Shown here piece after piece: positions 1 to 54,306 of a stretch of 54,306 nucleotides of DNA. The stretch is from positions 1-54,306 of IMG/VR virus record IMGVR_UViG_3300017760_002390. One strand, 5' to 3'. Both the position numbers and the translations under genes were made by a program. The notes beneath the pieces were generated by a model, which did not search any database, was not told the origin of the DNA, and saw only the letters and a list, made by a program, of their open reading frames with translations. The stretch is from a virus. The first letter of the stretch is position 1. Every line of letters begins with the position of its first letter.

Positions 1-498
1 CTGAGTAGGTACTTCGTCTATTGAATCAAAAAATCTACTATTATCTTTTATAGTGTTTTCTGTCAAATCAACTATACGAGTTTTTGAATCTCTTGGTGTT
101 CCTGGTTCGTTAAATGCTATATGACCATTCGTTCCAATACCAAGTATCTGTATATCAATACCATCAGAATTATCAATCATACTATCGTAATAAGGAAGAA
201 GTTTTTCTGTTGGGAAATGATTAGAATGAAATGTTAAATTACCAAACAGATGTTTTCTCATAAAGTAATGGTACGATTGTGGATGGGTTTTTTCCAACCC
301 TACATATTCATCAAGATTATAAGTGAGAGTACGAGAAAAATTTGTATCTCTCATTTTAGATAATTCCTTATAGATACCAATGGGTGTTGAACCTGTTGAT
401 AATCCTAATACGGAAAACTCGTGATGTTTTACTAAATCACGAATATTTGATGCTATCAAATGACATACTTTTTCATAGGTATTACTCTTAATCCTCAT
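1..498 (-). CDS. nagB: Glucosamine-6-phosphate deaminase (NagB), C-terminus cut by window edge
   Basis: The reading frame starts at ATG 498-496 and stays open to base 1, so only the first 166 residues are visible. NagB converts glucosamine-6-phosphate to fructose-6-phosphate and ammonia in the cytoplasm. The frame shows the phosphate-loop segment LGLSTGSTPIGIYKEL (residues 31-46), NLDEYVGL with the proton-transfer Asp at 63, and GTNGHIAFNEPGTP with His126 and Glu131 of the active-site loop. The usual family length is about 240-260 residues, so roughly a third is missing. Its ATG lies inside the 3' end of thyX (11-base overlap), which suggests translational coupling. The gene is unusual for a phage; a related sugar-phosphate isomerase role is possible but less likely. 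Confidence 0.93.
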   Translation of the reverse strand, partial: MRIKSNTYEKVCHLIASNIRDLVKHHEFSVLGLSTGSTPIGIYKELSKMRDTNFSRTLTYNLDEYVGLEKTHPQSYHYFMRKHLFGNLTFHSNHFPTEKLLPYYDSMIDNSDGIDIQILGIGTNGHIAFNEPGTPRDSKTRIVDLTENTIKDNSRFFDSIDEVPTQ

Positions 499-1192
499 TC
501 AAATAAATTTCACTCCATAACTTAGTGGTTTCAGGAAATGATTCCATCATAATTGTTTTTAATGCTCTTGCATATTCTTGTATTTCTACCTGTGATGTTG
601 GTTCATCTCTTAATTCAATAAAGTTCATTACCGATTGAAATGATGCTGTCCACCAAACTTGTGTGTATTGTGATAATGGTAATACGATACGAGCCTGTTC
701 TTTTGCCATTCCAGCTTCAATCATCCTATCGTAAGTCATCTCGACTTGTCTCATATACTCGTTGTAAAAAGATGTCATTCTCTTTTGTTGTAAATCATCC
801 AATACACCATCACTAGCCTGTTTGTTATCCTCTGATTGTTTTCTCCACACTTCAGGATAATAATAATCTTCAACCTCAACATACCGACCACTTATCTCAT
901 TCCAAGCATGGTCTTTACTGGCACTTGATGATGTGGTTTCTATCCCAACAACATGCTTATACCATTGTCTCATCACGAATTCAGGTGCCTTGATAATCAC
1001 CATAATGTGTTGATGTCTAAATGGACTAAAATGTTTATGTTTGATTAAGAACTTGGATAATCTTTTATCCTTGTTGGTAAATTCTTCTGAACGACCACCA
1101 AATGATACACGAGCTGCATTTACAGGTGTTAAATCGTCACCAAGAGTATCAACTAATTCTATGTATCCCTTATCCAATACATCAATTTTCAT
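488..1192 (-). CDS. thyX: Flavin-dependent thymidylate synthase ThyX
   Basis: ThyX makes dTMP from dUMP using methylene-tetrahydrofolate, FAD and NADPH. The 234-residue length is typical. Visible family segments are AARVSFGG (26-33), SPFRHQHI (56-63), WNEISGRY (97-104, matching the NExSxRY part of the ThyX signature) and LPLSQYTQVWWTASF followed by NFIELR in the C-terminal half. The first part of the signature, usually RHRxxS, is not intact: the aligned place reads YKH (78-80) and about 15 residues including a Ser-rich run separate it from WNE. This form resembles what I recall of marine T4-like phage ThyX. It overlaps the nucleotidyltransferase gene upstream by 11 bases. It would supply dTMP for phage DNA synthesis. 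Confidence 0.93.
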   Translation of the reverse strand: MKIDVLDKGYIELVDTLGDDLTPVNAARVSFGGRSEEFTNKDKRLSKFLIKHKHFSPFRHQHIMVIIKAPEFVMRQWYKHVVGIETTSSSASKDHAWNEISGRYVEVEDYYYPEVWRKQSEDNKQASDGVLDDLQQKRMTSFYNEYMRQVEMTYDRMIEAGMAKEQARIVLPLSQYTQVWWTASFQSVMNFIELRDEPTSQVEIQEYARALKTIMMESFPETTKLWSEIYLNED

Positions 1193-1526
1193 TTCTTCTC
1201 AACTCCCTACCATGAATGTTTCTGATTTCTTCAGGTGGTTTATGTTCTATTATTTCATAACCAACTTCTCTACCATAATTAATACTTTCTACATCAGGAA
1301 TAATCATCACCTTTACCTTACCCTCTAATATCTCATCACGATATTCTTCAGACAAGTGCCCCATTATTTCTTCTGCTATAAATTCATTTTCTTCATCAGG
1401 ATCATCCAAAGGACAATCACGAATACAAATCAATATATTCTTTCCCTTTTTAAGTTGCTGGTCAAATAACCATCTATGACCATCGTGTAATCCTTGCCAT
1501 CTACCTACAAACATTGAGTATTTCAT
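1182..1526 (-). CDS. Cytidylyltransferase-like nucleotidyltransferase (HIGH family)
   Basis: This 114-residue protein begins MKYSMFVGRWQGLHDGH, with the nucleotide-binding GxHxGH signature of the HIGH nucleotidyltransferase superfamily at residues 12-17 and a basic helix after it. A late segment, HGRELR, sits where the family has its second (I)SG/ST-type motif. The family transfers NMP from an NTP to a phosphorylated or pyridine substrate; the substrate here cannot be read from sequence. It overlaps the APS-kinase-like gene upstream by 26 bases and thyX downstream by 11 bases, so the three are probably co-translated. The tight pairing with the kinase suggests a two-step activation of one metabolite. 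Specific names such as NMN adenylyltransferase would be over-reach. Confidence 0.75.
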   Translation of the reverse strand: MKYSMFVGRWQGLHDGHRWLFDQQLKKGKNILICIRDCPLDDPDEENEFIAEEIMGHLSEEYRDEILEGKVKVMIIPDVESINYGREVGYEIIEHKPPEEIRNIHGRELRRNEN

Positions 1527-1935
1527 CTACGCACTCCTTAACTGATTTATTTGTTGTGTCCATATCTATAAAATTTTCGGTTGGTGGTTCATAATTATCC
1601 ACAAAATATTCTTCTCTACCACGAATTTCTGTTGTATGGCAATAAACTTGATAAATATCTTGACCTCTTAATTCTTCTCGTAATTTTTTATAGGGTGAAA
1701 CCAATGAAACTAAAACCCTATAACGTTTGTTATGTAAAAATCTTGCAATATTTTGAGCAGTTTTGATGTTATTCACTCTACCATCAAAATTGTAATTTTT
1801 ATTACTGAATATTTCTCGGATGTCATCTCCATCAATATGAACACATTGATGTTTCCAAAACGACCATTGTTCTTTTAATGCCTTACATAATGTTGTTTTA
1901 CCACTGCCAGGTTGGCCTGTGAACCATATAACCAT
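1501..1935 (-). CDS. Adenylylsulfate-kinase-like P-loop kinase (CysC family)
   Basis: The 144-residue protein opens with MVIWFTGQPGSGKTT; the P-loop G-x4-GKT is at residues 7-14. It continues with IDGDDIR (34-40), the family's DGDxxR substrate motif, then SLVSPYKKLREELR, matching the ISPYRxxR region of APS kinases, and a late REEYFVDNYEPP segment. APS kinases phosphorylate adenylylsulfate to PAPS, the sulfate donor. Typical CysC is about 180-200 residues, so this is a compact form that may use another nucleotide-linked substrate. It is the first gene of the left-edge metabolic cluster, preceded by an AT-rich gap with a promoter-like motif and the weak site AAAGG before ATG. Kinase fold is well supported, exact substrate is not. 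Confidence 0.78.
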   Translation of the reverse strand: MVIWFTGQPGSGKTTLCKALKEQWSFWKHQCVHIDGDDIREIFSNKNYNFDGRVNNIKTAQNIARFLHNKRYRVLVSLVSPYKKLREELRGQDIYQVYCHTTEIRGREEYFVDNYEPPTENFIDMDTTNKSVKECVDEILNVCR

Positions 1936-1950
1936 TTACTATAACCTTTC

Positions 1951-1965
1951 TAATATATATCTATC
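1951..1965 (-). promoter_or_regulatory. Promoter-like AT element, variant form
   Basis: The coding strand reads GATAGATATATATTA about 16 bases before the kinase start codon. It resembles the recurring ATATTTATA element found before other clusters but has TATATA in place of ATTTAT. Inferred promoter; weak evidence on its own. Confidence 0.25.
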
Positions 1966-1984
1966 TAAAATTTCAAAATGTAGA

Positions 1985-2881
1985 TTAATATGCACCTTGA
2001 CCACTATTTTGAGATGGTGGTGCACTTGTAGTTGTACTTGGTGACGAAGTTGATGGAGTAGATGATTTCTTTTTCCTTTTCCTTTTCCTTTTCTTTTTCT
2101 TCGGTTCTGATGATACTTCATCTGATGATACTATACCTTTAAGTTTTTCAGCAAGTTCCTCTTTTGTAGAAACACTTTTACCGATATAACCCTCTATTGG
2201 ATTTAATGCATATTCTAATGAGACAAATCCTTTAAGTACTGCATTGTTTATCTGTTCTATGTTTTTCTTTTCCATCAATTCTTTATTATCACTAAGAGTC
2301 CACTTTAATTGTGTTTTTGTATATAATGGTGTTACTTTTGTAAAGTCTGGTTTTTCTATTTCAAATATACGAGAATTTGAACGATTTACTTCTTTAGCAA
2401 AATATCGTCTAGCCACCCCCACCTTACGATGTTTATTCGTAATCTTAAAAACAAATTCACTTAAATAGTTATATCCTTTTGCATTTGGTTTTGCATCCAT
2501 ATATTGACCAAAAACCGTATTACCTCTCACTCTGTTTATAATCAAAGAAGTCTTATCATGTTTTTCACCCGTCATATAAATTTCAGTCTTTCCGATTCTT
2601 GAATAATGAATATGATAGGATTCACCAACAGGAACATTTGCCCCATCTTGATATGTAAAATCTCCATATCTCTCAACCACTCCAGCATCATGTATAACTC
2701 TGTCTGTATTTTCATCAGATATCATTTTATTTAAATCATAAACTTTTGAAAGTCTATCAGTTAAAATAGTCTGTTTTGAACTTTCAAACAATCCCTTTAA
2801 TGATGATAAGGCATCACCATACACTTTATTAAACATTTTATTTGCTGATTTTTTACTCTTTATTCTTTTCTTTCTAGCCAT
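1985..2881 (-). CDS. Baseplate-adjacent protein with basic and Ser/Thr-rich C-terminal tail
   Basis: I do not recognise this family. I chose ATG 2881 over the GTG at 2884, giving 298 residues. The N-terminus is strongly basic (MARKKRIKSKKSANK). The middle is a mixed fold with several Tyr- and Gly-containing beta-type stretches. Near the C-terminus a run of Lys/Arg (about residues 258-272) is followed by a Ser/Thr/Pro-rich low-complexity tail that ends in QNSGQGAY. The gene overlaps the end of the large baseplate protein upstream by 8 bases, so it is very likely a co-expressed virion or tail-assembly component. The charged tail could contact DNA, RNA or the membrane, but nothing proves this. 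Confidence 0.7.
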   Translation of the reverse strand: MARKKRIKSKKSANKMFNKVYGDALSSLKGLFESSKQTILTDRLSKVYDLNKMISDENTDRVIHDAGVVERYGDFTYQDGANVPVGESYHIHYSRIGKTEIYMTGEKHDKTSLIINRVRGNTVFGQYMDAKPNAKGYNYLSEFVFKITNKHRKVGVARRYFAKEVNRSNSRIFEIEKPDFTKVTPLYTKTQLKWTLSDNKELMEKKNIEQINNAVLKGFVSLEYALNPIEGYIGKSVSTKEELAEKLKGIVSSDEVSSEPKKKKRKRKRKKKSSTPSTSSPSTTTSAPPSQNSGQGAY

Positions 2882-5477
2882 CACTATCTCGTTTATCTTT
2901 ATAAATCTTATTCATTGCTACTCTCGGTTGACCTTTTAAATTCATACTCCATCCTGCAGAAGAAACCGTATGACTTAAAGTTAAAGTCTGAAATACAACA
3001 TAGTCTTTATATCTTTGAGTTATATAATCAACATGGAAAGCATTTCCAGGTATGATACCACCACACCCATCTATCACTATTTCCAATTCTAATGGAATTA
3101 TAGGATCGACTACTATTTCTTCTCTTTCCTCATCACTCAAATCATCTGCATTACCATGTATATAATCTAACATAGTTCGTCTAAACAAAACATTAAAAGA
3201 TGAATCACTTGACAATTCACCTTCTTGATTGTAAAGAGAAAAAAATTCACTATCATCTCCTGGCCACCAAGGTCGAGATTTAGTAAATGTTTGTATTGGT
3301 GAAGTTTTAGCTAATTTTCCTGTACCACCTGCTGCAGCTTTAAAACGCTGTTTTGCCTCTATACCAGATGCTGTCTTTTCTTCTTGTTGTTCTTTTGCAG
3401 CCGCTTGTCTTTTTTTATCATCTTCGGTCATCTCATCTTCATCTCGTTCTTCGTACCACTTGATTATATCTTCTAAAGTAATACCTTCAAATGCTATTCC
3501 CCTACCCTTTCCAAAGTTATTTTCTGACGGTATGTTAGTCGCTCCATTTTCATCACTTTTTATTGTTATACCATCATCACTATCTCCGTATGGGTTTTTA
3601 CTACCAAAGGGATTTTCAGTACCCAATCTATTTGCCATACTTACTGCTGGTTGTGATTTATCTTTACTACCAGGATTCTGTACCTCTGATACTGCCCTTG
3701 ATTCAATTGGAGCGTTATCAGGTTCTTCACCTTCTTTAGCAGTTCCAGCATACATTGCAGATACTGCCATAGAACTTGGTACTTTTGAATTAAGAGTTTG
3801 AGATTTAACAATACTTTTCTCACCCCAAGATGGAAAGGTAAATAATTTACTTTCTGGATTTTCTTTACCTACTCTATCTTCAAGTAATGTTTGTGCATTT
3901 TCAGGAGTTGAATTAACATCTATTACTTTAACATTACCATCAATATATGGATCCATTACAACTTCAAATTTCCAAAATCCATCCACATCTTTATTAATCT
4001 CATCAAATAAAAGTTGCATACCCTCTCTTAAAGTATTTGCATTTTCAAATGCGGTTGTTATCAAATCATATGATATTAATATGTTTCTTATATACCCACC
4101 ATCAGTCCAATTTCCTTCATTTATAGCAAATCTTCTATAATAACTATGATCCTGTGCGTACTTTGAAACCTCTTTTACGAATTCTTCATTATTATCGGTG
4201 AGATCCATTGCATCTCTTGCCACTTCAGTTGCTGGAAATTGTCCAGGTAAAATCCACCTTTTCATAAATGGTGTGTATAGATAATTATTATTTCTAATAA
4301 CAACGGATTGAAATCCAGCCTCATATATTTTATCAGTAGGAGTTCTCTTATCACTTTTTAAATATGGAAGTTCACTATTACCATCCGCCTTATTGAACAA
4401 TGGTGATATACTCCTAAAAGAATTGATAGTTCTACCTTTCTCATCAACTCTACCCACAAATTTACTTAAAATATTATCTTCAAAAAATCCCCAAGTCACA
4501 TAAGGTCCTGCCTTTACGGTACTAAACCAATTGTCATGAATCATTACTAAAACACCAGGTGGTTGTGTACCATCACTCTCTGACCAATTTTGTACATTTG
4601 CCTTTGATGGTTTTTTGTTTTCAGCCGAATCGAGTAACCACAACCCCCCTTCAGTAGACATACTATATAAAACTTCTTTTAATGCTGCTGCAAATTCTTT
4701 CATTGTAGGTAAAGGTTGATTTTTACCTTTCTTTGGTACACCAGTTCCAGATATGTCTGCACTAAGAACATTAACACCTCGTGCAACAATAGTCGTGGTT
4801 ACATCAAACCCACCATCATCTCGTAATGACCATTCCCAATTATTAATAATACCAGCCATACCATCATAATCTCCACCCAAGTCAAGTATTGTATTTTGTA
4901 GTTTTGAATAAGCCTGTCCGTTTACCATTTCTTCTTGACTAAACTTTTGAAATTGTTGTACTTCTGGTGTATTCCATCCCCATTCTAATAATACTCCCAT
5001 ACCATGTGACATAAAATGTGGAGTAAATCTTTCTAAATCTTCAAAACTCCAGCAAGTCCAATTTATGGTTGCCTTTCTTAGAGCTGATAAACCACCTTCG
5101 TATGAAACGGTAATATCTTTTATTCCTGGTATTGGTCTACGAGTTTTTGGTTCAGTACCAGTTTGCGGAGCAAATACTCCACCACCCTTATCACTCTGTA
5201 AATATAACTCATCAAATCCAAACAATGGATTTTTGCTATCTGCATTAACTTCACCACCCATTATCATTGTGGTGTTCATTCCTTTTGCCTCTTTACCGAG
5301 TTTATCCAAAGTACCATCGACAGGAGAATACATTCTTACCCAAGTTGTTTTTGTATATGTATCTTTTAATCCACTTTGAGGATCAAGCATATCTCCATCA
5401 TAAGTCCTTGAAACGGCTTCACTCTTACGATGTAATGTTTTTCTTATTTTTTTATGAATTGGGGCTAAATTTATCAT
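2874..5477 (-). CDS. Large baseplate/tail structural protein
   Basis: This 867-residue protein resembles structural proteins seen in marine T4-like phages. Its N-terminal part carries a characteristic segment: VSYEGGLSALRKATINWTC, then SFEDLERFTPHFM and GVLLEWGWNT (about residues 125-170). A central region of about residues 600-720 is low-complexity and rich in Glu, Lys, Ser and Asn, probably a flexible linker. The C-terminal 130 residues look folded again, with PIIPLELEIVIDGCGGI and a segment describing a beta-rich domain. It lies between a LysM-type baseplate protein and the basic-tailed protein in the baseplate gene run. The exact T4 counterpart is not clear; a hub or wedge component is the best guess. 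Confidence 0.75.
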   Translation of the reverse strand: MINLAPIHKKIRKTLHRKSEAVSRTYDGDMLDPQSGLKDTYTKTTWVRMYSPVDGTLDKLGKEAKGMNTTMIMGGEVNADSKNPLFGFDELYLQSDKGGGVFAPQTGTEPKTRRPIPGIKDITVSYEGGLSALRKATINWTCWSFEDLERFTPHFMSHGMGVLLEWGWNTPEVQQFQKFSQEEMVNGQAYSKLQNTILDLGGDYDGMAGIINNWEWSLRDDGGFDVTTTIVARGVNVLSADISGTGVPKKGKNQPLPTMKEFAAALKEVLYSMSTEGGLWLLDSAENKKPSKANVQNWSESDGTQPPGVLVMIHDNWFSTVKAGPYVTWGFFEDNILSKFVGRVDEKGRTINSFRSISPLFNKADGNSELPYLKSDKRTPTDKIYEAGFQSVVIRNNNYLYTPFMKRWILPGQFPATEVARDAMDLTDNNEEFVKEVSKYAQDHSYYRRFAINEGNWTDGGYIRNILISYDLITTAFENANTLREGMQLLFDEINKDVDGFWKFEVVMDPYIDGNVKVIDVNSTPENAQTLLEDRVGKENPESKLFTFPSWGEKSIVKSQTLNSKVPSSMAVSAMYAGTAKEGEEPDNAPIESRAVSEVQNPGSKDKSQPAVSMANRLGTENPFGSKNPYGDSDDGITIKSDENGATNIPSENNFGKGRGIAFEGITLEDIIKWYEERDEDEMTEDDKKRQAAAKEQQEEKTASGIEAKQRFKAAAGGTGKLAKTSPIQTFTKSRPWWPGDDSEFFSLYNQEGELSSDSSFNVLFRRTMLDYIHGNADDLSDEEREEIVVDPIIPLELEIVIDGCGGIIPGNAFHVDYITQRYKDYVVFQTLTLSHTVSSAGWSMNLKGQPRVAMNKIYKDKRDSDG

Positions 5478-5482
5478 AACCT

Positions 5483-5788
5483 TTACACATCTTCATTTAT
5501 TGCTCGTAAATCACTTAGTATCTGTGGAACATTACTTGGTATTCTTATCTTTTCATCTGGTTTTAATCCAAATGAACCATCACGGATACCATTTGCCTTT
5601 GCTATAATCCACCACAAAGTAGAATCACCATAAAATCTATATGCTATACTTTCCATTCTATCACCATCTAATGGATATATAAATTGGTCACCATCCTCTA
5701 TTTTTATTTGAGGATAAAGTGTTGTTTTTTGCACTCTATTGCCAGTATTTTTATCTATTTTAATTCCTGTGAATCTATATCTACTCAT
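5483..5788 (-). CDS. gp53/LysM-like baseplate protein
   Basis: I chose ATG 5788 (MSRYRFTGIKI), 101 residues, because an AGG site lies 8 bases upstream inside the preceding gene; a GTG at 5797 is possible. The core DRMESIAYRFYGDSTLWW followed by IIAKANGIRDG and a final KIRIPS matches the LysM-type fold of small baseplate proteins related to T4 gp53, in which the WW-IIA-AN pattern is typical. Such proteins help assemble the baseplate wedge or bind peptidoglycan. It overlaps the end of the 1423-residue protein upstream by 8 bases and sits 5 bases before the next baseplate gene, so the three are translated as a unit. Confidence 0.75.
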   Translation of the reverse strand: MSRYRFTGIKIDKNTGNRVQKTTLYPQIKIEDGDQFIYPLDGDRMESIAYRFYGDSTLWWIIAKANGIRDGSFGLKPDEKIRIPSNVPQILSDLRAINEDV

Positions 5789-8700
5789 TAGCGGCACCTA
5801 TTTTACTATAAAAGTCATTCCATTTATCAGGTCGGTCACCCATTTCTCCTGTTTCTGTACTATATGGTTTTAACCAAGTTTTGTCTTTTCCACCGAAGTC
5901 ATAATGTATACCTTGTGATGCTAATGGATGTTGTCCTATGTGTGCAAATTCACAACTCACATTTATTACCTTTGGTAACTGAAACCCATCTGTTATTTCC
6001 CAAGTAGATTGGTCCTCTACTTCAACACTAAGACCACTTAAATATCCTGGAACTTCATTGTACATATCACCTATTGTTAAGTTTATAAATGGTGATTCCA
6101 TTCGTTTACCACCAGCCGATTGTGGATTCCAATGAGGATAGGTTAAACCTACAAGATAATTTAATTTTTCCCACAATATCGGTAATTCTTGTCGTGAAGT
6201 TGGTGCAACTATAAAATTGAAACTTAATGCCCTATCAACTCCTTGATAAACATGAACATTATCAGGTCTACCAATGTATCTTTCCGATGACCACTCAGGT
6301 GAAAGTGTTTCACTTATTCCACTAAGTGTTGCTCTAAATATAATATATTTTTGATTTACCATATCATAAAATTTAAATTTTACAAAATCAGGTTGAGCTG
6401 AATCTTCTCCGTAAGGTGTCATATTAATTTTATCTTGAAGATCACCATTATAACTTGTAACTTTATCATCAGCCATTGCTGCTGGTTTTATCTTACCCAT
6501 CAATTGTTCATCGTATACCGCCATAACACCAGGTTGTCCAGGATTACCTAACCTATAAACTAATTTATTTTCGGATTTCCTTTCTTCGGATATTTTTTCA
6601 AATAAAGCTTTACGGCGTGAATCTTCTTCATCCGTTTCTCCACCACTTAACCATTGTTGATTATATCTTTTTGCACTACCTTCTCCCAAATCCCCATAAC
6701 TCAATGTTTTGTATCTCTTTAATGCTTCTTTGGTACCAGTCGGTGAGTCTTGAATATCTTCGTTATTACTTTTCTTAGTAACAGAAGTTGCTGGAACACT
6801 AATTACCGCTGGTTTGTCATTTATAGCAACATCTGGATTTTGTTCTATACCAGGTGGTGCATTATCATCTTGAGTTATCTTTGTCTTGACTACGGTTGGA
6901 ATTTCTTGTTTTTCACCATCAATATCAACTTTTAAATTTTCAAATTGAGAACCATCAGGTGGTCTATTTACCTCTACTTGTTTTGGTTGAATTAGTCCAG
7001 CCTGAGTACCTTTTTTGGTAGGTTCACTTCTTACATTTCTCTTATCGGGTACTTGTTCTGTTTTGGACACCATAGTTAATCCACCAACTGAATCTCCGAC
7101 ATCTAAATCTGACCAATCGTAAACTCCTGTTTCTGGATCACCATCACCCGTACCTGGTATTTTACCCCAATATCCTTTACTATCTGAATAAGATATGTTA
7201 CCATATCGTTTTGAACCTGCAGGTCCATATTTATTTCCAACAAACTTCATACCTTCTACCGATGTACCTACGAGATGGGTGGTAGACCAAGTAAAATCTT
7301 TATAATCAGAAAGTTGTACTTTTTTATTTCTAATTTCTCCTGTTCGAGTCGTCAAATTGACAGACAAAGAACGAATATTTTTTGCTGTGGTAGGTGAGTC
7401 TAAATTATTATATGGTAGACTAAATTCAAGTTGTGGTTCTGAATCATCATTTATAGTTAATCGAGATTCAAGTGAATAAGTATTATCTTTATCATATAAA
7501 TCACTTCTCCACCTCCGTCCTCTTTTTATTCTAATACGAGTTTTACTATTCTCTATCATGTATCCATTAAGGCTCAATGTATCTCGACCACCAATTGATA
7601 CAACTGGTCCTTGACCACTAAACGAATGAAAGTATCTCTTTTTATATATTGCGAAATCGCCGAGTTGAATTGTTCCCTTTTGAAGTCTTTCTTCTCTTGT
7701 ACTCAATACACCTAATTTATCTTGAATTTTATCTGGTATCTCAATTGGAGCATAAGCATTAGACCTATCGTATAAATCACCTGTATAAACCCCTTCCTTT
7801 GCCAATCTTAGTTCTGAAGGATAATTCTCAGATAATGGATTATATATTAATTGTTGTGTAAAGTCAAGTTGTCCAACCTTATCAGTTGGAGTCAATCGGT
7901 TATGAATCGGATTTAACGGATTACCAATATTTACAAAATTAACATTTCTTAAAACTTCAACTTTATTGGTGTCTTTATCTACACCAAAATTACTATTAGT
8001 ATTACTATTACCAAAATAAGGACTATCAATATCGTCTGAATTACCTTCAAAAATTTCAGGTTTGATTACTGCATCTGTAATTGCTGCTGATGGATAACCC
8101 ACATTAGTACCAGCCTGTCTGATACCTTCTTCGGTAATGAACATTTCCGTGAGTGGTGAACCAGCATATCTACTAGCCAATATACCTGATTTATATCCAG
8201 CTTCAGGATTTCTTGCTGGAATAATTGGTGTTCCATCTGTCGTGGTGTATCGTTTATTTCTATTGTACTTATCAATTCCAACTATATTTCTTGAAAATGC
8301 GTTTATATTTCCACTTCCACCTGCAGTTAAATCAAATCCTATTTCAGGTAGAGCTCCGAATGATACCTTACCACCAGCTCCTGGTACCATAGCCGTCACA
8401 TGGGCCAATGTAACTCGTCTAGCAGTTTGAAATGCTATCTTACCACCTTGTAATGCAGTCTTTGGATCCGTTAAGGCGTTTCCATATCCAGTAAGTATTG
8501 ATTCTTCTCCACCACTACCAAGTGCATCTTCATAAGTTCCACCATCAAGATGTCTGTCCATATGAACGATTGGTGCTATTGAACCTAATGATAATGGATT
8601 ATAAACTCTTGTTTCAGGTCTTGGATTTAATAATTGTAATCCATATTGTTTAGCAACAAAGAATATTCCTTTTGTTGTAAGTGCAAATTTACCAAGTCTA

Positions 8701-10052
8701 ACCGCGTCGTGTAGAGTTCTTGAAACCAATCCTGTAAATCCTGGTGCCCCTCTTGTGATATCACCTACTGCAGAATCTATTTCATTTAAAAATCCACCAA
8801 CCTTTGAAAAGAATCCATCACCATTTGGTTTATCAAATCCCCAAGTGTTTCCAATCGGTCTTAAAATAAATGGTTGGTCAAATCCAACTGCACTATCGTC
8901 TCTGGCTGGAATATTGTAAGGTAGTCTATCATCAAACCTATATTCTTTTTGTTCTCCACCGAAAAAAGTGTATATAGTATCTACAAAATTAGAACCATAT
9001 TTTTGTGGACTCCATTCAGAAAATGGTTTTAATGATTTATCACTTTGAGTGAAAACTTTAAATTCAGGAATAGTTGGTTCGGGTGCATTTTGCATATACA
9101 TATCACCACGATTAAATCCTGAAATATGAACCGTGTCCATCAATAATCCATCTGTCGTGGCAAATCTACTACTAAATGCTTCTATTGGTGTGGTTTGAAA
9201 ATCACTTCCGTGTGCCCCCTCTGCTATCTTATCGAGATTAATTGTTGTTTGATAATCTTGTGTAGTTGGTCCTGTTAGGGTAATCATACTCACATTATGT
9301 GTAGCAGTATCCGTACCTATCTGACTTGTATAAGATGGTCGTGTCATAAAATCACTATCATGTAAATCAGGTATTAGTGATGTGGTGTTTAATGGTTGTA
9401 TTGTAAACTGAGTAGGTCCTGTTGAAGTATGCTGTGGGATATTAAATGTTATCTGTGTTTTTGTAAATTCTGGTATATTACTAATTCCACCAGGTGGATT
9501 TGTATTTCTACCATCTTGTGGAACTTGATAATTACCACTTGAATCACGATATAAAGAACCTCGTGGAGATATGGTTACTAAACTTCCATAATAATCAACT
9601 CCACCACCAACAACACCTGCCGTATCTTGAGAACCTATATGAATAGAACCATCAGTACTAAATTCATTATTACCATAATTTGTATATGTTTTTCTTAACC
9701 TATCTCTAATCTGAGTGTGGTCAAATACACCTGCAATACTATTAAAAGGTCCTATTCCATAAACAGATTCGTCATTTGGAATGATATCACCTTGATAACC
9801 AATATAAAATCTTTTATTACCAGTAACCGTATATCCTCGAACATTAAATGTCTGTGGATCGTCATTTGGCATCGCTCCTCTCCCCACTCCATCATCAAAC
9901 TTTGTGTGTTCATCAGAAAGTGGTGGTTGTGCTGGTGTAGGTCCTATTGTTCCACCGAACCTTCCTTCTATCTGTGATTGGTTAGCCCCAGCGTTATCAT
10001 AATCTGTATATCTAAAATTCGATAAGTCTGTTACTAAGTCTTTTAATGCCAT
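5781..10052 (-). CDS. Very large baseplate/tail structural protein (1423 residues)
   Basis: The protein is a long, soluble, Asn/Gly/Asp/Ser-rich chain with no membrane segment, typical of an elongated virion component. Most of its first 1150 residues show no family I can name. The last 200 residues form a compact-looking domain containing FRATLSGISETLSPEW, ERYIGRPDNVHVYQG and RALSFNFIVAPTSRQELP, then LVGLTYP and a final segment about a beta-rich SCEFAHIG. That pattern resembles tail or baseplate tube-associated domains of contractile phages. It follows the tape measure by 12 bases and overlaps the gp53/LysM-like gene, which places it in the baseplate hub or wedge group. A weak site AGAGAA precedes ATG 10052. 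Confidence 0.75.
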   Translation of the reverse strand: MALKDLVTDLSNFRYTDYDNAGANQSQIEGRFGGTIGPTPAQPPLSDEHTKFDDGVGRGAMPNDDPQTFNVRGYTVTGNKRFYIGYQGDIIPNDESVYGIGPFNSIAGVFDHTQIRDRLRKTYTNYGNNEFSTDGSIHIGSQDTAGVVGGGVDYYGSLVTISPRGSLYRDSSGNYQVPQDGRNTNPPGGISNIPEFTKTQITFNIPQHTSTGPTQFTIQPLNTTSLIPDLHDSDFMTRPSYTSQIGTDTATHNVSMITLTGPTTQDYQTTINLDKIAEGAHGSDFQTTPIEAFSSRFATTDGLLMDTVHISGFNRGDMYMQNAPEPTIPEFKVFTQSDKSLKPFSEWSPQKYGSNFVDTIYTFFGGEQKEYRFDDRLPYNIPARDDSAVGFDQPFILRPIGNTWGFDKPNGDGFFSKVGGFLNEIDSAVGDITRGAPGFTGLVSRTLHDAVRLGKFALTTKGIFFVAKQYGLQLLNPRPETRVYNPLSLGSIAPIVHMDRHLDGGTYEDALGSGGEESILTGYGNALTDPKTALQGGKIAFQTARRVTLAHVTAMVPGAGGKVSFGALPEIGFDLTAGGSGNINAFSRNIVGIDKYNRNKRYTTTDGTPIIPARNPEAGYKSGILASRYAGSPLTEMFITEEGIRQAGTNVGYPSAAITDAVIKPEIFEGNSDDIDSPYFGNSNTNSNFGVDKDTNKVEVLRNVNFVNIGNPLNPIHNRLTPTDKVGQLDFTQQLIYNPLSENYPSELRLAKEGVYTGDLYDRSNAYAPIEIPDKIQDKLGVLSTREERLQKGTIQLGDFAIYKKRYFHSFSGQGPVVSIGGRDTLSLNGYMIENSKTRIRIKRGRRWRSDLYDKDNTYSLESRLTINDDSEPQLEFSLPYNNLDSPTTAKNIRSLSVNLTTRTGEIRNKKVQLSDYKDFTWSTTHLVGTSVEGMKFVGNKYGPAGSKRYGNISYSDSKGYWGKIPGTGDGDPETGVYDWSDLDVGDSVGGLTMVSKTEQVPDKRNVRSEPTKKGTQAGLIQPKQVEVNRPPDGSQFENLKVDIDGEKQEIPTVVKTKITQDDNAPPGIEQNPDVAINDKPAVISVPATSVTKKSNNEDIQDSPTGTKEALKRYKTLSYGDLGEGSAKRYNQQWLSGGETDEEDSRRKALFEKISEERKSENKLVYRLGNPGQPGVMAVYDEQLMGKIKPAAMADDKVTSYNGDLQDKINMTPYGEDSAQPDFVKFKFYDMVNQKYIIFRATLSGISETLSPEWSSERYIGRPDNVHVYQGVDRALSFNFIVAPTSRQELPILWEKLNYLVGLTYPHWNPQSAGGKRMESPFINLTIGDMYNEVPGYLSGLSVEVEDQSTWEITDGFQLPKVINVSCEFAHIGQHPLASQGIHYDFGGKDKTWLKPYSTETGEMGDRPDKWNDFYSKIGAANE

Positions 10053-10064
10053 TTATTTTCTCTA

Positions 10065-13000
10065 TTATGCTGTTAATATAGAATCTGTAAAATCACCAGT
10101 ATTTCTTTTAATTCCGTGTAAGTTTTCGGCCAGAGTACCACCATCACCTAACAATACTATTAATTCGTCTAATTTTTTATTAGTACTATCGAGTTTTAGT
10201 TCAACAGGATTTTCAGTAGTTTCAGCAGTAGATGATTCTCCGCCAGTAACCAATCCTCCAAGTGCCCCAACTGCTCCTAATGCCAACAATACAGGTAGTG
10301 CTGGTATTAATGCAAGTGCTCCAAGTGCCATAGCTCCCATACTCACTCCTAATGCAGTAAATGCTCCAGCCAATAGGAATATAGAACTGGCCATTGGTGC
10401 TAAGGTCTGAATTATCGGTACAAAGGAACTGAATCCTTGTGCCAACATATCAAAACCCTTACCTATTGCCTGTATGGCGACTCCTAATACGAGTAGTGCG
10501 GCTGCCATTACCAACATAGCTCCAGCTCCTGCGATTATTGCAAGTGCTCCAACTCCACTCATCATTATTGCTCCAATAGCGGCCAATGTTAGAGTTAGTG
10601 CAAGTAATGCAACTCCTGCCTTACCCATATCACTCCAACTTACTTTTGAAAATTCTTGTAATGCTTTTGCTGTAACGAATAAAGCGGCTGATATAATTAA
10701 TAGTGCCGCTGCTCCACCGAGTGCTTTCTTTGCGTCAAATTTTTCGAACATACCACCAAGTGGACCTCCACCACCTTTTCCGCGTTGAGGAATAGCTGGT
10801 TTTTTATTAGCCGTAACTTTCGTTCCAGGTTTTCCACCCGTTGCCGTTTGGCCTCCACCACCAAGCATTCCACCCATACCTTTGAGTTTTCCACCCATTG
10901 AAAAAATCATATCTTTTGTACTTTTAAGAAAACCCATGATTCCACCACCCATTAGGTTTGTCCTAAATAATAAAGCTGCACCTGCGGCAAACATAATAAC
11001 ATCACCCAATCCAACACCAAGTACATTTGCTTTATTTAAAAATTGTATGAATTCGGAAAAAAGAGCAAGTATCCCAATTATCGTACCTCCCAATATTATA
11101 AATGGTGAAAGAAATGCTAAAGCTAATGGTATGGCTGCTTTAAAGATACCCATGAAACTTGTAAAAACTTTACCCATTTGTTCCATAGCTCCTGTTATTA
11201 AATCTCGTCTTTTTCTCTCTCCCTCTGTCATACTATTTAGTTTATCTTGATTTGTAACCATCTTACCTAATTCAGATACACTAACACCAAATGCATCTGC
11301 TAAAGATTTTCTCTGTACGACATTTAATCTTTCAAAATCTGCTGCTGTTCCAATCTGTTTGGTAATCTCTTTTTGCATACCTTCCAAATTACCATTGAGT
11401 GCCATCTCTCTTGCTTTATCAGTATTAATACTTCTACCGAGTAACATACTTGCTTCCATTTGAGAATTTATGGATGATTCAAAATCTAACAAGCTATCAG
11501 CTATCTTTTCAACTGAAGCCATATCTAAACCAAGTTGTCTTGCTGCTACAGCGGCCTTGAATACATTATCTCCACCTTCTCCAGCAAATTTAGCAAATGC
11601 CTCACTATTACTTGCCACATCATTCATAATTGCTGCGGGTGCAACTCCACCAGCTTGTGATAGTGCCGCTACTGAACCTAATTGTGAATCGAAAGCTTCT
11701 TGACTTGATACACCAACTGCCCCCATTTGAGCTCTAAGTATTCCTAAGTTTTCACCACTAATACCATATAATCCATTTAATCTGGCCATTGATTTTACAT
11801 TCTCGTTGGTAAGTTGTCCTATCCCACCCATATTATCCATAATACCTTGAGCTCCCGCCTTCACATCTTCTGCACTTACACCAAGAAACTTCATTTCCAT
11901 TGCTGTGGTGTTAAGGGTATTTTGTAATCCAGCGGCCTCTGTGGCTGTTATTCCAAACTCCTTACGAGTTTCCAACATACCACCATAGAACATTTCTGCT
12001 GCTTTCTTTGCTATCATTAAGATTGCAACTACTGCCAGTGCAGGTCCTAACATTCCACCCATAGCACCATTTATACCACCAAAGATTTTCTTCATACTTT
12101 CGAAACCTTCTCCCATCTTATCAAACATAATTTGAAATTGACCTCGTGTTACCCTTCCGTTTTTATCCGTCTGATTGAACATCTTAGTCATAGCCAATCC
12201 AAAATTCATAGGATTCTTTTTATCAAGAGAATTAGTTATATAACTTTTCATTGTGTCACTAAAATGTTCTGTTGCATCTCCCACACCAACCAACTCTGAT
12301 GCAAGTTTACCTGCCTTGGTCGATTCCAATAAACTTTTCGCCTTATTCATAGGATCCAGTATTAATTCTGCTGCTGCAGCTGTTTGTGCATTATTTATCC
12401 TCTGTTCATTTGCTATTTTTACATTTTGTTTAGCTACTGCATTTGACTCTCTTTGTGATTTTGTAATTTGTTGTATGGCCGTAGTAATTCCTGTAGTATC
12501 TTTACCGTACTTCTTTGCCAATTCAAGCTGTTTTTGTAAATCTGGTAACAATCTTTGTTTTACATAATCACCTTGTCTCCGTACCAATTCTTCTTGTTTT
12601 TCTGCCTGTTTGGTTAAATCAGAAAATGAATCCTTTCCCATATCATCATATTGGTTTGCTAACTGCTGTGATAAATCTAAATTATCACTCTGATGACTCA
12701 CCATATCTTGTAAATCTAATCCAGCATTTTGAAGTGCTTGTGGCATATCATCACTTAGTAAACTATTGGCACCTTTAATTCTTTCGTTTAATAGTATGTA
12801 TTGTTTACCAAAATTATGAGTGGTTTCCAAAAACCCATGAAGAGCATTTCCTTGTTTGAAATATTCTTTGGTTCTTGAGAGGATAGTTTCATTACCCTTT
12901 TTTTCCATTTTGAAAAACTTTTTACTTAAATCTAACTTTAATTGGTCTAAGGTCATTTGCTCCATTGCGGATTCAAGTGCTTCCTTATCACCAGTAGATT

Positions 13001-13166
13001 TTATTTTATTAAGTTCTGCTTGTTTTCTTTTTAGTGTTTCTAATCTCTGAACATTTTTCTGATTGACTTTTTCGCCCATGTCGGCAATAATCTTTTCTTC
13101 TTTTTTGATTTTCGCCTTTAGCTCTAATAATTCTTTAGCTAATTTTACATTTTCACGGTCTGCCAT
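10065..13166 (-). CDS. Tail tape measure protein
   Basis: The 1033-residue protein has the composition of a tape measure, the ruler inside the tail tube that sets tail length and is ejected ahead of DNA. The first 300 residues are almost all charged helix and coiled coil. Hydrophobic segments follow at about residues 370-395 (ALAVVAILMIAKKAAEMFY) and 680-705 (IPLALAFLSPFIILGG), and a dense Ala/Gly/Leu hydrophobic cluster fills about residues 815-990. A Gly-rich, basic linker at about 760-810 separates the last two. Length, hydrophobic layout and position just downstream of the gp26/chaperone genes and upstream of baseplate genes all agree. It plays the role of T4 gp29, though sequence identity is not visible by eye. 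Confidence 0.88.
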   Translation of the reverse strand: MADRENVKLAKELLELKAKIKKEEKIIADMGEKVNQKNVQRLETLKRKQAELNKIKSTGDKEALESAMEQMTLDQLKLDLSKKFFKMEKKGNETILSRTKEYFKQGNALHGFLETTHNFGKQYILLNERIKGANSLLSDDMPQALQNAGLDLQDMVSHQSDNLDLSQQLANQYDDMGKDSFSDLTKQAEKQEELVRRQGDYVKQRLLPDLQKQLELAKKYGKDTTGITTAIQQITKSQRESNAVAKQNVKIANEQRINNAQTAAAAELILDPMNKAKSLLESTKAGKLASELVGVGDATEHFSDTMKSYITNSLDKKNPMNFGLAMTKMFNQTDKNGRVTRGQFQIMFDKMGEGFESMKKIFGGINGAMGGMLGPALAVVAILMIAKKAAEMFYGGMLETRKEFGITATEAAGLQNTLNTTAMEMKFLGVSAEDVKAGAQGIMDNMGGIGQLTNENVKSMARLNGLYGISGENLGILRAQMGAVGVSSQEAFDSQLGSVAALSQAGGVAPAAIMNDVASNSEAFAKFAGEGGDNVFKAAVAARQLGLDMASVEKIADSLLDFESSINSQMEASMLLGRSINTDKAREMALNGNLEGMQKEITKQIGTAADFERLNVVQRKSLADAFGVSVSELGKMVTNQDKLNSMTEGERKRRDLITGAMEQMGKVFTSFMGIFKAAIPLALAFLSPFIILGGTIIGILALFSEFIQFLNKANVLGVGLGDVIMFAAGAALLFRTNLMGGGIMGFLKSTKDMIFSMGGKLKGMGGMLGGGGQTATGGKPGTKVTANKKPAIPQRGKGGGGPLGGMFEKFDAKKALGGAAALLIISAALFVTAKALQEFSKVSWSDMGKAGVALLALTLTLAAIGAIMMSGVGALAIIAGAGAMLVMAAALLVLGVAIQAIGKGFDMLAQGFSSFVPIIQTLAPMASSIFLLAGAFTALGVSMGAMALGALALIPALPVLLALGAVGALGGLVTGGESSTAETTENPVELKLDSTNKKLDELIVLLGDGGTLAENLHGIKRNTGDFTDSILTA

Positions 13167-13170
13167 TATA

Positions 13171-13389
13171 TTACTTTATGGTTACTTTTCTACCTTTGGT
13201 ATGCTTTTTGAACACCTTTTCAAAATCTTTAATTGCATTATCAGCCTCTTTTGCTGCCTTTTTCAATCGTGGATTATCATCGAGTGCACTAGCAACTCTA
13301 TTGAATCTACCCTTCATTATATTATGCATAATTTTTCCGAAGATATTTTCTTGTAATTGTTCTTCTGTTAATGGTTTTGATGAAGCCAT
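13171..13389 (-). CDS. Small basic helical protein before the tape measure
   Basis: This 72-residue protein starts MASSKPLTEEQLQENIFGKI and is mostly charged helix, with basic ends (KGRKVTIK at the C-terminus). A good site AAAGGAG lies 7 bases before its ATG, and it ends 4 bases before the tape measure start. It has no recognised family. Its position between the tail-chaperone-like pair and the tape measure suggests a tail assembly factor. Confidence 0.72.
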   Translation of the reverse strand: MASSKPLTEEQLQENIFGKIMHNIMKGRFNRVASALDDNPRLKKAAKEADNAIKDFEKVFKKHTKGRKVTIK

Positions 13390-13452
13390 TTTCTTCTCCT
13401 TTAATAGTACTAATTATGATTTTCTGTTATAAAACAGGATGTTATAACTCAT

Positions 13453-13463
13453 TAATAAATATC
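13453..13463 (-). promoter_or_regulatory. Candidate late promoter element GATATTTATTA
   Basis: The coding strand shows GATATTTATTA 64 bases before the start of the 72-residue gene, in a 91-base gap. A short inverted repeat, CTGTTTTATAACAG, lies in the leader at about 13424-13437. The element matches the recurrent motif of this genome and would drive the tape measure and baseplate run. Confidence 0.45.
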
Positions 13464-13480
13464 AAATATAGAAAAAAAGG

Positions 13481-13720
13481 TTATCCTCTGCTGATACCAG
13501 GTCGTGAAATACCTGAAGATTTTTTACCTTGTTTATCATATGCCGCTTTTTCTTCTTTGTAAAACTGAGATGCCTTTTGAATGTAAAATCGGCGCAGATA
13601 GGTTGGCATGTTGTACACTTCTGTGAAATTAAATCCCCCCTTTCCGTGAAAACAGAGTGAGAAGATTTGGTCGTGTATCGCGGGCTTATCTTCTGCCCGC
13701 AGGCCAAAAAAACTCAACAT
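13481..13720 (-). CDS. Baseplate hub assembly / tail chaperone-like small protein
   Basis: This 79-residue protein contains GKGGFNFTEVYNMPTYLRR and ends in GISRPGISRG, a layout I recall for short gp26/gp51-associated proteins of marine T4-like phages. Its ATG (13720-13718) lies inside the end of the gp26-like gene, in the +1 frame, with a 35-base overlap. No good ribosome binding site precedes it; CCCATTAG is all that is visible. A T7 run and a GC hairpin in the overlap suggest that it may be made mainly as a C-terminal extension of the gp26-like protein by frameshifting, as in the G/GT tail chaperones of other phages. It sits upstream of the tape measure, the classic chaperone position. Confidence 0.78.
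   Translation of the reverse strand: MLSFFGLRAEDKPAIHDQIFSLCFHGKGGFNFTEVYNMPTYLRRFYIQKASQFYKEEKAAYDKQGKKSSGISRPGISRG
13680..13712 (-). promoter_or_regulatory. Putative programmed ribosomal frameshift signal (slippery T7 plus hairpin)
   Basis: On the coding strand GAG is followed by seven T (13712-13706), a 5-base spacer GGCCT, then GCGGGC (13700-13695), a 9-base loop and GCCCGC (13685-13680): a perfect six-pair GC stem in an AT-rich genome. The stop codon TAA of the gp26-like frame lies in the loop. A +1 (or -2) shift on the T run would join the gp26-like frame to the 79-residue frame. Inference from the arrangement; the direction differs from the commoner -1 shift. Confidence 0.6.
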
Positions 13721-14465
13721 CTAATGGGATATCCATAGTCGTATCTTCACCAGTAGTATCGCTCGTGAAGGTAAATGACATATCAACATCAGGTGTTATT
13801 TCGGTAAGATGCTCTCTAAGTGCTAATGAATCTCTTGATAACAATTCGTTATCTACAAATTCAACTATCCTCTTAGTAGAATTATCCCCATTGACACTCA
13901 AGACTGCCTTTTTCAATCTTGTAGTAATCTCTGAAGTAATTCCAGAATCTTTCTGAAATTTCTTTAGTGCCTTTAATTCGGCCTCTATTTCTTTTTCTTC
14001 CTTGTGGGTTAAAAGACGAAATGTGATTTTTGTTTTAGATGCAGGTAATTCAAAATCAAACTCATTTTTACCACCCTTGAAAAGTTTGGTATTGATTTCT
14101 TTATCCTTGATTAAGGTTAAATCAAAAGTTTCTTTTTGTTTATCACCCGTAGATGGATCTGTAAGTTGAACTGAATAGTCCTTACCATACCCAAGTACTC
14201 TTGTTGCAATCATAATTGCATTCTTATCACCTAATAATAAATCATCAAGTGAAACGTTATCATCTATAATAACTGATTCCAACAACTTATCCAAAACCAC
14301 TCCTTTTTGAATAAGATTTCGTGAGGTTAAAATATCTTCTTCTTTTGCGGTCATGTACTTTAACTCAATAGTTCCACCTGCCAGTGGTGAATCTTTTGGA
14401 TATAGTAAGCCTTTAGAAGGTAAATCAACTACCTCTGTTGGAAACCGGCGTTTTTCTTCTGCCAT
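13686..14465 (-). CDS. Baseplate hub subunit, T4 gp26-like (T4_baseplate family)
   Basis: The 259-residue protein has the family's opening: FPTEVVDLPSKGLLYP (residues 8-23), then ELKYMTAKEEDILTSRNL (about 33-50) and LDKLLES. This corresponds to the T4 baseplate family that includes gp26. T4 gp26 takes part in baseplate hub assembly. The C-terminal half is helical and charged, ending FFWPAGRR at a TAA. The end overlaps the 79-residue gene at a probable frameshift site. Together the two behave like the two-form tail assembly chaperones found before tape measure genes in other phages. An AGAGGAG site precedes ATG 14465. Confidence 0.85.
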   Translation of the reverse strand: MAEEKRRFPTEVVDLPSKGLLYPKDSPLAGGTIELKYMTAKEEDILTSRNLIQKGVVLDKLLESVIIDDNVSLDDLLLGDKNAIMIATRVLGYGKDYSVQLTDPSTGDKQKETFDLTLIKDKEINTKLFKGGKNEFDFELPASKTKITFRLLTHKEEKEIEAELKALKKFQKDSGITSEITTRLKKAVLSVNGDNSTKRIVEFVDNELLSRDSLALREHLTEITPDVDMSFTFTSDTTGEDTTMDIPLDVEFFWPAGRR

Positions 14466-14535
14466 TTTTTGTCTCCTCTGTATTATGTATTTAATTGTAT
14501 TTTATACAATATAACCAATTTTATAAAACTATAAG

Positions 14536-14561
14536 GCTGGGTATCGGTTAAAATACCCAGC
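14536..14561 (-). terminator. Stem-loop, possible terminator after the small membrane protein gene
   Basis: The coding strand can form GCTGGGTAT / ATACCCAGC, nine perfect pairs with an 8-base loop, starting 9 bases after the 64-residue gene's stop. The following bases are CTTATAGTTTT, not a clean U tract, so it may instead be an RNA processing or stabilising hairpin. Confidence 0.5.
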
Positions 14562-14569
14562 TAATTTAT

Positions 14570-14764
14570 TTACTTTACTTCGGGATTTGATTTCCCTACA
14601 GCGTCTCTGACGGAATAAAGACCGAAAGATGCTAATAGTGTCCAAGCTAATTCAGGTACTTGATCTACAACCCCTGCTGCTTGAAGAACACCAACAACAC
14701 CAGCTACTACTGATGTCCATATGGTCTTTGATTTCCACCATGCTTTATCTGCAATGACTTCCAT
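14570..14764 (-). CDS. Small two-helix membrane protein, holin-like
   Basis: The 64-residue protein has two hydrophobic segments: IWTSVVAGVVGVLQAAGVV (residues 15-33) and LAWTLLASFGLYSVR (39-53), with a Trp-rich basic N-terminus (KAWWKSK) and a charged end. This layout fits small phage holins or other inner-membrane proteins. It lies between the tail tube and the gp26-like gene, an odd place for a lysis gene, so a tail-associated membrane role is also possible. AAGGAG precedes its ATG by 7 bases. It is closed by a strong hairpin just downstream. Confidence 0.65.
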   Translation of the reverse strand: MEVIADKAWWKSKTIWTSVVAGVVGVLQAAGVVDQVPELAWTLLASFGLYSVRDAVGKSNPEVK

Positions 14765-14790
14765 AATAAACTCCTTGTATTATTATTAAT

Positions 14791-15282
14791 TTAGAATTGT
14801 AGGATAGCGTAATCGTATCTGAGTGTTAGGGTTATATCAACTGGATCAGTTGTATTTGCCCAATCTAAATCACCAAATGTAGCGTTAGTAATAAACGCAC
14901 CTTTTAGTGTCCACTCCTCTACTTTATCACCTACTGGTCCTAAAACATTAAAAGTTATATCTTTTTTGTAAAAATCTGAGTACCCATCTCTACCAGTAAC
15001 AGACTCATGTGATAAACGAACCCATTCCATAACGGCTTGTGCTGCTGATGGAACAACAGGATCGTATAAACTAATTTCTAATTCTTCCCAAGCTCCCTTA
15101 CCTTTAATGTATCTCTTAACATTAATGTGGTCAAGTTCGATTGTTTCAAAGGCTATTGTCGGTCTGTTAGCTGTCTTTATAAGATAAGCTGGTATACCCT
15201 CGATGTACATAATGTACCGATTTTTTGTTTTTGGTTCAAACGGTGTGAACATTATCTCACTCGGATCTAATAAGTCTGGCAT
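14791..15282 (-). CDS. Tail tube protein (gp19-like)
   Basis: The 163-residue length equals T4 gp19, whose rings form the inner tube. Visible family features are NRYIMYIEGIPAYLIKTA near the N-terminus, FETIELDHINVKRYIKGKGAW in the middle, ISLYDPVVPSAAQAVMEW, and the C-terminal strands around GAFITNATFGDLDW and ITLTLRYDYA. It follows the sheath gene, from which it is separated by a terminator and two promoter-like elements, so it can be made at a different level. A GGAG site precedes ATG 15282. Confidence 0.92.
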   Translation of the reverse strand: MPDLLDPSEIMFTPFEPKTKNRYIMYIEGIPAYLIKTANRPTIAFETIELDHINVKRYIKGKGAWEELEISLYDPVVPSAAQAVMEWVRLSHESVTGRDGYSDFYKKDITFNVLGPVGDKVEEWTLKGAFITNATFGDLDWANTTDPVDITLTLRYDYAILQF

Positions 15283-15313
15283 CTTTATTCTCCATAAATT
15301 ATATTTTTCTCAA

Positions 15314-15324
15314 CTATAAATATC
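15314..15324 (-). promoter_or_regulatory. Candidate late promoter element GATATTTATAG before gp19
   Basis: The element lies 32 bases upstream of the tail tube start codon. It is one of the best matches to the recurrent motif, and its spacing to the start is shared with those at 32882 and 45050. Confidence 0.5.
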
Positions 15325-15389
15325 AAATTATTAAAAAAACAACATAATCATTTTTCATAGTTTTTTTGAAGTTTTATTTCAACCTCATA

Positions 15390-15399
15390 TATAAATATA
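15390..15399 (-). promoter_or_regulatory. Second candidate late promoter element TATATTTATA before gp19
   Basis: The coding strand reads TATATTTATA 8 bases after the U tract of the gp18 terminator. It may be a second promoter for the tail tube gene or part of a terminator-promoter boundary. Confidence 0.4.
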
Positions 15400-15406
15400 C
15401 ACGGCA

Positions 15407-15434
15407 ACAAAAAACCCCTCAAAAAAGAGGGGTT
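15407..15434 (-). terminator. Rho-independent terminator after tail sheath
   Basis: The coding strand forms AACCCCTC / GAGGGGTT, eight perfect pairs with a T-only 6-base loop, followed by TTTTG. It lies 30 bases after the sheath stop codon. Strong and clear. It would also work partly in the other direction. Confidence 0.88.
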
Positions 15435-15463
15435 ATTTTGTTTAGTTAATCTATTGATTAAAC

Positions 15464-17899
15464 TTACGCTGGGAATGTAGCTCCTGTTGGTAATACTACG
15501 AAGTCCAATACAATAAATTCAGCGGTTCTTGTAGGTTGGATAAATATCTGACCAACAAGTTGATTTCTATCAATCACATCAGGTGTGTTATTGGTATCAT
15601 CCATAACTACCTTAAATGCGGATAGACCACTATTTGCTTGTACTGATTCTAAGAACGGATTCACAATATTTAAGAAACGATTTCTCGTTGCTGATGTGTT
15701 CTGTTCAAATACTAAGTATCTTGAAGAAGATGCGATAAACTTCTTCAATCTAATCAACAATCTACGAACATTAACCCTATCGAGTGCTGATGGACGACCT
15801 TGTAAGGTTTTTTGTCCCCAAACACATACACCTTGACCTGGGAATGAAGCGATTGGATTAACCCTTGCTTCATACAACTCATCTCGTTCATCGTGTGTCA
15901 AACGAGTTTGTGCTTCTAATACCGTAGTTAAACCACCACGATTTAGACCAGCTGGTGCGAACCATTCGTGTGCCACTTTATCAGTAAATGCGATTACTCC
16001 AGGTAATACTACTGATGGTGGGACCCATACTGGTAAGGCTGTGTTTCTATCAACAATCTTTACCCAAGGATAATATGTTGCTGCGTAATTAGTATCGAGT
16101 GCTTGTATAGCTGCTGTTACTGATGATATAGAACCACCATATATGCTACTATCCAAGATATAGAATGCATCACCACGTTCTTCACATTTAGAGATTGCGT
16201 GATTTGTAATCTTCGGATGTAAATCGTGGATAACACCAGGTGTTACTAACATATTGATATCAAATTCATCAGGATTACTGATTGCGTTAATAGCTTTCTT
16301 ATAAGCTACTGCTCCAGCTGCTGTTGCACTTGAAATATCAAACCCTTGTGTATTCGATGCTACTATGTCACTTCCAGTTTTCTTTGGATTAGCAGGATTC
16401 TCTCCGTCAAATCCACCTTGAAATGGAACAACAAACTTTCTCTGTTTGATGTTAGATAAGATAAGTGTTATCTTTTCAGTACCATCTGAGAATGTAGTTC
16501 CTGTTACACTTGCATCTGCACTACCATTAATATCTTCAAGACTCATAGTCACATGACTACCAGCTCCTGCGTTATTTGGTAATGGTGACAAATACTGATT
16601 TGCATCTGCGTTACCAAAATCATGACCAAATAAAATATTGTGGTCAAAAGTACCTTGTGCATTAGACTGACTCTGATTGAACGCCCATACTGGTATGTCT
16701 GTTCCTCCAGGTGTAGGATTAGTTATTGCTGCGTGTCCCATAGGAACAAGAGATTTTGGTATAGAGTTTTCGGCAATATCACCAAAATCTGATAGGTAAA
16801 TATGTCTTGACCTATTATCCCAATCACCATTGTAAGTGAGTTTACCATTAGCATCTATTGTTACATATCTATCACCAATTCTTCTTGCAAAGTAATTAGG
16901 ACTTGTTGGATCTAAATTTAGATTATCAAATTGTTCTAAGACATTATCCTTAGTCAAATTGTTATCATCTAATCCAGTCTGTCTAACTTGTAATGAAAAT
17001 GAACCATAATCACTACCTGCTATTGTACCTGCCTTCTTAACACTTAGTATAGCAATCTTGAATTTGTTATTCACATTTGTACCATGTGAACGAGTATTAA
17101 CTTTAAATAAGTTATATCTCGATTTATTAACTAATTGTGATTGTATAAAAGGTGTTGAAGCGTGGTTATAAGCTGCTGATGTAAAATCAACTGCATTATA
17201 TGAAGCACTTACAATCGAAGCAGTTGTATTTGTTAAATCTGTCGTGTATGTACTTGTCAAATTACTTTGTGCATGTTTGAAGTTTTTATACAAGTAAATT
17301 GGTACGGTTGATGTTCCTGATTTTTGTACTTGTGGATCACCACTTAATGCTACATCGATGTAATCTGCACTTGATGTGTTGAATGAAACCGTAGCTGAGA
17401 ATGCCGTAACACTCTTTGCTCCAAAGTTACTTCCACTTGCGGTCAAAGTAAATTTAGAATAAGCTCCAGTACCAACCGCAGGTTGTGTTACTGAAACTTC
17501 GTTTAATCTTACAGTTCCATCTGAACCACCTCTTGATGGTGCTACAACGGCCATAGTTTGAGTTGTTACACCAACTTCTGATGCTGCACCCACACTACCC
17601 GTTAAGTTAATTTGTACTAAATCAGCAGAATATCCACCTGTATTAAGAACACGAACTATTGTTACGGTTCCTGCACTTCTTAGGTATTGTTCTACTGCGT
17701 ACGGCGTGTATATATTTTTGTCCGTAGATCCAAACATTTCTTCAAACTCACTAAAATTACTTACTATTGTTGGTACAAAAGCAGGACCTTTTACAGTTGG
17801 TCCTACAATTGCCGCTCCAATAGCTGCAATTCCAGCAGGTAGAAATGATAAATCACGTTCTCTCGTAAATACACCCGGACTTACGATTCGTTCTGCCAT
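15464..17899 (-). CDS. Tail sheath protein (gp18-like)
   Basis: The 811-residue protein is the contractile sheath subunit. The N-terminus ERIVSPGVFTRERDLSF and the following GPTVKGPAFVPT with FEEMFGS are typical of sheath proteins, as is the C-terminal part: HEWFAPAGLNRGGLTTV, ERDELYEARVNPIASFPGQG, WGQKTLQGRPSALDRVNVRR and a final VFEQNTSATRNRFLN region with a GQIFIQPTRTAEFI strand. T4 gp18 is 659 residues, so about 150 residues of extra central or surface domain are present, rich in Ser, Thr and Asn. AGGAGA precedes ATG 17899. A terminator closes the gene. Confidence 0.95.
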   Translation of the reverse strand: MAERIVSPGVFTRERDLSFLPAGIAAIGAAIVGPTVKGPAFVPTIVSNFSEFEEMFGSTDKNIYTPYAVEQYLRSAGTVTIVRVLNTGGYSADLVQINLTGSVGAASEVGVTTQTMAVVAPSRGGSDGTVRLNEVSVTQPAVGTGAYSKFTLTASGSNFGAKSVTAFSATVSFNTSSADYIDVALSGDPQVQKSGTSTVPIYLYKNFKHAQSNLTSTYTTDLTNTTASIVSASYNAVDFTSAAYNHASTPFIQSQLVNKSRYNLFKVNTRSHGTNVNNKFKIAILSVKKAGTIAGSDYGSFSLQVRQTGLDDNNLTKDNVLEQFDNLNLDPTSPNYFARRIGDRYVTIDANGKLTYNGDWDNRSRHIYLSDFGDIAENSIPKSLVPMGHAAITNPTPGGTDIPVWAFNQSQSNAQGTFDHNILFGHDFGNADANQYLSPLPNNAGAGSHVTMSLEDINGSADASVTGTTFSDGTEKITLILSNIKQRKFVVPFQGGFDGENPANPKKTGSDIVASNTQGFDISSATAAGAVAYKKAINAISNPDEFDINMLVTPGVIHDLHPKITNHAISKCEERGDAFYILDSSIYGGSISSVTAAIQALDTNYAATYYPWVKIVDRNTALPVWVPPSVVLPGVIAFTDKVAHEWFAPAGLNRGGLTTVLEAQTRLTHDERDELYEARVNPIASFPGQGVCVWGQKTLQGRPSALDRVNVRRLLIRLKKFIASSSRYLVFEQNTSATRNRFLNIVNPFLESVQANSGLSAFKVVMDDTNNTPDVIDRNQLVGQIFIQPTRTAEFIVLDFVVLPTGATFPA

Positions 17900-17966
17900 T
17901 TATTTTCTCCTATTAATGTTATGATTTAAATAACTTTTAATCCCATGTAGGGATTTAAATATTTAA

Positions 17967-17976
17967 TATAAATATC
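17967..17976 (-). promoter_or_regulatory. Candidate late promoter element GATATTTATA before gp18
   Basis: The element lies 68 bases before the sheath start codon in a 116-base gap. The leader between them contains a small inverted repeat, AATCCC / GGGATT, at about 17939-17955. Confidence 0.45.
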
Positions 17977-17986
17977 TTATAACTTT

Positions 17987-18005
17987 CCCAAACGATTGGT
18001 TTGGG
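17987..18005 (-). other. Stem-loop after the 113-residue coiled-coil gene
   Basis: CCCAAAC / GTTTGGG, seven pairs with a 5-base loop, lies 10 bases after the stop codon. No U tract follows on the coding strand, so it may be a weak terminator or an mRNA 3' end stabiliser. Confidence 0.45.
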
Positions 18006-18015
18006 GGAGATTATT

Positions 18016-18357
18016 TTAAGCAGTTTCTGAAGGTGCAGTTGAAGTAGGTGTAAATACACCAGTCTGTGGATCTAATGATCCAGGTCCGTACTTTTCATTT
18101 AACTGCTTAACAATTTCTTGTTCCTTTTCTTGTAAAGAAACATAATCTTTTTCAAATTGTTCTTCAGTTTTTTCAAGTGCCTCTACTTGTTGATTAAGTA
18201 GAATTTTTTGTACTCTCAACTGACCAAATTGTGCCTGTTTTTCTTGGTATCCGTCTTGTAAATCTCGTAGTGCCTTCAATTCATCATCTGTAAATTTTAC
18301 TTCAGATGTTTGATTTTCTACTTTTTTTGCCAAGTTAGATTCTTCTGTTACAGCCAT
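18016..18357 (-). CDS. Coiled-coil protein upstream of sheath gene
   Basis: The 113-residue protein is a long coiled coil from about residue 22 to 90, dense in Glu, Gln, Lys and Leu, followed by a Pro/Thr/Ser-rich tail (GSLDPQTGVFTPTSTAPSET). I do not recognise a family. AGGAG precedes ATG 18357 by 8 bases. It lies between a fibre gene and the sheath gene and may be a fibre or tail assembly chaperone. Confidence 0.75.
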   Translation of the reverse strand: MAVTEESNLAKKVENQTSEVKFTDDELKALRDLQDGYQEKQAQFGQLRVQKILLNQQVEALEKTEEQFEKDYVSLQEKEQEIVKQLNEKYGPGSLDPQTGVFTPTSTAPSETA

Positions 18358-18403
18358 AACTTTATCTCCTATTTTTGTTGTTTATATTATAACTTATATT
18401 ATG

Positions 18404-18415
18404 TATATATATATC
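18404..18415 (-). promoter_or_regulatory. Promoter-like AT element, variant form
   Basis: The coding strand reads GATATATATATA about 47 bases before ATG 18357. It is a variant of the recurrent element with TATATA in the core, like the one at 1951. Confidence 0.3.
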
Positions 18416-18427
18416 AAGTAGAATTCT

Positions 18428-19159
18428 CTAATTCACTTTTTTCTTGAGAATTTCTACCTCTTGTTTTAATTCTTTAATTGATTCTATCAATAATGGAACG
18501 ATTCTTTTATAATCTACCCCTAAATAACCATTTTTTCTCTCTACTACAATTTCAGGTAATATTTTTTGAACTTCTTGAGCAACAACTCCAACATCGTGTC
18601 CTCTTTCTTGTGCCCATCCAGGTGATTTATCATTCCAATCAAACTCAACTCCTCTAATCTCACCTATTTTATCCAATGAACCTTTAATATTTTGTATATT
18701 ATCTTTAAGTCTTTCATCTGATGAATTATATGCTACAACATCACCATCTGCTACTATATCACCACTTGATGATATCTGTGCCATAGTAAGGTGAGAAGAT
18801 ATTGAACCACTTACATTACCCGTTGGTATAACATTACCAGTTACGGATATACCAGTAGGTGTGGTTTGAAATTTTGTACTATTGTTATAATTTAAATCAA
18901 CTGAATTTGCTGCGTTTAAAACCAACATAGTCTTAGAACCAGCTGCATTTTGAAATGTCTGTGTTCCTGACCTATAAAATATATTTCCTGTTCCAGCATC
19001 TTTTATGTAACTATTACTACCATCGTGATGAATTTGTAAATCATTTGCATCACCAAAATTAATTTTAGCATCATCTGGTAGTTTTATGCCATTACTTGCT
19101 GTTACTTGGTTGAGATGGGCGGTGCTGCCCGATACTACGACTTTTTTCCAATTTGGCAT
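18428..19159 (-). CDS. Tail fibre with C-terminal peptidase S74 chaperone domain
   Basis: The 243-residue protein begins MPNWKKVVVSGSTAHLNQV, an N-terminal module shared with the 558-residue fibre upstream. The last 100 residues are an S74 intramolecular chaperone domain: SSDERLKDNIQNIKG with the conserved Ser-Asp pair used for self-cleavage, then HDVGVVAQEVQKILPEIV, GYLGVDYKRIVPLLIESI and a terminal coiled coil. Such domains trimerise the fibre and then cut themselves off. The short central part carries repeat-like beta segments. AGGAG precedes its ATG. The S74 identification is firm; fibre role is inferred from family. Confidence 0.9.
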   Translation of the reverse strand: MPNWKKVVVSGSTAHLNQVTASNGIKLPDDAKINFGDANDLQIHHDGSNSYIKDAGTGNIFYRSGTQTFQNAAGSKTMLVLNAANSVDLNYNNSTKFQTTPTGISVTGNVIPTGNVSGSISSHLTMAQISSSGDIVADGDVVAYNSSDERLKDNIQNIKGSLDKIGEIRGVEFDWNDKSPGWAQERGHDVGVVAQEVQKILPEIVVERKNGYLGVDYKRIVPLLIESIKELKQEVEILKKKVN

Positions 19160-19198
19160 TTAATTTATCTCCTATTGCGGTTGGTTACTTCTATCGAA

Positions 19199-19230
19199 GC
19201 CCACTTCCCATCATCTGCCAAGAGATGGGC
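19199..19230 (-). other. GC-richer stem-loop in the leader of the S74 fibre gene
   Basis: In the 80-base gap between the 84-residue gene and the S74 fibre gene the bases 19207-19212 and 19224-19229 form CCCATC / GATGGG, and 19199-19203 can alternatively pair with 19226-19230 (GCCCA / TGGGC). The region is clearly richer in G and C than its surroundings. It could be a switch-like leader or a simple mRNA hairpin. Confidence 0.35.
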
Positions 19231-19239
19231 CAACATTAG

Positions 19240-19494
19240 TTACTTATTCTTTACCCAAACACTTCCGTTTTCTTCCTTGTACTTAGAAAGAACTTTATTG
19301 ACTTCTGTTGGTTTTTTGTCAATTAGAGCATATTGAGTTTTTAATTTCTTTACCACCTCACTTGCCAAATCAATATGTTTTCCAGGAATCATACCATTCT
19401 TAATACAATTCATTAAAAACTCTATATCAACCTTTTCAAGTTTGGATATTTCTTCTTCTACTACCTTAGTACCACCTTTACTTTTTATTCCCAT
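19240..19494 (-). CDS. Small hypothetical protein between fibre genes
   Basis: The 84-residue protein (MGIKSKGGTKVVEEEISKLE at the start) is helical and basic, with no membrane segment and no family that I recognise. It lies 21 bases after the 558-residue fibre gene with the leader GGTTATAAC before ATG and no clear Shine-Dalgarno site. Its place among fibre genes suggests a fibre assembly helper, without direct evidence. Confidence 0.62.
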   Translation of the reverse strand: MGIKSKGGTKVVEEEISKLEKVDIEFLMNCIKNGMIPGKHIDLASEVVKKLKTQYALIDKKPTEVNKVLSKYKEENGSVWVKNK

Positions 19495-19515
19495 GTTATA
19501 ACCTATTATTTATTA

Positions 19516-21192
19516 TTATGAAGTTCGTATCCAAATTTCTTCTGCGTCTGTTATCCACATTTCACCGACTCCGTATGAACCCGATGTACTATTTGGATTA
19601 GTTGCGACTGAACCCGATACCGTAACAACATGCTGTAATGGTGTAACACTCGTTGCTGAAGCGGCTACTCCTTGTGCAACTGCCCATCTTTCATCATCGA
19701 CATCGTGATATAGTGCTGAACCACTATCTGCTACTGAACCACTTTGTACAACTAATCCACCATCAACATTTGTACCAGCTGAACCAGTTGCTGAGAATAT
19801 AAAAGAATCTCCAACTGCTAAATTAGTCGTGGATAATGTGGTTGTGGTGCCGTTTATGGTTAAATCACCACTCACTACTGCGTTACCAGTAACTTCAATT
19901 CCAGATGTGGTAACTTTTAATCTTTCACTTGATCCGGCGTCGAATACTATGTTATCATCAGCAGTAAAATCGATTGTTGTGTCATTGTTGGCTCTACCAA
20001 TAATTAATGATGTGTTGTATATTGTCTGAATACCAGTTTGTGCTGATGATACATCTAAATTTTCACTATTATCAGTTAAACCAGTTCCAGCTATATCACT
20101 TGCATCAAATGCAAATTTATTAGATGCATTTCGAATACCATCACCTGCGAGTAAAGTAACAAAATCAGCTACGGTTTCTCTTTTAGTTCCACCATCTGCA
20201 TCTACAAATACTAATTCATCTCCTACTACAGCAGTTCCATCAGGAAATGTTATATTAGTTCCACCACCATGAAACTCAGCGGCTGTTACACTTCCTATTG
20301 CTTCTATATCATTACTTGCTGATATAAAAGAACTTGAAATCGTGGATGTTGCGATTAATGTCGTAGTATTTGTTTCACCTGCTACCGTTAGTACACCATC
20401 TGCTAAAGTTAATAAATCACTATCATCGGTGTGTCCGATTGTAGTGGCATTGATTACAACATCATCTATATCTAATGAACCACCACTAATTAATCCTGTT
20501 GTGGTGATTGCCGAACCACCATTATTAATTGTTCCGAAGTTACTTGTAATGCTTCCACCATCAAGAGCTCCAACACTTGTAATATTTGTTTGTGCTACAG
20601 TTTGTAATGTTCCGTAGATTCCACTACTTGCAAATACATCAGAACCAGTTATGTTTCCACTTGAACTAATTGCTGCACCAATTAAACTTCCTTGTGATTC
20701 TATATCGTTACTTGATGATATATAAGAACCACTAATTGTTGTTCCAACTCCATCAACAAATGTTAAATCACCACTTATATCTACTGTACCATTCATATCA
20801 ATGGCAGTTGCTGTTAAATCTATCTCGTTTCCACCTGCTATAGATAATATATCACCATTACTCGATAGATGTTCACCACCAGCGTCATTTAAATATAATT
20901 TACCAGCTGATTTAATTAATAAATTAGTACCATCAAATTCTAAATTTGCTTCTGAGTTTACCGTACTTCCGTCTACTGAAGTTACGACTCTATTGTTACC
21001 CGAGTTGGTATATGAACTAATGGCTGCTGCCGTAAGGTTCGTGATACCACTTCCATCACCCGTTATAGTGGTTGCTTGTACTCTCCCAAACGAACCCGTT
21101 CCAGCAAGTGAGCTACTAATATTACCTGATGCGGTAACGTGATTTAAGTGAGCTGAACTCCCTGAAACTACGATTTTTTGCCATTTTGCCAT
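19516..21192 (-). CDS. Tail fibre protein, repeat-rich
   Basis: The 558-residue protein opens MAKWQKIVVSGSSAHLNHV, nearly the same module as the S74 fibre downstream. The rest is a chain of short beta repeats with ISSS, GDGSGITNL, and TISGSYISSSNDIE / TISSSFISASNDIE type units, with many Thr, Ser, Gly and Ala, as in trimeric beta-helix fibres. A final part contains VGDSFIFSATGSAG and DERWAVAQG. AGGAGA precedes ATG 21192. It lacks an S74 domain, so trimerisation may depend on the neighbouring fibre or on its own C-terminus. Confidence 0.85.
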   Translation of the reverse strand: MAKWQKIVVSGSSAHLNHVTASGNISSSLAGTGSFGRVQATTITGDGSGITNLTAAAISSYTNSGNNRVVTSVDGSTVNSEANLEFDGTNLLIKSAGKLYLNDAGGEHLSSNGDILSIAGGNEIDLTATAIDMNGTVDISGDLTFVDGVGTTISGSYISSSNDIESQGSLIGAAISSSGNITGSDVFASSGIYGTLQTVAQTNITSVGALDGGSITSNFGTINNGGSAITTTGLISGGSLDIDDVVINATTIGHTDDSDLLTLADGVLTVAGETNTTTLIATSTISSSFISASNDIEAIGSVTAAEFHGGGTNITFPDGTAVVGDELVFVDADGGTKRETVADFVTLLAGDGIRNASNKFAFDASDIAGTGLTDNSENLDVSSAQTGIQTIYNTSLIIGRANNDTTIDFTADDNIVFDAGSSERLKVTTSGIEVTGNAVVSGDLTINGTTTTLSTTNLAVGDSFIFSATGSAGTNVDGGLVVQSGSVADSGSALYHDVDDERWAVAQGVAASATSVTPLQHVVTVSGSVATNPNSTSGSYGVGEMWITDAEEIWIRTS

Positions 21193-21220
21193 TATTATTC
21201 TCCTATGTATAGAATGTCGT

Positions 21221-21231
21221 TAATAAATATA
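21221..21231 (-). promoter_or_regulatory. Candidate late promoter element TATATTTATTA before fibre gene
   Basis: The element lies 29 bases upstream of the 558-residue fibre start, between two inverted copies of GAATGT / ACATTC. It matches the recurrent motif with a T in the last variable position, as at 13453. Confidence 0.45.
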
Positions 21232-21254
21232 TACATTCTAAATAATTGTTAATT

Positions 21255-22130
21255 TTAAGTTGGTGCAGTTTCATATCCAAGAAACCATTCATCAGAACCA
21301 GAATAATACATCCCACCAGCTACCGCGGTTGGTGCTGATTCTGATACTGCGTTAAATACTATTACTTTATCTTGTTGAACCTTAAATAAAGTTTGGTTCA
21401 AATCATCTGTTAATTTAAATAAATCACCACTTCCTACATCTGAACGAAATGTCCAAGATGAACCAGTAAGTTCATTAGTCCCACTTGTTTCTCTCCAACT
21501 TGTAGAACCTATTTCAAGTCCTGTGGATAATGTTTTACCAACATATTGATAAGCAGTCATATAAACATATTCGCTATCACTTGGGTCCTTATCCGCATTT
21601 AAAAATTGAACTACTCCAGTTTTATAATCAAATACATAATCATTCGTAGAAACAATATCACCACTATCTAATGATTCGGATGTAGCGTGTGTTGCTTTAT
21701 AAAGAACTGCCAAATATCCTGGTGTAGAATCTTCAGTTGTAGAAGTGGCTAAAGCTGAAGTTGAATATTTTGGTGATATAAAATTTGTTTCTTGGTTAGA
21801 ATCAATCAACTGAGCTCCGATTCCACTCGTACTACCAGACGGACTTACAAAAAACCAAACTTCATTATTAGTGTTTGATTTTGTAAGTGAATGTCTATAC
21901 CAATACTTCATTAAATTTTGACCATTATATTGATACACAGAACCACTATCTGCACTTGAACTAAATGGTAATGCACTTGATGGAATTTTCTCCGCTTGAG
22001 TATAGATTTCGGATGAACCTAAATCTAATACATCCGTAAATGCTTCTTGAGCAGTCGTAAAGGTATTGTGAGTATATCTTCTCGAACCTAATAGTCTACT
22101 TGACTTTGAACCTGAATCTATTAATCCCAT
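21255..22130 (-). CDS. Virion fibre/appendage protein
   Basis: This 291-residue protein is Ser/Thr/Tyr-rich and beta-prone, without membrane segments. Segments such as LMKYWYRHSLTKSNTNNEV with WFFVSPSGS, and a C-terminal GGMYYSGSDEWFLGYE, look like a receptor-binding or fibre head domain. The C-terminal end (FNAVSESAPTAVAGGMYYS) resembles tail-fibre repeat ends where structural labels such as 'APTAVAGG' recur. It starts 9 bases after the 1170-residue fibre gene. A weak site (GAGATAAGAA) precedes ATG. Function inferred from context. Confidence 0.75.
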   Translation of the reverse strand: MGLIDSGSKSSRLLGSRRYTHNTFTTAQEAFTDVLDLGSSEIYTQAEKIPSSALPFSSSADSGSVYQYNGQNLMKYWYRHSLTKSNTNNEVWFFVSPSGSTSGIGAQLIDSNQETNFISPKYSTSALATSTTEDSTPGYLAVLYKATHATSESLDSGDIVSTNDYVFDYKTGVVQFLNADKDPSDSEYVYMTAYQYVGKTLSTGLEIGSTSWRETSGTNELTGSSWTFRSDVGSGDLFKLTDDLNQTLFKVQQDKVIVFNAVSESAPTAVAGGMYYSGSDEWFLGYETAPT

Positions 22131-22139
22131 TTCTTATCT

Positions 22140-25100
22140 CTAACTAAAAGTTAATGTTATGTCATCTAAAGGTGCTGGATCACCTTTATATCTGACGATT
22201 ATGTAAAGTTCGTTATCACTTGAATCTAAAAACATACCATCTGCATTTCTTATAGGTACGGTATAGGTATTACTTGAAATACTACCACCACTATTTCCAT
22301 ATAAACTTATTGCAGTAGTGAATGGATTCTTATGATTATCATTTGATATATCTGCTTCAATCAAGTTACTTGTTGTTGCTGTCGGGTCATATATTCTTGC
22401 AGTTGATAATTCACTATTCGTACCACTTCCCTTTCCTGAACTCTTAAATAATATTGCACATGCTATTCCATTACTTGTAGAATTCCAAGCCACTAATGTT
22501 GTATTATTTAAATTTACAGTCATACTTGACTTTGTTCCACTTGTTTGAAATCTTCTAATATAATATTTGTAAGTTCCACTACCATATCCCGAAGGATGCC
22601 AATATCTATATGTTCCGCCTGGATCTACCAAAAATCCTGGTTTAACTTGTAAGTCATAATCCCCTAACTGACCTAATGCAAATGTAGTAACCCAAGCTGT
22701 TCCGTTAAATTGTTGAACATTATCTGCTAATTGTATTCTAAAATCTTCACCACTAAATGTTTCTGTTGTTCCAGTTAAACTACCACCATCATATCCTTGT
22801 GCTCTACCATAACAAGCCATACTTCCACTTGCCAATGGTGCACCAAACATACTTGAACTATGATAATGGAGTGTTTGTGTGTCTAATGACGAATAAGAAC
22901 TATCTCTATCTCTTGCCCTTACGGTTACGGTAAATGTTGTATCACCAACTCCAGTTTGATTTATATTTTCATCATTACCAGCATCCCAATCTACTGATGC
23001 AGATATTATTGCTACATCATTATAATGAGGAACTGTACTTGTATTTCTTGCACTTGAAACACCATTATCATAAATTGCATTTGCAGTTTGTATTGTTCCA
23101 CCACTTGTAGAAATATTATCATTAGTTATTGATACACTACCCACACCAACACTACCACCATTCATATCTGTTAATGTGGTTGTTGCTGCATACATTGGAT
23201 TAAACAATCCTGTAATTTTTGTTGATATTTCATAAGTAGAACCAGTTACATAAGGTGCCCCACTCAAACTTCTTGATACAGCAGTTAATGATCTTGTTGT
23301 TGTTCCAACATCTGCTAATGAGTTATCTCCTATAGCAGTATTAATTGAGGTTCTTGGTGCGTAAAAATGTTTTTTATCTGTACCATCTTTGAATACATAA
23401 TCTCCTTGTGAACCAGTTTTTATTCCTACTACCAAGTCTTGAAAATTATAATATCCACTTGAAGATATACTTGAAAAATCATTAACTAAGCTTGGATTAG
23501 AACCAGAATATCTTCTTGTTAAAGTACCACTCATATCAGCTCCACCGATATTTTCGAATTTACCATCTTGGAATGCTGCTGGAATTACTGCAGGATTTGC
23601 AGATTCTATTTTTGCTAAAGTCAATCCGTTTGAAGTTCCAAAAGTACTTGTTGAATTATCAAAAAATGATTGTGTTGTAAAAGTATTGGAACTTGGTGTT
23701 GGTGTTGCTACACTACCCGTATCACTAAATGATTGTGTTGCCACTACTCTAATGAAAAACTCTTGTGCGTTACCACTTGATAATCCACCCAAACCAAATA
23801 ACTCACTATCAGCTGATGAATTAACACTTGTTGAACCACCACTATTGGAATCAAAATCTATAAAGTAACTACTATTATTGTAAATACTAATACCATCAAA
23901 AACTTTTCGACCTGGTCCTGTCCATCCTTTATGTACTAAATAATTTAATGTTGTGTTACTAATAGAAGTATGGTCTTGTGGTAATCTACCATCTATACTG
24001 TTTGCAGTTGAACCTAAACTATTATTATTTGTATCTACACTTGCCCAAGTTTTGGTATTTGCAGTTGGTGATGCAGTATCTATTGAATGGCTAATTATCC
24101 CCGCCACAAATCTTAAAATTTCACTTACATGAGATGTATTATCAAAATTATTAAAATAACTTCCATCTAATCCCTCTCCCCATTGATTGGAAGTTGGGTA
24201 TCCATTTTGTATATTATTAGTTTTTATTGCAGTAGATGATGTTAATGCAGTGGTTACTTGTAATGAACCAGTAACTTGTAAATCACCTGTGGTATTTTGG
24301 GTTGAACCTGTTGCTACAAAAATACCACTTCCTGCATCAATTCCAGTTAAATTACTACCATCACCATAATATGTACTTGCACTTACCCATTGACTCGAAG
24401 AAATTTGTCCTTCAACATATAAATTACTATCGCCCGAACCTGATATATGAACTGCTGTTGTTGGACTTGTAATTCCACCCATTCCAATTTTAGAACCAAC
24501 TCCCTCAACAAATATAGCGGATACCTTAGCGGCCGCTCCACCACTTCTAAATCCTTGTAAAGTTATATCTGACCTTGCTGAGTTTGCATCCGAACCGATT
24601 GTTATAGACATATCATCACCACTACCAGTTGCCTCGAATACATTATAGGAACGATAATTTAATGCTAATTGTGCATTTTTCCTATTGGATGGATGTGATA
24701 AATATATACGACTCTTTGGATTTGCAGTAAGAGATTCTATTCGATCCGTTTCTACGGCTGTACCAGCAGTGATTTTTGCTGCGGAAGCAGTGGATTCAAG
24801 TGAACCACTAAGAATTGTTTGACCTGGTAACTCTACTCCAAATGAACCAGTAATGTTTTCTGCCATAGTCCTGGTAAGACCAACACCACCAATTCTTAAT
24901 GTACCTTCATCTACATCAACACTACTTGCAGATATAGTCGTAAATTCTCCACGACCAATTGAAGCAGTTGCAGATACATTTAAAGAACCAGTAATTGAAG
25001 CATCACCATTATGAGAACCATCCCATTCTGCGGTTACTCCTGTAATACTACTACCATCTCCACTAAAGGCATTTGCTGTTATTGTTGCAGATACATTTAA

Positions 25101-25652
25101 AGAACCTGTAATCTGTGTACTACCCGAAACTTTTATATTACCATCTGCACCATCTTCAAGTCTTAATTTTTCATGAGGATTAGAACCATCAAATGTTTGA
25201 AAAGATAAATCATTGGTATCAGCAACGAATTCGATTGATGAACCAACTGAACCACCTGAACCTTGAAAATCAATAGCACTTTTTTGATTATTATTGGTTC
25301 TTTGTAAAGTAACTACTGGTGTATCAGATTTTATATGTAATTCTGTATCAGGTGATGATGGTGCTGTATCTCCGAATCCGACTCTATTATTCCCATCATT
25401 TATTATAATAGTACTACCGATATCCATCCTGTTATTAGATGCCCCTATACCAATATCTTTAGCTGTTATTGTATCTGCTACAACCAAATTACCTTGAACT
25501 TTATCTGAAACGACTACTGAACCAAATGAACCAGTTGATGAACCACTTATATTTCCACTTACTTTAATAGATCCAGTAACTCCCGCGCTACCAGAAACTT
25601 GTAATGAACCAGTTAAGACACTATCTAATTGTTTTAATCCTAAGAGAGCCAT
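22140..25652 (-). CDS. Long tail fibre protein (1170 residues)
   Basis: The N-terminal 450 residues are built from recurrent beta units such as GSLQVSGS, ITGSLNVSAT, GDGSSITGV and ISGSGDSNLYVEG, which are typical of marine phage fibres. The repeats also contain strings that look like fibre triple-helix building blocks (FGDTAPSSPDTELHIKSDTP). The remaining 700 residues are Ser/Thr/Asn-rich and probably carry the receptor-binding part. No S74 domain is present. The ATG at 25652 lies inside the end of the zinc-ribbon gene (13-base overlap), so the two are coupled. This is the largest fibre in the window and the best candidate for host recognition. Confidence 0.85.
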   Translation of the reverse strand: MALLGLKQLDSVLTGSLQVSGSAGVTGSIKVSGNISGSSTGSFGSVVVSDKVQGNLVVADTITAKDIGIGASNNRMDIGSTIIINDGNNRVGFGDTAPSSPDTELHIKSDTPVVTLQRTNNNQKSAIDFQGSGGSVGSSIEFVADTNDLSFQTFDGSNPHEKLRLEDGADGNIKVSGSTQITGSLNVSATITANAFSGDGSSITGVTAEWDGSHNGDASITGSLNVSATASIGRGEFTTISASSVDVDEGTLRIGGVGLTRTMAENITGSFGVELPGQTILSGSLESTASAAKITAGTAVETDRIESLTANPKSRIYLSHPSNRKNAQLALNYRSYNVFEATGSGDDMSITIGSDANSARSDITLQGFRSGGAAAKVSAIFVEGVGSKIGMGGITSPTTAVHISGSGDSNLYVEGQISSSQWVSASTYYGDGSNLTGIDAGSGIFVATGSTQNTTGDLQVTGSLQVTTALTSSTAIKTNNIQNGYPTSNQWGEGLDGSYFNNFDNTSHVSEILRFVAGIISHSIDTASPTANTKTWASVDTNNNSLGSTANSIDGRLPQDHTSISNTTLNYLVHKGWTGPGRKVFDGISIYNNSSYFIDFDSNSGGSTSVNSSADSELFGLGGLSSGNAQEFFIRVVATQSFSDTGSVATPTPSSNTFTTQSFFDNSTSTFGTSNGLTLAKIESANPAVIPAAFQDGKFENIGGADMSGTLTRRYSGSNPSLVNDFSSISSSGYYNFQDLVVGIKTGSQGDYVFKDGTDKKHFYAPRTSINTAIGDNSLADVGTTTRSLTAVSRSLSGAPYVTGSTYEISTKITGLFNPMYAATTTLTDMNGGSVGVGSVSITNDNISTSGGTIQTANAIYDNGVSSARNTSTVPHYNDVAIISASVDWDAGNDENINQTGVGDTTFTVTVRARDRDSSYSSLDTQTLHYHSSSMFGAPLASGSMACYGRAQGYDGGSLTGTTETFSGEDFRIQLADNVQQFNGTAWVTTFALGQLGDYDLQVKPGFLVDPGGTYRYWHPSGYGSGTYKYYIRRFQTSGTKSSMTVNLNNTTLVAWNSTSNGIACAILFKSSGKGSGTNSELSTARIYDPTATTSNLIEADISNDNHKNPFTTAISLYGNSGGSISSNTYTVPIRNADGMFLDSSDNELYIIVRYKGDPAPLDDITLTFS

Positions 25653-25927
25653 TCAAATTCCTTATATTTTAATGATTCTTGTTGTTTTCTTTCTTCCCAA
25701 TACAAAGTCATTCCTTGTGAGATATTTTTCTTGTGTACTTTACTCTTTGGTTTCTTCATCTTTTCGATGGTATCCATAGCAAGTTTTCTATCAGATTGAG
25801 CACAAGACTTACATACAGCGTTGTTTCCTACTGCACGGTCAAAAGTGTCTTTACGAGTATAATAGATGACTCTATTACAATCAGGACACTTTCGATTTTT
25901 TCTATTTTTCCAATGTCTTTTTCTCAT
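25640..25927 (-). CDS. Zinc-ribbon DNA-binding protein, NUMOD-like tail
   Basis: I chose ATG 25927 (MRKRHWKNRKNRKCPDCNRV); a GTG at 25942 is possible. The protein of 95 residues has a Cys pair CPDC, a second pair CKSC about 29 residues later, and between them a basic Tyr/Arg-rich stretch (YYTRKDTFDRAVG), making a zinc ribbon. A later segment, KSKVHKKNISQGMTLYW, resembles the NUMOD3-type DNA-binding repeats of phage homing endonucleases. No HNH or GIY-YIG catalytic motif is visible. It may be a reduced homing-endonuclease relative or a transcription regulator. No Shine-Dalgarno site precedes it; instead a promoter-like element sits 2 bases before ATG. It overlaps the long fibre gene. Confidence 0.7.
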   Translation of the reverse strand: MRKRHWKNRKNRKCPDCNRVIYYTRKDTFDRAVGNNAVCKSCAQSDRKLAMDTIEKMKKPKSKVHKKNISQGMTLYWEERKQQESLKYKEFEWLS

Positions 25928-25929
25928 AC

Positions 25930-25940
25930 TAATAAATATC
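25930..25940 (-). promoter_or_regulatory. Candidate late promoter element GATATTTATTA adjacent to a start codon
   Basis: The element ends 2 bases before ATG 25927. If it acts as a -10 box at the usual distance, transcripts would begin inside the zinc-ribbon frame and serve the fibre gene downstream, or the start codon is elsewhere. Confidence 0.4.
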
Positions 25941-25973
25941 ACAAAGTCAAAATAGTAGAAGAAAAGTGGAAAA

Positions 25974-26393
25974 TTAAATTAGTTCTTCAATCATTTCCTC
26001 AATTTTTTTATTGAGAAGTTTGATTTCTTTTAATCCTTTTTTAATCAAGGTAGGTTTACCTCTGTTGATTCCCGAAAAGACTTTTCCGAGATTTACTTTC
26101 CAGCTATCACCATATATTCGTAACATTAAAAACGCTCTTTTTTCATCACTCATCTTTTCATCAATTTTCTTTTCTCGCGTTCTGTTATCTAAGTCTATAA
26201 ATTCAGCTTTAAAAGGTGGTCTATCCTTATCTGTATAAACCTTCCCCAGCTCTACATCAGTTCCACCCAATCTTTCAAATTCCGTAAGTCCATCTGTCTC
26301 TCTACCCTTCATAACAGCCTTAGACCACCTTTTTGGTAAATCTTTAAATGAAGTATCGTTCCATTCAGTTAATAATTCTTTTAGTTTAAGCAT
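25974..26393 (-). CDS. Internal head protein candidate with capsid-targeting leader
   Basis: The 139-residue protein begins MLKLKELLTE, a short amphipathic helix ending in L-T-E, which fits the (I/L)-x-E consensus cut by T4 gp21 protease; cleavage would leave a product starting at Trp11. The body is charged and helical, with RAFLMLRIYGDSWKVNLGKV in the middle and a Lys/Glu-rich end. No enzyme motif is seen. It overlaps the 97-residue gene by 8 bases at the junction AATGCTTAAA, which recurs at 28681. I infer packaging into the capsid from the leader only. Confidence 0.72.
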   Translation of the reverse strand: MLKLKELLTEWNDTSFKDLPKRWSKAVMKGRETDGLTEFERLGGTDVELGKVYTDKDRPPFKAEFIDLDNRTREKKIDEKMSDEKRAFLMLRIYGDSWKVNLGKVFSGINRGKPTLIKKGLKEIKLLNKKIEEMIEELI

Positions 26394-26679
26394 TTGAATT
26401 ACCAGTTTCCTTTCTCACATGCTTTACTACATCATAAATTGATCCGTTACCTTTAAAGGCTATTTTCTTATATGCATCAACCCACATTTTATCACCATCA
26501 ATTTCTATGTATGCAGTTTTCATACGACCTGTCTTTTGTGTTTCATTATAAGAACGAACCGTTACTCTTGGATGTCCACCTATTGGCCATATTCTATTAT
26601 ACTCTTTATCTCTTGCAGTAATCGACCTATAAGTCTCTTTATATTTTGCCTCTGTTAATAATTCTTTTAGTTTTACCAT
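26386..26679 (-). CDS. Small internal head protein candidate with capsid-targeting leader
   Basis: This 97-residue protein begins MVKLKELLTEAKYKET, with the (I/L)-x-E consensus after residue 10 followed by Ala, exactly the order in T4 internal protein leaders. The body is basic and beta-prone (GGHPRVTVRSYNETQKTGR, then YIEIDGDKMWVDAYKKIAFK) and has a small-domain look, possibly nucleic-acid binding. It overlaps the polyprotein-like gene upstream by 7 bases and the 139-residue gene downstream by 8. No homologue recognised. Confidence 0.72.
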   Translation of the reverse strand: MVKLKELLTEAKYKETYRSITARDKEYNRIWPIGGHPRVTVRSYNETQKTGRMKTAYIEIDGDKMWVDAYKKIAFKGNGSIYDVVKHVRKETGNSNA

Positions 26680-28043
26680 TTTCTACAACTCCAATAACGA
26701 GCTTTATGTCTTGGTCCTGGATTATCACAATTGTGTCTTGCTCTGAATGATTTACGAGCTTTTGGATTTGATTTACGAATCTTCATCGTACCACCTTTAG
26801 CTCCACCACCTTGTCCAAAGTTAACCTTAACCACATTACCTTTAGGATTCTTAACATATACTTTAAATTTCTTTGTATCACCTTGCATCGGTTTACCGAG
26901 TTTGACCTTACGACCTTGATATTCGGCTTCGACAAGACCATCCATTGTGTATCCCCATCCACCATCTTCGGAAAATATATCATAGGATTCTTTCTTTACA
27001 CAATTAGGATACATTTTACCAAACATCTTCTTCATACCTTTTTTCTCGTATCCTTTCCAACAAGCTTCCCATAACTTATCACCCATGTTGTTTTCATTTA
27101 CGGATTCATTAGCTTGTTGAAGTGCATCTCTAACTTTACTATGTAGTGTCATTCCCTTAAAATACCTTTCAATCTTCTTAACTGCTCCAGTCATATCACC
27201 ACCCATATCATGAGCTATTTTAACTGCCTTAGCAACTTTTGATTTTGGAAACAGAGAATCAAGGAAATCCCCTTTTTTCTCATTTATAGATTCTTTAATC
27301 CTTTGAAGTATCTTTGGATCCTCATCACCAAACATACTAATCAATGTATCTCGAATCTCACCTCGTGAATATCTCATCTGTTTTAATTGTTGTTTAGAAC
27401 TATCAATAGCTCCAAAGATAGGGCCGTATCCCTTTTGTTTTAAAAGTTTTTTGACTTGTGGTTTCATCCTTGTGCGTTCATTAACCTCATCATCGTGTAA
27501 TGGTTTTATACTTATACCAGGATAATCTTCTTTTGTTTTGTTACCCCAATTCGCTGCACCTACCTTACGACACTTTACCAATGCTCCACTTGCATATGCT
27601 GATGGCCATACATCATAACGAGCTTTTACTTTATGATAACATTTATCTTTTTTCTCCACCATATAGTGTTTTGCTTCTTTTACACATTCATCGTGTTGAC
27701 AATAATTCATTCTGTTCTCCGCTTTCGTTTTTACATTGATTGGTTTTTTACCACCACCTCTTGTAGATGATGTTCCACCACGACCAGCTTTGTTTTGTGC
27801 GGCCCTTTTTCTACGAGTAGCACTTGCCTTTTGTTTTTTAGTCATATTGGCAGCTTTAGATTTAGGAACACACTTAGCATATCCTCTTTTTTTACCACTT
27901 GTACCACAAGGTGGATGTCCACCGCCTTTTTTCTTCTTACCTATATTCACCCATTTGTCTTTAAACCACTTTCGTAGGTTTTCATTAGCAACATTTCCAC
28001 AATGAATACAAGTATTATCTGATATGATTTTATTTAAATTCAT
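26673..28043 (-). CDS. Modular basic protein with several phage virion domains, possible protease substrate
   Basis: The 456-residue protein is strongly basic. In order it shows a Cys pair CIHC, an LRKWFKDKWVNIGKKKKGG module with GHPPCGT and YAKCVPKSKA (a small basic domain also known in marine phages and some giant viruses, from memory), a YDVWPSAYASGALVKCRK module (about 142-160), a middle helical part, MGDKLWEACWKGYEKKGMKK (about 320), and a C-terminal RARHNCDNPGPRHKARYWS module. Sites fitting (I/L)-x-E occur between modules: RIKESINE|KK and DGLVE|AEYQGRKV; NESVNE is similar. This suggests a packaged polyprotein cut by gp21. It overlaps the PAP2 gene upstream by 4 bases. Confidence 0.75.
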   Translation of the reverse strand: MNLNKIISDNTCIHCGNVANENLRKWFKDKWVNIGKKKKGGGHPPCGTSGKKRGYAKCVPKSKAANMTKKQKASATRRKRAAQNKAGRGGTSSTRGGGKKPINVKTKAENRMNYCQHDECVKEAKHYMVEKKDKCYHKVKARYDVWPSAYASGALVKCRKVGAANWGNKTKEDYPGISIKPLHDDEVNERTRMKPQVKKLLKQKGYGPIFGAIDSSKQQLKQMRYSRGEIRDTLISMFGDEDPKILQRIKESINEKKGDFLDSLFPKSKVAKAVKIAHDMGGDMTGAVKKIERYFKGMTLHSKVRDALQQANESVNENNMGDKLWEACWKGYEKKGMKKMFGKMYPNCVKKESYDIFSEDGGWGYTMDGLVEAEYQGRKVKLGKPMQGDTKKFKVYVKNPKGNVVKVNFGQGGGAKGGTMKIRKSNPKARKSFRARHNCDNPGPRHKARYWSCRKW

Positions 28044-28681
28044 TTTAACTTCCCTTTGATATTATTAAATATCAAATTACCTACTTTTTCACCAAATTTA
28101 GTATCACTTGGAAAGTGTGCCCTTGCCATTAATCGAGAATTGGAAATCATCTTTCCTAATCTGTTAAATTGTTTCTCGTGAGTTGGATACATTTTACCAA
28201 AAACTTTAGATATAAAAATACCTTGTGTTGAATGACCACTTGGATATGATGGTGTTTTTGCACTATCTAAATTGTGTATTTTAAAATCAGGTATGTTATA
28301 AAATTCACCTAATTGAAATGGTCGTGGTCTATTGTATTTGTATTTTAGTTCATAAATAATACGACCACTATCTTTAATTAATTCTTTTATATATTCTTTT
28401 GGATAATTTAAAGAATTTTCTTCACAATAATTTTCGAAAACCTTTTCTATATCATCACCTTCCATAACTACATCATTTGATATTTTACCATCATTATAAT
28501 TTAACAACCAATGTAATTCATCAACAGTAACTTTACTTGAATTTGTTGGTGGTGGATTGTGTGGAATCATAGGATTATGAATATGTTTTAAAGGCCTATC
28601 CATCTTCTTCTGATGTTTAGGTTTTATGGATTCACTATACCTCATCCTATCTAATTTTAATAATTCTTTTAATTTAAGCAT
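28040..28681 (-). CDS. PAP2-family phosphatase with capsid-targeting-like leader
   Basis: All three PAP2 motifs are present: K113-x6-R120-P121 (KYKYNRPRP), PSGH at 147-150 and SRx5Hx3D from 182 to 193 (His189 nucleophile, Asp193). The family removes phosphate from lipids, nucleotides or small molecules by a phospho-histidine intermediate. There is no membrane segment or signal peptide in the 213 residues, so it resembles soluble acid phosphatases. The start MLKLKELL is identical to the leader of the 139-residue protein at 25974, but no Glu at position 10, so leader cleavage at the usual place is doubtful. It overlaps the fibre-domain gene upstream by 8 bases at the AATGCTTAAA junction. Confidence 0.9.
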   Translation of the reverse strand: MLKLKELLKLDRMRYSESIKPKHQKKMDRPLKHIHNPMIPHNPPPTNSSKVTVDELHWLLNYNDGKISNDVVMEGDDIEKVFENYCEENSLNYPKEYIKELIKDSGRIIYELKYKYNRPRPFQLGEFYNIPDFKIHNLDSAKTPSYPSGHSTQGIFISKVFGKMYPTHEKQFNRLGKMISNSRLMARAHFPSDTKFGEKVGNLIFNNIKGKLK

Positions 28682-29498
28682 TAAATTTTCCCCATGCCTT
28701 TACTTCATCATCATTCTCTAAATTATACCCTAACGAATTAGGATCGATTATTAGTAGAAATGTACTACCACTTTGTTGTATTGTTAATGCATCATGTTCC
28801 ATAATTTGTCCATTGTTAAAAAATAAAAAATCAGTTTCACTTGTTGCCGTTATACCATCAGGTGCAGATGCAGATAAAGCTGTAAAACTTGCTGTATTAT
28901 TAAGTATTGAAGTTGCACTTTTATGATAATTTTTTCTCAAGTAGGGTGCACTTGCAAATGAACCTACATTTGTATCTGCATAAAGTTTTGAACCACTTTC
29001 TGTTAATAAGGCAGTAGTGCTTGAATCTGATAGTAAAACATCATTCGATATTTCACTAACTTCATATCCATTCAAATTAAACGAACCAGTCATAGTAACA
29101 CTACCACTAAAATATTGTTTATCGGTTGTATCATTACCAAATATATTCGAACCTGATAAATATGTTGTACCACCAGTTTGAGTATCAGCTGTTAATGAAT
29201 CATAAGATAATGCACTACTTGTCACACTACCTGTAACAAAAAAATTTGAGGTAACCTTTGTTGTACCCGTAATACTTACCGTTCCATTTACAATACCACT
29301 ATCTGAATAAGAAGCTCCACCGAGATTCATACTCGAAGTAATTGAATTAAATTGAACATTTCCTGTTGTACTGACATCATTTCCGATAGAAATTTCTTGT
29401 CGTACTTGTTCTGTTCCAAAGTATCCAACTCCACTATTTGAAGCTGTTACTCCTGTACCACCTGTTATTGTTAGTGGTTGTCTTAATCTTGTTGCCAT
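28674..29498 (-). CDS. Fibre-like virion protein, paralogue of the tail-terminator fusion's C-terminus
   Basis: The 274-residue protein begins MATRLRQPLTITGGTGVTAS and ends with NNGQIMEHDALTIQQSGS then LENDDEVKAWGKFNA. The same order of motifs makes up the last 270 residues of the protein encoded just upstream (FINGQYMEHDAISIQQVG, LESDDEILAWGKFNS). It is therefore a stand-alone copy of that fibre domain, made by tandem duplication. It consists of short beta repeats and a compact C-terminal head. It probably decorates the neck or upper tail. Confidence 0.85.
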   Translation of the reverse strand: MATRLRQPLTITGGTGVTASNSGVGYFGTEQVRQEISIGNDVSTTGNVQFNSITSSMNLGGASYSDSGIVNGTVSITGTTKVTSNFFVTGSVTSSALSYDSLTADTQTGGTTYLSGSNIFGNDTTDKQYFSGSVTMTGSFNLNGYEVSEISNDVLLSDSSTTALLTESGSKLYADTNVGSFASAPYLRKNYHKSATSILNNTASFTALSASAPDGITATSETDFLFFNNGQIMEHDALTIQQSGSTFLLIIDPNSLGYNLENDDEVKAWGKFNA

Positions 29499-29506
29499 AT
29501 CTAACC

Positions 29507-31213
29507 CTAAGAGTTAAATTTACCCCATGCCAATATCTCATCATCACTTTCTAATGCATATCCGATACTACCCGTATCCACACCTAAGTAAAGTGATGCA
29601 CCTACTTGTTGTATACTTATAGCATCATGTTCCATATATTGACCATTGATAAAAAATATAAAATCGTGTTCGGTTGTTGATGTCATACCATCAGGTGCAG
29701 ATGCGGTTACCGCTGTAAAACTTGCCGTACTGGCATTTATCAGAGTATTGGATATCTTTACAAATTGTTTTCGTAAATAAGTTTGTTCATCTGCAGAACT
29801 TAGACCAGATATATATGATTTTACAGCATGTTCGGTAACGAGTGAGGTTGCACTTGAACCAGCAAGACTTGTATCGTTTGATATCTCATCAACTTCATAT
29901 CCATTAAGTGATAGTGAACCACTCGTCATAATACTACCAGTAAAATGATGTGTATCTGCTAATGCATCACCAAAGAAGTTTGAACCTGTTGATTGTATTA
30001 TTGACTCGGATATAATCTGAGTGTGTAAATTTTCAACTCTAAGGTTACCATCTATACTTAAATTTCCTTGAACATTTACATTACCAGTTGTTGATACCGA
30101 ACCTGTAATTGCTAAATCAGAAACTATACCACTCCCATCAAATAATATTGGTGAAGTTGTACCTATTTTGGCCAAAGATGCGGTAACTTGTCCGAAAGTT
30201 ACATTTGCATCTGTTCCTACTGCCTGTGGTAGTGAGATAGTATGGGATACGGCGGTTGTTCCTGTAAAAGATTCTCCGTCATTAGTAATTGAAACTCCTG
30301 TTCCAGCAGTCAATGTAAATGGATGTGTTAAAGTTACTGGTTGTGTTTCATTTTGTGATACTGATTGTGCATCTGGAAAAGCTTCTGCACCTTGTAATTG
30401 TTCCATTAGTGGTGCAATAGGTGTATCCACTTCATCTTTTATAACAAGTGTTTTAGGTGTAATGAATTTTTGCATCGTATGAGGACCTGATAACTCGTTG
30501 TAAGCTTCAGGAATCAAATACCCCTTTAATGTAACACTAAATTCTGTTTTTACAATTCTCTCTTTATCAGTAACTTCTGTACTATCCGTAAAACTATCTA
30601 TGTTTGTTCTAAATTTCATCTTACCAGGTTCACCCCAATATGCCCCTTCAGACCAATTTATTCGTTCTACTAATTTATTCATCTGTTCAATGTAGTGTGT
30701 CCAAATAATAAAATCATATGTTATTACCATATAATCAGGTACAGCAACATTGTAATATTCTCGTTGTGGTATCATTCCTTGTTGTACGGAGAATGCATCA
30801 TATCGATTTGCGTTTGTATATTTTCTTTCAAACTGCCAATGTAATTTTGGTTCTTCTGGATCTATCTTATCGACAGCTATAGTTTCATCTTTTGACATTC
30901 CTGTTCTTCTAAATGCTATAACAGGTAGAATAACTTGTCGTTTCTTATCCCTCATAAAACCAGTATTTTGTATAGCGTACCATCTCTCAGGTGAAGAATA
31001 CATTATAGGAACTTTTACAGTTTCACCATTATCTACCACCGTAGGTTTAACAACCTCTGTAAAATAATACATTATGGCAGAATCTAAATCCATTAATGAA
31101 ACGGATACATCTTGTACATTATCAGTATCTCGTTTGTATTGTCTTGCCCTATTTAGATTACCTCGTGAAGTATCACTTCTATGTTTTCTTGGTAGTGGTT
31201 TATTTCGTGCCAT
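29507..31213 (-). CDS. Tail terminator (gp15-like) domain fused to a fibre domain
   Basis: The first 270 of 568 residues follow the pattern of T4 gp15, the tail sheath stabiliser: VKVPIMYSSPERWYAIQN, a VILPVIAFRR strand, REYYNVAVPDYMVITYDF and a VKTEFSVTLKGYLIPEA end. After a short linker (about 270-300) it continues as a fibre protein, with FTLTAGTGVSITNDG, repeats with SVSTTGNVNVQGNLSIDG and a C-terminal head ILAWGKFNS. T4 gp15 has only 272 residues, so this is a fusion that would hang a fibre or whisker from the neck. It follows the gp14-like gene with a TAATG overlap. Confidence 0.78.
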   Translation of the reverse strand: MARNKPLPRKHRSDTSRGNLNRARQYKRDTDNVQDVSVSLMDLDSAIMYYFTEVVKPTVVDNGETVKVPIMYSSPERWYAIQNTGFMRDKKRQVILPVIAFRRTGMSKDETIAVDKIDPEEPKLHWQFERKYTNANRYDAFSVQQGMIPQREYYNVAVPDYMVITYDFIIWTHYIEQMNKLVERINWSEGAYWGEPGKMKFRTNIDSFTDSTEVTDKERIVKTEFSVTLKGYLIPEAYNELSGPHTMQKFITPKTLVIKDEVDTPIAPLMEQLQGAEAFPDAQSVSQNETQPVTLTHPFTLTAGTGVSITNDGESFTGTTAVSHTISLPQAVGTDANVTFGQVTASLAKIGTTSPILFDGSGIVSDLAITGSVSTTGNVNVQGNLSIDGNLRVENLHTQIISESIIQSTGSNFFGDALADTHHFTGSIMTSGSLSLNGYEVDEISNDTSLAGSSATSLVTEHAVKSYISGLSSADEQTYLRKQFVKISNTLINASTASFTAVTASAPDGMTSTTEHDFIFFINGQYMEHDAISIQQVGASLYLGVDTGSIGYALESDDEILAWGKFNS

Positions 31214-31698
31214 TAAATACTCCTAACTCTTTCAACACCGAGATTAGAAAATCTTATTCTATGTGATGTACAAGAAACCGTCCAATTGTTTTCCTGTATA
31301 CCACCAATTAATTGGTTTTCATTTACAGCATTTATTTCGAAATGTGCCCAATTCCATTCAAATATATCACCAAGTTCTGGAACTAAATTCAAATCAATAA
31401 GAGTTTGTCTTAGTATATGAAATGTTGCAGATTGTTCTTCATCTGGTCCAAATTCATCATTATTATAATCAAAATCTGCAGCATCTATTAAACAAGAAAA
31501 TTTAATTCCTGCTTTAAATCTTTTACCACCACTAGCCTCTCCGTAAAGATTAGTCATGGTATCTTGAACTGATACCTTATAAAGAACTGCCTGTTGATTT
31601 ATTATTCCATCTTTACCACCTTGTAAATCTCCAATCAGTTCCTTATTTACCCGTTCAAAAACATTTAAGTCTCTTTGTGGTAAAAATCTTCCTGCCAT
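31213..31698 (-). CDS. Neck / head-completion protein (gp14-like by position)
   Basis: The 161-residue protein contains VLYKVSVQDTMTNLYGEAS, a RFKAGIKFSCLIDAADFDY segment, and LNLVPELGDIFEWNWAHFEI, beta-prone and without membrane segments. Similar small proteins lie between neck and tail terminator genes in marine T4-like phages. T4 gp14 is 256 residues and no clear identity can be seen by eye, so the name rests on position between gp13-like and gp15-like genes. It has overlap with the downstream gene and is 4 bases from the gene upstream, so all three neck genes are co-translated. Confidence 0.68.
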   Translation of the reverse strand: MAGRFLPQRDLNVFERVNKELIGDLQGGKDGIINQQAVLYKVSVQDTMTNLYGEASGGKRFKAGIKFSCLIDAADFDYNNDEFGPDEEQSATFHILRQTLIDLNLVPELGDIFEWNWAHFEINAVNENQLIGGIQENNWTVSCTSHRIRFSNLGVERVRSI

Positions 31699-31702
31699 AA
31701 TA

Positions 31703-32851
31703 TTATCCTATATAAATTGGTAATGGAACTTTATTTAACTTTTCTTGTAATCGTGTTGATTCTTCACTATCGGCCTCTAACATCATTTTCCTACTTGATG
31801 CTTCAAGATTTTCTCGTAGTTGTGTTACTAATAATTCCTTTTCGGTTGCGGCTTCATTTCTCAAAGTATCACCATCTAAAGTTGTTTCGGCATTTGGAAC
31901 AGGAATACTACCATACTTACTCCTAATCATACCAAGTAATTCTTTACTTAAAGCTAACCCATATTTTCTAATCCATTGTAAACCAACATCATTTATGAAT
32001 TTATATTCCATATTGTCATAAGGAACATTTGAATAATCTGAAACTACATTTGATGTTTCTCCGTGTGCAGTTTGTAATGGATTATCTCTATCTTCTTTTA
32101 AAATATATTCAAACCACAAATTATAAGTGGATGTTGGATTAGGAAATATTCTAATTTTATTATTTCTTAATTCAAAAGTGTGTGTTGATTTTCTAACTTG
32201 GTCGTTAAATTCAATTGCTTGCATTCTTAACATATCTGCGTATATTGGCATCATCATAAATTGAACGGCTGGTGTCATATTACCCCAACCAAAACCATCT
32301 AACATATTGTAAGAACCTGCTCCTGTTCCTGCATATGGATCGAAATATCGTTGAACTGCTGGACTTGCTTCGTAATAAACTCTACGAACTTCTATTGCCT
32401 TTCCACTTTCTGAAACATCTGCAAATAATGTATTTAAATCATAAACTTGTGAACCACTATTAACACTAATTGAACCACTCTTATAATCTATTGTTCCACC
32501 TACTCCAGCCTCTGTACCATATTGTTCTGACATTCTGATACTTTCTGCAAAATTAGATGTTACTCGTTTATGAGTTACATTTGAACCCGTTGAGTGTCCT
32601 CTTAATGATAATAAATTTTCTCTTATATTGAATTGATTAACTTGTGAGGAATATTCTGTAATTGCTTCCTCAAAACAAGCATAAAATTGAGAATCTTGTA
32701 ATTCAATTGCCATAATTGGATAACCAAGTCTCTTTGCACACCAATTAGCAAATTTTGGTGAATCTGATTGAAATGTTGTGTCGTTGTCGTATAGTGCAAA
32801 TGGTGTATTTCCACTAACTGCTGAACCACTTCCTGGCCATATAGCTTCCAT
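31703..32851 (-). CDS. Neck protein (gp13-like)
   Basis: The 382-residue protein has FANWCAKRLGYPIMAIELQD, then QFYACFEEAITEYSSQVNQ and FNIRENLLSLRG, a set of segments found in neck/head-completion proteins of T4-like phages, and a later IRIFPNPTSTYNLWFEYI strand pair with KEDRDNP. T4 gp13 is 309 residues. It starts a short neck operon after the major capsid terminator with its own promoter-like element 31 bases upstream and AGGAG before ATG 32851. Its role is to join the portal to the tail. Confidence 0.75.
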   Translation of the reverse strand: MEAIWPGSGSAVSGNTPFALYDNDTTFQSDSPKFANWCAKRLGYPIMAIELQDSQFYACFEEAITEYSSQVNQFNIRENLLSLRGHSTGSNVTHKRVTSNFAESIRMSEQYGTEAGVGGTIDYKSGSISVNSGSQVYDLNTLFADVSESGKAIEVRRVYYEASPAVQRYFDPYAGTGAGSYNMLDGFGWGNMTPAVQFMMMPIYADMLRMQAIEFNDQVRKSTHTFELRNNKIRIFPNPTSTYNLWFEYILKEDRDNPLQTAHGETSNVVSDYSNVPYDNMEYKFINDVGLQWIRKYGLALSKELLGMIRSKYGSIPVPNAETTLDGDTLRNEAATEKELLVTQLRENLEASSRKMMLEADSEESTRLQEKLNKVPLPIYIG

Positions 32852-32881
32852 ATTATTCTCCTAAAGGATATTCTTTGTCAT

Positions 32882-32892
32882 CTATAAATATA
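32882..32892 (-). promoter_or_regulatory. Candidate late promoter element TATATTTATAG before neck operon
   Basis: The element ends 31 bases before the gp13-like start and begins 9 bases after the major capsid terminator. The terminator-promoter pairing repeats that at 15390-15434. Confidence 0.5.
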
Positions 32893-32900
32893 ACGGCAAT

Positions 32901-32927
32901 AAAAAAGGGGAGAAATAAATCTCCCCT
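32901..32927 (-). terminator. Rho-independent terminator after major capsid gene
   Basis: The coding strand forms AGGGGAGA / TCTCCCCT, eight perfect pairs with a 6-base loop, followed by TTTTT. It lies 31 bases after the gp23 stop codon. Clear terminator, as expected for a highly expressed gene. Confidence 0.9.
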
Positions 32928-32957
32928 CTTTTATATGATCTACTGATTAATTACAAT

Positions 32958-34574
32958 TTAAACAAATTGTGTATCAGCGACGATTACTTTACCATAGAAT
33001 TCAGGTCTTACCATCTTCTTAGCGTATCTTGTCATCACACCTTTTCTTGGTGTAAAGTTAACAGGATCGTAAACAAGAGGAGTCATGATTAATGGTACAT
33101 ATGGTGCGTATACAGCTCCAGTTTCAAGGAAGTTACTTCCTCTGAAACCCATAAGGACATCGTTTTCTAACATATAAGGGTTCTTATAAACCGTATATCT
33201 GTTATTCAATGCACCTACTTTTTGTACACCCATTGCATATGAGTTATTAGTCGCGTCACCATCGGTATCAGCGGCGTATCCAGGAATACTCTCTATGATT
33301 GTAGCTGTTTCAGGTGAAATCACTATGAAATTAGCTCCACCACGTAGAGTTTTCTGATGGATTGCGTTGGAAACAGACTGCATCTTGTTACCAAGAGTCT
33401 GGAACCACTCACCTTTAGTGTAAGCGTTAGAGTTACCACTAACTTCACTAAAGACATTGCTTACTGAATCAAACTCAAATCCAACTTTAGCTGACCAATA
33501 TTCGTGTTTTGCATTTGCGTTTTGCTTCAACATATCAAGGATTTCCAAATCAATTTCCATTGAGATGTACTCACTTAACATTGAAGTCAATTCAGCTTCT
33601 GCATCAACACTATGATAAGCGTTAAGGTCTTGAGCTAGTTCAGGAGTCCATATTGCTTTTAACTTACGAGTCTTAGCAACAATAGATACTGAACGAAGTG
33701 CGATATCGATTTCAGGAATATCTACATCATCAGCACTGTTAGGTGCAGGTGTTGTAAATGAATCTTGTTCGAAATCACCACGAGTGATATCAGTTGGTTG
33801 TGAATGGTACTTAATACCAACACCACTATTTAATTCACCATCACCAGTCTTAAAATAGAAATATACATTAGTATCATCATAATATGTATAAGCTGGGTAG
33901 GTTGCTGTAATATCAGATCCACTTAGTACAAAAGAACGAACACCTTCAACATCAGGGTTAGTAAAGTTAGACCTTGCGACCGTACCTTTAATAATCTGAT
34001 CAGATGCTGTTGTTGCAATTGATGCGGATAATGATTGTTCAAATTCTACTTCTTTCCAAGAAGCGGATGCTACGGTTGGTGCTATCGTTGCAGTTGCTTG
34101 GTCATTGATTGAATATCCAAATTTACCTGCTCCATATAAACCACCACTAGCGTCTGCGTTAGATGCTGAAGTATTACCATGAATGAACGAGTTCTTGTTA
34201 TGATTACCAGTTTGGGCTGTACCATACTTGAAATCAAGATAGAATATAAGACCACTTGGTAGGTTCATAGGTTGAACACTAACAAAGTCTTGAGCTGCTA
34301 ATTCACCAAAGATTCTACGAACCAATGGTAAAGCAACACCACTCCATTCTTCTGAATTCGAAGCAGTACCAGTCTTTGATGATTCATCAATTAACTGACG
34401 TGCCTGATTTTCAAGAAGAACAGCCATTCCATGCTGTTTGTTTGTATCGGTAAGACCTTCAAGTAGTCCAGTAGGCTCCCACTTACTGACTAACTTTTGA
34501 GTCTCTGCCAAACGGCTTCTCTGAGAATCGTATGATTCCATCAAATTTTCGATGGAACTTAAATTGTCTGCCAT
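32958..34574 (-). CDS. Major capsid protein (gp23-like)
   Basis: The 538-residue protein is close to T4 gp23 (521). The N-terminal delta domain (first 64 residues) is charged and ends RQLIDE, matching the gp21 consensus (I/L)-x-E, with Ser65 next; T4 gp23 is cut after Glu65. The mature part begins SSKTGTASNSEEW and contains LPLVRRIFGELAAQDFVSVQP with MNLPSGLIFYLDFKYG, family hallmarks. Later segments VVAKTRKLKAIWTPELAQDL and MLSEYISMEIDLEILDML are also typical. GGAG precedes ATG, and a strong terminator closes the gene. This forms the hexameric shell. Confidence 0.96.
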   Translation of the reverse strand: MADNLSSIENLMESYDSQRSRLAETQKLVSKWEPTGLLEGLTDTNKQHGMAVLLENQARQLIDESSKTGTASNSEEWSGVALPLVRRIFGELAAQDFVSVQPMNLPSGLIFYLDFKYGTAQTGNHNKNSFIHGNTSASNADASGGLYGAGKFGYSINDQATATIAPTVASASWKEVEFEQSLSASIATTASDQIIKGTVARSNFTNPDVEGVRSFVLSGSDITATYPAYTYYDDTNVYFYFKTGDGELNSGVGIKYHSQPTDITRGDFEQDSFTTPAPNSADDVDIPEIDIALRSVSIVAKTRKLKAIWTPELAQDLNAYHSVDAEAELTSMLSEYISMEIDLEILDMLKQNANAKHEYWSAKVGFEFDSVSNVFSEVSGNSNAYTKGEWFQTLGNKMQSVSNAIHQKTLRGGANFIVISPETATIIESIPGYAADTDGDATNNSYAMGVQKVGALNNRYTVYKNPYMLENDVLMGFRGSNFLETGAVYAPYVPLIMTPLVYDPVNFTPRKGVMTRYAKKMVRPEFYGKVIVADTQFV

Positions 34575-34613
34575 TTTTTTTCTCCAAAAAAATTGTTATT
34601 AATTACTTTACTA

Positions 34614-35975
34614 TTACAGAATATTAGCTAACTTCTGAAAGCGTTTCTTCATATCAAATCCTTCTTCAATCACTTGTGGTGATGATTTAGGTTTGGTTGA
34701 AGCTACTGCTTTAGAGGCTGAACCTTTACTCTCTTTAATTGGTTTAGACTGCTTTGCGGTTTTGCTACCAAAAGATTCTGCCAAAGTTGAAAATACCAAC
34801 TTGACTTCTCTAAGGTTTTTAGCTCTATCGAAAGTTTCCACCACTTTTAACTTCTGTTCGTTATTTAAACCGTGTGCACGGAATAATTTGTTAGTAAACA
34901 AGAGTTTAGCATTAAGTAGATTAACTTCATTCAATTTTGAACGAAGATACTTAACAACATTGCGATGTTCATTAAGTTCAGATGTGAGTTTAGAAATTGC
35001 TTCGTCTTTCTTTTCTGCTTCTTCTTCATCTACATCATCATCACCTTCTGAAAGTGCTTTTAAGATTTCTTCAAGGTCGATGTCTTTGTCATCTTCTTCA
35101 TTGACTTCTTCCTCATCTTCTTCTTTAATTGCACGATACTTTTGCCCATTTACTTCAACTAAGTCATCAACTACTTCAAGATTGTCATCTTCTTTTCCAG
35201 ATTCAGAATCACTTCCTTCACCTTCAGGACCTTGTGCTCCTGTTTTAGACGAGTCATTTGCTTCATCATTGACTTTGTTATCACCAGCACCTATATCGGA
35301 AGATACATCATTCTCGGCTAATTCAGCTTCATCAGCTGTTTTAACTTCGTCTGAATCATGTCCGTCACCGACTGCATTTTCATCATATTCTTCATTAACA
35401 TCGTCATCTTCACCTTCATCGGCTTCATCTTCGAGTTCTTTAAGAATAGATTCGAGGTCGAGTTCATCTTCATCAACTTCTTCTTCCTCTTTATACATTT
35501 CGTCAGCATCTTCTTCTTCTTCCTCAGATACTACTGGGGCGTACTTTACACCATTGATTTCAATCACATCTTCTTCACCTTCATCAGCATCGTGTCCTTC
35601 ACCTTCATCAGCATCAGCGATTTCATCGGCGTCCATAGCCATTTCATCAGCATCAGCGATTTCATCGTGAGGTGCATCTTCTTCTTCATCAGCTACAGCT
35701 ATTTCATCAGATGGTTCTTCACCAACTTCTGGCTCTACTGCCACTTCAGGTTCTTCTTCTGCAGGTGCTTCAGGTGCTTCAGGTACTTCTTCTCCAGCCA
35801 TTTCATCTTCATCATGAGGAGTTTCCTCATCTTCGATTTCAGACTGAATCTTCTTTGAAAGCATAGATTGAATCCTTGGAGTAAATGCTTCTTCAAGAGC
35901 TATTTTAGCGTTTGCAAGTGCGGTCTCTCGGACTGCTTTAGCATCTGCTATTGCGTCTTTTAAAAGATCATCCAT
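34614..35975 (-). CDS. Prohead scaffold / core protein (gp22-like), highly acidic
   Basis: The 453-residue protein is extremely acidic from residue 45 to about 330, with repeated DEIADADE and EEEEDADE tracts and two copies of a VIEINGVKYAPV / LVEVNGQKYRAI unit. The last 120 residues are helical and basic (LRSKLNEVNLLNAKLLFTNK, then NLREVKLVFSTLAES), as in scaffold proteins upstream of gp23. Sites fitting gp21 cleavage are FSTLAE|S and PQVIEE|G. T4 gp22 is 269 residues, so the acidic insert is a large extension. Scaffold would form the prohead core and then be degraded. AGGAG precedes ATG; the leader is 129 bases after a promoter-like element. Confidence 0.85.
   Translation of the reverse strand: MDDLLKDAIADAKAVRETALANAKIALEEAFTPRIQSMLSKKIQSEIEDEETPHDEDEMAGEEVPEAPEAPAEEEPEVAVEPEVGEEPSDEIAVADEEEDAPHDEIADADEMAMDADEIADADEGEGHDADEGEEDVIEINGVKYAPVVSEEEEEDADEMYKEEEEVDEDELDLESILKELEDEADEGEDDDVNEEYDENAVGDGHDSDEVKTADEAELAENDVSSDIGAGDNKVNDEANDSSKTGAQGPEGEGSDSESGKEDDNLEVVDDLVEVNGQKYRAIKEEDEEEVNEEDDKDIDLEEILKALSEGDDDVDEEEAEKKDEAISKLTSELNEHRNVVKYLRSKLNEVNLLNAKLLFTNKLFRAHGLNNEQKLKVVETFDRAKNLREVKLVFSTLAESFGSKTAKQSKPIKESKGSASKAVASTKPKSSPQVIEEGFDMKKRFQKLANIL
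35604..35667 (-). repeat. Two exact 25-base copies inside the acidic tract
   Basis: Bases 35604-35628 and 35643-35667 are identical 25-base segments with a period of 39 bases (13 codons), encoding the DEIADADE-type acidic repeat. Further related copies lie just below 35604. The tract probably expands and contracts by recombination or slippage. Confidence 0.85.
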
Positions 35976-36103
35976 TATTTTTCTCCTAAGAGTTTATCCC
36001 AAGCATAAAAACTTGGAATGGAATTAATAAAGTTATTAGGAACTTTAATGTGGTTTACATTAGTCGGTATATCGTATGCGATTGAACGATATATTCTTGT
36101 GTA

Positions 36104-36113
36104 TATAAATATA
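36104..36113 (-). promoter_or_regulatory. Candidate late promoter TATATTTATA with long leader before gp22
   Basis: The element lies 129 bases before ATG 35975 in a 156-base gap. This is the longest leader of any gene in the window. It includes a small hairpin CCAAG / CTTGG (35999-36016) about 25 bases before the start. It may control scaffold and capsid expression. Confidence 0.45.
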
Positions 36114-36131
36114 TAAAACTTAGAAAAACGG

Positions 36132-36395
36132 TTATTTTTTGTATTGTAATCGTTCTTTCTTAATTTTTTCTTTTAGTCCTGCTGTTGGTGGTTCTCCACA
36201 CCAATCTGGATTCATTTGGTGTTGTTTAATCCAATTACGAACCTTTCCCAACTTTCTCTGTTCTGACTTTTTTGCTGATGGTTTTTTATAGTATTGTCTT
36301 TCTCTCAACTCTACCATTAAACCACTATCTTTAATTTTTCTTTTTAATAACCTAAGAGCGAACTCTACATTATTCTTTTTTACTTTTACTTCCAA
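36132..36395 (-). CDS. Ribosomal protein bS21 homologue
   Basis: The first 55 residues match bS21: the segment VKKNNVEFALRLLKRKIKDS is followed by GLMVELRERQYYKKPSAKK, which corresponds to the bacterial pattern E-x-FD-x-ALRRFKR... and RRREFYEKPT. Length is 87 residues versus about 60-70 in bacteria, with an added tail containing WCGEPPTAGLKEKI. bS21 sits on the 30S subunit near the anti-Shine-Dalgarno end of 16S rRNA and aids initiation. The only plausible start is TTG 36395, with the strong site GGAGG 4 bases upstream. It is placed between an internal head protein gene and the scaffold gene. Phage-borne bS21 is known in pelagiphages and others. Confidence 0.9.
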   Translation of the reverse strand: MEVKVKKNNVEFALRLLKRKIKDSGLMVELRERQYYKKPSAKKSEQRKLGKVRNWIKQHQMNPDWCGEPPTAGLKEKIKKERLQYKK

Positions 36396-36409
36396 GTAAC
36401 CTCCGTTTT

Positions 36410-37075
36410 TTAGTCTGTTTCTGATTTTGCAGAATAATTTTTATCTACATAATTGAAAAATTTTACTTTTTCATCATCATCAAGTTCATCTGGTGAACTT
36501 ATATTAAATTTTTTCATTGCTGACTGAAAGAAATCTTCGTAAGAACCTTCTTTTACTGTGTCTGCCTCCACTCCATTACTTTCGTTAGTATCAGTAGGAT
36601 TAGATTCATTAATTTCATAATATCTACCAAGAATATGTCCCATATCTTCATATAGACCACTCATTCTTTCTTGTAATGCCTGTGCCTCAGTAGCAACTTT
36701 CTTAAATTGACCAGAGAGACCAGTTAGTTCTTTCATATTACGATTTACCGTGATTTTATCAAACCAATCTTCGGTTTCTTGTAAAGTATGTTGTTTTGCA
36801 GTTTCTGCTAAACGAGAAAGTTTATTTGCTAATTCTTTAAGATTACCTTCACGATAAATCTCATTACCATAGGAATTGTATTGTCCAATTTCTTGTACAA
36901 ATTCCTTTACATTTACTTTTTGAGTAGATTGTCCGTAAACATCCTCTACTATATCAGTAAGTTTTGTGGAACTTTTTTGTGTTCTAAATCCCATATTGAG
37001 ATTTGAGAATGCAGGTTTAGATACGACTCCACCTAACATTGCGTTTTCTTTAATTAAATCTTTTAATTTAGCCAT
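36410..37075 (-). CDS. Internal head protein candidate with capsid-targeting leader
   Basis: The 221-residue protein begins MAKLKDLIKE|NAML; the I-K-E consensus after residue 10 fits gp21 cleavage. The rest is charged and helical, with KLADIVEDVYG-like and NLKELANKLSRLAETAKQ segments and an acid-rich C-terminal third (SPDELDDDEKVKFFNYVDK). No enzyme motif is visible. I recall similar proteins in marine T4-like phages, of unknown function. A promoter-like element 21 bases upstream and AAGGAG before ATG mark it as the head of a new operon that includes bS21. Confidence 0.75.
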   Translation of the reverse strand: MAKLKDLIKENAMLGGVVSKPAFSNLNMGFRTQKSSTKLTDIVEDVYGQSTQKVNVKEFVQEIGQYNSYGNEIYREGNLKELANKLSRLAETAKQHTLQETEDWFDKITVNRNMKELTGLSGQFKKVATEAQALQERMSGLYEDMGHILGRYYEINESNPTDTNESNGVEADTVKEGSYEDFFQSAMKKFNISSPDELDDDEKVKFFNYVDKNYSAKSETD

Positions 37076-37095
37076 TTTTGATTCTCCTTAATCAA

Positions 37096-37106
37096 CTATA
37101 AATATA
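37096..37106 (-). promoter_or_regulatory. Candidate late promoter element TATATTTATAG
   Basis: It lies 21 bases before ATG 37075, immediately after the stop codon of the 338-residue gene. The closest spacing of any such element to a start, so the transcript would begin next to the AAGGAG site. Confidence 0.5.
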
Positions 37107-37108
37107 TA

Positions 37109-38125
37109 CTAACTGAGTTTTTTGTCTTTTGAATATCTTCTAAATCCATCACGAACTTTGTTCCACAATTGTTGTAGAAAACCAAGTTCTCCGAAATGTG
37201 TTCTACCGGCGGGTCCTTCTTTTAAACCTCTTGATATATCCATTGCAGTATATTTACCACCCTTTACACCATTCATCATAAGTTTAATAGATTGTTGTGA
37301 TGCTTTACCTAAATGTTTTGACATCTTTTTAATGTCTTGGTTAACAAGTTGTCTTGCCTCTGATGAACTAAATGGTTTCATCTTCATAGGCATAGCTTCA
37401 TCTACTGTTTCACCTACCCATTTGGTTGCAATTTCGTTATACTGACCACTATTCATCAACCTATTCATTAACCTTGTAGCTGATGATGCTGTTTTAACCA
37501 CTTTAATACTTTTACCTGAATGGTTGTCAAAAACTTCCCACATACCTGGTTTGGCTGATTCACCATTTCTTACTCTAACACCCTCTACAATTGTTTTTAT
37601 GGTTACACCCTCTTGAAATTTATCCTCTAATCCGTCTTTACCATCTAAATAATTAAAAACACTCTGTAAGTAATCTTCTGCCTTAGTTAGTTTGGATTGA
37701 ACCCAAGCTGGAAACTCAACTCCCTTACCCTTATCGACATTCTGTATCATATTGTAAATCATCTTAGAATACTTCATAGATCTTTCCAATTGTGATTTTG
37801 CCATCTTACCTTCGTGGTCTTTTATTTCTTTCATCTTTTTTTGTTCTTTATCTTTCTTAGAGTTTTTCTTTCTTACATCCTTTAACCCACCTAATAATTC
37901 ATCACTATCATCTTCATCATCTATACCAATTGCCTTAAATGTAGATTTTTTAAATGCCATAGGTGTTTTATAAACTGGTATTGCAGAAGAATTTGTTGCC
38001 TCTAATTCTCGTTTAATAATACCACGAATCTTTTCCTTTAGAGCCTCCTCTTTTTCCCACTTTTTAGCCATTTTAGGTTTGTTAGCGTGCATCCATCTTC
38101 TTTGTTTTTCAGATTTAAAAGGCAT
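37109..38125 (-). CDS. Virion-associated protein with MPFKSEKQRRWM domain
   Basis: The first 24 residues (MPFKSEKQRRWMHANKPKMA and KKWE) are a small basic module widespread in tailed phages, usually stand-alone. Then come helical, Lys/Glu-rich segments and a motif IPVYKTPMAFKK at about residues 48-59 that resembles EYQTPLAFKG in the protein at 43449. The remaining 280 residues are charged and helical. A typical gp21 site is not clear: the RELE|A segment lacks I/L at the third position before the cut. It lies 4 bases downstream of the 116-residue gene. Internal head or assembly protein is likely. Confidence 0.72.
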   Translation of the reverse strand: MPFKSEKQRRWMHANKPKMAKKWEKEEALKEKIRGIIKRELEATNSSAIPVYKTPMAFKKSTFKAIGIDDEDDSDELLGGLKDVRKKNSKKDKEQKKMKEIKDHEGKMAKSQLERSMKYSKMIYNMIQNVDKGKGVEFPAWVQSKLTKAEDYLQSVFNYLDGKDGLEDKFQEGVTIKTIVEGVRVRNGESAKPGMWEVFDNHSGKSIKVVKTASSATRLMNRLMNSGQYNEIATKWVGETVDEAMPMKMKPFSSSEARQLVNQDIKKMSKHLGKASQQSIKLMMNGVKGGKYTAMDISRGLKEGPAGRTHFGELGFLQQLWNKVRDGFRRYSKDKKLS

Positions 38126-38129
38126 CTAA

Positions 38130-38480
38130 TTATACATTATCGTTATTATCCCAGCTCTCTAACCATATCGAAGCTGTGTGTGCTTCTTGATATCTTGGTA
38201 CTGCTGGTGGTGTTACACCTCTAATATTATTTTTATGTGTCCAAGTTACTAAATCAGTTTCACTACACCATTCTGCTAATTTTTGCTTGTTTGTATCTGA
38301 CCAACCATCTGATGCTGAATACTGACCAGTATAGACGGAATTTGATACAAATGCCCCATATGATCCTAATTGTTTATCTAATGCTGAACCAGTTAACTGA
38401 TTGAACTTTGCCCCATCATAATGTGTCCATAAACTTCCAGTTGCTGAATCTAAGTTTAAATATGCATCTAATTTTGCCAT
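38130..38480 (-). CDS. Hypothetical protein, virion-associated by context
   Basis: The 116-residue protein is rich in Trp, Ser, Thr and Asn (GSLWTHYDGAKFNQLTGSA, and WLESWDNNDNV at the end), looks globular and has no leader of the capsid-targeting kind. I recognise no family. AGGAG precedes its ATG by 7 bases. It is between internal-protein genes and may be a decoration or head fibre part. Confidence 0.68.
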   Translation of the reverse strand: MAKLDAYLNLDSATGSLWTHYDGAKFNQLTGSALDKQLGSYGAFVSNSVYTGQYSASDGWSDTNKQKLAEWCSETDLVTWTHKNNIRGVTPPAVPRYQEAHTASIWLESWDNNDNV

Positions 38481-38493
38481 TACTTTCTCCTAA

Positions 38494-38895
38494 TTATTTG
38501 TCTTTCTTACGATGTTTCTTTAAAATTGTATCCCACACCTTCCAAGAATTTTCCATATCTCTTAATGCGGAATTGAGTTTCTTACCTACCTTATCCATAT
38601 GAGCGTGAAATTCTTTTGTTACATTGTTGTAATGACTTCTATCATTCCAATCATACATATCGGATTCTGTTGGGCCGTAATCTCTAAATCTTTCTAACTC
38701 GTTAAACATATCTCCCCACTTACGGTGATAATCGGATACATCACTTAGTTTTCCAAACTGAGGAAGTTTAGATTCGTTAATTGGTTCTTTAGAATCTTGA
38801 TGTTGTTTCGTCACACTATTCAATGTCGGTAATTTATCACCGAACTCTCTTTTAAGGTACTTACTCTCGTGTAATATTTCTTTTAATTTTTTCAC
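38494..38895 (-). CDS. Internal head protein candidate with capsid-targeting leader (GTG start)
   Basis: I chose GTG 38895, giving MKKLKEILHE|SKYLKREF, because GGAG lies 8 bases upstream and the resulting leader matches its neighbours; a start at 38949 would add 18 residues that break the pattern. The stop TAG of the gene upstream overlaps this GTG (TAGTG). After the leader, SKYLKREFGDKLPTLNSV parallels [18 protein letters not shown] in the protein at 40995. The rest of 133 residues is helical, basic, with many His and Trp. Cleavage after Glu10 by gp21 is inferred. Confidence 0.75.
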   Translation of the reverse strand: MKKLKEILHESKYLKREFGDKLPTLNSVTKQHQDSKEPINESKLPQFGKLSDVSDYHRKWGDMFNELERFRDYGPTESDMYDWNDRSHYNNVTKEFHAHMDKVGKKLNSALRDMENSWKVWDTILKKHRKKDK

Positions 38896-39362
38896 TATCT
38901 TAACTCCGTCCAATCTCTTGGGTTTGAATATCGTGATTTGTAATACCATTTCTTCTCTTTCATATTGTAGATATAAGCATATTCCTCACCACTATCAAAT
39001 TTTACAGCGTCTCTGTTTCTCCAATTACTTGTCATTCTACCCTTTTCACCTCTATCTCTACCATAAAATACGGTTACATCTTTTTCAGGTTTTTCAAATG
39101 AATGGTCTTTACTTCCTTTAATCTTCTTACCAATTGTAGAAATTCCTGCACTTCCAAGTTTTAAAAGTTGTTTTACTACTGCCGGATTTCTATAATACTT
39201 TTTCAAGTGTTTACCTGCCCATTCAGGATAACCATCGTAATGTCCGTATGTGGATAGAATTTTACCATTTGGTTGTTCAATACCAACCAACCAACGAGTT
39301 CCCTCTGTAAGAACACTTTGAACTTCTTCTTTAATTATTTCTCTTAGTCTTGATATTTTCAT
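38895..39362 (-). CDS. Internal head protein candidate with HYDGYPE domain
   Basis: The 155-residue protein has a leader MKISRLREIIKE that also extends to VQSVLTE|GTR, so two consensus sites for gp21 occur. After Glu20 the folded part begins TRWLVGIEQPNGKILSTYGH and continues YDGYPEWAGKHLKKYY, a segment found in small phage proteins of unknown function (I recall CHYDGYP versions). The C-terminal part is beta-rich and Tyr/Trp-heavy. It overlaps the 464-residue gene upstream by 4 bases. Confidence 0.75.
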   Translation of the reverse strand: MKISRLREIIKEEVQSVLTEGTRWLVGIEQPNGKILSTYGHYDGYPEWAGKHLKKYYRNPAVVKQLLKLGSAGISTIGKKIKGSKDHSFEKPEKDVTVFYGRDRGEKGRMTSNWRNRDAVKFDSGEEYAYIYNMKEKKWYYKSRYSNPRDWTELR

Positions 39363-40753
39363 CTTCTACTCCCAAATGTTGTGTATAATCCAGTATACTT
39401 TTCAATCATATCATGTAATTGGTCTACATATATACCTTTAAGTTTCTTTATGACCTTGAATTGATACTTGTATATCTTTCCAAATGTTAAGTTGTATAAA
39501 TCTCTACCTCTGTCTAAATCAATAATGATGTGTGATACTCTCTTTGAATTTCTACCGATATGTAGGATTAATCCATCTTTACCGATACCCTTTGATTTCA
39601 CACCCATTAACATTTCAAATTTTCTACCACCAAGTTGTTTCATTATCTCTTGTGCCTGAGATTGACTAACACCCTCGTTTACGGATTCTTTTTTAGAGTA
39701 ATCAGGATCTAACTTTCTCATCTTGATTAGAATATCACGGATTCTTTCTCTATCAATACTATCGCCCGTGAAAGTGTCATTTGAATACTTTTTGAGATAA
39801 ACTGAAAGGGCTTTGTTTATATCTCCAACTTTCAAATCTCTACCTTTCTTATCAGGATAAATACCTTTTTTTCCGTAGAAATCACCCATGTATTTGTAAA
39901 ATGGTATTAGATTTTCTTTTATAGACCTACCTTCGTCCATTTCTTCATACCCACTACCATATGGTGCTGATTTACCATCGTGATTAGGTGCTACATTTTC
40001 ATTAGCCCATAATGATGACATTATTTCAGCCTTTTTTGTGGAGTTGGCTTTCTTGTACATCTTTGTAACCATATCGTAATATCTTAATTTTTCTGTGGCG
40101 TCTTTTTCATTATCACCTTTTTTCATCAAATATTGTTTTATCTTATCTTGTTCCGATTCATTTATGGATTCAAATCCTAACATATCTGCCGCTACTACCC
40201 AATTTGCGTCATCACCTTTTGATTTGTCTAATGGTATTAGTCGAACTCTCTTGAATGACCTTTTTAAAAATTTTTGTAGTTTCTTTGCTTCTCTATCATC
40301 ATCTAAAAAATAACTCAAACTACCACTACCAGTATACATACTCACAACGGATTTTATACCTAATGACTTTGCTAATTTTTGCATCGTCTTTTCCATATTG
40401 TAATTTGGATTTGCGTGTGGTATTGATTTCTCTTTTATATCTTCTTTCTTCAAACGACTTTTTTCTGCTCGTCCTCTGTTTTTAGATTGTGATTCAAATC
40501 CCACTATCTTTCCCCCTTTGTGTGAGGCATCTTTACCATCACCATTTCCATAAGTACCTTTCTTACGATTGTACTTATTTAATTCTGCTCTGTATTTTTT
40601 AGCCTTAGTGGATGAACCATATTTAGCATACTCTTTTTTGTAATCTCGTTTCTTTTCCTCACCGAGACTAACAATTTCTTGTTTGACTATATCATTAATG
40701 TATTCTTTCATACGCTTATTGTAATCGTCCAAAGGTTCTTCCTCGTGTTTCAT
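39359..40753 (-). CDS. Conserved phage head-associated protein, probable displaced N-terminus
   Basis: From ATG 40753 it reads MKHEEEPLDDYNKRMKEYIN and is 464 residues long. A segment YRAELNKYNRKKGTYGNGDG then KDASHKGGKIVGFES is widely conserved in tailed phages. The start is suspicious: upstream in the same frame, after a TGA, comes PYSGEEHPVW, which reads like the preceding coding part, and an ATG at 40800 in another frame gives MATILDH before it. The IVSLGE|EK segment around residue 31 fits the gp21 consensus. The body includes GGRKFEMLMGVKSKGIGKDG and an ISHIIIDLDRGRDLYNLTF-like end. It overlaps the downstream gene by 4 bases. Confidence 0.78.
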   Translation of the reverse strand: MKHEEEPLDDYNKRMKEYINDIVKQEIVSLGEEKKRDYKKEYAKYGSSTKAKKYRAELNKYNRKKGTYGNGDGKDASHKGGKIVGFESQSKNRGRAEKSRLKKEDIKEKSIPHANPNYNMEKTMQKLAKSLGIKSVVSMYTGSGSLSYFLDDDREAKKLQKFLKRSFKRVRLIPLDKSKGDDANWVVAADMLGFESINESEQDKIKQYLMKKGDNEKDATEKLRYYDMVTKMYKKANSTKKAEIMSSLWANENVAPNHDGKSAPYGSGYEEMDEGRSIKENLIPFYKYMGDFYGKKGIYPDKKGRDLKVGDINKALSVYLKKYSNDTFTGDSIDRERIRDILIKMRKLDPDYSKKESVNEGVSQSQAQEIMKQLGGRKFEMLMGVKSKGIGKDGLILHIGRNSKRVSHIIIDLDRGRDLYNLTFGKIYKYQFKVIKKLKGIYVDQLHDMIEKYTGLYTTFGSRR

Positions 40754-40800
40754 CCAAACTGGATGTTCTTCACCACTATATGGTCAAGTATGGTGGCCAT
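40754..40800 (-). other. Out-of-frame N-terminal coding remnant (apparent 1-base deletion)
   Basis: ATG 40800 opens MATILDH and then runs out of frame to a TGA that overlaps the next ATG. In the frame of the main gene the same bases encode PYSGEEHPVW. Adding one C in the CC at about 40782-40783 would give one continuous frame, MATILDPYSGEEHPVWMKH. A real mutation or an assembly error is possible. Confidence 0.65.
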
Positions 40801-40806
40801 CTTTCA

Positions 40807-40995
40807 TTATTTTATAATTTTTTTAACCTCGGTGTAGAATTTATTTAATTCTTCTTCCGATAAGTTCTTTAAATTTTGTTCATTTACTGAATTGACAATG
40901 GATTTAATTTTAGATTCTGTTTTTTGCTCTTCATTAGTTTGAAGTCTAAACTTTCTCCAATTTTTGTTCATTTTAAATGTATCAGCTTTATTCAT
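40807..40995 (-). CDS. Small helical hypothetical protein
   Basis: The 62-residue protein is Lys/Glu/Asn-rich and fully helical ([20 protein letters not shown] at the start), without a capsid-targeting leader. Its ATG overlaps the stop of the 160-residue gene and its stop lies 6 bases before the next ATG, so translation is coupled. A C-terminal LSEEELNKFYTEVKKIIK helix looks like an interaction segment. No family recognised. Confidence 0.62.
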   Translation of the reverse strand: MNKADTFKMNKNWRKFRLQTNEEQKTESKIKSIVNSVNEQNLKNLSEEELNKFYTEVKKIIK

Positions 40996-41477
40996 TATAA
41001 TCCCTTTTTGACTTTTCTAACATATCTCATCAATTCACTTGGTTCTATATTTAGCTGTTTAACAACACGACCAAGTATTGCTGTTACCCTTCTACGATTA
41101 AGTCTAGCACCTTGTACTGCGTTAAGAAATTTCTTTAAATATCTTTCTATTTGTGCAGGTACAGGTTGGTCAAACTCATCAGCCTCTACTATATTTTTAA
41201 TTTCGTTACGAACAAGCTTACGAATTGCATCTTCTTTTACAGAATCCTTCTTGATAGCTTTAGCAACTACTTTTCTACGATTTTTTAGATAATCATCAGT
41301 TTTATCTGAATCACCATCGTTATCCACATCATCATCCTCTTTACCGACAGCATCTAAATCTTCTTTAAATTTATTCTCTTGGTGTTTTTTCATTACACTA
41401 CTGAAAGTAGGAAGTGCTTCACCAAACTCTCGTTTGAGGACTTTACTCTCACTTATTAATTTTGTTAGTTTGGCCAT
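40995..41477 (-). CDS. Internal head protein candidate with capsid-targeting leader
   Basis: The 160-residue protein begins [18 protein letters not shown]; the I-S-E site fits gp21 cleavage. [20 protein letters not shown] parallels the N-terminus of the protein at 38494, so these two are paralogous there. An acid stretch ([19 protein letters not shown]) follows at about residues 43-61, then a basic helical C-terminal half with [16 protein letters not shown]. It follows gp21 with 1 base between. Function unknown; the leader suggests packaging. Confidence 0.75.
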
Positions 41478-41478
41478 T

Positions 41479-42099
41479 TTACTCTCCTCTAATTATGTCG
41501 TTTATAATACTTTCAACTTTACAATACTTACCACAGGTTCTACCTTCGGTAATTGGTATTTCGTTTCCAACACTTTCTTTCATAGGATATAAGAAAGCTC
41601 CGTGTGTGGATGGATTTGATACGAAATCAAAAGCTATTAATTCGAAATCATCTCCTACTTGTTGTCCATCACCCTCACTCATTGGTTGAACTGAACCCAT
41701 TCCACGAGAACTGATACCCAACTTAATACCTGCTTTAAATAATTCTGTTAATATATTACCACTTGGTGTTCCAAGAACCTCGACCGTACCGACTAAGTTC
41801 TTACCTTCCCAATGCATTTCGGTAATATTATGAGATACATTCTGTAAATTAACTACTGATGATTCAGGATGGTCTAACTCACCCATTGCACGTTTCTGTT
41901 TGATGAAACCCTCATCATACTTACTCGATTCTCTTGCCAAAATCTCATGTGGATAGACTCTACCATTTTGATTCTTAGCATCTGACCTCTGCAATACACC
42001 ATGAACCACTAAACGACCATTATTCTGTTTAATTGATTCGTTTATCTGTTCTCTTGAAATCTCAAAAGGTAAATAATCTACTATTAATTGTTTTGACAT
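41479..42099 (-). CDS. Prohead core protease (gp21-like, family S78)
   Basis: The 206-residue protein matches T4 gp21 (212). It has [36 protein letters not shown] and [19 protein letters not shown], with the catalytic His at 77 in LDHP, and [12 protein letters not shown] with the nucleophile Ser at 130/131. Family S78 enzymes cut head proteins after (I/L)-x-E in the prohead and then themselves. Its presence gives the enzyme for the many such leaders in this window. It is between two internal-protein genes, and AGGAG precedes ATG 42099. Confidence 0.94.
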
Positions 42100-42109
42100 T
42101 ATATTACTC

Positions 42110-42910
42110 CTATCTCTTTAATCTTTGGTAGAATTCTGAAAATTGATATTTTGGTTTTGATTCTACACTTTCATTGATTTTACGATATTCTTTACCATCT
42201 ATTGTAAGAGTTTCTTGGTCTAATTCTTTTCCAGTTCTTCCAGTTGGTTTATCATATTTTTTACCTGTATATGGATCTGTACCTCCAGTTTCACGGGCTT
42301 TCTTTTGTTTATACAATAATTGTGCATTTTGGTCATCTCCAAACACATCACTTTGTGTGCTAACTTGTATACCATAATTTTGCCTATCACCATCTTGATA
42401 AATGTTACCTTGTGCATCTACACCCACCATCATTCCATCTTCTTTGTCTTTCCATTGAATAATAGTTTGACCATTATCTGCTTCTTGTGTACCTTGTAAT
42501 TCTAATCTATCTGGATCTTGAGTACCACCGATTTTACTTAATACACTGGATCCCATTCTTTGTGTATCTTTATCGTCTTTAATTGGTTTTATACCTGCAT
42601 CTTTTCTATCTTCCGCATCTCTTGAATCTTGTGCGTCTTGAGTTTTCATATCATCTGCTTCATCATCAGCTGCTCTATCAGCATCATTACGAGGTTTTTG
42701 CCATCCCCCACCACTTTGATTTCTTGTTCCAAAAATAGAATCCATATCATCAGCAGTCCAACTTGGTGCTGCAGATGGTTCATCTTTCTTTTTCTTTTTT
42801 GCCGATTGTGCTTTTTTCGAATTAGGATTACTTTTTAAGTATTTTGCCTGTCCTTCAGGACTTAAATCACTCCACCAATCTTCTTTAATTATTTTTTTAA
42901 ATTTTGACAC
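42110..42910 (-). CDS. Internal head protein candidate with WWSDLSPEGQ domain
   Basis: The 266-residue protein begins MSKFKKIIKE|DWWSDLSPEGQ; the I-K-E site is followed by a DWWSDLSPEGQAKYLKSNPN segment that I recall from other phage virion proteins. The next region is Lys-rich, then very hydrophilic (Asp, Gln, Lys), likely disordered. A C-terminal ITIDGKEYRKINE gives a second possible gp21 site followed by a SVESKPKYQFSEFYQRLKR end. No enzyme motif. Together this suggests a processed internal protein. Confidence 0.75.
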   Translation of the reverse strand: MSKFKKIIKEDWWSDLSPEGQAKYLKSNPNSKKAQSAKKKKKDEPSAAPSWTADDMDSIFGTRNQSGGGWQKPRNDADRAADDEADDMKTQDAQDSRDAEDRKDAGIKPIKDDKDTQRMGSSVLSKIGGTQDPDRLELQGTQEADNGQTIIQWKDKEDGMMVGVDAQGNIYQDGDRQNYGIQVSTQSDVFGDDQNAQLLYKQKKARETGGTDPYTGKKYDKPTGRTGKELDQETLTIDGKEYRKINESVESKPKYQFSEFYQRLKR

Positions 42911-42919
42911 GCTAATCTC

Positions 42920-43258
42920 CTATCTCATAAAATCATATTCTTGATTTTTAAAAATTTGTTCAAATTCTTCTACATAATCCTTTGCTAACTGCTTTCTTTG
43001 TCTTTTTGGGAAAACATCTAAGTGATTTCCACCGTATGACCTAACATATCGTTTTGCACCATCGTCAATTAGATACATGAATGCTTTTTGGGCTAATGTT
43101 TTACGATAATTACCCTTTTTCTTCTTTTTTGACAAATTTTTCAATATTGGCATGTATCTTTGTCTATATAGACTCGAATCGTTGTCAATGTAGAGTTTTA
43201 GCTCTCCCATTTCTTCCGAAATACTTGCCTCTGTTAATAAATCTCCGAGTTTTATCAC
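42920..43258 (-). CDS. Conserved small internal head protein with capsid-targeting leader
   Basis: The 112-residue protein starts MIKLGDLLTE|ASIS; the L-T-E|A consensus equals that of T4 gp23 and internal proteins. The body, ELKLYIDNDSSLYRQRYMPI then LKNLSKKKKKGNY, AQKAFMYLIDDGAKRYVRSYG and FPKRQRKQLAKDYVEEF, is a small helical domain known from many tailed phages without assigned function. It overlaps the 62-residue gene upstream by 4 bases. AGGAA-like spacing is weak, so translation coupling is likely. Confidence 0.8.
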   Translation of the reverse strand: MIKLGDLLTEASISEEMGELKLYIDNDSSLYRQRYMPILKNLSKKKKKGNYRKTLAQKAFMYLIDDGAKRYVRSYGGNHLDVFPKRQRKQLAKDYVEEFEQIFKNQEYDFMR

Positions 43259-43443
43259 TTATCTTTCCTCATCATAATATCGTGTCTTAATTCTTCAAGT
43301 TTTTTAATCCACGCAGTTAACTTTTCAATCATATAGTTTTTATCAACATCTTTGCTCTGTATTTCAGTATGCCATCTCTTTAGCATCGTTGAAATACTGA
43401 ACAAAGAGTCCATAAAAGACTTTTTGTTCTGTTCGAATGTCAT
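43255..43443 (-). CDS. Small helical hypothetical protein in the head cluster
   Basis: The 62-residue protein (MTFEQNKKSFMDSLFSISTM at the start) is a charged helical chain with many Met, Lys and Trp residues, no leader and no family that I recognise. It overlaps the 112-residue gene by 4 bases and follows the 238-residue gene by 5 bases, so it is part of the head operon. Confidence 0.65.
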   Translation of the reverse strand: MTFEQNKKSFMDSLFSISTMLKRWHTEIQSKDVDKNYMIEKLTAWIKKLEELRHDIMMRKDK

Positions 43444-43448
43444 AATCT

Positions 43449-44165
43449 TTAATGTAGTTGTCCAACCTTATTAGCTAAATTAACTAATCTCTCACTTATT
43501 TTACTTAAAGCCTTATGTGTATTCTTCCAATATGACCTTGAGTCAACATTTAACTCATTTTTTAATTTTACATTATACTTGACAACTCGTTCTAACTCTG
43601 ATAGATTATCACGAGTCTCTCTCATTGCCATTCCAATTTTTTGCTTGGGTGTTAAGGTATTATCATTTCTCCAAGCGTGATATCTACCTTCAGTAGTTAA
43701 ATGTGGATTACTTTGAGCTCCTCTGTTCCAACTATTCATTAACTTACTAAGTGGTATAAGATGTTTTTTAACATTTTTCATTAAAATTTTTCCATCGGTC
43801 TTATCACCTTTTAATTTAGTGATTTTATCAGCTATCTTAATACATTTGTCATTGAAATCTTGTAGAGCATCAGTAAATTCTAAGTAAAGATTATTAGAAT
43901 TTTTCTTTTCTTCACTTACTACCGATTCTTTTCTTAACTTAGGGTCCTCTGGTTCGAAATTATCAGTACCGATGGTCGGATCGTGGTGTCCACCATCAAA
44001 TCCAGCCTTTTTCTTTTTCTTACCCGCCTTTCTTTTCTCACCTTTAAATGCAAGTGGTGTTTGATATTCACCACCGGCTGTTGCAGTAGAATTTGCCTCA
44101 TCCAATTCGTTTTTAATTAACTCACGAATTAAATTAAGAAGTGTATCTCCGTTAGGACGCGACAT
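43449..44165 (-). CDS. Internal head protein candidate
   Basis: The 238-residue protein has a longer leader: TLLNLIRELIKNELDE|ANST, with the L-D-E|A gp21 consensus at residues 22-24. Behind it come NSTATAGGEYQTPLAFKG, similar to a motif in the 338-residue protein at 37109, then a Lys-rich stretch, an acid segment, and a helical C-terminal half (EFTDALQDFNDKCIKIADKI). It overlaps the 289-residue gene upstream by 14 bases with AGGAG in the overlap. A packaged helical protein is likely; no enzyme motif. Confidence 0.75.
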   Translation of the reverse strand: MSRPNGDTLLNLIRELIKNELDEANSTATAGGEYQTPLAFKGEKRKAGKKKKKAGFDGGHHDPTIGTDNFEPEDPKLRKESVVSEEKKNSNNLYLEFTDALQDFNDKCIKIADKITKLKGDKTDGKILMKNVKKHLIPLSKLMNSWNRGAQSNPHLTTEGRYHAWRNDNTLTPKQKIGMAMRETRDNLSELERVVKYNVKLKNELNVDSRSYWKNTHKALSKISERLVNLANKVGQLH

Positions 44166-45018
44166 TCCTCAACTCCTTTATAAGTTCATAATACCTCATT
44201 AGTGCAACAACTTGTTTATCCTTAACTATCTTACCTTTTGTTATAGAGTCTACTTGATTTATAGCCTCCGATAATTTAATTTTTGTGATATCATCTGAGA
44301 CTTTAGGTAAAATCTTACTTAGAATTTGTTTTACCTTTATAATTTCACCATTTACGAATTCTCTAAGAGAATTAGTATTAGAAATGTTATTAATGTACTC
44401 TTTTAGAAGATTTCTTTGCATAGAGTTTAACTTTTTATACTTACCGTTGAAGTTATCTACCATTAACTGATAAGAAAGTAATCTTAAATCTTTATCTTCG
44501 TTCTTAAATTCAGAAATGACCTTACTATCTTTATTTTTAGACTTAACTTTATTACGAGTAATGTGTTCTATGATAGAAAAGTTACTTTCAACTTCATTTA
44601 CTGGATCAAATATTGGTGTAGTTTCACTAATAAATGATTTATATATAGAAGCATAAACCTTATAATTAGGTATTCTTGCTCTAAAAAAATCCTCTACGTT
44701 ATAATTTGATTTAATCTCTCTAATAAGATTATATTTTTCAGTACGCAGTCTTTTATTCTGTAATTTTTCTCTTGACTTTAAGACAGCCTCTACTAATTTT
44801 TCTGCCTTGCGGGTAGAATTGTAATTTTCTTTAAGTAAAACTTGATAGAGTTGATTCTCTTTACCAAGTTCTGTATTCTCATTAAAGAATTTTTTTAGCA
44901 TTTCTACTGATTTACTCTTTTCATCACCATTCATTATATCTACGGTGATTTGACGAGATATTAACTCAAAGAGTATTCCTGTATTCTTTATTTTCGAGTG
45001 TTTGACACGTTGGGCCAT
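44152..45018 (-). CDS. Conserved helical protein between portal and protease
   Basis: I chose ATG 45018 (MAQRVKHSKIKNTGILFELI) because AGGAG is 7 bases upstream; the ATG at 45024 is only 1 base from it. The 288-residue protein is helical and charged, with RQITVDIMNGDEKSKSVEML, a YQVLLKENYN turn and a long C-terminal set of helices. No known motif or leader. Between portal and prohead protease in T4 lie small head proteins (gp67, gp68); this protein is larger and has no visible identity with them. It is probably a core or portal-associated factor. A promoter-like element is 32 bases upstream. Confidence 0.75.
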   Translation of the reverse strand: MAQRVKHSKIKNTGILFELISRQITVDIMNGDEKSKSVEMLKKFFNENTELGKENQLYQVLLKENYNSTRKAEKLVEAVLKSREKLQNKRLRTEKYNLIREIKSNYNVEDFFRARIPNYKVYASIYKSFISETTPIFDPVNEVESNFSIIEHITRNKVKSKNKDSKVISEFKNEDKDLRLLSYQLMVDNFNGKYKKLNSMQRNLLKEYINNISNTNSLREFVNGEIIKVKQILSKILPKVSDDITKIKLSEAINQVDSITKGKIVKDKQVVALMRYYELIKELRNVAS

Positions 45019-45049
45019 ATTCATGCTCCTAAATTGTATATTTCTTCAT

Positions 45050-45060
45050 CTATAAATATA
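45050..45060 (-). promoter_or_regulatory. Candidate late promoter element TATATTTATAG before head cluster
   Basis: The element lies 32 bases before ATG 45018, between portal and head-core genes. Same form and spacing as those at 15314 and 32882. Confidence 0.5.
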
Positions 45061-45082
45061 AAAACTTCTAATAATTCATCAT

Positions 45083-46963
45083 TTAAGTATCACTTTTACC
45101 CGATGATACTTCATTCTTATATTCTTGTTCTACATCAGAAGTTTCTGTAATTATTTTTACTTCTTCTTTACTGACTTTACCTAAATCTTGTTTTAATTTA
45201 TCAAGGTGAGCTAGTGCAAGTCCGTACTTTGGACTACCACTACTACCTTTTCTCTTATCGTGAGAACCTAATGGATCACGACCTCTTACACTTGAATCCT
45301 TCTTGTGTTTAGGTCCTTCCTTTGGACGACCACTTCCTGGCCAACCATCTTCTGGTATATCCATATCTAATTCACGACTTGTTCTTCCTGTTCTTGCTCC
45401 TGGTGGTTGAGGTCCAGAAAATCTCTGTCCTTCTCCATCACCCATATTATTCATCATCGCCCCTTGAGTTCCAACTGCTTCTTCACTTTGAACAGGATCA
45501 TTACCTTCCATTTCAATCTGTGACCATCTAAATTTCCGTTTTTGGTCTTTTAGTAATCCAAGTCTGACTTTTTCTTTTTCTTCTTCTGAAAATTTAAACA
45601 CATTATCATAAATCCACTCTGTGTCTGCTATTTTAGAATCCATTAGACTTGAAGCAAGACTCTGTTTGTTATTCCACAACTCAATCTTTTCTTCTTCGTA
45701 AATCGTAGATGGATTTTTTAAATTTAATTCAAAATCAACAAGGTCTGCATCTGTATATCCTTGTGAATACAAATGAACTATTGCAATCTTTGTTAATTCA
45801 CTCGTAACGATTCTCTGTATTCTTTCAATTGTTCTTGCAAACCTTACATCTTCTGCTGCTAATGTTGCCTTACTACCAGCGGCTTCATCATAACCAAGAA
45901 AGGCCTTTGGTATCTTTAGGGATGCCATTAATTTATTTCTTAGGTATTCAATATCATCTACTGCCTCATATGTTAGTCCTGCTAAACTATCAATCTGTGT
46001 TCCACTATCTCCACCTCGAACAGGTAGGAAAAAATCTTCTGTAAGATTTTGTATGTTGTATTTTAAATTATAATCACCAGTTGTGGTATCTATGACAGGA
46101 GCCTTTTTCATTTTATTAACAATCTTTTGCATAAAATTTTCGACTTCTGCGGGTGGAATATTTCCAATGTCAATCTTAAACACTCTCTTTTCTGGTGCTC
46201 TCATAATTCTATGAATCAACATAGCATCTTCCATAAGAGATAATTGTTTCCAAATCTTACGACCACCTTCTATCATACCTTTACCATATGGTATAAAATT
46301 TGCATCTGATAACAAACGAAAATGTGCAATTTCAAAATTTTCCATTTCCTTATTTTGACTCATTGAAGAACTATGTCTCGAATCTCCATCCTCAACAATA
46401 AACTTTGTTCTATACGGATTTTCTGGATCTTCTCCCTCAACACGAGTAACATCATATGCTGAAAGTGGTACTACATTGGTAACTCCATACTTTTCTTTTA
46501 TATCTAAGTAGAGATAAAAATCTCCATACTTACATAGGTTACGAACCCACGGCCAAAGATTAAATTCTATATTCAATACATCATAAAATAAATTATGTAG
46601 AATATCATGAATATTCTCATTTTCAGTTTGAATATCTAATACTTTACCATACTCATTTTTCATTGTTGATTCATCAGAGTAAATATCTAACGCACTTGAT
46701 ATGATAGCATCGTTATCCATTTCTTCGTAATCTCTAAATAAAGCCAATCTTTGGGCTTGAAAACTAATTGCCTGTGATGCTCCGTACCCACCAGTATTCA
46801 TATTGGTGTGTAGTCTTGACCACCTATCTACAAGACTATTTTTCTGAGCACTTTGTACTCTGTCTGTATCGGCAATCTTTAACTTTCTACCACCTGCATG
46901 TCTTACGATTACATTTGTAGAAAAAAGTCGTGTTAATCTTGCTCTTAAGCTTGTTTGTGCCAT
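45083..46963 (-). CDS. Portal protein (gp20-like)
   Basis: The 626-residue protein has family segments: YEEMDNDAIISSALDIYSDE (about 78-97), then NLWPWVRNLCKYGDFYLYLD, VVPLSAYDVTRVEG and the hallmark LMEDAMLIHRIMRAPEKRVF around residue 245, IGNIPPAEVE, then LAGLTYEAVDDIEYLRNKLM and IPKAFLGYDEAAGSKATLAA. T4 gp20 is 524 residues; extra length is in a Gly/Pro/Lys-rich tail from about residue 500. The portal forms the dodecamer at the unique vertex through which DNA enters and leaves. It follows the terminase with 12 bases between. Confidence 0.95.
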   Translation of the reverse strand: MAQTSLRARLTRLFSTNVIVRHAGGRKLKIADTDRVQSAQKNSLVDRWSRLHTNMNTGGYGASQAISFQAQRLALFRDYEEMDNDAIISSALDIYSDESTMKNEYGKVLDIQTENENIHDILHNLFYDVLNIEFNLWPWVRNLCKYGDFYLYLDIKEKYGVTNVVPLSAYDVTRVEGEDPENPYRTKFIVEDGDSRHSSSMSQNKEMENFEIAHFRLLSDANFIPYGKGMIEGGRKIWKQLSLMEDAMLIHRIMRAPEKRVFKIDIGNIPPAEVENFMQKIVNKMKKAPVIDTTTGDYNLKYNIQNLTEDFFLPVRGGDSGTQIDSLAGLTYEAVDDIEYLRNKLMASLKIPKAFLGYDEAAGSKATLAAEDVRFARTIERIQRIVTSELTKIAIVHLYSQGYTDADLVDFELNLKNPSTIYEEEKIELWNNKQSLASSLMDSKIADTEWIYDNVFKFSEEEKEKVRLGLLKDQKRKFRWSQIEMEGNDPVQSEEAVGTQGAMMNNMGDGEGQRFSGPQPPGARTGRTSRELDMDIPEDGWPGSGRPKEGPKHKKDSSVRGRDPLGSHDKRKGSSGSPKYGLALAHLDKLKQDLGKVSKEEVKIITETSDVEQEYKNEVSSGKSDT

Positions 46964-46975
46964 TTTATCCTCTTA

Positions 46976-48553
46976 TTATTTTACTAACCAAGTTAGATCT
47001 TCTTTTGTATTTCCAGTTTCCATCACCCAATCATCTGTTTTGTTATCTGATGGTGTGTAAACTGCTTCATAATCTAACATTTTATTTAAGACTGTTTTTT
47101 GTAATGCCATTCCTTCGGCATTTAATCGAAGTGCTGTATCCCTTACCCATAATCCTATTGCTAGACTCATTGTAAGGTCATCATTGTACCCTTCCATAGC
47201 CTCAGCTCTATTATTATGATAAATAAATACAAATAATTCATCGATTAATCTATCTGAATGAACGATGATAGATTTTTCTCTAAAATATTCTTCTAATTTC
47301 GCGATTACTAATGGTCTTGTTTTCATAGTCATACTGAATCCAGGAACCATTTGTCTTTCGGAATTTCTATATCGGTTTGTTACTTGTCTTGCGACATCAA
47401 CATACCTTAAATCTTTACTTGTATAAAATAGGTTTTCGTATTCCCTATCAATTACTTGTTGAATTGCTGCCCAACCAATACTTGAGTTCTCAATAACAAG
47501 TAATGCGTTGTTATACTCCATAGCAGTATTCATACATAAATTACCAAAATCTTTGGTAGAAATCTTTCCCTTGTATTCTGCAACTTGTTCCATATTTTCT
47601 ATTTCTATTACATGAAATGCAGAAAAGTCTTGTCCATCACCACGAGCAACATCAGCAGCAACTACATAATTCTTTGTATAATTAGGTTGTCTGTATATCC
47701 ACAAGTTACTATCCATTCCTCTTTTTTCGATTGGTTTTTCAATTAAAGTATTTTTATATTCTTCTAAAATTCTAGCATCAATAACACCACGACCAGAAGT
47801 GATGAAGTCACAATCACATTCTTGTGCGGCTCCACTTGGTCCTAATAACTTATCCTGTTCATCTCTCCAATCTTGTTCTCGTTCAGGATGAACCGTCCAA
47901 TGAAGTTTTATCATATTCCAATCATTAGTTCCATTTTCTGCACCAACCCAAGTTTTATGAAACCAATTACCAACACCATTTGGTGTGGATAGTGCAATAC
48001 ATTGACCACCAGTAGATAATGTACTTTGTGCAGCAGTCCATATTGTATCAATCTTATCGATAAATGCTGCCTCATCCATAACGAGTAAGGATAGTGCCTC
48101 TGAACGACCTGCATCCTCAGTAGATGATACGGCCTTTACTTGTGAACCATTTGAATATCTAAGTGAGAGTTTGTTATCCTCAACACATTGTGACCTTACC
48201 CAACTCGGTAGGTTTGCATGCATCACTCGAATCTTCGTAACCAAATTCTTAGCGGTATCTTGTTTGGTTGCTATAACCAATATGTTCTTATCTGATTGAA
48301 ATGTCATCATCCATAAAGAGTATCCAGCAGTTAATGTTGATATACCTAACTGACGAGCTTTCAAAATAACATTATAATTATGATTCTTAAAATCTTTTAA
48401 TGATGCTTCTTGAAATGGGTATAACTCAAATGGAACTTTACCTTTCATTGGATGCTGAATGACAGCATACTTTTTCAAAAAATATACTGGATCTTTAGCA
48501 CATTTTAAATACTCTTTTTTGATTACTTCTTTTATTTTATTATTATCAGTCAT
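46976..48553 (-). CDS. Terminase large subunit (gp17-like)
   Basis: The 525-residue protein is the packaging motor and nuclease. Walker A-type KARQLGIS is at residues 65-72, Walker B LLVMDEA at 156-162, with the ATPase coupling region ALSTPNGVGNWFHKTW after it. The nuclease half has VVAADVARGDGQDFSAFHV with Asp301 and, later, LLVIENSSIGW; a final region PYNDDLTMSLAIGLW-like (GYNDDLTMSLAIGLW) holds the last acidic pair. T4 gp17 is 610 residues, so it is slightly short. No small subunit (gp16) gene is visible nearby. It overlaps the 126-residue membrane protein gene upstream by 1 base. Confidence 0.96.
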   Translation of the reverse strand: MTDNNKIKEVIKKEYLKCAKDPVYFLKKYAVIQHPMKGKVPFELYPFQEASLKDFKNHNYNVILKARQLGISTLTAGYSLWMMTFQSDKNILVIATKQDTAKNLVTKIRVMHANLPSWVRSQCVEDNKLSLRYSNGSQVKAVSSTEDAGRSEALSLLVMDEAAFIDKIDTIWTAAQSTLSTGGQCIALSTPNGVGNWFHKTWVGAENGTNDWNMIKLHWTVHPEREQDWRDEQDKLLGPSGAAQECDCDFITSGRGVIDARILEEYKNTLIEKPIEKRGMDSNLWIYRQPNYTKNYVVAADVARGDGQDFSAFHVIEIENMEQVAEYKGKISTKDFGNLCMNTAMEYNNALLVIENSSIGWAAIQQVIDREYENLFYTSKDLRYVDVARQVTNRYRNSERQMVPGFSMTMKTRPLVIAKLEEYFREKSIIVHSDRLIDELFVFIYHNNRAEAMEGYNDDLTMSLAIGLWVRDTALRLNAEGMALQKTVLNKMLDYEAVYTPSDNKTDDWVMETGNTKEDLTWLVK

Positions 48554-48933
48554 TAATCTGCTATATCCAATATTTTAATTCCAAAGTAAGTGGGAATGGT
48601 TACTGATGCCACCCCATATGTAAAGTATAGCCATTTATTTTCGTACCAACTCGGTTTTGCCAGTTTTGCCTTTTTTATGTAAGCCTCATTTTGTGCCTTT
48701 ATCGAGACAATCTGTTTATCTTTTGCTACAAGTAGTAAAGAATCTAACTCCATCTGTTCCTCATATTCCGTTACTAAGCCTTCGTAGATTTTAATCTGAG
48801 CTGATTTAGTACTATCAGAATATTGTAATTCTTTAATTTGATTTGCTATTCCCAATACCTGTTCGTCTGTTAAAGTTGTTTGTGCAAACAATGGTATGGA
48901 TAACAATAATATCCATAAGTGTTTCATATTCAT
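48553..48933 (-). CDS. Membrane/periplasmic protein with signal-like N-terminus and C-terminal helix
   Basis: The 126-residue protein opens MNMKHLWILLLSIPLFAQT, which has the form of a signal peptide cut after FA. A coiled coil of about residues 30-85 follows, then a C-terminal transmembrane segment (WLYFTYGVASVTIPTYFGI). This order is unlike a typical holin, but could be a spanin or another envelope protein. The neighbour at 49228 is a second candidate for the lysis set. No lipobox is present. Confidence 0.65.
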   Translation of the reverse strand: MNMKHLWILLLSIPLFAQTTLTDEQVLGIANQIKELQYSDSTKSAQIKIYEGLVTEYEEQMELDSLLLVAKDKQIVSIKAQNEAYIKKAKLAKPSWYENKWLYFTYGVASVTIPTYFGIKILDIAD

Positions 48934-48936
48934 TAC

Positions 48937-49203
48937 CTATCTGTGTAATACATAAACTATACCACTTCCACCAATCACTACTTTCTTTGTTCCAATCGGA
49001 TATAGTGTATCTGCTGACAAAGATGTTCCTGGTATCACTCCACCATTTGCGGCATGAATAACAACATTAGTTACTACTTCACATATAAATGCTGCACCAG
49101 CATTTGAACCAGTCGCATGAAATGTTGTTGAAGAAGGAACTTTTGTTATTCTATTATAATCGCCAGTTGCACGAATTGTAGGTGTTGCTCTGTGCATGCT
49201 CAT
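48937..49203 (-). CDS. Small beta-rich virion protein
   Basis: The 88-residue protein has TPTIRATGDYNRITKVPSST near the N-terminus, TGSNAGAAFICEVVTNVVIH in the middle and the ending KKVVIGGSGIVYVLHR. The pattern looks like a small decoration or head-fibre protein; I recall similar short ones next to terminase genes in marine phages. AGGAG precedes ATG 49203. Function is inferred only from resemblance. Confidence 0.7.
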   Translation of the reverse strand: MSMHRATPTIRATGDYNRITKVPSSTTFHATGSNAGAAFICEVVTNVVIHAANGGVIPGTSLSADTLYPIGTKKVVIGGSGIVYVLHR

Positions 49204-49215
49204 ATTGTTTTCTCC

Positions 49216-49230
49216 TTATATATATAATTA
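49216..49230 (-). promoter_or_regulatory. AT-rich promoter-like element, variant form
   Basis: The coding strand reads TAATTATATATATAA immediately before the GGAG site of the 88-residue gene. It may be a variant promoter of the terminase group, or only AT-rich spacer. Confidence 0.2.
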
Positions 49231-49542
49231 TTTAGATTTTGAAAACTTTCTTAAAAAAGCTGCTGCATCGTCTACGGCATCCTTTTCGAAAGTTACTTCC
49301 ATCTTTTTTACCTCGTTCTTAGTACGAGTAAGTTTTCTTTTTAAATTTGTTATTTCTTTTTTGTTTTTGGTTTTATTTTCTTCTAATTTTTCCACTTCCT
49401 TTGCAACTTCTTTTTCTTTTTTCTTCTGTTCTTTAATTACTTTACCAAGTTCCTCTACTTCTTTTGATTTTTTAGCACTTAAAATAGTACTTAATCCAAA
49501 AAGTCCTAAAATACCAACTATGAGTTTCTTTAAAAAGTCCAT
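49228..49542 (-). CDS. Membrane-anchored coiled-coil protein, spanin-like
   Basis: The 104-residue protein has an N-terminal membrane segment, FLKKLIVGILGLFGLSTIL (residues 3-21), followed by a long, highly charged coiled coil (about 25-88). This is the architecture of inner-membrane spanin subunits (Rz-like), which bridge to the outer membrane at lysis. No embedded outer-membrane lipoprotein frame was recognised. A packaging or assembly role cannot be excluded. The site GGAG precedes ATG in a 2-base gap. Confidence 0.65.
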   Translation of the reverse strand: MDFLKKLIVGILGLFGLSTILSAKKSKEVEELGKVIKEQKKKEKEVAKEVEKLEENKTKNKKEITNLKRKLTRTKNEVKKMEVTFEKDAVDDAAAFLRKFSKSK

Positions 49543-49544
49543 AT

Positions 49545-49832
49545 TTACATCTCCATTATTTGTTTGTATGTAGATTTACCCTCTAATTTTTTAGTTTTAG
49601 CTGGTTCATCAAAATCACTATCATCATTTTTTTTATATTTTCCGAATCCGTCCTTATCCCTAACCATTTTTTCATCAACGGGTTTTGGTATTCTAAAATT
49701 AACTACCTTTCTTCCGTTTATTGTTGGCATTCCATAATCATCTTTACCAATTTCTTTTACTTTAATTTTTTTGTTTTTAAATCTACCACCTAAGATGGTA
49801 TCTCCAACATTTATATCTATTGTAATGGCCAT
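49545..49832 (-). CDS. Small conserved phage protein
   Basis: The 95-residue protein contains INVGDTILGGRFKNKKIKVK, then GKDDYGMPTINGRKVVNFRI, a small beta-barrel-like module that I recall in other marine phage proteins without function. The C-terminal half is charged and disordered. Its ATG overlaps the stop of the gene upstream (TAATG). Confidence 0.72.
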   Translation of the reverse strand: MAITIDINVGDTILGGRFKNKKIKVKEIGKDDYGMPTINGRKVVNFRIPKPVDEKMVRDKDGFGKYKKNDDSDFDEPAKTKKLEGKSTYKQIMEM

Positions 49833-50518
49833 TATTTAACTCCTTTAGGTAACAAATCAACTAACTTACCACCTTTCCATTCTCTACCTTTAACTGCACC
49901 CATTATTCTGTGGTCTTTCCATTTATTCCATAATTTTTTATTACCTGCAAATACCGATTCTCCACCTTGCTGTGCTTGTCTATATCCACTTACACTTCCC
50001 ATTTCCTTAGAACCAGGTTCAGGTGTTGCTGGTACTCCACCACTTTCTGTTCCCTCTGGTGGTGTTGTTGGTTTAATTAAAGTTTGAGCAGTTGTTACAA
50101 AATTTGCTGTTTCAGGTGGAATGGTATATTCTTGTTTTCTGTGAAATCCGTGTATTCCATAAGTTCTTTGTCTCGGTGATAATGGTGGTGTGTCATCTCT
50201 TAACTCATCAGATTTAATTTCTGAATTACCATCGGGATCACTTAAATATTTGTAAAGTTTACCTGCATCTCTTTTTGCCCGTCTTTCATTATTCTGACTA
50301 TCAGGACCCCCATAGATATTATCTGATGCTGGAAAATCAACTTGTTGCATTCCACGAGTTAAACTTGCAGGTCCTACATATCGTCTTTCACCTCTTTTGG
50401 TAAATAAACCATCGGGCCATGCATCTCCTGTGGTTATTCCAGATCCACCATATCCTGAAGTACCCGTTGGTGAAGCTTCGTTAATTAATTTCCACAATCC
50501 TTTTTCGAATATGTTCAC
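49832..50518 (-). CDS. Internal head protein candidate with leader (GTG start)
   Basis: I chose GTG 50518, 228 residues, because GGAG lies 6 bases upstream; TTG 50530 has no such site. The start gives MNIFEKGLWKLINE|ASPT, with an I-N-E|A site fitting gp21. The GTG overlaps the stop TAG of the gene upstream by one base (TAGTG). The body is Gly/Pro/Ser-rich with charged stretches (SDPDGNSEIKSDELRDD-like) and probably extended, ending in a basic KGREWKGGKLVDLLPKGVK. Function unknown. Confidence 0.72.
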   Translation of the reverse strand: MNIFEKGLWKLINEASPTGTSGYGGSGITTGDAWPDGLFTKRGERRYVGPASLTRGMQQVDFPASDNIYGGPDSQNNERRAKRDAGKLYKYLSDPDGNSEIKSDELRDDTPPLSPRQRTYGIHGFHRKQEYTIPPETANFVTTAQTLIKPTTPPEGTESGGVPATPEPGSKEMGSVSGYRQAQQGGESVFAGNKKLWNKWKDHRIMGAVKGREWKGGKLVDLLPKGVK

Positions 50519-51267
50519 TAATTTCTCCAACTTATCATAAGGTTTTGTCCATCAAGTTTTTCAGTTACATTATCTTCCCTATCTAACTGACCACCTAAAC
50601 CTCTTTCTATGATATTTTTTAAATCTTTAAATGTTAAATTTTTATCATCAAAAGGATGTGCCATATGTCCGTATGCTCCACCTTCTGTGATTAATTCTCT
50701 AAGTTCATCATCCCACCAATCTTTTGAAAGTGGTGAATATTTCTCAACATGAAGTCTTGGACGACCACCTTTAAATTTCTTTTTTGTTTTCTTTGCCGCT
50801 AAATCAGTATCTGCTTCGTTATTTTCTTTACGAGTTTTAGCATCAATTCCTGATGCTATAGGTGGGCCGGCCATTTGTTGGTCTTTATCAACTCCCATCC
50901 ACTTCATGACTTTCCAACCCAAATTATCCATTACATTCCGTAAAGTTTTTTTATACTTTTTTACCTCTCCGTGAGATATTGGATTTGTTGCTCTATGTGA
51001 CATAGTGTAATCTTCTTCTGGATCCATTGCTCCATCACTTAGTATATAATCAATTACTTTCCAACCTAAATCATTCTGTAATGATTGTATCCAATCTTCA
51101 GACTCGGATTTGTATTGTCCCAAAGATTTGTAAAATGTAGGTGGCCCGTCATCAGTTGGTGCATTATTTGTTGCCGAACCAGCCTCATTTAAAATATCTT
51201 TAATATCATTCTCAACTAAAAAATCACCAATGACATCATCACTAAATTCTTTTAAGTAATCTCTCAT
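50518..51267 (-). CDS. Packaged helical protein ending in N-terminal half of a ligase-like nucleotidyltransferase
   Basis: The 249-residue protein has a helical leader ending DIKDILNE|AGS (gp21-type site), then two similar helices (LGWKVIDYILS and LGWKVMKWMG), a basic linker, and RELITE|GG at residues 190-197. After it comes the segment AYGHMAHPFDDKNLTF and finally EKLDGQNLMISWRN, in which KLDG (237-240) is motif I of the ligase/mRNA-capping nucleotidyltransferases; the Lys is the AMP- or GMP-linked residue. The frame ends just after, where homologous enzymes continue with the next strand. The missing part starts inside the gene at 52978-54306. No other ligase motif is here, so this piece alone cannot be active. 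Confidence 0.72.
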   Translation of the reverse strand: MRDYLKEFSDDVIGDFLVENDIKDILNEAGSATNNAPTDDGPPTFYKSLGQYKSESEDWIQSLQNDLGWKVIDYILSDGAMDPEEDYTMSHRATNPISHGEVKKYKKTLRNVMDNLGWKVMKWMGVDKDQQMAGPPIASGIDAKTRKENNEADTDLAAKKTKKKFKGGRPRLHVEKYSPLSKDWWDDELRELITEGGAYGHMAHPFDDKNLTFKDLKNIIERGLGGQLDREDNVTEKLDGQNLMISWRN

Positions 51268-51818
51268 CTTGTTTCAACTTTGTTTTTATCTAACCACCAT
51301 TGAACTTTAGCAACTAACATATCCTCATCTCTACCACCTCGTCTTGCACTAAAACTATTTAAATAATCTTTAACTAAATAGTAAGCTGGTTCTTCATCTT
51401 TTGAACCAGGTCTGATATTTCCTACAACTTGCGATGCTTGCATATCAGTATTTACATGGTACTTTAAATAATCATAATCAAATATACCATCATTATATCC
51501 TGATGTTTGAACCCAATTTAAAATCTTATCACCTTTATCACTTCTCCAATCCCAATCATTTTTGTATTTAGAATGTCCCCATCCTTGTACATAAGCGTAA
51601 TACTGATACATTAAGTTAGTAGGTTGTCTTTTCTTACCAGGCTTACCTCTATAATCTAATTTATGAAAACCATCTTTCATTACTTCTTTACAAAGTTTTA
51701 TTGTTTTTGATGGTATTTTAGGTTTAGCGCCAGTTGCCTTTTTAGCCATATTTATGACTTTATGAAAGTCACTATGTGTTACAATTCGTTCTACTATTAA
51801 TTCTTTTAATTTAATCAT
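51264..51818 (-). CDS. Internal head protein candidate with capsid-targeting leader
   Basis: The 184-residue protein begins MIKLKELIVE|RIVTHSDF; the I-V-E site after residue 10 fits gp21. Its N-terminal half is basic (ATGAKPKIPSKTIKL and KPGKKRQPTNL), the C-terminal half contains a WDWRSDKGDKILNWV-type Trp-rich segment and ends in DEDMLVAKVQWWLDKNKV. No enzyme motif. It overlaps the 86-residue gene upstream and the 249-residue gene downstream by 4 bases each. Confidence 0.72.
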   Translation of the reverse strand: MIKLKELIVERIVTHSDFHKVINMAKKATGAKPKIPSKTIKLCKEVMKDGFHKLDYRGKPGKKRQPTNLMYQYYAYVQGWGHSKYKNDWDWRSDKGDKILNWVQTSGYNDGIFDYDYLKYHVNTDMQASQVVGNIRPGSKDEEPAYYLVKDYLNSFSARRGGRDEDMLVAKVQWWLDKNKVETR

Positions 51819-52075
51819 CTTTTTTCCAAATCAAATGCCCTGGTTAACATTGCACCAGCATTTTGAAGTTTAAGACGAGCTTCATCATATTTTTTAAAGT
51901 ATCTCATTAAAGTTCTATTCTTACTCTTTTTAATATCATCCTCAAGTTCATACCAAAGTTTCCCATCTCGTGCCTTATAAATGTAATTACTTCCAACCCT
52001 TAGTAATTTTTGGTGATTCATAGAAATATCATCAAGGTCTACCTTTTCTTCTAATATTTTTTTCATTTTAATCAC
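51815..52075 (-). CDS. Small internal head protein candidate (GTG start)
   Basis: I keep GTG 52075, giving MIKMKKILEE|KVDLDD, because GGAG is 7 bases upstream and the leader then fits the family pattern; the ATG at 52066 would put the site 16 bases away. Eighty-six residues, charged and helical, with SNYIYKARDGKLWYELEDDI in the middle. The L-E-E site after residue 10 fits gp21. Function unknown. Confidence 0.7.
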   Translation of the reverse strand: MIKMKKILEEKVDLDDISMNHQKLLRVGSNYIYKARDGKLWYELEDDIKKSKNRTLMRYFKKYDEARLKLQNAGAMLTRAFDLEKR

Positions 52076-52106
52076 TTATTTTCTCCGATATATATAGTTT
52101 CACACA

Positions 52107-52116
52107 TATAAATATT
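52107..52116 (-). promoter_or_regulatory. Candidate late promoter element AATATTTATA
   Basis: The element lies about 32 bases before GTG 52075, overlapping the stop of the 198-residue gene by 2 bases. Same spacing as the elements at 15314, 32882 and 45050. Confidence 0.45.
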
Positions 52117-52711
52117 AAACTTCTAAACTATTGAGTTTTTCTTCAACTTCTTCTTTAATTTTATTTAATTCTTCGAGGGCCTCGGTAGACATTTTTTCAA
52201 CTTGTTCCTTATTCTGACTCCACTTTTCTTGTTGTAGTTCTATTTCTTTAACACCAACCGAATCATAAATCTCTACTGGTTTAGAAGCCTCTACTTTCCA
52301 ATCTTCTATACTTGAAATTTGGTCTCGTATATAAGAAAGTTGGTTGTTTAACACCTTACTTTCTTCCCACTTCTCGTATTTTCCTTCGATACGAAGTTTA
52401 TTTTCAAATGTTATTTGACAATCAAAACAATGTTGATGTAATCTATACATCTTATCATCTAATCGTTTTTTCATTACCTTTTTACACTTAGGACAAAACC
52501 AAGGCATTCTAGCATCCTTTAATGCAGCTGAGCGTTCATTTTTCTTTTCTCGTTCTAATCTTACTTCTTCTTCTCTTTTTTTCTTTTCGTCCAAATCTTC
52601 CATCTGAACATAAATCTTTTTCTCAACTTTATCACCACGAGCAACACGCTTAATATTTTCTATTTGTCTTTCTCGTTCTCTGTGATTAGTTGATAAAATA
52701 CTATCACTCAT
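52115..52711 (-). CDS. Zinc-ribbon coiled-coil protein
   Basis: The 198-residue protein has charged helices at both ends and a zinc ribbon in the middle: MPWFCPKCKKVMKKRL (about residues 69-84) followed by HQHCFDCQ about 12 residues later. After it, KYEKWEESKVLNNQLSYIRD is conserved in a protein I recall in other marine T4-like phages, function unknown. It follows the 87-residue membrane protein by 3 bases. A role in assembly or in handling DNA or RNA is possible. Confidence 0.78.
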   Translation of the reverse strand: MSDSILSTNHRERERQIENIKRVARGDKVEKKIYVQMEDLDEKKKREEEVRLEREKKNERSAALKDARMPWFCPKCKKVMKKRLDDKMYRLHQHCFDCQITFENKLRIEGKYEKWEESKVLNNQLSYIRDQISSIEDWKVEASKPVEIYDSVGVKEIELQQEKWSQNKEQVEKMSTEALEELNKIKEEVEEKLNSLEV

Positions 52712-52714
52712 ACT

Positions 52715-52978
52715 CTAACTCCTTTGTAACGAATCAAGTTTAAACTTAAATTTTAAGTCCTCAAGTTCTTGATCTCTTTTCATTAATTCTAATTCGGCTT
52801 GTATTGCCTTAACACTATTTTCTTGTTCTATCTGTGTTTCTAATGTTGATACTCTATTTTCTAACTTGTACCATCCACCACCTAATGCACCTACCAAACC
52901 AATAATATTAATAATAAATTTAATATTATTCATTTTTTTCATCTTAAAGATTTCTTGTATATCTTCGAAATCTTCCAT
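52715..52978 (-). CDS. Small membrane-anchored coiled-coil protein
   Basis: The 87-residue protein has one membrane segment, IKFIINIIGLVGALGGGWY (about 19-37), then a coiled coil rich in Glu, Leu and Lys to the end. The architecture resembles the protein at 49228, but no sequence relation is seen. The ATG overlaps the stop of the upstream gene (TAATG). Spanin-like or scaffold-anchoring roles are possible. Confidence 0.65.
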   Translation of the reverse strand: MEDFEDIQEIFKMKKMNNIKFIINIIGLVGALGGGWYKLENRVSTLETQIEQENSVKAIQAELELMKRDQELEDLKFKFKLDSLQRS

Positions 52979-54306
52979 TAGAATGTCATCAATCCTGTTA
53001 TTTGATTAATAGGTGCAAATGCTCCTGTAAATTTAAATGTCTTTCCGTTGTATTTAAAAACTATTCCTTCACTTGGAACTATTGCCTTCAGACCACCAAT
53101 CTTATTTAATTTATCCAATTGTAATTTTAATGTGTTAAGTTTTTTCAAATCCTTTTTACTTCTCACATCTTTAATTGCTGCATCTAATTGTTTCTTTACT
53201 CGTTGAACCGTAGAGTCAGGATTTGCTGCTAACCAACCACTTACATTTGTCATTATTTCTGCACCAACTTCAAAGAACAATTCCTCAAATGGTTTCATAT
53301 TCTTTTTAACCATTTTTGCGTGGTCTACTTTATCCGTAGTCAATACCCAATCTAAAAATTCAGGATGATTTTTAAAATCTTTTTTAATCATTGGAACTTT
53401 ATACGACTTATCAAAAAATGCCCATCTTTTAGTTAATTTTTTTAATGGTGCCTTTGGAATTGTAAATCCGTGTTGTTTTGCTGCATTAAATATAAATTCT
53501 TCCCAATAGGTTTGGTGATATACTGAAAGTGAATCACTATCTTTTAAGTTATATTGTTTCTGTAATCTATTTAACTTATTTATAAAATACTTTTTCTTCT
53601 TTTCAAAATTTTGATGTTTAGGTACGGTTAAAAAATTAGGTTTTCCAATCTTATATCGTTTCTGTATGTTTTGGTTGACTTGTTTAATCATACCAGCTAA
53701 CATTCTTGCACTATCTTTGACCTCTCCAATTGCATTTCCTTCATCATCATATTCGAGTGCTCCGTGAAATACGATTTCTGCCTTGTCATAATTTATCACA
53801 TTAGATGACTTTGGCCACATAACCTCAAGATTCATCCAAGCCTTACCATTCTTGAATATTCTGTTTCTTTGTTTTTCAGAAAGAGAACCGATGGCCTTTT
53901 CCAAATCCTTCATAGCAAAACTAAATGCGTCCGATATATCCCCCCTACCTTTAAACTTTGAAATTATTCCACCTGTGGTTAGTGCTGTCTTACCACCATT
54001 CTTCAAGTGTCCTTTGTTTCTAGCGGCTACTAATCTTTCTGTAAGTAAATTTTCTTTGATCTCAAATAACTTTCTAAACTTGTTGGTCATCATTTGATAA
54101 ACACCTTTATCGAAATAACCAAATGCCTGTTTAAATAATTTAGGTCTTTCTTTATCATCTATTTTAGGTGAACCGAGTAATTCTCTCATTACCGTTCCAC
54201 TAACTTCTTTTCCACCAACCCTAACTGATTGATGTGGAGCTACCATAAAGTATCCGTGTTCCTCATATCCTTTTAGATTATTCTTGTGTTTTCTATAATC
54301 TTGGAA
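52978..54306 (-). CDS. Nucleotidyltransferase C-terminus fused to C-terminal half of a ligase-like enzyme; open at window edge
   Basis: The frame is open to the edge: upstream of MVAPHQSVRVGGKEVSG (54246) it continues with at least 19 residues, so the start is outside. Part one, VGGKEVSGTVMRELLG and FKQAFGYFDKGVYQMM, resembles the end of cytidylyltransferase-like proteins of marine phages. After ENLLTE, a gp21-type site at about 54037, part two begins RLVAARNKGHLKNGGKT and has AWMNLEVMWP (motif III-like, Glu141), a long middle, and EGIVFKYNGKTFKFTG (motif IV Glu393-Lys398, motif V Lys405). This is the ligase fold without motif I, which is encoded 3 kb downstream. Position numbers count from 54246. 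Confidence 0.78.
   Translation of the reverse strand, partial: FQDYRKHKNNLKGYEEHGYFMVAPHQSVRVGGKEVSGTVMRELLGSPKIDDKERPKLFKQAFGYFDKGVYQMMTNKFRKLFEIKENLLTERLVAARNKGHLKNGGKTALTTGGIISKFKGRGDISDAFSFAMKDLEKAIGSLSEKQRNRIFKNGKAWMNLEVMWPKSSNVINYDKAEIVFHGALEYDDEGNAIGEVKDSARMLAGMIKQVNQNIQKRYKIGKPNFLTVPKHQNFEKKKKYFINKLNRLQKQYNLKDSDSLSVYHQTYWEEFIFNAAKQHGFTIPKAPLKKLTKRWAFFDKSYKVPMIKKDFKNHPEFLDWVLTTDKVDHAKMVKKNMKPFEELFFEVGAEIMTNVSGWLAANPDSTVQRVKKQLDAAIKDVRSKKDLKKLNTLKLQLDKLNKIGGLKAIVPSEGIVFKYNGKTFKFTGAFAPINQITGLMTF

Follow-up and report, generated by a model that had tools for sequence, protein, structure and literature searches.

The comparison of related junctions indicates that the gp26-like gene of the virus record IMGVR_UViG_3300017760_002390 very probably carries a +1 programmed ribosomal frameshift site. 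The whole stretch of 54,306 nucleotides was analysed and is referred to as the window. The comparative evidence agrees with the original prediction, made from the window alone, of a frameshift at a T run in the +1 direction. By this shift a short and a long tail assembly chaperone would be produced, a function which we consider likely for the two products in the window phage.

Slip site and gene neighbourhood

The gp26-like frame ends with the codons GAG TTT TTT TGG CCT GCG GGC AGA AGA TAA, and the frame following it, ORF2, is shifted by +1 and comprises 79 amino acids when counted from its ATG. Both frames share 35 nt (13686-13720), as given in the original prediction. The layout described there (seven T, five bases and a six-pair stem with the stop codon in its loop) is exact as well and belongs to the minus strand, which had not been named. 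On this strand the T run (13712-13706) is followed by GGCCT and the first stem arm, and the nine-base loop AGAAGATAA (13694-13686), which contains the gp26 stop codon, separates this arm from the second one. The AT-rich window holds 27 T7 runs, 7 on the minus and 20 on the plus strand. Within 62,775 nt of related gp26 genes no T7 was found outside the slip site. Table 1 gives an overview of the features.

Table 1 Features of the frameshift region and the neighbouring genes in the window
Feature	Position	Strand	Remarks
Tail tube protein gene, upstream	14791..15282	-	phrog_4542 E 7.7e-25
gp26-like short chaperone (TAC-N), predicted	13686..14465	-	259 aa, ends ...DVEFFWPAGRR*; PF12322, phrog_150, strong SD
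T7 slip site (putative)	13706..13712	-	0-frame TTT TTT TGG; P-site TTT (T4-T6) would re-pair with TTT (T5-T7)
0-frame A-site codon TGG (Trp)	13704..13706	-	205 relatives compared
ORF2, +1 frame, predicted C-terminal extension of the long form (TAC-NC)	13481..13720	-	part used after slip 13708-13484
Hairpin 5' arm GCGGGC	13695..13700	-	sequence
gp26 0-frame stop TAA, inside hairpin loop	13686..13688	-	sequence
Hairpin 3' arm GCCCGC	13680..13685	-	compensatory changes in relatives at pairs 3, 5, 6
72-aa ORF between ORF2 and tape measure gene	13171..13389	-	no significant family
Tape measure protein gene, downstream	10065..13166	-	1033 aa; phrog_4372 E 1.4e-6

Most ribosomes would read GAG TTT TTT TGG CCT and continue to TAA, yielding the 259-aa gp26-like short chaperone. 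In a presumed minority the peptidyl-tRNA-Phe on the second UUU, with UGG awaiting in the A site, would move one base forward onto UUU. The shifted ribosomes would read on GGC CTG CGG and produce a 327-aa fusion of gp26 and ORF2, in which ...DVEFF is joined to GLRAEDK.... The tryptic junction peptide predicted for this fusion is EHLTEITPDVDMSFTFTSDTTGEDTTMDIPLDVEFFGLR, and the junction FFGLRAEDK, which had been proposed for detection by mass spectrometry, is supported by the comparative evidence as the probable one.

The gp26-like protein matches PF12322 (E 1.9e-8) and phrog_150 (E 6.6e-12), the latter being matched by all 44 scanned members of the gp26 family, and its gene is preceded by a strong Shine-Dalgarno (SD) sequence (duplex -9.0). 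ORF2 showed a weak match to phrog_634 (E 0.2). The gene order tube - gp26 - ORF2 - tape measure is also found in the phages immuto, Mel-JY01 and SP-15. Two properties of G/GT-type chaperone genes are thereby found in the window: the overlapping ORF pair lies between the tube and tape measure genes, and the first protein is homologous to a known tail assembly chaperone, as seen from PF12322 and phrog_150. The comparative evidence also bears out the link between gp26-type proteins and the chaperone group that had been suggested from the window alone. Both forms would cover the tape measure protein and bring in the tube protein; the genes of these two proteins lie a short way downstream and upstream, respectively.

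An AlphaFold model of the gp26-like protein alone (pLDDT 89) had no significant match in the PDB, where the HK97 tail assembly chaperone 2ob9 ranked second with E 1.7. In a library of viral models it matched gp26-type models, e.g. that of SP-15 (E 1.8e-19). Sequence searches against solved structures gave no match for the fusion or for T4 gp51.

Conservation and direction of the shift

In all of the best 80 gp26 relatives from viral contigs (51-85% amino acid identity) the gp26 stop codon is closely preceded by the T run, intact or altered at one base, and in the same 80 a long open +1 frame follows the run. Four annotated phages and the window itself bring the number of parsed junctions to 85; in each of them the slip is located just 5' of the gp26 stop and the +1 frame is open. 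Two out-of-sample tests gave the same result. Scans with divergent family members yielded 122 evaluable new junctions, all of which share the layout (one further contig was truncated), and slip and open +1 frame are repeated at 7 of 7 junctions in contigs binned with bacterial genomes. In total, the T run, whose conservation in relatives the original prediction had called for, is kept along with the open +1 frame at 214 relative junctions. A slip close to the 3' end of the first ORF is thus conserved across divergent relatives, as is typical of G/GT-type genes. The distant Firmicute phages SP-15, LIS04 and GXN1 have an identical +1 layout; with SP-15 gp26 as query against the viral contigs no match other than SP-15 itself was obtained.

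The conserved domain of ORF2, FGLxPxYRxxLHxQIFxLxxxGxGGFTxxxVYNMPIxLRxFY, begins at the slip (FGL). An ordinary overlapping gene, starting at the ATG at 13720 or at a near-cognate codon and translationally coupled to gp26, would be suggested by the in-frame ATG that the window shares with the relatives closest to it (L001-L004). This ATG, however, has a weak SD sequence in the window (-3.1 vs. a gene median of -5.8), the conserved protein block starts only at the slip, and no ATG, GTG or TTG precedes the domain at 88 of about 207 viral/phage junctions (37/85 and 51/123). Clustering at 70% identity left 15 of 35 clusters without any of these codons ahead of the domain and 25 of 35 without ATG, and one relative (L017) has none of them anywhere in the ORF2 frame. 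Since the start codon is missing at so many junctions, independent initiation is not the general mechanism, and we regard an ordinary overlapping gene as very unlikely. Synthesis as part of a fusion is required in the start-less relatives, while in the window itself initiation could still occur at the ATG with the weak SD sequence. Judged from these comparisons, ORF2 is coding and often unable to start alone.

For the direction of the shift, 205 aligned junctions were compared. The P-site codon is UUU at 197 and CUU at 8 of them, followed by U or rarely by C. The A-site codon is TGG in 176 of the 205 relatives and TAC or TAT in most others, and CC comes next. With TTT making up 78% of the Phe codons in gp26 genes, the evidence from codon choice is modest (p 0.004 and 0.002 by cluster). 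The canonical -1 arrangement, a heptamer X XXY YYZ with an ORF in the -1 frame, is absent: the 0-frame is GAG TTT TTT TGG and ORF2 lies in +1.

Variants of the slip that keep ORF2 are TTT CTT TGG (8 junctions), TTC TTT TGG or TTC TTT TAC (2) and TTC TTT CGT (GXN1). A shift by -2 would lead to the same final frame with an extra Phe, it would re-pair perfectly on T7 as well, and -2 frameshifts are known for Mu-type tail genes. The variants, however, re-pair in +1 and mismatch in -2, and ORF2 is nevertheless retained, so that a -2 shift appears highly improbable. Slippage of RNA polymerase on the T run, giving mRNAs shortened or lengthened by one base, would be conceivable at a homopolymer of seven within an AT-rich gene, yet the interrupted runs TTTCTTT, TTCTTTT and TTTTTTC still keep the ORF2 frame; we consider this possibility even more improbable. 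Because of the variants CTT T, TTC TTT T and TTT C, a +1 slip by the P-site tRNA is favoured over both, with the movement of the tRNA presumed to be as outlined above.

Elements flanking the slip site

As had been expected for a GC stem in the AT-rich window, its occurrence by chance is improbable: among control windows taken from gp26 genes, only 0.4% have a six-pair stem in the same register and 0.7% a hairpin as strong as that of the window. The 81-nt region around the site has a folding z of -1.9. The original prediction had placed emphasis on the stem and had asked for its conservation too. This did not hold beyond a few subclades, the stem in the register of the window being complete at 18 of 205 junctions. 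That the stem is indispensable for the shift might be argued from the compensatory GC-CG and CG-UA changes at stem pairs 3, 5 and 6 (18 relatives), and from a 7-bp GGGCCTA/TAGGCCC stem that another subclade has nearby. Nevertheless, a universal downstream structure is absent; most relatives have no stem at the window-register or subclade position, and downstream folding over 121 non-redundant junctions was not above control (p 0.37). Because the stem is conserved only in a few subclades it does not appear to be essential, and an essential role is regarded as unlikely. The hairpin may rather act as a lineage-specific, optional stimulator or pause element.

Upstream of the slip a strong synonymous bias was observed, for which the overlap with ORF2 does not account. 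It concerns GAG (74 vs. 19 expected), GGG (66 vs. 9) and AAC (50 vs. 15). Folding upstream of the slip exceeds that after synonymous resampling and exceeds dinucleotide shuffles only modestly. Furthermore, 69% of the non-redundant +1 junctions vs. 6.6% of the controls have an SD-like element between -39 and -19. It occurs at 6 of 23 junctions with a strong downstream stem vs. 77 of 98 others (Fisher p 3.6e-6), and the two elements tend toward mutual exclusion across relatives. Of the two, only the stem is present in the window. In relatives such as L009, L034 and L231 the region from -39 to -1 has a GC content of 49% vs. 32% and a purine-rich SD-like element. An Rfam scan gave no real match, and no tRNA genes were found in the window.

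T4 gp26/gp51, -1 relatives and other chaperone systems

T4 gp26 and gp51 are paralogues, since both belong to PF12322 and match each other in BLASTP (2e-6). T4 gp51 carries an extra C-terminal domain, to which the ORF2 of related phages with a -1 layout is matched by profile (E 1.5e-6). All 16 members of this gp51-C family of -1 phages match phrog_634, and the ORF2 family of the window matches the gp51-C family in a profile comparison (E 2.3e-6). Compared directly as a single sequence, ORF2 had no significant match to the T4 gp51 C-terminus (E 0.28). Via the profiles of the -1 family, ORF2 appears to be distantly related to the gp51 C-terminal extension.

The -1 group includes cyanophages, a Pelagibacter phage, KVP40, and Aeromonas, Stenotrophomonas, Desulfovibrio and Agrobacterium phages. 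A heptamer T TTT TTC in -1 phase together with a gp51-C-like -1 ORF was found at 89 of 93 loci, and the slip codon is TTC in 37 of 37 non-redundant -1 loci vs. 11 expected. Cyanophage-type loci (L095-L178) have an SD-like element at -15 to -6, a spacing which resembles that of dnaX. The -1 pairs resemble the window group in slipping at the corresponding FF, a few codons ahead of where gp26 terminates, and in the downstream domain family shared with ORF2; they differ from it in the T TTT TTC heptamer, in this SD-like element and in the -1 phase, whereas the window group shifts by +1. In Salmonella phage Det7 (L184) and Vibrio phage D494 (L187) the site is reduced to ATT TTC or CTT TTC while the -1 ORF is still kept, possibly by a single-tRNA slip. 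In another -1 phage (L146:1501-2391) gp26 and the gp51-like domain form one continuous frame with SFWLGMAH at the junction, which reflects either a fusion that arose naturally or an error of one base in the sequence; a mixed alignment around this locus was misaligned and was left out.

T4 itself shares PF12322 with the window in its short (gp26) and long (gp51) protein, and the extra C-terminal domain of the long form resembles ORF2 through the cyanophage family. T4, however, has two separate genes on opposite strands, whereas the window has a single gene with a probable +1 shift. T4 gene 26 (L086:3803-4429) ends with KEFFELL* (TTC TTT GAG) at the slip position and looks like a site that decayed after gene duplication.

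Among other known systems, lambda G/GT and further tail chaperone frameshifts likewise have two frames that overlap in the interval from the tube gene to the tape measure gene and give short and long products; the short product of the window would correspond to gpG and the 327-aa fusion to gpGT. In contrast to the window, these systems shift by -1 and their proteins are unrelated or very distant. The GTTTTT site of Vandenendeviridae (PMC12846349) is alike in its two-product layout and unlike in its -1 direction and in its proteins, which are unrelated or very distant too. In phage 0305phi8-36, an earlier proposal of a chaperonin encoded by two genes assigned the short and the long chaperone to the paralogous genes gp143/gp144 (PMC2147016); this is the kind of solution seen in T4, and no frameshift is involved.

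With prfB (RF2) the window group shares a P-site CUU or UUU followed by U, which re-pairs onto UUU in +1. The two differ in the A site of CUU UGA, a stop codon in prfB but the sense codon UGG or UAC in the window group, and in the SD sequence three nucleotides upstream, since the window has no slip-adjacent SD. PMC10885494 describes CUU_U as the slip codon of prfB and ranks UUU and CCC next in slipperiness in the assay concerned.

In a review from 2016, G-T frameshifting was described as conserved among long-tailed phages 'except T4' (PMC5009743). According to papers citing it, Vladimirov 2022 identified tail assembly chaperone genes of T4-like phages with a mechanism other than frameshifting. 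Of that work, PMC10885494 mentions that some T4-like phages have a short chaperone gene and a longer fused gene, and PMC12846349 mentions polyT -1 signals in T4-like TAC-N genes. By the homology described here, the short and fused genes of PMC10885494 probably correspond to gp26 and gp51. In the literature on gp26/gp51 or tail chaperone frameshifts, including Vladimirov 2022 as represented by its citing papers, no report of a +1 shift was found for this family. Short/long chaperone pairs are already known, and the +1 route in a T4-related family would be a new version of them.

The bacterial-genome contigs with relatives are mostly from Bacteroidota (Winogradskyella, Flavobacteriales, Saprospiraceae, Sphingobacteriales). 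The Flavobacterium host of phage immuto, whose slip is TTT CTT TGG, agrees with this, and from these relatives we infer that the window phage is Bacteroidota-associated. In the public record of immuto, ORF2 (L082:6738-6961) is unannotated and a small 'hypothetical protein' (6851-6961) lies inside the region.

Tentatively, we propose that the frameshift has changed direction, between -1 and +1, among the homologous members of a single chaperone family, and that in T4 two genes took its place. The +1 signal would be a bacterial one, UUU_U(GG or AC)_CC, with a sense codon in the A site and with stimulators that can replace one another. The stimulator would be a hairpin 3' of the slip, as seen in the window, or else a purine-rich SD-like element and/or small hairpin 5' of it; across relatives, the downstream hairpin tends not to occur together with the SD-like element. 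The finding corrects the annotation of what would be the C-terminal half of the long chaperone, which is unannotated in the immuto record and annotated as a hypothetical gene in Mel-JY01. A large, apparently Bacteroidota-associated T4-related group and a group of Firmicute phages would use a +1 shift where their cyanophage-type relatives use -1. With hundreds of junctions, the +1 and -1 relatives may serve as a natural experiment on how the direction of ribosomal shifts is determined.
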